The position numbers and the translations under genes are program-made. A model generated the notes under the pieces. The model ran no database searches. It was not told the DNA's origin and saw only the letters and a program-made list of their open reading frames with translations. A stretch of DNA of 35,110 nucleotides from Nitrososphaerales archaeon. Lineage in GTDB: Archaea; Thermoproteota; Nitrososphaeria; Nitrososphaerales; Nitrososphaeraceae. Location: the NCBI GenBank assembly GCA_025451315.1, contig JANWKP010000138.1, positions 1-35,110 on the forward strand. The letters run 5' to 3'. The stretch's first letter is position 1, and every line of letters begins with the position of its first letter. Positions 1 through 35,110 of the stretch are shown one piece after another.

Positions 1-395
1 TAATATAACTAGTGGAAGTAAAACGATATAAATCAACGTAGTCAATACTTTGTTAAATAAGGAATTATAGAAAATATTAATTCTAACCCACAACTATATT
101 GGAAAATAAATCAGTTTAAATTCCGAATTAACTCGACATTCTTATTTATTGTAGGATGCATAGGATTACAATACAAGAGTATTATTATGAAGGGAGCCGA
201 AAGTTTCTATTATCTGAGCATCTAATCTATAATGAGTTAATTTGCTAATCGCAGATCCTGTGGTAAAGGTAGAGACATTTATATAATATCCCTACTGAAA
301 AACATACTTTTCAAAGAAAAATCATACATTTGAATTGAATTTTCTTATTATAGAAAAAGTATAAATGATGCAAAGGCACAAGAGTTATATTTTAA

Positions 396-893
396 TTGAA
401 AAACTATAAAAATTTTAAAGAAAAATCTTCTATTTTTAAACCTTTTCTAATCGCTATTCAAAAAATTTATTATAACAAAGGCGAACTTTCAAAATTCTAT
501 ATAGTTGGCGGAATTGGACTAGTAATAAACTACGTAATATCTTATTTCTTTTTTACTTATTTTCACCTCGATCATATTCAATCGAGTATATTTGGAATAA
601 TAGTTTCATTATCTTCTAATTTTATGCTTAATAAAATTTGGACTTTTCAGGATAGAAATATGAAATATAATATAATATTAAAACAATATTTAAAATATTT
701 TATTTTTAATTCTGTGGGAGTGATAATACAATTATCACTAGTATATGGATTCGGAAAGACTAATCTTGATTATGGTTGGATAATCATAATCGCGATCTCT
801 GTTGCATCTATTCTAAATTATATTGTTAATAAAAAATTTACCTTTAAGAATAGAAAAGAAGTTGTAGATATACGAAATCGATTTTGGAATTAA
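396..893 (+). CDS. GtrA-like family membrane protein
   Basis: 165 aa, TTG start, four hydrophobic segments; FYIVGGIGLVINYVISYFFF, NFMLNKIWTFQ and ILNYIVNKKFTFKNR are typical of GtrA/DPMS-associated flippase-like proteins. Confidence 0.85.
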   Translation: MKNYKNFKEKSSIFKPFLIAIQKIYYNKGELSKFYIVGGIGLVINYVISYFFFTYFHLDHIQSSIFGIIVSLSSNFMLNKIWTFQDRNMKYNIILKQYLKYFIFNSVGVIIQLSLVYGFGKTNLDYGWIIIIAISVASILNYIVNKKFTFKNRKEVVDIRNRFWN

Positions 894-1383
894 AATGTAT
901 TATAATTTTAGTTTATAAAATAGTGATATCTTGAGTTATCAAGTTTGATTGATTTCACAATCAAGTTTAAAGAAAAGTATTATTAATAAAAATCTAATCC
1001 AGTCAGATAGAATTTATCCCCTCCAAAATAATAGAAAATTTCGATTTGATCTAGTATTAGGATCTTCTTTTGGTTATTTTTTTTATTACAATGAATTAAA
1101 TTCATAGTGAAAAGTATTATTTAAATTTTAAGTTAAAGGTGGCAAAAATGTATGTAAGATAATGGGAAGAAAGAAAGAATTTATGTTAATTAATAGAAAC
1201 AAGGGTTAGATTTTAATCGAGCATCAATTGACATTATTTCCTGTTAAATTTATGATTTCGGATTAATGATATAGTGTTGTAAGTTTATTTTGTAATTTCT
1301 TATGAAACCATACCAAAAAATAAATCCAATTTTCTATAATAATATTTCCTAGTAGGATAGGTTATTAAGATAAAAATATTACA

Positions 1384-1953
1384 TTGATAGAAATGCTAAA
1401 AAACGCCCCGAGTGGATGGAAAATTCTTGAATCTGAACGAAACGTTTATTCTAATGAATATCTTCAACTATATGAAGATTTATTAGATATCAATGGTATA
1501 AAAAAAATATATATAAGAGGAAAAAGAAAAAACTATTCCACAGTAGTCCCATTCCTTTCAATGGATAAAATTTTAATGATTAAAAGTTACAGACATTTAG
1601 TTGATTCATATCAATTTGAAATTCCATCTGGATATATAGAGGATAATGAGTCTCCTAAGGATGCTGCAGTTCGAGAATTTCAAGAAGAAACTGGTTATAA
1701 CGCTAATAAGATTTTATTTGTAGGAGAATATACTTTAGATTATTCTATGTTCGAACAAAAAGGTTACATATTTGCAGCTTATGACCTTGTAAAAAAACAG
1801 GAACCACATCTTGGATTAATGGAAAACATAAAAATTGAGTCGTTAACTACAGTTCAGGTCAAGGAAATGCTAACTAATGGAAAAATTTTAAATGCTGCAT
1901 CGATTGTTGCCTTGTATAGATCGCTTGATTTTCATGAGAAAAATATGAGATAA
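1384..1953 (+). CDS. NUDIX hydrolase (ADP-ribose pyrophosphatase-like)
   Basis: Nudix box GYIEDNESPKDAAVREFQEETGY matches Gx5Ex7REUxEExGU; TTG start. Confidence 0.9.
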   Translation: MIEMLKNAPSGWKILESERNVYSNEYLQLYEDLLDINGIKKIYIRGKRKNYSTVVPFLSMDKILMIKSYRHLVDSYQFEIPSGYIEDNESPKDAAVREFQEETGYNANKILFVGEYTLDYSMFEQKGYIFAAYDLVKKQEPHLGLMENIKIESLTTVQVKEMLTNGKILNAASIVALYRSLDFHEKNMR

Positions 1954-1958
1954 AAATA

Positions 1959-2691
1959 GGCTCTGTGAACTTAACGAAAGATCTATAGCTATGAATGCCC
2001 TATTCCTAATCTAGTATGCAAATCAGATTTGAAAGAAATAGAACATCCACTATTGTAATTATGTACTCTCTGTATTTGTATTTTCTTGGTCTCAGTTTAC
2101 GAAAAACTTCCAGAGCATTAGTAATCTTTAAAGATGAGAATAAGAGAAGTTATGTTTCTGTTTGGAATTGGATACAAAGGTTTGGATCCTGTCAAGTCTA
2201 TAAAAGGAAACTAGTATCTGCTTTTATAATGGATGAAATAGTTATTCAGAATGGTAATCAACACTTTTGGTTATGGATTTGTATAGAACTAGTACACAGT
2301 TCTGTGCTTGGAATCTACATTTCAGAGGAGAGAAATATGCTTGTTGCTGAAAGATTCATTAGATCTCTTTTATCCAAATATGGTAAACATACTCTACATA
2401 CAGATGGAGGTAACTGGTATCCAGAAGCATGTAACGTATGGAGATTGAAACATTATGTATATTCTTCTTTTGAGAAGAGTTTGATGGAAAGAGTCAATCA
2501 ATCAATATTTTAACGACAGAACCGAGAGTTTTATGACTATGATCCATATATGCAAAATGATTGCAATCTAATTCATGTTTATAACTTGATACAATTCTTT
2601 GTTTCTATGTATAATAATACAATATCTAAGAGGAATTATTTTATTAACGAATTGGAGGAAAGAGATGAATATATCTTAAATTAACATAGCC
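1959..2691 (+). mobile_element. Decayed IS6-like insertion sequence with imperfect terminal inverted repeats
   Basis: Left end GGCTCTGTGAACTTAA (1959-1974); right end in reverse complement GGCTATGTTAATTTAA (2676-2691), 13/16 identical; flanks taaaaata / ataaaata could be a degraded 8-bp target duplication; encloses a transposase pseudogene. Confidence 0.75.
2016..2686 (+). pseudogene. IS6-like DDE transposase, frameshifted
   Basis: ORF 2016-2513 carries MDE...HTDGGNWY...MERVNQ-like DDE spacing. Reading stops after a CAATCAATCAAT expansion (2495-2506) but continues in other frames as YFNDRTES, then YDYDPYMQNDCNLIHVYNLIQFFVSMYNNTISKRNYFINELEERDEYILN*, so at least two frameshifts. Confidence 0.85.
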
Positions 2692-2702
2692 ATAAAATAA
2701 AT

Positions 2703-3947
2703 TTAATGTTTAAACTCCTTTAAAATCTTTTCAAAAATAATTACACCTTTCGAGATTTCATTTTCCGTAATAATAAGAGGAGGCAATATTCTAATTGTTT
2801 TCAGACCTGATGGAATAACTAGTAATTTATTCTTAAAAAGCTTGTATATTATTTTGTCTCGGATCTCTTTTTTAAGAAATTCGACTCCTAACATTAATCC
2901 AAGTCCTCTAACATCTATTATTATATTGTGCCTATTTTTTAACTCCATAAGATTTTTTTTCAAAAAATCTCCAGATTTATTTACCCTTTCTAACAATTTT
3001 TCTTTAGAAATAATATCAATCGTTTTCATTCCAATAGCCATATCAATTCTGTTACCTCCTCCCCATGTACTAGATAGTACTCCAGGTTTGTGTGGTTCCA
3101 TTTTTTTATCAAAAATTACAGCCCCTACTTGCAGAGCTTTTCCAATTGTTACTATGTTTGGTTTGATATCATAATGTTGATATGTCCACCATTTTCCTGT
3201 TCTTCCTAACCCAGTCTGTACTTCGTCTATAATGAGAGGTATGTCATATTTTCGAGATGCCTTATTGAGATTATTTATAAATTTTTTACTCGCTACATTT
3301 ACTCCTCCTTCTCCTTGAACTAATTCGGTTATAATAAAAGAAATTTTATTCTCATTAACTATTTTTTGAATAGTGTCTATTTCAGGATCATTATTTGTAA
3401 TACAAAATTTTATTCTTTTCGTTGGGAATTCAGGAAAATTAGTCTTTTGTACTTCCTTACTAAATGTAAAAGCAAGTGCACCTAAAGTTCGTCCATGAAA
3501 TGCGTTTATGCAAGAAATACCTGGTAATGGTCCATTTCTTCTGTATGCTATTTTAATTGCATTCTCTACTGCTTCTGCACCACTATTTATAAAAAAAACT
3601 TTTGAATTGGAATTGCTAATCGAAAGTAATTTTTCAGCCAGTTGACTATGTTCTTCACAATAAAAATCTTGTCCTGCTATTTTATGTGCGCCTATACCTA
3701 CATATCTTTTTATAATTTCATTAAGTTCTGGATGACTATATCCTAATGGACAGGAGGCAATATTAGAAGTAAAATCCAAATATCGTTCTCCGTCTACATC
3801 TTCAATATAACATCCTTGACCACCCTTAATGACTAAAGGGTAAACAAATGTGGAATTATATACAAGTTTATTTAATTTATTTATTATCGATAAAGATTTT
3901 TTCTTTTTCATAAAGTTACCCTGATTAGTTTTATTATTACTAGGCAT
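2703..3947 (-). CDS. Class III PLP-dependent omega-aminotransferase (ornithine/4-aminobutyrate/lysine-6-aminotransferase-like)
   Basis: FINSGAEAVENAIKIAYRR, AFHGRTLGALAFT, LIIDEVQTGLGRTGKWWTYQH, GKALQVGAVIF, SSTWGGGNRIDMA; ORF extends to 3992, likelier starts are 3947 (MPSNN) or 3911 (MKKKK). Confidence 0.88.
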   Translation of the reverse strand: MPSNNKTNQGNFMKKKKSLSIINKLNKLVYNSTFVYPLVIKGGQGCYIEDVDGERYLDFTSNIASCPLGYSHPELNEIIKRYVGIGAHKIAGQDFYCEEHSQLAEKLLSISNSNSKVFFINSGAEAVENAIKIAYRRNGPLPGISCINAFHGRTLGALAFTFSKEVQKTNFPEFPTKRIKFCITNNDPEIDTIQKIVNENKISFIITELVQGEGGVNVASKKFINNLNKASRKYDIPLIIDEVQTGLGRTGKWWTYQHYDIKPNIVTIGKALQVGAVIFDKKMEPHKPGVLSSTWGGGNRIDMAIGMKTIDIISKEKLLERVNKSGDFLKKNLMELKNRHNIIIDVRGLGLMLGVEFLKKEIRDKIIYKLFKNKLLVIPSGLKTIRILPPLIITENEISKGVIIFEKILKEFKH

Positions 3948-3978
3948 ATGAATCATAATGGTAATTGATAATAAACTG

Positions 3979-3988
3979 TTTAATAAAT
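3979..3988 (+). promoter_or_regulatory. Possible archaeal TATA/box A element for the P5CDH gene
   Basis: T/A-rich tttaataaat about 25-30 bp upstream of the ATG at 4009, in the short divergent intergenic region. Confidence 0.35.
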
Positions 3989-4008
3989 ACAAGATCTATA
4001 TTATTTAC

Positions 4009-5583
4009 ATGAAGTTTATGAATGAGCTAACGTATGAAAATTATATCAAAAGAAATCAGGAGGATATATTCCATACTAAATTTGATAATGCAATTGAATC
4101 TCTAACAAAAGAATTCAATAATGAAGATTACCCCGTTATTATAAATAACGAAAAAATATACACAAGAGATAAATATAAACATATATCTCCAGTTGACCGA
4201 CGCATTATACTTGGATATGTTTCCAAGATATCAGATCGACTATTAAACGAAGCTATAGATTCATCATTCCAATCATTCAAAGAATGGAGTAAACTTGATT
4301 ATCGAAAGAGGATCAGAATTCTTAAAAATGTAGCAAATACTATTCGATCTAACAAGTTTCAACTTGCTGCATTATTAATCTTTGAAAATGGCAAAAATAG
4401 ATACGAATCGATTGCGGATATTGATGAAGCGATAGACTTTATTAACTATTATTGTAGTAACATGATCAAAAATAATGGGTATGTTACTATAAATACATCA
4501 ATAGAAAGAACCCAAAAAAATATCAGTATTATGAAACCTTATGGAGTGTGGGGAATAATATCTCCTTTTAATTTTCCTGCTGCGATATTTGTAGGTATGA
4601 ATATAGGAGCGATTATTACAGGAAATACTGCTGTTGCAAAACCTGCAAGTAATACGCCTATAATAGGATACAAAATCGTAGAAATAATGATAGAATCTGG
4701 TTTACCACCTGGTGTATTAAATTATATTACTGGCGACGCTGTTAAAATTGGAAAAACAATAATCAAGAGTAAAAAGATCTCGGGCATAGTTTTTACAGGT
4801 TCCAAAGATGTTGGATATACTCTTTATAAAAAATCAGCGAATATAAAATCTAGACCTATTATTGCTGAATTAGGCGGAAAAAATCCTACTATTGTTACGA
4901 TGACTGCCGATTTGAACAGAGCTGCTGAAGGAGTAAGTCGAGCTGCTTTTTCCTATGGGGGACAAAAATGCAGTGCCTGTTCAAGGGTTTATGTTCATAA
5001 AAACGTCAAGAAACAATTTATAGAGAGATTAATATTAAATGTGACAAAAATAAATATAGAAAATTCCGATAATAGGAATTGCGATTTAGGACCGTTGATT
5101 AACTCTGATGCCTTTCAAAACTTTAAGAAATATGTAGATATAGCCTCACATGAAGGAAAAATTCTCTATGGAGGAAAAATTATGAATGAAGGTGATTTAA
5201 AATATGGATATTACGTTACGCCCACAATAGTAGAAGGGGTACCTTTTGATAATGTTCTTGTAAAAAAGGAGTTGTTCTTGCCATTTCTGTGTATTAATGA
5301 ATTCAATCAATTTTCTGAAGCTCTCAACTTGTGTAATAAGTCTGAATACGGATTAACAGCTGCGATTTATTCGAAGGATAAAAAGGAGATAGATGATTTT
5401 GTAAATAATATAGAGGCAGGAGTTGTGTATGTAAATAGACATAAAAGCTCAACTACAGGCGCTCTTGTTGGGAATCAATCTTTTGGAGGCTGGAAAAATT
5501 CTGGTATTTCTGGAAAAGGAACAGGTGGAAAATATTATCTTACACAATTCATGCGGGAACAAAGTCAGACTATAGTAGAATAA
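4009..5583 (+). CDS. rocA: 1-pyrroline-5-carboxylate dehydrogenase-type aldehyde dehydrogenase
   Basis: SPFNFPAAIF, ELGGKNP (catalytic Glu region), GGQKCSACSRVYV (catalytic Cys), C-terminal NRHKSSTTGALVGNQSFGGWKNSGISGKGTGGKYYL typical of P5CDH; ORF extends to 3958, start 4009 (MKFMNEL) preferred. Confidence 0.88.
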   Translation: MKFMNELTYENYIKRNQEDIFHTKFDNAIESLTKEFNNEDYPVIINNEKIYTRDKYKHISPVDRRIILGYVSKISDRLLNEAIDSSFQSFKEWSKLDYRKRIRILKNVANTIRSNKFQLAALLIFENGKNRYESIADIDEAIDFINYYCSNMIKNNGYVTINTSIERTQKNISIMKPYGVWGIISPFNFPAAIFVGMNIGAIITGNTAVAKPASNTPIIGYKIVEIMIESGLPPGVLNYITGDAVKIGKTIIKSKKISGIVFTGSKDVGYTLYKKSANIKSRPIIAELGGKNPTIVTMTADLNRAAEGVSRAAFSYGGQKCSACSRVYVHKNVKKQFIERLILNVTKINIENSDNRNCDLGPLINSDAFQNFKKYVDIASHEGKILYGGKIMNEGDLKYGYYVTPTIVEGVPFDNVLVKKELFLPFLCINEFNQFSEALNLCNKSEYGLTAAIYSKDKKEIDDFVNNIEAGVVYVNRHKSSTTGALVGNQSFGGWKNSGISGKGTGGKYYLTQFMREQSQTIVE

Positions 5584-5718
5584 AACTATAACTTCTAATT
5601 TTCTATGCCTAATTGATGCATTTTCTGTGTCTTACCCTTATTTTTTTTGGTCATTATCATAGATTTGAACCTTTTGAAAATAATATACTTATAAATCCAT
5701 GTATTAAAGAAAATTCTA

Positions 5719-6276
5719 ATGAATATAAAACGACCTATAGGAATCACGATAATTTCTGTCTTAATAATACTTAATGGATCATTCCTATTATTTAGTGGCA
5801 TATTGACTTTTTTTCTTGCCTCAAATTTTGCTACTCATCTTGATACATTAGATTTGACTTCTTTGATGTTAGCCGAAACAAATAATACTATTTTTAGTAA
5901 TAATGATCCTAACATAGTCAAAAATTTTAGTTACTTTCTTTATCTTATAGCGGTTATTATAACTTTATTTTCCTTAATTCATTTCATTATAGCCTATGGG
6001 CTTTTAAAAGGGAAATCATGGGCGCGACTTACTACTCTAATAATATCTATTATCTCTATAATAGGTAACATTCTATTAATTTTGATAATATTAGGTTTGT
6101 TCTTTATAGTTGAATCAATTCCAAGTACACCATCTATATTATTCGGAAATGTTTTAACTATAATAATCAATACTCTAATCATATATTATCTTTTAAGAAA
6201 AGAAGTTAAAGATTATTTCACCTATAGGTATCCTAACAGATCCTCATTTTCTTCATCTTTTGATGATCTTCGATAA
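5719..6276 (+). CDS. Predicted multi-pass membrane protein of unknown function
   Basis: 185 aa with about four hydrophobic stretches (ITIISVLIILNGSFLLFSG, YFLYLIAVIITLFSLIHFIIAYGLL etc.). Confidence 0.75.
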   Translation: MNIKRPIGITIISVLIILNGSFLLFSGILTFFLASNFATHLDTLDLTSLMLAETNNTIFSNNDPNIVKNFSYFLYLIAVIITLFSLIHFIIAYGLLKGKSWARLTTLIISIISIIGNILLILIILGLFFIVESIPSTPSILFGNVLTIIINTLIIYYLLRKEVKDYFTYRYPNRSSFSSSFDDLR

Positions 6277-6296
6277 TTAAATAAAGTTAGGATTAA

Positions 6297-6755
6297 CTAA
6301 GTTTTGATCTTCATTATTTCACCTTGGACTATTTCTTTTACTTTCTGCTCAATTTTTAGAGAGAATTGTTGAATCTCACTTTTATTTAAATGGGATAAAT
6401 TATCAACAAATTCTTTTTCCCATACATTTCCTGCTTGGCGTTTCTGGCCACTTGAATCTATAGTATCCCTATTACGAAGTGCGATATGAGAAAAATCATC
6501 TTTTAATGAACCGTGAAAATGCCAAATTAATGGTGGGATACTAACAACATCGCCAACTTCAAGTACAATTGTTTCTGTAGATTCAAGATTTTCAATAATA
6601 TTTTCTTTGAATAAACATAAAATTCCTTTTCCACTAGTAGTAATTAAGATTTGCTCAGTTTCATGAAAGTGTAAAGTAGTTAATGCACCTTTTTTAAAAA
6701 ATACGTGGTACATTTCATGTTCAACCGAATTATTTTTATTTAAAACTTCTATCAT
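6297..6755 (-). CDS. Cupin-domain protein
   Basis: TTLHFHETEQILITTSGKGIL ... VLEVGDVVSIPPLIWHFHG; internal ATG at 6755 (MIEVLNKNN) preceded by purine-rich agaggagaag; ORF track extends to 6866. Confidence 0.8.
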   Translation of the reverse strand: MIEVLNKNNSVEHEMYHVFFKKGALTTLHFHETEQILITTSGKGILCLFKENIIENLESTETIVLEVGDVVSIPPLIWHFHGSLKDDFSHIALRNRDTIDSSGQKRQAGNVWEKEFVDNLSHLNKSEIQQFSLKIEQKVKEIVQGEIMKIKT

Positions 6756-7499
6756 ATCGACTTCTCCTCTAAAATAATCCTTATTGACTTCTTTTTTATT
6801 GGAGAAATTAATATTTCCTTTAGCCAATATTTTATAGTTAATTTTTAAGTATATAATTCTAAGCATTAAACTGAAAGAGTGGTATTAAAAATAAAATTGA
6901 AAAATGTTCCTTTTCATATAATTTTATTACTCACTGTAGATATCTAATCACAACATTCTATTCCTTCTATTGATATAGAATAATCATTGTAAATTTTATT
7001 ATTTCACTTTGTGAGATTTGAAGGGTAATACTCATATAATATCTTCACTGCGATCTCGATAAGCAAGCAATCGAATAAATATTTCGACACAATATTTAGA
7101 TACTATTATTTTAAAATTATAACCGTCTGAAGAATATTATGATCTCTTAATACATTATAAAAATTGCTTAAAGTTAAATTATATTCGAAAATTGATGAAA
7201 AATATTTGACTTTAATTAGGTATGATATAAATATATAATAAAAACAGTATAAACTAATTCATTCTTATAATAGAATTTCGTCATTTATATAATTTATATT
7301 ATATATATAATACAAATTGGTTTGGTTCAATAAATTAAAATTTTTCAAGACTTCACTTGCATTATAAAGTTGACAATTTTTAATTATAATTCATTTGAAT
7401 AACGTATATTTCTAAGTAGTGAAAAATGATCACATAGCCACTATTCTCATGATTTGTAATCAAAAAGTTGAAATAATGATCATTTATCATTGAGTTGAT

Positions 7500-8360
7500 A
7501 TGCTGTATTCTAACGTTGCAAATTTTAAGGAATCAAATATTGTATTATTAGGAGTACCATATGAATCAATATCAAAGGCATCTAGAAAGGGAACAAGCAA
7601 CGGACCAAATCAATTCCGAAAAGCACTATTCACATCAGAGAATTTTGAGCGAGCCGGTAAAATTATACCTATATGTCCAATAAAAGGTAGCTTATATAAT
7701 AAAAAAGTTTTAGATATGGGAAACGTACGACGGGAGAATTTATATGATCAAATTACTAACATTATTTCTAAAAGTAAAATACCAATAGTTATAGGAGGAG
7801 ATCATTCAATAACTACTACTTCATTACATGCCATAAACAATGTTACTGAAAAAAAAATAAATTTGATTTATTTCGATGCTCATCCAGACTTCGTGACATC
7901 CACTAAAGATTACTATGGTTCAGTTGTTAGTGATTCTCTTGATTGTATAGACATTAAAAGAAGCATGTTCATCGGCCTTCGTGCATGTGAAGAAGAAGAG
8001 GTATTCAATATTGGACACTATGAAGCAAATATTATTAATCCAATTGACATTCAAGAGTTTGGAGTAAAAAAAGTTCTCAACAAAATCATTGAAATATGTA
8101 TTAAAAATTCAGATAATAATATTTATATTTCTATAGATTTAGACTGTTTAGATCCTGCATTTGCACCTGGAGTATCGGTTCCAACTCCATGTGGAATTAA
8201 TCCGCTAGAATTAACATTTTTCATACAACAAATATTAACAAAAACTAAAATAATTGGTTGTGACATAGTGGAACTGTCTCCTTCTTTTGATATTAATAAT
8301 ATTACTGCTAATTTTGCTGCTCGGTTATTTAAAGAAATTTTAGGCTCCCTAATAATATGA
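7500..8360 (+). CDS. Ureohydrolase (agmatinase/arginase family)
   Basis: VIGGDHSITT, IYFDAHPDF, YISIDLDCLDPAFAPGVSVPTPCG, CDIVELSP: complete Mn-binding motifs of the ureohydrolase superfamily. Confidence 0.92.
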   Translation: MLYSNVANFKESNIVLLGVPYESISKASRKGTSNGPNQFRKALFTSENFERAGKIIPICPIKGSLYNKKVLDMGNVRRENLYDQITNIISKSKIPIVIGGDHSITTTSLHAINNVTEKKINLIYFDAHPDFVTSTKDYYGSVVSDSLDCIDIKRSMFIGLRACEEEEVFNIGHYEANIINPIDIQEFGVKKVLNKIIEICIKNSDNNIYISIDLDCLDPAFAPGVSVPTPCGINPLELTFFIQQILTKTKIIGCDIVELSPSFDINNITANFAARLFKEILGSLII

Positions 8361-8446
8361 TCTTAAATTTTTTACTAACAAACTTTATAGTTTAATTATA
8401 GATTTACTATGGTTTTAATATATATATATTTATTGCAAAAAAAATT

Positions 8447-8466
8447 GTTTATTTTATAAAATAAAC
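8447..8466. repeat. 20-bp perfect palindrome
   Basis: GTTTATTTTATAAAATAAAC equals its reverse complement; lies between convergent ureohydrolase and acyl-CoA dehydrogenase genes. Confidence 0.8.
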
Positions 8467-8696
8467 ATCTTCTCAACGAATAAACCAAAAAATAGTATAG
8501 TATAATCTTGCTATTACTTCATAAAATAATTATATACTTATTTCTTGGTAATTAAAAAATTAGTTACCTCTGAACCCTGTAAAAAGAAGGGGAATTTTTT
8601 TATGTAAATTTTATTTATTCTGGTCACTATTTCAAGATAATGAAATAATCAATTTTAATAACTATTTTCATATACTTGAAGAAGTAATAGAACCAT

Positions 8697-9971
8697 TTAA
8701 TATGCTCTATAATCACTTCCAAGAATTTCACAGGCGATTTTTAATTCCAAAACTTCATTTGTTCCTTCATATATTGTAGTTGCTCTTGAATCAAGGAAAT
8801 GTCTTGCAACCCTCGAAGTCTTTTTATAACCTTCTGAGCCAAATATTTGGACTGATCTATTAGCAACATCAACAGAAGCGTTTGTAGCATAATATTTTGC
8901 AATTGCTGATAATCTATCGCATTCATTTCGTAGATCGGAATATTTTTTGTTTTTTCGATTAATCTTGAAAACCCATTCATTATCTTCTCTTTTCAAAGTC
9001 TCCAAATAGATCTGAAGTTGTTGTCTAACAGTTGCAGCTTTATAAACTAACCATTTTGTACTTTCTAAAGCTACAATTATTTTAGAGATATGTTGTTGTA
9101 CCAATTGTTTCTTTGCTAATACCGTTCCATGTTGACTTCTAATTTTAGAATATCTTATAGTCTCACTTAAACAATCTTTCATTACTCCAATGGCACCTGC
9201 AGCAACACTTAGTCTACCATCTATCAACCCACTAAATGCTATACTTAATCCGTTACCAGTTAATCCGAGCAAATTTTCCTTTGGGATTTTACAATTATTG
9301 AACTCTATTATTGCATTCTTGACAGTTAAGAGTCCAATTTTATTTTTAATTTCTTTTATCTTTACTGCTGCGGAATTTAAATCAATAATAAAAGCAGATA
9401 TTTTTTTATCGCTTCCTTTTTCTTTAGCATAAGTGGTTATGGTTTTTGCAAATGTTCCATTCCCTACCCAGTGTTTTTTTCCAGATAGTATGAATTGATC
9501 TCCTCTTTCCTCAAATGTAGTTTCGATTAAGGAGGGGTCACTTCCTGCATTGGGTTCCGTCAACGCAAAACCCATTATATCTATTCCGTTGGTAGTATTA
9601 GGAAGGAATTTGTTTTTCTGTTCGTCATTTCCCCAGTTTTGTAATATCATTTGTCCAATAGAGGTATGGCAAGAAAAAAATGTTCTCATAGAACTTCCTT
9701 CCTCTCCAATTCTTTCTAATGTAAGCAAATAACTTAAAATATCATATCCTAACCCACCATATTTTTTTGAAATGGGGCAGCCAAGCATTCCTATTTTATT
9801 GAAAAAAGGTATAACTTTTTCATTGAGAGATCCTTTTAGATAGCATCTTTCTTCCTCTTCTCTTAATAGCTTGCAAATACCATCGATTTTTTTTAATAAA
9901 ATTTTCTGATCTTCAGATAAGTCAAATTTCATCTGGGAAAGGTTAGAAAAATGATGATCGTCCTCTTTCAT
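8697..9971 (-). CDS. Acyl-CoA dehydrogenase
   Basis: MGFALTEPNAGSDPS, FILSGKKHWVGNGT, DGRLSVAAGAIGVM, QIFGSEGYKKTSRVARHFLDSRATTIYEGTNEV; full-length ACAD. Confidence 0.93.
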   Translation of the reverse strand: MKEDDHHFSNLSQMKFDLSEDQKILLKKIDGICKLLREEEERCYLKGSLNEKVIPFFNKIGMLGCPISKKYGGLGYDILSYLLTLERIGEEGSSMRTFFSCHTSIGQMILQNWGNDEQKNKFLPNTTNGIDIMGFALTEPNAGSDPSLIETTFEERGDQFILSGKKHWVGNGTFAKTITTYAKEKGSDKKISAFIIDLNSAAVKIKEIKNKIGLLTVKNAIIEFNNCKIPKENLLGLTGNGLSIAFSGLIDGRLSVAAGAIGVMKDCLSETIRYSKIRSQHGTVLAKKQLVQQHISKIIVALESTKWLVYKAATVRQQLQIYLETLKREDNEWVFKINRKNKKYSDLRNECDRLSAIAKYYATNASVDVANRSVQIFGSEGYKKTSRVARHFLDSRATTIYEGTNEVLELKIACEILGSDYRAY

Positions 9972-10235
9972 CTGTCAAACTGTATATAAACATATAATAA
10001 AATAAATGTTTTAAACAATAATAATAGAAAAATATGATAATCGTAAAAGAATTCTATCTAACCTACTTTCTTTAGGGTATAAAAAAAAAACTTGTTACTT
10101 GAAATAAATCGATACTTAAAAATACTGTTTTAAATATAATGAATAAGTTCATAGACTTAATTCTTAGATTTTCGACCCAAACAAACTAATTATCAAATTA
10201 AGACGAAAATATTACAACTAATAGACAAAATTTCT

Positions 10236-10379
10236 TTATTCTATAAAATATTTTTTCATTATTTTTGGCATATCTAGTTTTGTTAACTTATTGAATTCTT
10301 GTTGGTGTTCGTTTTTTAAATGGCGTATAGCAAATCTAACCTCTTTATGACATAGTTTGCATTTGGCCTTTCCAAACAT
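10236..10379 (-). CDS. 47-aa C2H2-like zinc-finger micro-protein (not in ORF track)
   Basis: Reverse-strand translation MFGKAKCKLCHKEVRFAIRHLKNEHQQEFNKLTKLDMPKIMKKYFIE*; C-x2-C-x9-H-x4-H pattern. Confidence 0.7.
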   Translation of the reverse strand: MFGKAKCKLCHKEVRFAIRHLKNEHQQEFNKLTKLDMPKIMKKYFIE

Positions 10380-11174
10380 GATAGATTAACTCGATAGGCT
10401 ATACTTAACTTTTGTTATTAACTCATTCGAAGAACGGTTATTCACATCTTTTACACAACTTTTTATCTTTTCTAACGAGCAATTATGTTATAAATAGACT
10501 TCTAACGCAATTATACAATAATACTTTTAGCATCATCTCTTTTAAAGTTCTCTAATTTAATAACGATATCATATTCTATAACAAACATTCTCCTAATACA
10601 GGATGTGATAATATTTTTGTACTATCTATATGTATCCACTGATTAGACTATTATTTTTCACTTTTTAAATTATTTTTCTGTTCACATCTTTACAGTTTTA
10701 TTTCTAATAAAATAATTTTATTTGTTTTTCTACATCCAGACGTCTTTCAAGCATTATTATTGGTGTGATGCCTTTTAATGATAGTGTAAGATTTATTTTA
10801 ATTATTGCTTATATTTATGAAACTTGCAACATTGTGAGATTGATGGGAATGCATGTGTTTCATGTGTCACTAGTAATATTCCATCATTATTTTGTATTTA
10901 TGGCTAATGGCGCAAATTCTACTCTAACTAAGTAATGATAAATAAATCGGGAGCTAGTAATTTCATCTTTATAAATTCGTAATCAAATCAAGTAATACGT
11001 CAGTATACTAGCTTCATTGTAATCCTTCTTGTTCATATGTTATTACTAGTATTAGTTAGCTAAAGGTGTTCGGAATATTTAGGTAGGCAACGACGCGGTA
11101 TCTATAATTAAGATTTATTGACTTTAAAATAAAAGTTATTCGTCAATAAGTATAGATTATTCTATTCTAAATCA

Positions 11175-12515
11175 TTATTCTCTGATTGGTTTTACCTCAC
11201 TTACAATTTCATCTTTATCTTCATATTTTCTTTGTTGAGGTAACATTATATATACACAAGCTCCTCCACACATTGTGCATGGAACATTATTTCCTTCATG
11301 CTGACCTTGTCTATTATGGATTCTCTCTGCTTCTTCTGGATTGATGGAAAGTTCAATCTGCTTTTGCCAATTTAGAGTTCTCCTTGCTTTTGTGATTTCT
11401 CTATCCCATTTGATCGCTTTATCTCTCATCTTTACTAAATCACCAGCATGAGCAGCAATTCTGTAGGCAATTAATCCATCTTTTACATCCTCAACATTGG
11501 GCAACGATAGATGTTCTGCTGGAGTTAAATAACATAATAGATCTACGCCTTCTGAAGCTGATATTGCGGCACCTATCGCACTCGCAATATGATCGTATCC
11601 TGCTGCAATATCGGTAACTAATGGTCCAAGGACATAATAAGGAACGTCTCCAATTAATGATTTTGCCAATCTTACATTTGCTGCAATTTCATTTAATGGA
11701 ACATGACCAGGCCCTTCAATCATAACCTGTATATCCTTTTCATGTGCCCTCTTGGATAATCTAGCTACATTTACCATTTCTTGTATTTGGAGCTCATCAT
11801 GTGAATCCAAAATAGACCCAGGTCTTAAAGCATCTCCCAAGCTAAAAGTTACATCATATTTTTTTGCTATTTCGCACATGTAATCAAAGTGTTGAAAATA
11901 TGGATTTTCTTTATCGTATTTTAACATCCATGCAGCGGTAATTGTACCCCCTTTGGATACAATACCAGCATGTCTTTTCACCTCTAAAATTCTTTTTGCT
12001 ATTTCTTTTGTTATACCTGAATGAATAGTAGTATAATCAACCCCATCTTTGACGTGTTTTTCAAATGCATTTAATAAATCGTCTTCAGTTATATTCAAAG
12101 GATTTTTGTATTTTTCGACACCATAGGCATAGGCTTGATAAATAGGAACAGTTCCAAAGGTAATTGGTGCTGCCTCTAATAGTTTTTCTCGGATCAAATC
12201 TAAATTTCCACCATCAGAAAGATCCATTATAGTATCTCCTCCATATTTGACTGCAACTTTGGCCTTTGAGATTTCTTCGTCTAAATTCTGATATAGGGTA
12301 GAGGTTCCAATGTTAACATTAACTTTGGTTTTTAGTCCCTTTCCAATGCCAACAACTTTAATATTTTGTTTTCTAATATTGTTTTTAGGAATAATTACAG
12401 AACCATTCGCTACTTTTTGGATTAAGAGATTAATATCTATATCTTCATCTTTTGCAACCTGAACCATTTCCTCTGTCGGAATGCCTCTTCTTGCACTTGT
12501 CATCTGGGTACCCAT
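11175..12515 (-). CDS. thiC: Phosphomethylpyrimidine synthase ThiC
   Basis: MGTQMTSARRGIPTEEM, MIEGPGHVPLNEIAANVRLAKSLIGDVPYYVLGPLVTDIAAGYDHIASAIGAA, C-terminal CTMCGGACVYIM Fe-S cysteines. Confidence 0.97.
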   Translation of the reverse strand: MGTQMTSARRGIPTEEMVQVAKDEDIDINLLIQKVANGSVIIPKNNIRKQNIKVVGIGKGLKTKVNVNIGTSTLYQNLDEEISKAKVAVKYGGDTIMDLSDGGNLDLIREKLLEAAPITFGTVPIYQAYAYGVEKYKNPLNITEDDLLNAFEKHVKDGVDYTTIHSGITKEIAKRILEVKRHAGIVSKGGTITAAWMLKYDKENPYFQHFDYMCEIAKKYDVTFSLGDALRPGSILDSHDELQIQEMVNVARLSKRAHEKDIQVMIEGPGHVPLNEIAANVRLAKSLIGDVPYYVLGPLVTDIAAGYDHIASAIGAAISASEGVDLLCYLTPAEHLSLPNVEDVKDGLIAYRIAAHAGDLVKMRDKAIKWDREITKARRTLNWQKQIELSINPEEAERIHNRQGQHEGNNVPCTMCGGACVYIMLPQQRKYEDKDEIVSEVKPIRE

Positions 12516-12688
12516 TATTATTCTATTAAATATAGAACAAATGAATATAAAAGAATGTCTACATCTTGTATAGAGAAATTTTTAAAGATGGAATTAACCT
12601 TAGTTTATAAAATGCTTGGACACTTTCTAGTTAAATCATAATCTCAGTATAGAAATAACCTTAATAAAAATAAAATAAATTATATACT

Positions 12689-13630
12689 ATGAATTTTTCT
12701 ATCGATGACGATCATTTTTCCAATAAATACCCTCATTCTTATCATAGAGAGCCTTTCCTGTTAGATAAACTACTTTTTACATTATCTAAAAAATGGATTG
12801 CTGGATATAATATAGATGCTGCGTTAAATTATGCTCTTGGTGCGAATAAAAGAGGTTTGAAATGTATTATCAATTACTTGGGAGAGGATTTAAAAAATGT
12901 AGAAATGGTGAAAAATACAGTAATTGAATATAAAAATCTTATAAAAAACATGAAAGTATGTGGTATTGAAGGTTCGATTTCAATAAAACCGACACAAATA
13001 GGTCTCTCCTTGGATATGAATTTCTGTCTAGACCAATTACTAGAAATAACTTCGATCGCAAAAAAGAACAATATTTTTTTATGGATAGACATGGAATCTT
13101 TTGAGAATGTTGAACCGACTATTATTATTTATAAAAAAGTTATTGAAGAAATAGACCAAATCGGTATTGTTCTCCAATCAAATCTTAAAAGAAGCTATTA
13201 TGATTTGAGTAAGTTATTGATTTATGGCTCAAATATAAGGCTAGTAAAAGGAGCTTATCATGAAAAAGAGATATATGCATTTCAAACTAAACATGAAATT
13301 GACAATAATTACATCGAAATGGCTAAACTCTTATTTTCAAAAAAAAATGATCTTAGAGAAAACCAAATTTTTGCCATTGCTACACATGATTCTAACATAA
13401 TTCAAAAATCACTAGATCTACTTTTTTTATACGATTTTAAAAAAGAGCATTTACAATTCCAATTTCTAAAGGGAATTCGGGAAAAACTTAAAATTAATTT
13501 ATTATTAAAGGGATTTAATGTTTATGAATACGTACCATACGGTCGAAATTGGCTTCCTTATTCTCTGAGAAGGTTCCGAGAACGAAAAAGCAATGTAATT
13601 CTATTATTGCGTTCATTAATTTCCCCTTGA
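12689..13630 (+). CDS. Proline dehydrogenase
   Basis: KWIAGYNIDAALNYALGANKRGL, SIKPTQIGLSLD, LWIDMESF, GIVLQSNLKRSYYDL, IRLVKGAYHEKE, IATHDSNII, FQFLKGIRE, YVPYGRNWLPYSLRRFRER: ProDH TIM-barrel motifs. Confidence 0.92.
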   Translation: MNFSIDDDHFSNKYPHSYHREPFLLDKLLFTLSKKWIAGYNIDAALNYALGANKRGLKCIINYLGEDLKNVEMVKNTVIEYKNLIKNMKVCGIEGSISIKPTQIGLSLDMNFCLDQLLEITSIAKKNNIFLWIDMESFENVEPTIIIYKKVIEEIDQIGIVLQSNLKRSYYDLSKLLIYGSNIRLVKGAYHEKEIYAFQTKHEIDNNYIEMAKLLFSKKNDLRENQIFAIATHDSNIIQKSLDLLFLYDFKKEHLQFQFLKGIREKLKINLLLKGFNVYEYVPYGRNWLPYSLRRFRERKSNVILLLRSLISP

Positions 13631-13642
13631 TAGAAAATCAAA

Positions 13643-14032
13643 TTATCTATATTTTATAGTCTTGATATTTCCACCATTTGCAGATACTGTCACTCTATCA
13701 AAATCCAATTCATCAGGTTCAGGTGTTATAAAAATTCCACTGAATGGTCCAAGATTGCCAAAAGAATGCAGTTTGCCGGTATCACCAAATTGTACCATAA
13801 TAGCATTGATTTCCTGAGGACTGTTATTGTTTACCTTTATACTTATTGTTTTGATAGAATGCGTAGCATCGTTTCTTTCGATAATTTCTACGTTTAGTCC
13901 TGCTCTGGGAATAAAAACTGATAAAACAACTATAGCAACGACCACAATACCAGCAAGCATAATATACTTTATTTTTTTTTTATTTAGTCGTAAAGGTGAA
14001 GTTCTACCAGAGTCATTGTCCCATCTTCCCAC
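13643..14032 (-). CDS. Membrane-anchored protein of unknown function
   Basis: 129 aa; single N-terminal hydrophobic helix (YIMLAGIVVVAIVVLSVFI) followed by an extracytoplasmic beta-rich segment. Confidence 0.75.
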   Translation of the reverse strand: MGRWDNDSGRTSPLRLNKKKIKYIMLAGIVVVAIVVLSVFIPRAGLNVEIIERNDATHSIKTISIKVNNNSPQEINAIMVQFGDTGKLHSFGNLGPFSGIFITPEPDELDFDRVTVSANGGNIKTIKYR

Positions 14033-14148
14033 ATTGTAATTTATCGTTACACCATAATAAAGTTCATGATAAAAGTATGGTTTTCAATCCAACTTTTTAT
14101 TCTCCTTTATGATCTTTTTTAATTAAATAAAATTTAATTAATAACCCT

Positions 14149-14676
14149 TTGAAATTTATATTGATGCATACTTCCGATGACTCTCAATCAATCTATATTC
14201 ATGAAATAATGAGTAAAAATGTTGTAAAGATTGGTTATAAAACTTCAGCGTTAGAAATTTCAAAAACCATGGTAAAACAGAGAATTAGTTCAGTAGTCAT
14301 AATCGATAATCACAATAAAATTATAGGAATTGTAACAGAGAAAGACTTGATAAAAGAAATATGTGCAAAAAATCTTTTGGCAAATACGTTAACTGCAGAG
14401 AAAGTAATGTCTTCTCCTTTAATATCAATTAGTAAAAAATCTACAATAAATGATGCTACAAAACTAATGGTTGAAAAAAGAATAAAGCATTTGGCTATTC
14501 ATGAAAATAACGATATTATTGGAATACTCACTACATACGATCTCATTAAAGTTTTAAGAAATAAAATTAAATCTATGGATTTGGATTCCAATTTATTAGA
14601 TGCTATATCAATGGCTGATATTCCCTTAGAAGAAGGTGGATTTTCTCTTCCATTATCTGAAGATGAATTAAAATAA
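14149..14676 (+). CDS. Tandem CBS-domain protein
   Basis: Two CBS units: IMSKNVVKIGYKTSALEISKTMVKQRISSVVIIDNHNKIIGIVTEKDL and VMSSPLISISKKSTINDATKLMVEKRIKHLAIHENNDIIGILTTYDL. Confidence 0.92.
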   Translation: MKFILMHTSDDSQSIYIHEIMSKNVVKIGYKTSALEISKTMVKQRISSVVIIDNHNKIIGIVTEKDLIKEICAKNLLANTLTAEKVMSSPLISISKKSTINDATKLMVEKRIKHLAIHENNDIIGILTTYDLIKVLRNKIKSMDLDSNLLDAISMADIPLEEGGFSLPLSEDELK

Positions 14677-14796
14677 ATCAAAGCAAGGTGCGGATAGCTT
14701 TTTACTAAATATGTTGCTAATACACCTTGAGAATTATTGAAAACATCATACTACAAGTTAATAAAACAATAAATACTTTGGTACATATTTTAAATA

Positions 14797-15219
14797 ATGG
14801 TTACCGATAATCACACAGATGAAGAATTAAAAAAATTCTATGATTTTAAAAATATCGCAGTAGTTGGCATGTCAAAAAATGAAGAAAAACCAGCTCATTT
14901 TGTACCTAAATATCTAGCAAAAAATGGTTTTAATATTATACCGGTTAATCCCACAACAGATGAAATCTTAGAAAAAAAATCTTACAAACTTGTTTCTGAG
15001 ATTAAAGAAAATGTTGATATTGTAGATATATTTCGAAAATCAGATGATATTATGCCTGTAGTAGAGGATTTATTAAAGAAAAAAGGAATAAAGTTAATCT
15101 GGTTACAAAAAGGTATTTTTAATCAACATGCAGAAGATGTGGCAAAAAAAAATGGAATTGAATTTTTATATAACAGATGTATGCTAGAAGAACATGAACG
15201 ACTATTTTCAAAAACTTGA
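14797..15219 (+). CDS. CoA-binding domain protein (YccU-like)
   Basis: NIAVVGMSKNEEKPAHFVPKYLAKNGFNIIPVNPTTDEILEKKSYKLVSEI ... VDIFRKSDD ... IWLQKGIFNQHAEDVAKKNGIEFLYNRCMLEEH. Confidence 0.9.
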   Translation: MVTDNHTDEELKKFYDFKNIAVVGMSKNEEKPAHFVPKYLAKNGFNIIPVNPTTDEILEKKSYKLVSEIKENVDIVDIFRKSDDIMPVVEDLLKKKGIKLIWLQKGIFNQHAEDVAKKNGIEFLYNRCMLEEHERLFSKT

Positions 15220-15745
15220 TTTTTAAAAAAAAACTGTAAAAATTCCTGCAGGAACATGTAACATAATACAATAAAATTGGATACTTGATTTCAATCTTGT
15301 GCATTTTAAAAAATTACACATACCCATTTTCATAAATTATTAGTATATTATATAGTACAAATTCATTATATGTTTTAGAATTTTGTGTGTTATAATATTA
15401 TCTTAAAGATTATAGATTTATAATTAAAATTTCACATGATTGTATTAGTTGCTTGAAAATACCATGAGGTAATTATTGGGTTATCAGAAAACATTTTCTG
15501 CAATCTTGAGTCAAGTGATATTTGTTCAATTCATAGACGGTTTCCTAATATTATTAAATGTCATTATTTTTTTTATTTGAGAACTAGCAATTCAAATTAA
15601 ATAGAATGTATATACATCATCCGGACATATCTAGATACTAAATACTGCTAATTGGAAATTCTTAAAGTTAAATATAACAAGCAAAAAGTGAAAGGATTAT
15701 TATCCTAATTCTATATTTTTATAGAAATAGGCTATAATATTATCT

Positions 15746-15922
15746 TTGCTATTTGTAAGCCTACTTCTCATTATTCTCGGAACGATATTTTATTTTCAAA
15801 GTAAATCTTTTGTAGGACCTAAACGCACTTTTAAGTATAATAATCTAAATTGGACTATTAATGGATTCATTGTAATCCTTGTAGGAGCAGCTCTGTTAGT
15901 AATATTTTTTTTACTTTTATGA
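15746..15922 (+). CDS. Small two-TM membrane protein, TTG start (not in ORF track)
   Basis: Translation (M)LFVSLLLIILGTIFYFQSKSFVGPKRTFKYNNLNWTINGFIVILVGAALLVIFFLLL*; hydrophobic-hydrophilic-hydrophobic layout. Confidence 0.5.
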   Translation: MLFVSLLLIILGTIFYFQSKSFVGPKRTFKYNNLNWTINGFIVILVGAALLVIFFLLL

Positions 15923-16037
15923 TGGAAAGAAATAATCGACATAAAAAAATTAGAGTACAATAAGCAATATATCTTTAGTAGCTGCTCTATCCATTTTTAC
16001 ATTACTTTTTAAATAAACATTCTTATTTTCAAGGTTA

Positions 16038-16589
16038 ATGAAACAGTATTCTGTTCCTACTTTATTGAAAAATCATGAAAAATACTTATTTACAATTTTA
16101 CTCTTAGCAATAATTTCTATAGTGGGATTTACTATAGAAAAAGCATATCCTCAAGTGGAAGATTCCCAATTGAATGGTCCAGCAATGGATTCTCAAAAAA
16201 CCAAAAAATCGACACCATCTTCTGAAGGTAAATTTACCCCTAAAATGTATGTGAAAATTACATCTCATAAAAATGCTGACGTAGTTCCTGCTGGCGATCT
16301 TACTATTAATGGAACTTCAAGCGACACTGCGTCCAGGGATTGCGTGGTAGATGTTGATTGGAATAATGAAAAACCTTCTCAGATAGTGACACCTACAGGA
16401 CCAGGCGGCTCTAGTGATTTCTCAACATGGACATTTAATTATACAAAAGATTATCGTCAGATAGAAGTAGGACCGAATGAGCTTACATCAAAATTAACTT
16501 GTATCAACCCTGGGCCTTTAACTAAATGGTTCAGTGTTACAGTAACAGGAGAACAACCACCATTTCCAAGACCATTACCTGTTCCTTAA
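16038..16589 (+). CDS. Secreted/membrane-anchored protein with an Ig-like beta domain
   Basis: N-terminal hydrophobic helix (FTILLLAIISIVGFTI), then KMYVKITSHKNADVVPAGDLTINGTSSDTASRDCVVDVDWN...; Pro-rich C-terminus. Confidence 0.7.
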   Translation: MKQYSVPTLLKNHEKYLFTILLLAIISIVGFTIEKAYPQVEDSQLNGPAMDSQKTKKSTPSSEGKFTPKMYVKITSHKNADVVPAGDLTINGTSSDTASRDCVVDVDWNNEKPSQIVTPTGPGGSSDFSTWTFNYTKDYRQIEVGPNELTSKLTCINPGPLTKWFSVTVTGEQPPFPRPLPVP

Positions 16590-16669
16590 TAATTAATTTT
16601 TATTTACATATTCTAGTTAGGTCAATGGAAATATATTAAGCAATTTTACTGCTCTAATTAACATACATA

Positions 16670-18205
16670 TTGAATTATAAATATTTTTTATCGACGAATG
16701 TTAATTTTGCTGTTTCAAAACAAGAAATATGTGTTATCTTCTCTATTTTTGTTATTACATTCATCGTTAGATTTTATGATTTAGGTGAGGTAGCTCTTAA
16801 TAATGATGAAGCAATATACGCTGGACAGGCTGCTTCACTTGCAAATTTTAGTGAATATCAAGAACAATTTTCTATATTCAGAGCACATCCATTATTATTG
16901 CAATTTATGATGTCTATCTCCTTTTATTTTTTTGGGATAAATGAATTTACTGCCAGAATCGTTCCTATGCTTTTGAGTTGTAGTATTATAGTAATATCCT
17001 ATTTTATTGCTAAATTTCTATATAATCAACGAACTGCCATAATATCTTCTATTATCCTTAGTTTACTTCCCTATCATATATCAATCTCCAAACAGGCACT
17101 TGTTGATGTATCAATGTCATTTTTCTTTGTTCTTAGTCTCTTACTTATTATACTATATTACCGAAAAAACTCATTATTTCTCCTTTATGGAATAGGAATC
17201 TCTACTGGGCTTTGCTTTCTTTCAAAAGAAACTGGAATTATCTCCTTAGTTATTTCTATCGTAAGTTTAATTCTTATAGATAAAAAAATAAAATTTAAAA
17301 ATATTATCGTTCTAACTTTATCTTTTGCTGTTGTAACCTCTCCATATTGGGTTTCTTTTTTAACTTTAGAAGAAGCACGTAAATCACTATTAGAATATAC
17401 TGATTGGCAAAGCACCAGGCCAGCAAATCATGGTAATCTTTATTATATTAATATTATATCCAGCGAAATTTTAGGTTATGTGTTATCTTCGTTACTTGTG
17501 ATAGCCTATTTGCAAATCTTAGTTAACAAAAGAAATTGGAAGTTTTCGAATGTCATTCTTCCTTTTTTCTGGATTATTATTCCGCTATTTTTTTATCAAA
17601 TGATTTCTGTTAAAGGATACCATTTTCTATTTTCGATTACCCCGTTTCTAGTTATTTTCGCTATATCTTTCCTTTCCAGTAATTGGATTAACAGGATTTC
17701 AAGGAATGAGATTTTGTTAATTGCTATAATTCCATTGACATTAATTTCCAATAATTATATCATCAATGAATATTTCTTATTTATTTCGCATACTCCTGTC
17801 CTAGGTTCAGAATCGTTATTTCATATGAGAGACGCGGCAATGTGGATTAAAGAAAATACTCCAGAGAATTCTACGATTCTTACTCTGTATACTCACATGT
17901 CGAATATAATAAAATTTTATGCACAAAGAGATTCGATAGCAATTCAATCTAACAATAATCCCTCATATCAAAAAATAGAAAATTTAGATATACAGATCTT
18001 GGCTAAAAAAATAAACTATATTGTTTATGAGAAGATTCAAATTGATAATGGAAAATTTTTAGAAAATAAAGCGACAGATCTTGAAAATTACGTCAAAAAG
18101 TATGATGGAATTCCAGTGTATGTTAATTACCAAAATTCTCCTAATGTAGAAAATAATAAATTTGTATCAATTCCAGCGATAATAATATATGAATTTAGCA
18201 GATGA
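16670..18205 (+). CDS. Glycosyltransferase family 39/ArnT-PMT-like membrane protein
   Basis: 511 aa polytopic protein; first loop FYDLGEVALNNDEAIYAGQAA (acidic GT-C motif), FRAHPLLLQFMMSISFYFFGINEFTARIVPML, later KETGIISLV; TTG start. Confidence 0.85.
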   Translation: MNYKYFLSTNVNFAVSKQEICVIFSIFVITFIVRFYDLGEVALNNDEAIYAGQAASLANFSEYQEQFSIFRAHPLLLQFMMSISFYFFGINEFTARIVPMLLSCSIIVISYFIAKFLYNQRTAIISSIILSLLPYHISISKQALVDVSMSFFFVLSLLLIILYYRKNSLFLLYGIGISTGLCFLSKETGIISLVISIVSLILIDKKIKFKNIIVLTLSFAVVTSPYWVSFLTLEEARKSLLEYTDWQSTRPANHGNLYYINIISSEILGYVLSSLLVIAYLQILVNKRNWKFSNVILPFFWIIIPLFFYQMISVKGYHFLFSITPFLVIFAISFLSSNWINRISRNEILLIAIIPLTLISNNYIINEYFLFISHTPVLGSESLFHMRDAAMWIKENTPENSTILTLYTHMSNIIKFYAQRDSIAIQSNNNPSYQKIENLDIQILAKKINYIVYEKIQIDNGKFLENKATDLENYVKKYDGIPVYVNYQNSPNVENNKFVSIPAIIIYEFSR

Positions 18206-18264
18206 TCTAATCTTAGTTTTGATTTAATACTAGACAGTTTTAATGATATTGTTATTGATCTAAA

Positions 18265-20244
18265 ATGATAATCAAAGCCTCCTTTTTTGTATTTGTGGTT
18301 TTTTTCACCCTGTCAATTAGTAGTAATGTTTTTGTTATCAATACAGTCTATTCAAATGAAAATAAAGATATATCTCAAAAGAATAAAACACCTATTGATC
18401 ATGTAATTATTATCTCGCAAGGAAGGAGAAGTTTTGATAATTATTTTGGGAACTTTGAAGGAGCTAATGGATTTCCTAAAAATACAGGTATACCAGTAAA
18501 CCCTTTTGAATTCTCACCTTCCTTCCAAAATTTTACCATATCATTAAGTTTTCTTAGCAACGCTTCTAACGTTGGAACAGAAAGTTTTCTTATAAACAAG
18601 GGAGGAATAGGAAAAGAAACTCCAAGAAATAATTTAAATTTTGGAATATGGCTTGACGAAAAAGGCTATCTAACTGGAGGTTTCGAAACAAAGAGCGGAA
18701 ATGATTTTTTTTTACTATCAAAAAATAAATATGCAGATAATAATTGGCATAATATTTTATTAACATACGATAAATCGACATTGAAATTATTTGTAGATAA
18801 CAATTTGCAATCTGAATTAAATACGGGAGGGGCTATACCAGATGATAATAACCTGCCAATTATTCGATTAGGAGCAAATTTTTTAAAACAAAATAATTTT
18901 TTTGTTGGTAGTATACAAAATCTTTTACTATGGAATAGATCATTAAATACAAATGAAATTTTGTCATTTTTTACAAATAATGCACTTCCTACAGGGTCAG
19001 TTGTAGACGTTCGGTCAAATACCTCTAATATTGATTATGTGAATGAGATTTCATCTTTAAATTTCAATGGCACTAATTATTTTGATTTGAAGTTAAGTCC
19101 CAATATCACTAAAGGTTTAATAGAGCCATTTCATTTAGAAAAAACTAAAACACCAAACTTAAAATATGGGCCACTTGTCTATGAGAAATCTTATAATTAT
19201 GGATTCATGGATGGTTTTATCTTTGCTCAAAAAGATAACAAGATAAAATCAAATGAGGTTAAAAAGTCTGACAACGATACTATTGTAATGGGATATTATA
19301 ACAAAAGTGAAATTGGTTCATATTGGGATCTAGCTTCCGACTTTGTTCTAGCAGACAATTTTTTTAGTCCTTCCCAACAAACTGATTTGACTAATAATCT
19401 TTTTTTATTTACTTCAGAAGAAGGTAATTTTAAAAAATACGTGCCTCGAGCAGGATTATCTATCAATTCAACTATCCTAGATTTATTAGAAAAAAAACAA
19501 ATAGCTTGGAAAGTTTATGTCGAAAACTATGATTCAAATCTCAATTATACCAACGAGAATGACTCATCAAAGCGATATCTTACTATTAATCCTATACTTG
19601 GAATTCCTAGATTTGTGGAAAATGCTACACTTAACGAAAGAATACAGGATTTGAGTAACTATTTCCATGATCTTAAGAATAACTTACCATCTCTCTCGTA
19701 TATTATTTTACCAGACAGTCAAGAAAGCAGCCCAAAAGATATTTTGGAAGGTCAAGAATCAGTTGTTTCTTTAATTATTTCATTAATGAAAAGTAAATAC
19801 TGGAAAAATAGTTTTTTTATATTAACTTATAGTGGTTCTGGCGGTTGGTATGATCATGTCCCGCCTCCGCTAAATTCTGAGTATGAATATGGATTTAGGA
19901 TACCAACACTATTCATTTCTCCCTATTCTCACCAAGGTAAAATAGATTCTACTTTCTATGACACTCTGTCGATTTTAAAATTCATAGAGTATAATTTTAA
20001 TCTAGAATCCATCGACCGTAGGGATTCATCATCTAATAATATTTTAGCGGCTTTTGATTTTAACAAACCTCCACGGAATTCAAGTGAAAGTGTATCCAAT
20101 CTTTTAGAAAATTATCAAACAAATATATCAAAAACGAAACCTGTTTTAAAAGAAAATATTTCTTTTACGTTTAACCTATATTTGATAGTGTTAATATCTG
20201 TTGTATCAGTTTTTTTGTTCCTACGATTTATTATACAAAAATAA
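18265..20244 (+). CDS. Secreted membrane-anchored phosphoesterase-family (PLC/AcpA-like) protein with an inserted LamG/concanavalin-like domain; metal-ligand motifs altered
   Basis: N-terminal signal; DHVIIISQGRRSFDNYFG; LamG-like insert (FTISLSFL...NWHNILLTYDKSTLKLFVDNNLQSEL...FVGSIQNLLLWNRSLNTNEIL); then SDFVLADNFFSPSQQTDLTNNLFLF, ILTYSGSGGWYDHVPPP and IPTLFISPYSHQG; C-terminal TM helix. Confidence 0.85.
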   Translation: MIIKASFFVFVVFFTLSISSNVFVINTVYSNENKDISQKNKTPIDHVIIISQGRRSFDNYFGNFEGANGFPKNTGIPVNPFEFSPSFQNFTISLSFLSNASNVGTESFLINKGGIGKETPRNNLNFGIWLDEKGYLTGGFETKSGNDFFLLSKNKYADNNWHNILLTYDKSTLKLFVDNNLQSELNTGGAIPDDNNLPIIRLGANFLKQNNFFVGSIQNLLLWNRSLNTNEILSFFTNNALPTGSVVDVRSNTSNIDYVNEISSLNFNGTNYFDLKLSPNITKGLIEPFHLEKTKTPNLKYGPLVYEKSYNYGFMDGFIFAQKDNKIKSNEVKKSDNDTIVMGYYNKSEIGSYWDLASDFVLADNFFSPSQQTDLTNNLFLFTSEEGNFKKYVPRAGLSINSTILDLLEKKQIAWKVYVENYDSNLNYTNENDSSKRYLTINPILGIPRFVENATLNERIQDLSNYFHDLKNNLPSLSYIILPDSQESSPKDILEGQESVVSLIISLMKSKYWKNSFFILTYSGSGGWYDHVPPPLNSEYEYGFRIPTLFISPYSHQGKIDSTFYDTLSILKFIEYNFNLESIDRRDSSSNNILAAFDFNKPPRNSSESVSNLLENYQTNISKTKPVLKENISFTFNLYLIVLISVVSVFLFLRFIIQK

Positions 20245-20600
20245 TTACTTTAATAATGTTATCAAAGATACGTTTTTTCTATTTATTTTATAATGCTATA
20301 GATAAATATAATCAATATTACTTAAAATAACTTTTAGACAAATAAAGTTTAAAATATAAATCTATGAAAAAGAACTTAATATTTTAAACCTAATTTTATT
20401 AATTGACATTTTAACATCTTTTCATATAATAACTTATGAATAAAAATTGAATATTATATTGGCACCAATTTAAGATTCATTTTCCATAGGAAACCAATAA
20501 ATAAATATTTTTCAATTCTGACTCTTAATAATGATCTCTTTTGTAATATTTATCAACTTTATTTAGCCATAATACTACTTTCTGGTAAAAGTTTAACTAT

Positions 20601-20717
20601 TCATTGAATATCTTTTTTAAGTTCGGTATTACTTAGACCACATCTATTACACTTAAAAACTGTTAAATTATCGATATGGGTAGTTTCCATTTTACCTCCA
20701 CAACAAGGACAATTCAT
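20601..20717 (-). CDS. 38-aa zinc-ribbon micro-protein (not in ORF track)
   Basis: Reverse-strand translation MNCPCCGGKMETTHIDNLTVFKCNRCGLSNTELKKDIQ*; paired CPCCG / CNRCG knuckles. Confidence 0.75.
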   Translation of the reverse strand: MNCPCCGGKMETTHIDNLTVFKCNRCGLSNTELKKDIQ

Positions 20718-20822
20718 ATTTATTTAACTGTAATATAAATATAAAAATCAATAGGTTTAGCTGGATTTAATGAAATCGATGTATATCCATATTACATGGG
20801 CATTTAAAACTGATAAATCAAT

Positions 20823-21317
20823 CTATTGTAATTCCAGTTGTTTATACATGTTGATTGCTTGAGTTTCATAATTATATGCCTTTGAAAGAAGATCCATCGA
20901 TATTTTATTTTCAGTAAGATTCCCTGTTACAATATATTCCTTATAATGGACGTAACTCTCTATTTCATTTTCAATTGATTCAATATAGTTATTCAGAACC
21001 GGTTGATAATCTTGTTGTACTGTGGTTTTTTTGGCAAATAATACTATCTCATTGAGATTATCAATATATCCTTGAGTTGTATTCATCATCGTTTCATTAT
21101 CATTAATAGATGAAATCTCACTTTGATAATTGTTGGAGGCGATATTAACTCTATCAAATAATAATTTTATAATTTTTTTTGAGTCGTCAATAACTTCAAC
21201 TTGCTGGGAACCTTGGTCATGGAACAATGCATTAGCATTATCTAAGAAGCATATAGATGTTAAAACTATAATCGAACAAAATATATCAAATCCATGAAAA
21301 ATTTTTTTATATTTCAT
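20823..21317 (-). CDS. Secreted helical protein of unknown function
   Basis: 164 aa; N-terminal hydrophobic signal (IFCSIIVLTSICFLDNANA), then predicted helical/coiled sequence. Confidence 0.7.
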   Translation of the reverse strand: MKYKKIFHGFDIFCSIIVLTSICFLDNANALFHDQGSQQVEVIDDSKKIIKLLFDRVNIASNNYQSEISSINDNETMMNTTQGYIDNLNEIVLFAKKTTVQQDYQPVLNNYIESIENEIESYVHYKEYIVTGNLTENKISMDLLSKAYNYETQAINMYKQLELQ

Positions 21318-21378
21318 TTAATTAAGATGAAATTTCCTATATATATGAGTTAACTACTTTATTTTCCTCTCGATTATT

Positions 21379-22281
21379 TTAAAAGTTTTTTATAATCAGC
21401 TCAGAGTGATTTTTACGTTTTTCTGCATTACTATTGATCGATCGAAGAGTATTTAGCGATATTATATTCTCTTTGAATGATGAATATAGATCTCTGATAA
21501 TTGTAGTATCTGAATTGCTTAATAATATTTTGCATTTTCTTTTATCCAACTCATTAAAAAAATTAGCTAATCTTTTTTGTTGGCTAATATCAAATCCATA
21601 GCTAGTATAATTTGTAAAATTTGAAGTTTCGTTTAGTGGAAAATATGGGGGATCAAAATATATAAAATCATTTTCTTTGATTTTTGAACTTATCTTTTGG
21701 TAATCATAATTTTCTATAGTTGTATTTCTTATACTCATAATTCTATTTACTTTAGTAAGATTTTTAAAGTCACAAATCTTTGGTTTTATGTAACTTCCAA
21801 TTGGAACGTTAAATATTCCACTTTTATTGACTCGGTATAACCCATTATAACACGTCTTATTCAAGGTAATAAATCTAGCAGCTTCCTTAATACTATCGAA
21901 TGGAAATCTTTCACCTCGTAACTTATAATAAAATTTTTTTGGATCTTTATAATATTCATTTTCATTGTATTGTAATTCTTTAATTAGTTCTTTTAAGTCA
22001 TCTTTTATGGTTTTATATACATTTATCAATTCGGAGTTAATATCAGATAGATGAAGTGAAAAATTCTTTTTAATTTTAAAAGAACTGGTTAGATAAAAAA
22101 ATAACGCTCCGCTTCCTACAAAAGGTTCAAAATAATTATTGAATTCTTCAGGGATAAAATTTTTTAGTTGAGAAATTAGGCGTGATTTTCCTCCTGCCCA
22201 TTTTATAAAAGGATGACAAATACCATAATTATTTTTAGCAGAATGATTGTTTTGTAAAGGCATATTTTGACAGACTTTCAT
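21379..22281 (-). CDS. D12-class (Dam-like) DNA adenine-N6 methyltransferase
   Basis: PFIKWAGGKSRLISQL, YFEPFVGSGALFFYL, RFITLNKTCYNGLYRVNKSGIFNVPIGSY, DFIYFDPPYFPL, ILLSNSD. Confidence 0.95.
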   Translation of the reverse strand: MKVCQNMPLQNNHSAKNNYGICHPFIKWAGGKSRLISQLKNFIPEEFNNYFEPFVGSGALFFYLTSSFKIKKNFSLHLSDINSELINVYKTIKDDLKELIKELQYNENEYYKDPKKFYYKLRGERFPFDSIKEAARFITLNKTCYNGLYRVNKSGIFNVPIGSYIKPKICDFKNLTKVNRIMSIRNTTIENYDYQKISSKIKENDFIYFDPPYFPLNETSNFTNYTSYGFDISQQKRLANFFNELDKRKCKILLSNSDTTIIRDLYSSFKENIISLNTLRSINSNAEKRKNHSELIIKNF

Positions 22282-22942
22282 CAGAACTCATCCATATTTC
22301 CTAGAATATTATGATTTTATCCCAAGGTAAAATAAATATTCCTATCACACAACTAATTTGCTATATTTTTATAGTTTATTTAACCTCTATCAATATTTAT
22401 TTTGAGATTATATTGAATATCTCAATTTTTATTTTATTTATATGGGAGATCTCTATCATAAAGTATGATTGTTCTATAAATAATTTTTTTAAGAAAAACA
22501 TGCAAGTTAAAGATCTCCAGTATTATCATACTTTTTTATTAATCAACGATTCCTCTATTAGTATATAGCTGTCTCTATGTTGTTTGTGAGTTTCTTCTCC
22601 GTTAAGGTAGTCTAAAACATATTAGAAGGAATTTATTAATAATTGAATAAATAATTTAATTTACAAAATGAATCGATCTTTTATATTGTTTAAAAAATCT
22701 AAAGTAATAATACTTAACCTATCTCCTGAATGTATAAAAAATAGATAGTAGTTAACAGGTAACTATAAAGATAAATAGGTATATATTCTCAATATTCTTA
22801 AGGTTTTTTTATTTGATAAAATGAAACTTTTATTAGAAAAAGAAGTTAAGTTGTTTAAGATGTTGCTCTAGCAATCAATGTTTTAATATAACATTGAATC
22901 ATGTTTTCATCTGGCAATGTGTCATTAACTGAATCATTTGAG

Positions 22943-22981
22943 GTAAATGTAACCAGTAAATGTAATCAGTAAATGTAATCT
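22943..22981. repeat. Three tandem copies of a 13-bp unit
   Basis: gtaaatgtaacca / gtaaatgtaatca / gtaaatgtaatct, contiguous, in a non-coding region. Confidence 0.85.
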
Positions 22982-23172
22982 ATTGAGAATAAATATAATT
23001 GTCAATATTAGAACATAAAATTGTTTCAAATAATATAGTTGAGTTGTATAAGAACATTTTTTTTATCTTTTTAGAATGATAAAAAATTTAATAGTTAATA
23101 ATTAAATGAATTAGATTTGCTATAAATGGAATTTGAAATTATATAAAACCTTTTATAGCAAATAAAGAATAA

Positions 23173-24354
23173 TTACTTATCACCATAACTATAATCCGTG
23201 GTATTAAATAAAATATTAGAATAAGTAGATAATCTTTTTAGGGAAGAGATTCTTTCTTTCTTTTCTATTTTAGATCCACTTATTACCTCGCTCAAATATT
23301 TTATTGATTTATCGTATGTATTTCTGGCTATAGGATAGGGAAGTCCATCTTTTCCTCCATGTGCGTAATTATATTTGACTGGGTCTTTCCACGATGCTCT
23401 ATTACCATATATGATTTCTGAAATTAGTGAGAGGGCACGTATGAGTGAAGGACCAACCCCTTTTTGAGAAATTAGATCCTCATAATTAGTAGGAGTGATA
23501 TCATATAATTCATCCATTGTCCTCCAGTTCAAGGTTTGAGGCATCTCATAGTTTTCAATTGGTTGTCTGTCCTTTAGAAATATTTTACAATTATGATGTG
23601 ATGTAGGTTCATATATCCAATTATCTAAATTCTCAGAACTGGGTGTTTTATTAATTTTATTAATTGAGGATTTTATAGATTCTGATCCTTCTTTTATTAA
23701 ATCTACACAAGTTTTGCGATTGTCCTCGGAATTTTTTGAAGTCATATTTAAACATGATGAGATTCTTTCATTTGCAATAATTCCTTTGTGAGGTTCAATA
23801 ATAAAGTCTACTAAGTCATCAGATATCCAATGATATCTTCTAGCCATCTTAGATTTTTCACTAAGTCCTTGCTGTATAATTGTCCAATTACCATAATTAT
23901 CAAAAAATATAACATGGTGATATAAACTGAATCCATCTTGAATTGCAGCATTGTCTATTTTTGCTGACATCTTACTTGCATATACTAAATTATTGATTTG
24001 GTTTGTAGATAAGGTATGATTATTTTCAGCGAGTTTGGGAATTTCATATTTTGGCTTAATAGCATTAATTCCTTTGCCACCTGAAACACTTATTCCATGG
24101 GTTTCAGAATTGATTGATTGTTTCAATACTCCGGTAACGACAGTAGTTAATCCAGAAGAATGCCAATCAAAGCCTAATACGCATCCTAATGCTTGGAACC
24201 ACAGAGGATCGGAGATTCGTTTAAAAAATTCTTTTGAGCCCTTTTCTTCTATAATTATTGTACTTATTGCTGAAGAAAGTTTTATCATTCTCTTTATTAA
24301 ATAAGAAGGAGCATGTCCATAGTGTAAAGGAAGATTTACAGTCCCTCTTTTCAA
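23173..24354 (-). CDS. DUF763 family protein
   Basis: MKRGTVNLPLHYGHAPSYLIKRMIKLSSAI, WFQALGCVLGFDWHSSGLTTVVTGVLK, DGFSLYHHVIFFDNYGNWTIIQQGL, KGVGPSLIRALSLISEIIYG: matches my recollection of archaeal DUF763 proteins. Confidence 0.88.
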   Translation of the reverse strand: MKRGTVNLPLHYGHAPSYLIKRMIKLSSAISTIIIEEKGSKEFFKRISDPLWFQALGCVLGFDWHSSGLTTVVTGVLKQSINSETHGISVSGGKGINAIKPKYEIPKLAENNHTLSTNQINNLVYASKMSAKIDNAAIQDGFSLYHHVIFFDNYGNWTIIQQGLSEKSKMARRYHWISDDLVDFIIEPHKGIIANERISSCLNMTSKNSEDNRKTCVDLIKEGSESIKSSINKINKTPSSENLDNWIYEPTSHHNCKIFLKDRQPIENYEMPQTLNWRTMDELYDITPTNYEDLISQKGVGPSLIRALSLISEIIYGNRASWKDPVKYNYAHGGKDGLPYPIARNTYDKSIKYLSEVISGSKIEKKERISSLKRLSTYSNILFNTTDYSYGDK

Positions 24355-24454
24355 CGATATAATTTAATAGATCCCTATGAGTAATAATTTTTTCTTTTTC
24401 ATAGTCCAAAAATTCCTGCTATACAATAAATAATATATATTTTATATCCTATAA

Positions 24455-25450
24455 ATGGAAAGAAAGAAAATTGTTATAACAAGAAAAATCAATTTTACCG
24501 GAATAGATATATTAAAAAATTATTATGATGTCATATTTATTGATAAAACTGAATCTCCTACCAAAACACTTATGATGCGGAAAGTTAAGAATGTTTACGG
24601 AATTCTTTGTACTCTATCTGAAAGAATAGATTCAGATATAATGGATGCAGCAGGTTCTAATTTAAAAGTAATAAGTACCTTTAGTACCGGGTATGATCAT
24701 ATTGATATTTATGCGGCTACTAAAAGGGGGATTTATGTAACCAATACAGGGAATGTATTATCAGAAGCTACTGCTGATCTCACTTTCTCTTTGATACTGG
24801 CATTAGCTCGTAAAATTGTAGACGGTCACTTATATACAATGAATGGAAAATGGAAAAAAGGCTGGAGACCAGATTTATTTCTTGGAACTAATGTTTATGG
24901 CTCAACATTGGGAATTCTTGGATTGGGAAATATAGGACGTGCTGTTGCTAAAAGAGCTCAAGGGTTTAATATGAAGATAATATATCACAATAGACACCAA
25001 TTATCTAAAACAATAGAGGATAAATTAAATGTGACATTTATGACTTTTGACGAATTACTTGAAAATAGTGACTTTCTTTCCATTCATACAAGCCTTGAAA
25101 AGGATAATTTTCATTTAATCGATAGTAAAGAACTAAAAAAGATGAAAAAAAAGTCATTTTTAATTAATACTTCAAGAGGAAGCGTAATAAATGAAAATTC
25201 TTTAATTCACGCGCTAAAAAACAAATGGATTGCAGGAGCAGGTTTGGACGTATTTGAAAAAGAACCTCTTCAAAGTCATAATAAACTATTAAAATTAAAA
25301 AATGTCATACTTTTACCTCATCTTGGAAGTGCCACAGTCCAAACTCGCAATCGAATGTCCGAAGTAGCAGCTATTAATTTACACAATATACTATCGAACA
25401 AAAAACCAATATATCTTGTTAATACAGAACTTGAAGACAATCATTGTTAA
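24455..25450 (+). CDS. D-2-hydroxyacid dehydrogenase (glyoxylate/hydroxypyruvate reductase-like)
   Basis: STFSTGYDHIDIYAATKRGIYVTNTGNVLSEATADLTFSLILALARK, LGILGLGNIGRAVAKRAQGF, FLINTSRGSVINENSLIHALKNKWIAGAGLDVFEKEPL, LLPHLGSAT. Confidence 0.95.
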   Translation: MERKKIVITRKINFTGIDILKNYYDVIFIDKTESPTKTLMMRKVKNVYGILCTLSERIDSDIMDAAGSNLKVISTFSTGYDHIDIYAATKRGIYVTNTGNVLSEATADLTFSLILALARKIVDGHLYTMNGKWKKGWRPDLFLGTNVYGSTLGILGLGNIGRAVAKRAQGFNMKIIYHNRHQLSKTIEDKLNVTFMTFDELLENSDFLSIHTSLEKDNFHLIDSKELKKMKKKSFLINTSRGSVINENSLIHALKNKWIAGAGLDVFEKEPLQSHNKLLKLKNVILLPHLGSATVQTRNRMSEVAAINLHNILSNKKPIYLVNTELEDNHC

Positions 25451-25476
25451 ATCAAAAAGAGGGTTTACTATTTTTA

Positions 25477-25761
25477 TTAATTTTCTCTTAAACGTTGAGA
25501 ATAAACGTCTTCATAATCCTGTTGCGATCCCTTAATACAATTAGTGGAAATCATTTTTATATTTTCTATTTTTAATTTCCCATTTGGAATAGAGTGATTT
25601 TGTTGTAGTTTTTTTATCTTATATTTTATGGGTTCCAAGTGTTCCATACATGACATACCAACCAGATATTCTTCTTTTTCGATAACTGATAGGATGTAAG
25701 ACGGCGGGATGTCGCATTGTGTAGCGAGTTTAGAGAAGGAACATTTACGTGGTAATGTCAA
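25477..25761 (-). CDS. Hypothetical protein
   Basis: 94-aa ORF filling the space between neighbours; no recognisable family. Confidence 0.5.
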   Translation of the reverse strand: MTLPRKCSFSKLATQCDIPPSYILSVIEKEEYLVGMSCMEHLEPIKYKIKKLQQNHSIPNGKLKIENIKMISTNCIKGSQQDYEDVYSQRLREN

Positions 25762-25909
25762 TTATAAAAAGTAAATAGTTGAAATCTTATTTAATCTAAA
25801 CTAATTTGTAAAGTTTAAGTAAAAATGTAAGAGAAGGATAGTACGCTGAGTTTTCTTAAAATTTTTCAAAGACGTTTATAAATCAGTATATCAAATACAA
25901 TAAAATAAG

Positions 25910-26080
25910 ATGGGGAGTAGAAAAAGACGTACAATTAAACCTCAAAGAAAGACTCGAAGTGTGGAAGGTCGGTGTCCAAAATGTACTACGATAGTTAGAT
26001 TTAATGTATCAGGTCCTGTTGGTGATGAAATATATGAATGTAAAGGATGTATGTCAAAATATCATATTGATGAGCTTTGA
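25910..26080 (+). CDS. 56-aa basic zinc-ribbon micro-protein (not in ORF track)
   Basis: MGSRKRRTIKPQRKTRSVEGRCPKCTTIVRFNVSGPVGDEIYECKGCMSKYHIDEL*; CPKC / CKGC with a basic N-terminus. Confidence 0.8.
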   Translation: MGSRKRRTIKPQRKTRSVEGRCPKCTTIVRFNVSGPVGDEIYECKGCMSKYHIDEL

Positions 26081-26173
26081 ATATGATTGATTAATAAAAA
26101 CAGATATTTACAACAATAAGTAAATTTTTGATCTTATAACAATTTATTATACATTTAGTTAATTATTAATCTA

Positions 26174-26437
26174 ATGAATCCTAAAATAGAATATTCAGGT
26201 CAGGTTTACTTATACAGTAGTGGGATGCCTTCGGAACTTATTGACCATGCCAAGTCCAAATTAATTGAGGAACACGGTATTTTAGCTGATGATATTGTTC
26301 TAATTGAAGTCCCAGAAGGTGTACCGGAGGGTGCAATAATGGTTACAATTTGGCCTCATTATCTATCAGTTTCAAAGGTAAAAAAAGTAAGAGATGGATC
26401 AATTTATGCTCCACAACTATTTAATATCGATCTTTGA
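26174..26437 (+). CDS. Conserved-looking small protein of unknown function
   Basis: 87 aa MNPKIEYSGQVYLYSSGMPSELIDHAKSKLIEEHGILADDIVLIEVPEGVPEGAIMVTIWPHYL...; coding-like composition, no recognised domain. Confidence 0.75.
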   Translation: MNPKIEYSGQVYLYSSGMPSELIDHAKSKLIEEHGILADDIVLIEVPEGVPEGAIMVTIWPHYLSVSKVKKVRDGSIYAPQLFNIDL

Positions 26438-26491
26438 ATACCAGTTTATTTTATAGTTAAAAATTAATGTCTCTTTAGTTAATCGTTAATC

Positions 26492-26638
26492 ATGCCTGTG
26501 ATAATGTCTTTTTTCTGTAAGCGGGATCGACATTCTGATTGTCCTGTAGATCTTCCTATTAACGATGTTTGTGGTCCTGAACATGACTGCTCATTTGATA
26601 TAAAGTTAACAAAATGTGAATGTTTGTGTCATACATAA
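26492..26638 (+). CDS. 48-aa Cys/His-rich micro-protein (not in ORF track)
   Basis: MPVIMSFFCKRDRHSDCPVDLPINDVCGPEHDCSFDIKLTKCECLCHT*; seven Cys and three His. Confidence 0.7.
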   Translation: MPVIMSFFCKRDRHSDCPVDLPINDVCGPEHDCSFDIKLTKCECLCHT

Positions 26639-26641
26639 TTA

Positions 26642-26854
26642 ATGAAAGTTAACATTTCACACTTATTTGTCGTTTCTACAGTAAAAACTATATTGGTTTC
26701 AGGATATATGTTTGTAATGCAAAATCTTCGGAATGTCTGCTCATTTTGTAACTCTCATATTGCTGAAGGTCAAAGTATTTGTAAAGATTGTCTCAATTTG
26801 TATGATATCAAAATTGGTAATCAGGAGGATGATGGATGTGGATGTGATACCTGA
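26642..26854 (+). CDS. Small Cys-rich zinc-binding protein; true start may be 26717 (MQNLRN)
   Basis: NVCSFCNSHIAEGQSICKDCLNLYDIKIGNQEDDGCGCDT; CSFC / CKDC knuckles plus C-terminal CGC. Confidence 0.7.
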   Translation: MKVNISHLFVVSTVKTILVSGYMFVMQNLRNVCSFCNSHIAEGQSICKDCLNLYDIKIGNQEDDGCGCDT

Positions 26855-26962
26855 AACGGAACACTTGATTTTTTGATTGAATTCAAAAAGCAGGGTCAGA
26901 AAATGGTATCACAAATCATTAGATTTTCTTCATACAGCCACCACTTCATCATTCCCAGAGAA

Positions 26963-27496
26963 TTATTCCAGCCCTATACTATCAATCAAATTTCTTGATT
27001 TAGTTTTTACTTTATCATCGATTTTTACACTTACTATCCCTTCTAGTGGTTGACCATAAAAAACTACCGAACCTAAAGGAGCAAGAGCAAAAACTGGCAA
27101 AGCAAGCATATCTTCCTCACCATTTATAAAAACAATAGCTAGCTCTCTGTTCCTTAATATTTTTTTTATTTTGTTATATGCTTCTTTTGTTATGGTACCT
27201 TTTGGATTTTTACAATAGTATTGTTTGAAATTACAAGTACTGTTTTCGAATAAATTTTTGAGTTCTGAGATTTTCGATTCTGTTCTTCTGATACGTCTTT
27301 CAACACCATCTATAATGGATAAATTTGGCATTAGGCCGTATGAAATAATTTTTTCTGTTGAAGCATCTCCTACTGTTATCAAAGATTTAGAATCTTTAAC
27401 CAAAGCATTAATTTTTTCTTTAGATATTTCATCTTGTTTAATTAATTTACCAAAAGGTTTTTTAAGAATATTTAAATGCTCATCATTAAGAGGCAT
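26963..27496 (-). CDS. GTP-dependent dephospho-CoA kinase (DUF359)
   Basis: FGKLIKQDEI, LITVGDASTEKIISYGLMPNLSIIDGVERRIRR, INGEEDMLALPVFALAPLGSVVFYGQPLEGIV are diagnostic for DUF359. Confidence 0.93.
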   Translation of the reverse strand: MPLNDEHLNILKKPFGKLIKQDEISKEKINALVKDSKSLITVGDASTEKIISYGLMPNLSIIDGVERRIRRTESKISELKNLFENSTCNFKQYYCKNPKGTITKEAYNKIKKILRNRELAIVFINGEEDMLALPVFALAPLGSVVFYGQPLEGIVSVKIDDKVKTKSRNLIDSIGLE

Positions 27497-28610
27497 TTTC
27501 TGCTTGCTTTATGTCATTTTTTTCGGGATTTTCCTGTTTGTCCTCATATTGTTCTTGATCTTTCATTTCTGAAGCTAAAACACTTACTCGTCCTGCAACC
27601 AATTTTGAAATTTTTAAGAATGATTTAGTTTGGATGGATTCAGGATCCGAGATGATGACAGGTTTACCTGTATCGCTACCCTGCATTATTTGTGGATGTA
27701 AAGGTATATCTCCAATGTAGGGAATGTTAAATTGGTCACTTATTTTCTGTCCTGCACCATTTCCAAATATATGGATGTCTGTATTGCAATGTGGACATTC
27801 TAGATAACTCATGTTCTCTATAACTCCTATTATAGGAACATTCAACTTGTTAAACATCCCTATTGCTTTGACTGCAACATTCATAGCAACCTCTTGAGGT
27901 GTGGTAACAACCAAAATCCCAGTTATTGGGATTGTCTGAGCTATGGTTAATGGAGCGTCACCTGTTCCTGGGGGCAAATCAATGATAAGATAATCAAGGT
28001 CACCCCAATTTACATCAGTCAGAAATTGTTTAATAATTCCAGAAATTATTGGTCCTCGATAAATACCTGCTTGCTGTGATTGTTCATAAAAAAAACCCAT
28101 CGAAATAATTTTTACCCCTTCTGAAACTGGAGGCTGAATTTTGCCATCCACTACTTGAGGAGAGTCTTTTAACCCAAGCATTAATGGTACACTTGGACCA
28201 TAAATATCAGCATCTAATAGACCTACCTTGGCCCCAGTTTTTGCAAGAGCTATTGCAAGGTTGACAGAGACAGTCGTTTTGCCTACACCTCCTTTGCCAC
28301 TAGCAACTGCAATGATATTTTTTACCCCTGGTAATAGTTCGTCTAACGAAATAGCCCTTCCTTCCATTACTCTTGCAGTAACCTTTAGGTCCAAATCTTT
28401 AACACCTAAATTTGAAATCGCATTTCTTACATCCTGTTCTATTTCACTATTAAAAGGACAAGCAGGTGTAGTAAGTTCTAATGTAAAAGATATTTTATCG
28501 TTATTAATAGCCATTTCTTTTATCATACCCATAGAGACAATGTCTTTATGTAATTCAGGATCAATTACTTTTTTAAGAGAGGTAAGAACCTGATCAACTG
28601 TAACCATCAT
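27486..28610 (-). CDS. Mrp/NBP35 (ApbC) Fe-S carrier P-loop ATPase with N-terminal DUF59/MIP18-like domain
   Basis: N-terminal VLTSLKKVIDPELHKDIVSMGMI; IAVASGKGGVGKTTVSVNLA; LLDADIYGPSVPLMLG; DLPPGTGDAPLTIAQTIP; NMSYLECPHC CxxC. Confidence 0.96.
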   Translation of the reverse strand: MMVTVDQVLTSLKKVIDPELHKDIVSMGMIKEMAINNDKISFTLELTTPACPFNSEIEQDVRNAISNLGVKDLDLKVTARVMEGRAISLDELLPGVKNIIAVASGKGGVGKTTVSVNLAIALAKTGAKVGLLDADIYGPSVPLMLGLKDSPQVVDGKIQPPVSEGVKIISMGFFYEQSQQAGIYRGPIISGIIKQFLTDVNWGDLDYLIIDLPPGTGDAPLTIAQTIPITGILVVTTPQEVAMNVAVKAIGMFNKLNVPIIGVIENMSYLECPHCNTDIHIFGNGAGQKISDQFNIPYIGDIPLHPQIMQGSDTGKPVIISDPESIQTKSFLKISKLVAGRVSVLASEMKDQEQYEDKQENPEKNDIKQAENAS

Positions 28611-28767
28611 GAACCAAAGCTCTTTTACAATATTTAAATATTCATTATTTCTAATTTGAGAATATAATATTATTATTTAATTTTTTATTTTGTTTATTGT
28701 TTATTCCTTTTTAATAATACAAACAAAAGGTTCATAAATTGATAAATAATATCCTATTTCGACCAAC

Positions 28768-29358
28768 ATGTTTTATATAGTTTCTCTGACTGATATTGTC
28801 AGAATTCCTCCCAGCAGACTGACCAATTCATTACGAAATACTGCTATAGGAATTCTAAAAGAAAAATATGAAAGTATGATCAGTGCAGAGTTGGGTTATG
28901 TAATAATGATTATCGATGCCAATGCTGACTCGATTGGTAAATTAGTTACAGGTGATGGTGCAACATATCATAAAGTAACTTTCAAAGCATTGACTTTTTT
29001 TCCTAAAATTCAAGAAATAGTAGAGGGAGAAATAATAGAAATAACTGATTTTGGGGCCTTTGTAAGAATTGGACCTACAGATGCTCTTCTACATCTTTCT
29101 CAAATAACTGATGATTATCTGAAGAGTGATATTAAACAAGGTCTGATAATCGCTAACCAATCTTCTCGGTCCTTGAGAATTGGTTCCAAAATGCGGGCAA
29201 GGATAACTGCTGTAAGCTTAGGTAAAGGATCGTCTATGGGAAAGATAGGAATTACCTGTAGACAGCCATTTCTAGGGTCATATGATTGGATTAAAGATGA
29301 AATAGAAAAAGCTAAAACACCACAAACTCCAAAGGAAAAGAAAGGAGTAACTAAATAA
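28768..29358 (+). CDS. rpo7: DNA-directed RNA polymerase subunit Rpo7 (RpoE')
   Basis: MFYIVSLTDIVRIPPSRL, LGYVIMIIDANADSIGKLVTGDGATYHKVTFKALTFFPKIQEIVEGEIIEITDFGAFVRIGPTDALLHLSQI (S1 domain). Confidence 0.95.
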   Translation: MFYIVSLTDIVRIPPSRLTNSLRNTAIGILKEKYESMISAELGYVIMIIDANADSIGKLVTGDGATYHKVTFKALTFFPKIQEIVEGEIIEITDFGAFVRIGPTDALLHLSQITDDYLKSDIKQGLIIANQSSRSLRIGSKMRARITAVSLGKGSSMGKIGITCRQPFLGSYDWIKDEIEKAKTPQTPKEKKGVTK

Positions 29359-29361
29359 CAA

Positions 29362-29550
29362 ATGCCTCGAGAATTAGCATGTAAAAAATGTAAAGCTATT
29401 ACAGTCGGAAAGGTATGTCCAATTTGTAATTCTACCGATCTTTCAGGTGACTGGTCAGGAATTGTAATAATTTTTGATGCCAAGACCTCGCTTATTGCTA
29501 AAACTTTAGAAATAACAAAACCTCATAAATATGCGCTTAAAGTCTCTTAA
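29362..29550 (+). CDS. spt4: Transcription elongation factor Spt4
   Basis: MPRELACKKCKAITVGKVCPICNSTDLSGDWSGIVIIFD...; zinc ribbon; directly downstream of rpo7. Confidence 0.94.
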   Translation: MPRELACKKCKAITVGKVCPICNSTDLSGDWSGIVIIFDAKTSLIAKTLEITKPHKYALKVS

Positions 29551-30419
29551 TGGAAAAATTAATTGATCATTTCAACCTTAGAAAGGCCTTATTAAATTTC
29601 TTACAAGAAGATGTTGGAACAGGCGATATTACTAGTGAAAACTTGGAAAATTCTGATAAATCAGTAACTGCCAAAATTATATTTAAATCAAATTTTATAG
29701 GTATTGTGTGTGGAATTGAGGAAGTAGAATTATTATTTGATATTTGCAATTGTGATACAACTCTTCATAAATTAGATGGAATGAAAATCTCGCCTAAAAC
29801 AAATATTATGGAAATCTATGGAACAGCTAAAGACGTATTAAAAGCAGAAAGAATTGCATTAAATTTACTTATGAGAATGAGCGGTATTGCAACTTCTACA
29901 AGAAAGTTTGTTAATATAGTCAATCAAGTGGATCCTTCCATTGCAATAGCATCGACAAGAAAAACTGCCCCTGGATTGAGGCTCTTTGATAAAAAAGCAG
30001 TTATGATAGGAGGAGGAATCAGTCATAGAATTAGATTAGATGATATGGTTATGATAAAAGATAATCATATTGCTGTAGGTATCTCTATAGGAAAAATTAT
30101 ACAATCCATTAGGAAAAAAATAGGCTCTTCTATAAAAATAGAATGCGAAGTTAGAAATGAACATGAAACTATGGATGCTATCGAATCTGGAGCAGATATT
30201 ATAATGTTAGATAATTTCTCTATACCAGCAGCAAAACAAACTATGTTAAAGATTATTGATAAAGGTTTGAGAGATTTAGTTAAAGTTGAAATATCAGGAG
30301 GTATAAACTTAGAAAATGTACTTGATTATGCCAAATTAAAACCCGATATTATCTCAATTGGTTATTTGACACATTCTGCTCCCTCGTTAGACTTTAGCTT
30401 AAAGATACTAAACGGGTAG
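29550..30419 (+). CDS. nadC: Nicotinate-nucleotide diphosphorylase (quinolinate phosphoribosyltransferase)
   Basis: EDVGTGDITSENL, RIALNLLMRMSGIATSTRKFV, IASTRKTAPGLRLFDKKAVMIGGGISHRIRLDDMVMIKDNHI, EVSGGI-like VEISGGINLENV. Confidence 0.96.
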   Translation: MEKLIDHFNLRKALLNFLQEDVGTGDITSENLENSDKSVTAKIIFKSNFIGIVCGIEEVELLFDICNCDTTLHKLDGMKISPKTNIMEIYGTAKDVLKAERIALNLLMRMSGIATSTRKFVNIVNQVDPSIAIASTRKTAPGLRLFDKKAVMIGGGISHRIRLDDMVMIKDNHIAVGISIGKIIQSIRKKIGSSIKIECEVRNEHETMDAIESGADIIMLDNFSIPAAKQTMLKIIDKGLRDLVKVEISGGINLENVLDYAKLKPDIISIGYLTHSAPSLDFSLKILNG

Positions 30420-30442
30420 CAAAAATAAAAAGTATTTAAATT

Positions 30443-30625
30443 TTATCGTCTTCTTCCGCCGCGTTCAGGCTTTTTCTGGCCTGGTGGGACTCTTTTCTCA
30501 AATCTTTTAACAAAATTCTCTTTATTACGTACCTTTGATATAGGACTAACTCTTGTCTTTCCCGGGACCTTAGGAGTTTGACCCTTTACCTTTCCTGCTT
30601 TTGTAAGCGATCCGTGAGTTGGCAT
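30443..30625 (-). CDS. 30S ribosomal protein eS30
   Basis: MPTHGSLTKAGKVKGQTPKVPGKTRVSPISKVRNKENFVKRFEKRVPPGQKKPERGGRRR; basic GSLTRAGKVKxQTPKV-type S30e motif. Confidence 0.93.
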   Translation of the reverse strand: MPTHGSLTKAGKVKGQTPKVPGKTRVSPISKVRNKENFVKRFEKRVPPGQKKPERGGRRR

Positions 30626-30769
30626 ATCAATATGTTCATTATGTTCCTAATAAATATCTTGCAACCTTTAAAGAGGCAAACTATGCCTAGAATGAACACA
30701 TTTGAGGCAAAGATCTCCTAAATAGTACTAATTTAAATCCTATTTGGCTTACATATATGTAAATAGTAA

Positions 30770-31720
30770 ATGAATTTATCAATGAATCAGTACATTCAAG
30801 AAATTTCCTCTTTAAAAAAAGAGCGTGATGCAATTATTCTTGCACATAATTATCAATTACCTGAGGTTCAAGATGTGGCCGACTTTATTGGAGATTCATT
30901 GGCTCTCTCCAGAAAAGCAGAAAAAACTAATGCTAAAAATATCATTTTTTGTGGTGTTCATTTCATGGCAGAAACTGCCTCTATTATTTGTCCAGATAAA
31001 GACGTGTTTATACCAGATATAAATGCAGGATGTTCGCTAGCTTCCTCTATAAATTCCACAGAATTAATGAATTGGAAAAAAGATCACCCAGATGCTATTG
31101 TCGTTAGTTATGTTAACACTTCTGCAGAGATTAAAGCTTTATCAGACTATTGTTGTACGTCATCTAATGCTGTTAAAGTGGTAAATAGTATACCTTCAAA
31201 TAATGAAATTCTCTTTCTTCCAGATATGTTCTTAGGTTCATATGTATCTGAAGTTACCAAAAGAAAGAACATGTACATATGGCCTGGCGAATGTCATGTA
31301 CACGCTGGAATACGTGCAGAAGATATTAATAAAATGATGAAGCAATATCAAAATGCCGAATTCTTGGTTCATCCAGAATGCAGTTGTACTTCTTCAACTA
31401 TGTATCACATGTCAAAAGGAGACATTTTACATGAAGGGCATATTTTATCCACCGAAGGTATGATGGAACGAGCAAAAAATTCTCCTAAAACTGATTTTAT
31501 CGTAGCTACAGAAACAGGAATATTATATAGGATGCAAAAAGAAAATCCATCAAAAAATTTCATTCCCATAAGAAAAGATGCGATATGTCAATATATGAAA
31601 AAAATTACTATCGATAAAGTCTACAATTCGTTAGTAAACAATGTATATAAAGTCAGAGTGCCAAAAACAACAGCTGATAAGGCCCGATCTGCAATAGAGA
31701 GAATGTTATCAATTGGATGA
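30770..31720 (+). CDS. nadA: Quinolinate synthase NadA
   Basis: ILAHNYQLPEVQDVADFIGDSLALSRKA, FCGVHFMAETASI, PDMFLGSYV, WPGECHVHAGI, VHPECSCTSS: Fe-S Cys triad present. Confidence 0.96.
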   Translation: MNLSMNQYIQEISSLKKERDAIILAHNYQLPEVQDVADFIGDSLALSRKAEKTNAKNIIFCGVHFMAETASIICPDKDVFIPDINAGCSLASSINSTELMNWKKDHPDAIVVSYVNTSAEIKALSDYCCTSSNAVKVVNSIPSNNEILFLPDMFLGSYVSEVTKRKNMYIWPGECHVHAGIRAEDINKMMKQYQNAEFLVHPECSCTSSTMYHMSKGDILHEGHILSTEGMMERAKNSPKTDFIVATETGILYRMQKENPSKNFIPIRKDAICQYMKKITIDKVYNSLVNNVYKVRVPKTTADKARSAIERMLSIG

Positions 31721-31897
31721 CTTTTTTATATCCTCTTCTTAATAAAAGCTGAAATTGCTGTGTTGACTATTTTCTTTTAAATAAAAAAATTTTAAATTGA
31801 TGAGTGTAATTCAAGTAAGTTTTAAAATACAAATTTATTTAAAAAATATTTAGGAAACTATTTTAACTCATTGCATAAAGATCCTTTATTACATTTT

Positions 31898-32737
31898 ATG
31901 AGAAAAAAGATATCAATCATAGGTTGTGGGGCTATAGGCAGTGAGCTTGCACTATCTGTAGATGGTGATATGGCCAAAAATGTGGCTTTATTATCACTCT
32001 TTGATATCAGACCTGATAACGCGGAGACAGTTAAATCAAAATTATCAAATAATGATCCTCCAATCTTTAACGATTTTTCTGACTATATAAATTCTGAATC
32101 ATTTAAAGATGTCGAGTTAGTGATAGAAGCTGCTTCTCAAAATGCTCTAACCAGCTATCTTAACCAACTTATTTTATCCAAGAAAGATGTACTAGTAATG
32201 AGCGTAGGCGCTTTTGCCAATTCTGAATTCTTTTCTGAAGTTATAAAAAACGTAGAGGATAATGATGTAAATATTTATGTTCCATCAGGAGCTATTGCTG
32301 GTATAGATGCTCTCAAGAGTGTAAAAAATTCAATAAGTTATGTAACTTTAACAACAACTAAGAATCCAAATTCTCTTAAAGACTCTCCATTTTTTAAGAA
32401 CAATAATTTGGCAGTAGATTCTATCAAAAAAAGAACATTAATTTTTGAAGGATCAGCTATAGAGGCAGTTCAGAATTTTCCTGCTAATGTAAATGTAGCA
32501 GCTTTATTAGGTCTTGCCGGTATAGGTGTCGAAAAAACCAAGGTTAATGTAATTGCCGATCCTTCTATCCGTATTAATAAACATGAAATTAAGGTAATAG
32601 GAAAATTCGGTGAATTAATAGTAAGAGTAAAAAATATTCCTAGTTCTACTAATCCGAAAACAAGTTATCTAGCAATATTATCTGCTATTGAATGCCTTCG
32701 CTCTATTACTACAAAAGGAATAAAATATGGAACATAA
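31898..32737 (+). CDS. nadX: L-aspartate dehydrogenase
   Basis: ISIIGCGAIGSELALSV Rossmann motif, VIEAASQNAL, VMSVGAFA, VPSGAIAGIDALKS, NFPANVNVAALLGLAGIG, DPSIRINKHEI; near nadA/nadC; ORF extends to 31871. Confidence 0.93.
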   Translation: MRKKISIIGCGAIGSELALSVDGDMAKNVALLSLFDIRPDNAETVKSKLSNNDPPIFNDFSDYINSESFKDVELVIEAASQNALTSYLNQLILSKKDVLVMSVGAFANSEFFSEVIKNVEDNDVNIYVPSGAIAGIDALKSVKNSISYVTLTTTKNPNSLKDSPFFKNNNLAVDSIKKRTLIFEGSAIEAVQNFPANVNVAALLGLAGIGVEKTKVNVIADPSIRINKHEIKVIGKFGELIVRVKNIPSSTNPKTSYLAILSAIECLRSITTKGIKYGT

Positions 32738-32816
32738 GAAATTAGTTCGGATACCATCCAATCTTTGTTGATTTTCTTTTGGTTTCAACAACATAATCTT
32801 TTGAATATTAAAGATA

Positions 32817-33209
32817 ATGGTCATGTTAAATAATTTAATTGCGATAGTTGTAATTTGTTTTATTATTGTAGGATCATTATGGGGTATCGGTAATCTACTA
32901 AATCCCGTAGAAGACAATAGAAAGAATTCAGAAGGAATTTTTCTAATAGCTGAAAATAATTTATTTAATGTTACGAATCCTACCCTGCTTATTAATAGAG
33001 ATGTACCCGAAAAAATTACCATTCTGAATAAAGATTTTGTTAGACATGATTTTATTATAGATGACTTGAATGTTAATACAGGATATCTTTACTCAGGTCA
33101 AGATTTTACCACAGCTATTGCCTCAAGAGAATTAGGAGAGTTTGAATATTTTTGTTCTTTGCATCCAACTACAATGCGAGGAAAACTCATTATTTCTGAG
33201 AATAAATGA
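32817..33209 (+). CDS. Membrane-anchored cupredoxin (plastocyanin-like type 1 copper protein)
   Basis: N-terminal TM helix; VRHDFIIDD (His ligand) and FEYFCSLHPTTMRGKLII (Cys-His-Met ligands C-x2-H-x3-M). Confidence 0.9.
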   Translation: MVMLNNLIAIVVICFIIVGSLWGIGNLLNPVEDNRKNSEGIFLIAENNLFNVTNPTLLINRDVPEKITILNKDFVRHDFIIDDLNVNTGYLYSGQDFTTAIASRELGEFEYFCSLHPTTMRGKLIISENK

Positions 33210-33281
33210 TTATTTGTCTTAAAATTTCAATTAAGTTTCATCGAAAAAGTTATTTCTAAGGAATGAATAATATAATCTTCT

Positions 33282-33575
33282 ATGTTTAACGTCGATTCAG
33301 GAAAAAGTAGTAGTAATAAAAAAAAATTCCATAAAATTAATTTGGGAATTAGACAAACAGTACTTGAAAGAGCACGCTACCGTTGTCAAGGGTGTTCGAC
33401 AAAATTTAATACACAAGAAACTCCATTTTTTGCTCATATTAATGGCTCCTTAAAAGATAATAGCCCTGCTAATCTTAAAGCGCTTTGCAATAAATGTTAT
33501 ATAAAAACCGGAGAAAACAAAATTAAAGACAATATGATGGGTAAAATTCGGTCATTAATTAGACGAGTCGTCTGA
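33282..33575 (+). CDS. HNH-endonuclease-like zinc protein (possibly degenerate)
   Basis: VLERARYRCQGCSTKF...FFAHINGSLKDNSPANLKALCNKCY; CxxC...H...N...CxxC as in HNH, but the usual CxxCH is CNKCY. Confidence 0.7.
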   Translation: MFNVDSGKSSSNKKKFHKINLGIRQTVLERARYRCQGCSTKFNTQETPFFAHINGSLKDNSPANLKALCNKCYIKTGENKIKDNMMGKIRSLIRRVV

Positions 33576-33608
33576 CAAAATATAATGTTGAAATAAGGAT
33601 TATTTAGA

Positions 33609-33758
33609 CTACTCTTTTGATGTAAGAAACAATTCTTTATGTTCTTCAGAGCAGAAATGTTCTATTTTGAGAATACCTCTATTAGAATCACCTTCAACAT
33701 GTGGCCATCCTAACTCAAAAAATTTTTTTCCACAATAACCACAAATCTTAGGATCCAC
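33609..33758 (-). CDS. Zinc-binding micro-protein, GTG (or TTG at 33764) start (not in ORF track)
   Basis: Reverse translation (V)DPKICGYCGKKFFELGWPHVEGDSNRGILKIEHFCSEEHKELFLTSKE*; CGYCGKKF and HFCSEEH, FCS/TRASH-like. Confidence 0.7.
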   Translation of the reverse strand: MDPKICGYCGKKFFELGWPHVEGDSNRGILKIEHFCSEEHKELFLTSKE

Positions 33759-33835
33759 GTACAATACATATAAAAAAAGAAATAAAATCTTTTATTTTAA
33801 TAACTAATATATTTCATACTGTCTAATATTTCATT

Positions 33836-34012
33836 ATGCCTATACTTCTTCAGTTAATTTGTGATGAATGTAAGAAAGTAGTTTTAGAAAAAATAGGTGA
33901 AAAGAATCTCAACTTAGAACGATTCCCTATCACTAATGAAGAGGCAGAAAAATTAAATAAAGATCACCGTGGACATGAATGCCATATAGAGGCTGTGGAA
34001 AAAATAAGTTGA
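33836..34012 (+). CDS. 58-aa CxxC/His micro-protein (not in ORF track)
   Basis: MPILLQLICDECKKVVLEKIGEKNLNLERFPITNEEAEKLNKDHRGHECHIEAVEKIS*; CDEC ... HRGHECH. Confidence 0.7.
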   Translation: MPILLQLICDECKKVVLEKIGEKNLNLERFPITNEEAEKLNKDHRGHECHIEAVEKIS

Positions 34013-34122
34013 AATATTGTTTCCATTCGAGTATTTCAAATTTATAGAATTATGTAATTGATTTTTTTTCAGAGAAAAGTTATATAGGAAACTTTAAATT
34101 CTATGTATTCTCCCATAGTTTC

Positions 34123-35010
34123 ATGTTTAAAGGTATGACAATAGCCTCTACAATATTAGGCGTGTTTTTATTAACACTTATGGCAACTGGTATCCAAATT
34201 CCGACCTTCTCAGTATTCGCTCAAGAATCAGATATCGAATCTGTGAATGCATCTAATTCTGGATCAAGTAACACTACTAACTCTCAAGAATCAGACATCC
34301 AATCAGTGAATGCAGTTAACAGTGAAGCTTCTAATGCTACAAGCAGTGAAGCTTCTAATGCTACCAGCGTGGCAAAAGCAGCACAAGCAAAACCTGATGC
34401 AGCTACAGTTACAGTAGGTGACTCTTTTGCTCAACAAGGAACAGTGACATCTACACAAGATCCCTTGCCAGGTCATGAAGCGCATCAATTGGCATTAATT
34501 TTACCTCCAAGAGATGATGGTGCAATATATCAAGGTACATTTACATACACAGCTAGTAAACCAGTTGAAGTTGTGATATTAGAAAATTTTTCAAATGAAA
34601 GTGCAGTCGATCCGGCTTATGGAAGTATTGCTACTGCCCCATTGGGAGAAGGCACAGTCGCAATTAGTCTATTGACTCCACAATATAATAGCCCAATCAA
34701 TGCAGCTTCCCTTCCATTTGCAGGAAATGCTCTTGCATTACATACATTGAATGGTGACCCATTTGCTGCTACCTATACAGTTACTGGTGACGTCGAACAA
34801 CCTCAAACCTTTAATTTAATTAATCCACCTCCAGTAGCAGAAGCAACCCAAGCAGATGCGGGTGATGGAGATGGAGACGGTAAAGATGGAGATGGAGACG
34901 GTAAAGATGGAGATGGCGGCGGTAAAGATGGAGATGGAGATGGCGGCGGTAAAGATGGAGATGGAGACGGTAAAGATGGAGATGGCGGCGGTAATGGCGG
35001 CGGCAACTAA
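34123..35010 (+). CDS. Secreted protein with Ser/Asn-rich N-terminal repeats and an acidic (DGDGxDG)n tail
   Basis: Signal peptide MFKGMTIASTILGVFLLTLMATGIQIPTFSVFAQ; globular middle (QALILPPRDDGAIYQGTFTYTASKPVEVVILENFSNES...); tail DGDGDGKDGDGDGKDGDGGGKDGDGDGGGKDGDGDGKDGDGGGNGGGN. Confidence 0.85.
   Translation: MFKGMTIASTILGVFLLTLMATGIQIPTFSVFAQESDIESVNASNSGSSNTTNSQESDIQSVNAVNSEASNATSSEASNATSVAKAAQAKPDAATVTVGDSFAQQGTVTSTQDPLPGHEAHQLALILPPRDDGAIYQGTFTYTASKPVEVVILENFSNESAVDPAYGSIATAPLGEGTVAISLLTPQYNSPINAASLPFAGNALALHTLNGDPFAATYTVTGDVEQPQTFNLINPPPVAEATQADAGDGDGDGKDGDGDGKDGDGGGKDGDGDGGGKDGDGDGKDGDGGGNGGGN
34321..34368 (+). repeat. 24-bp tandem duplication inside the secreted-protein gene
   Basis: agtgaagcttctaatgctacaagc followed immediately by agtgaagcttctaatgctaccagc (one mismatch). 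Confidence 0.95.
34860..35001 (+). repeat. Low-complexity tandem repeat encoding (DGDG[D/G]GK)n
   Basis: Iterated ggtaaagatggagatgga(gac/ggc) units up to the stop codon. Confidence 0.9.
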
Positions 35011-35017
35011 TTAACAA

Positions 35018-35057
35018 CCTATTTTTTTAATTTTAATTTTTTATTTTTAAATTTTCG
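35018..35057 (+). terminator. T-rich putative archaeal terminator
   Basis: Runs of T (atttttttaattttaattttttatttttaaatttt) directly after the stop codon of the 34123-35010 gene. Confidence 0.5.
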
Positions 35058-35110
35058 TTGGTTAAAATTATAATTTTTACTGGAATATCAAATAAATCAA
35101 ATTGTATTAA

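Follow-up and report, generated by a model that had tools for sequence, protein, structure and literature searches.

A LamG-inserted PF04185 pseudoenzyme encoded next to a GT39-like glycosyltransferase gene in Nitrososphaeraceae

The active site of plant NPC4 (8hav/8haw) comprises E23, N24, D76, H79, T158, H264, D299 and E300, and the T158D mutation eliminates its activity (PMC9837106). In AcpA (2d1g), the active site consists of E43, N44, S175, D386 and D387 together with histidines, and SapM mutants altered singly at the AcpA-equivalent sites are inactive (PMC6635428). Here we describe an archaeal protein that has the profile, the fold and the RSFDN and GGWYDHV flanks in common with these two structures, with RePLC (8k3g) and with the bacterial PLC N/H (9gy2, 9gye). 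Unlike all of them, it possesses neither the metal ligands nor the nucleophile nor the substrate histidines, and it carries a LamG insert, a C-terminal transmembrane (TM) helix and a linked GT39 gene. The mycobacterial SapM-type phosphatases belong to the same Pfam family and look secreted; however, SapM-like ORFs in G025, G086 and G088 retain the E-N and D-E pairs that the present protein has lost. No description of a dead AcpA/PLC-type phosphoesterase, of a LamG insertion in PF04185 or of a PF04185-GT39 pair was found in the open-access literature searched.

The pseudoenzymes FAM20A, MTMR13 and prozyme have likewise lost catalytic residues, kept the fold and acquired a genomic or functional partner enzyme. 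Those proteins pair with an active relative that shares their fold, whereas the candidate partner here is an unrelated membrane glycosyltransferase. Fungal and human PMT (GT39) enzymes possess a luminal MIR domain. By analogy, the present pair may be compared with them in that both would combine a PMT_2-type transferase bearing a DE motif with a carbohydrate-binding module on the extracytoplasmic side, but here that module would belong to a distinct TM protein with another fold.

Domain layout and predicted structure

The window (the whole stretch of DNA analyzed, 35,110 nucleotides) derives from a Nitrososphaeraceae assembly of 4.04 Mb with a completeness of 92.8%. The gene and its segments are as follows.

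18265..20244, + strand: coding sequence of the pseudo-phosphoesterase with LamG insert, 659 aa (ORF and Pfam)
18265..18357, + strand: N-terminal hydrophobic helix, residues 1-31, signal peptide or anchor (hydropathy >1.6; helix 2-31 or 2-36 in two models)
18394..18504, + strand: N-terminal phosphoesterase half, residues 44-80 (PF04185 profile positions 1-32 at 18394-18489 in the genome profile search)
18523..18960, + strand: inserted Laminin_G_3/ConA-like domain, residues 87-232 (Pfam 5.2e-15; model; Foldseek)
19180..20004, + strand: C-terminal phosphoesterase half, residues 306-580, the best stretch (Pfam)
20158..20238, + strand: C-terminal TM helix, residues 632-658 (hydropathy >1.6 in windows starting at 631-641; modelled helix)

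The protein matched PF04185 in two stretches (E=5.6e-54), and the score of 184.1 bits, above the curated cut-off of 23, places it in the family by descent. Between the two halves, right behind the first ligand helix, lies an insert of about 160 residues that scored 56.3 bits against the Laminin_G_3 cut-off of 27.6. Residues 87-232 resemble LamG/pentraxin lectin-like domains by both profile and fold, and they share about 30-45% identity with LamG repeats that the same genera carry in other proteins; rather than forming part of a tandem surface array, the domain sits inside the phosphoesterase.

A second AlphaFold2 model, built from a 33-row alignment, had a mean pLDDT of 76.5 and a pTM of 0.62. 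The LamG and core sheets were of good quality (pLDDT mostly 75-96 for LamG residues 121-230), and residues 310-341 fell below 50. The best Foldseek matches were AcpA (2d1g, 9.9e-18), RePLC (8k3g, 1.6e-17) and NPC4 (4.5e-17), followed by pentraxin and LamG structures; the superposition on RePLC gave 3.2 A over 304 columns. Thus, at moderate model confidence, the protein has the alkaline-phosphatase-like fold of AcpA and NPC. The splitting of the phosphoesterase by LamG is supported by predicted fold and sequence together, and the relative placement of the domains and the geometry of the pocket in the model are uncertain.

With a hydrophobic segment at each end (residues about 1-31 and 632-658), the protein probably exposes its mature part outside the cell, a topology read from these segments. 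The stalk ahead of the TM helix is barely conserved, with one invariant residue in 605-659.

Most of the layout had been proposed in the first-pass annotation. The ORF that it gave proved exact, as did the two motifs with their codon positions (G53-R54 at 18421-18426; S523-G524 at 19831-19836), and its LamG boundaries of 18505-18990 are close to those of Pfam. The C-terminal TM helix that it named is borne out by hydropathy and model. Its account of membrane anchoring holds for this helix but left the N-terminal hydrophobic segment unmentioned.

Catalytic positions and selection

To compare the active-site columns, 10 clade rows (from 9 genomes, some rows being fragments) were aligned with 19 canonical relatives. 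The former catalytic positions in the window copy are as follows.

18421..18426, + strand: former metal ligands Glu-Asn, now Gly53-Arg54 (G in 9/9 and R/K in 9/9 pseudo-members; E-N in 19/19 canonical)
19156..19167, + strand: former Asp-x-x-His, leaving-group acid, now Asn298...Tyr301 (His in 18/19 canonical and in 0/9 pseudo-members reaching the column; loose alignment)
19384..19386, + strand: former nucleophile Ser/Thr, now Asp374 (S/T in 19/19 canonical; D or G in pseudo-members)
19726..19728, + strand: former EHPP-motif His, now Ser488 (His in 19/19 canonical; S or N in pseudo-members)
19831..19836, + strand: former metal ligands Asp-Asp/Glu, now Ser523-Gly524 (D, D/E in 19/19 canonical; SG, SS or RE in pseudo-members)

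E, N, the Ser/Thr nucleophile, the EHPP His, D and D/E were each present in 19/19 canonical relatives, and none of the six was kept by any pseudo-member covering the site. In the same order, the clade has G, R/K, D/G, S/N, S/R and G/S/E. The acid-His column, in a loosely aligned stretch, holds Y, F, D or G in the pseudo-members, and the G093 protein has one His one column off the position of the EHPP His. The features of a competent PF04185 enzyme, namely E-N, the Ser/Thr nucleophile, D-D/E and the substrate and acid histidines (equivalents of H350/H264 and H106/H79), are therefore missing. The natural Asp374 is the same change at the nucleophile position as the activity-killing T158D of NPC4. 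Catalytic death had been proposed from the loss of the two ligand pairs; both losses stand, but the list was incomplete, as the nucleophile and the substrate histidines are gone too.

In contrast to these sites, the flanking scaffold residues are retained (RSFDN with S56, F57 and D58, and GGWYDHV), and the segment SQG(R/K)RSFDN(Y/F)FG and D530-H531 are strongly conserved in the clade. Of the former first metal pair, the Gly never varies and the Arg/Lys is retained, whereas the remaining ex-catalytic sites differ by lineage. Pseudoenzymes at times retain activity via migrated residues (PMC10211241). This precedent and the strong conservation of the SQG segment and D530-H531 would suit a protein that is still an enzyme, that is, a hydrolase or transferase neo-functionalized through migrated or different catalytic residues. 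However, the replacements are lineage-specific (Asp or Gly at the nucleophile; S/G or S/S versus R/E at the second pair), as would not be expected of a rebuilt active site common to the clade, and we regard continued catalysis as very unlikely. The variation at the ex-catalytic sites fits better with a structural or binding role.

Selection was estimated among the four congeners G000, G001, G002 and G005. The dN/dS of the whole gene was 0.17-0.24 (dS 0.30-0.76), that of the phosphoesterase core 0.11-0.15 (dS 0.34-0.86) and that of the LamG domain 0.18-0.40. Purifying selection on the coding sequence is clear, and the dead core is more constrained than the lectin domain. The proposal that selection has kept the scaffold is borne out by the core values. 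Drift or sequencing error was rejected as the source of the substitutions, because they are conserved in 9 genomes and dN/dS is low. A decaying pseudogene or an assembly artefact would have a parallel in canonical copies elsewhere that carry in-frame stops (G004:C11, G031:C210, G031:C184), but it is hardly credible here: the frame is intact in all full-length members, dN/dS is well below 1 and the same architecture recurs in 9 genomes. Judged on sequence, the LamG-inserted PF04185 protein is well supported as a pseudoenzyme, in which the catalytic motif is lost, the fold is kept and selection acts.

Distribution of the clade and linkage to the GT39-like gene

The pseudo-phosphoesterase was found in 9/70 genomes of the family Nitrososphaeraceae, belonging to 3 genera. 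All six genomes of the window's genus carry it, with 49-77% identity to the window copy over the longer pieces; the further carriers are G030 and G092 (genus g6) and G093 (genus g10). LamG lies at the same place in every pseudo-member covering it. A tree built from the phosphoesterase part groups the seven pseudo-members with full or almost full sequence into one clade with a support of 100/100 and a long stem. The tree places both the loss of catalysis and the gain of LamG on this stem, so that each is of single origin. The first-pass annotation would have been refuted by substitutions unique to this sequence, and here the outcome favored it: the ligand loss at 53-54 is common to 8/8 other members covering the site (G-R or G-K). 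The insert, too, accompanies the lost motifs throughout, in the 6 members of the genus as well as in 3 genomes from 2 further genera.

The remaining PF04185 proteins of the family with readable motifs keep E-N and D-D/E. The motif patterns have two gaps, as the second misses the RE variant and the first misses the G093 variant; both gaps were covered by a protein search with the C-terminal half of the G092 protein. This search recovered the clade at 51-63% identity, all other matches having lower scores and shorter or more distant stretches, and revealed no further clade member in the family. A relaxed first-motif pattern, run across 200 genomes of the phylum, matched in the window only. Several genomes of the sample are fragmentary, and the pseudo-phosphoesterase genes of G030 and G004 end at contig ends.

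PF04185 as a whole is patchy in the family: 27/70 genomes have any member, and the number of matches per genome ranges from none to ten. A profile search of the window's assembly (92.8% complete) detected no other PF04185 match. In G001, G002 and G005, the PF04185 matches among those listed are explained by the pseudo-gene itself, although these MAGs are incomplete, and G003, G004 and G030 have a canonical copy as well. A role as regulator of an active paralog was rejected, since no paralog that it could regulate was seen in the window's genome. Separately, in-frame stops were noticed in canonical copies of relatives (those named above and G036:C299); some ordinary copies appear to decay, and the pseudo-enzyme stays intact.

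The genes upstream of the pseudo-phosphoesterase are arranged as follows.

16038..16589, + strand: secreted-looking gene 5' of the glycosyltransferase, 183 aa, no Pfam match; in place in all six genus members
16670..18205, + strand: GT39/PMT_2-like membrane glycosyltransferase with TTG start (Pfam PMT_2 2.5e-16, 60.7 bits against a cut-off of 26.1)
18206..18264, + strand: spacer of 59 bp between glycosyltransferase and pseudo-phosphoesterase (4 bp in G030, overlap in G093)

The PMT_2 match confirms the position downstream of a GT39-like gene that had been pointed out earlier. The NNDE and AHPL motifs of the transferase are intact. NNDE, the DE motif of the first extracytoplasmic loop, is aligned in all paired transferases reaching the N-terminus, in keeping with membership of GT39/PMT_2. 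As to its start, TTG 16670 or a codon nearby must be used, because an ATG-only call (16907) loses the NNDE loop that the relatives keep. The 183-aa gene was not seen upstream of the transferase in G030 or G092.

The pseudo-phosphoesterase lies directly downstream of the GT39-like gene in 9/9 carriers. Conversely, a homologue of the transferase (at least 36% identity) was detected in 9/70 family genomes and adjoins the pseudo-phosphoesterase each time. Both genes are absent from the other 61, two of which have distant GT39 relatives only. The probability of this co-occurrence by chance is 1.5e-11 if genomes are taken as independent, a statistic that ignores phylogeny; counted per genus, perfect agreement with 3/12 has a chance of 1 in 220. 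The pair is present in only some species of g6 (2 genomes) and g10 (1 genome), and thus was gained or lost as a unit. The two genes are about 45-66 bp apart in the window's genus and about 4-10 bp apart in g6, and they overlap in g10. Such spacing is consistent with one transcription unit.

Candidate role at the membrane surface

The pseudo-phosphoesterase is strictly linked to a single transferase, which suggests binding of that enzyme's acceptor or donor at the membrane surface and points to a partner of the enzyme rather than to a receptor. From genomic linkage, we infer that the protein may be a membrane-anchored, extracellular, non-catalytic binding partner of the adjacent GT39/PMT-like enzyme, and we put the odds of this at about even (roughly 0.5). 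Adjacency can also reflect a common pathway without interaction.

The proposed mechanism starts from an AcpA/PLC-type fold whose metal site, nucleophile and substrate histidines disappeared in a single ancestor. The TM helix would hold the protein at the outer membrane face, where LamG and the emptied pocket may bind the acceptor glycan or else a glycan or lipid that carries phosphate. The bound ligand would be presented to, or kept near, the upstream transferase. With the basic Arg54 or Lys in place of the Asn ligand, the pocket could accommodate an anion without the help of a metal, and an acidic residue available in each lineage (Asp374 or Glu524) might form a salt bridge replacing the metal. 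An extended version would be a two-gene surface-glycosylation unit, in which the GT39-like transferase depends on a metal-free, lectin-inserted pseudo-phospholipase C as its extracellular substrate-presenting subunit. The subunit would hold a phospho-glycan or polyprenyl-phosphate sugar, and the salt bridge would be Arg54-Asp374 in one lineage and Lys/Arg54-Glu524 in the others. We offer this version as speculative and rather doubtful.

Two other roles were weighed. GT39 enzymes glycosylate secreted proteins. The pseudo-phosphoesterase might thus be a dedicated substrate, the main acceptor glycoprotein of the adjacent O-glycosyltransferase, which would explain the adjacency, the co-occurrence and the strictness of the linkage. 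However, no conserved acceptor tract rich in Ser/Thr is apparent, the stalk being as variable as described above, and we consider this role unlikely.

Alternatively, and in line with the receptor reading of the first-pass annotation, the dead core and LamG may form a stand-alone surface receptor or adhesin that binds glycans or phosphate compounds of the environment or of neighbor cells, the transferase merely glycosylating this or other surface proteins. The LamG insert and the hydrophobic ends agree with such a receptor, as does a multi-LamG gene just 5' of the transferase in G030 and G092. Each member also has 12-16 N-glycosylation sequons, but the number exceeds the composition expectation (P 0.0035-0.01) in only 3/7 members, and sequon excess was set aside as a weak proof of surface exposure. 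A receptor by itself gives no reason to expect the gene, across 70 genomes, only in the company of one transferase subfamily, and the dead core being more constrained than the lectin domain also speaks against it. A free-standing receptor is possible but somewhat doubtful.

If the partnership is true, the pair offers a tractable case of an enzyme fold that has become a binding module and is coupled to a glycosyltransferase from a different family. Little is known of the surface glycans of the soil archaea concerned. An automatic label of 'phospholipase C' or of 'acid phosphatase' would misdescribe the members of this clade.

Other genes were observed around the pair. The genes with several LamG-like repeats just 5' of the transferase in G030 and G092 (L052:2931-4952 and L074:1-1986) fit an expansion of LamG in these genera, which have many LamG matches. 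In G092, a 757-aa ORF directly 3' of the pseudo-phosphoesterase (L074:5789-8062) resembles, by eye, a calcineurin-type phosphatase plus a glucose-dehydrogenase-like propeller, and in G064 a calcineurin-like ORF (L076:2644-4395) lies near a distant GT39 homologue. In the window, a D12-class N6-adenine DNA methyltransferase (21379-22281, - strand; Pfam 5.6e-60) is encoded downstream of the pair, and it is also near the pair in G001, G002, G004 and G005. A glutamate-semialdehyde dehydrogenase-like gene (3958-5583, + strand) and a proline dehydrogenase gene (12689-13630, + strand) suggest proline catabolism.
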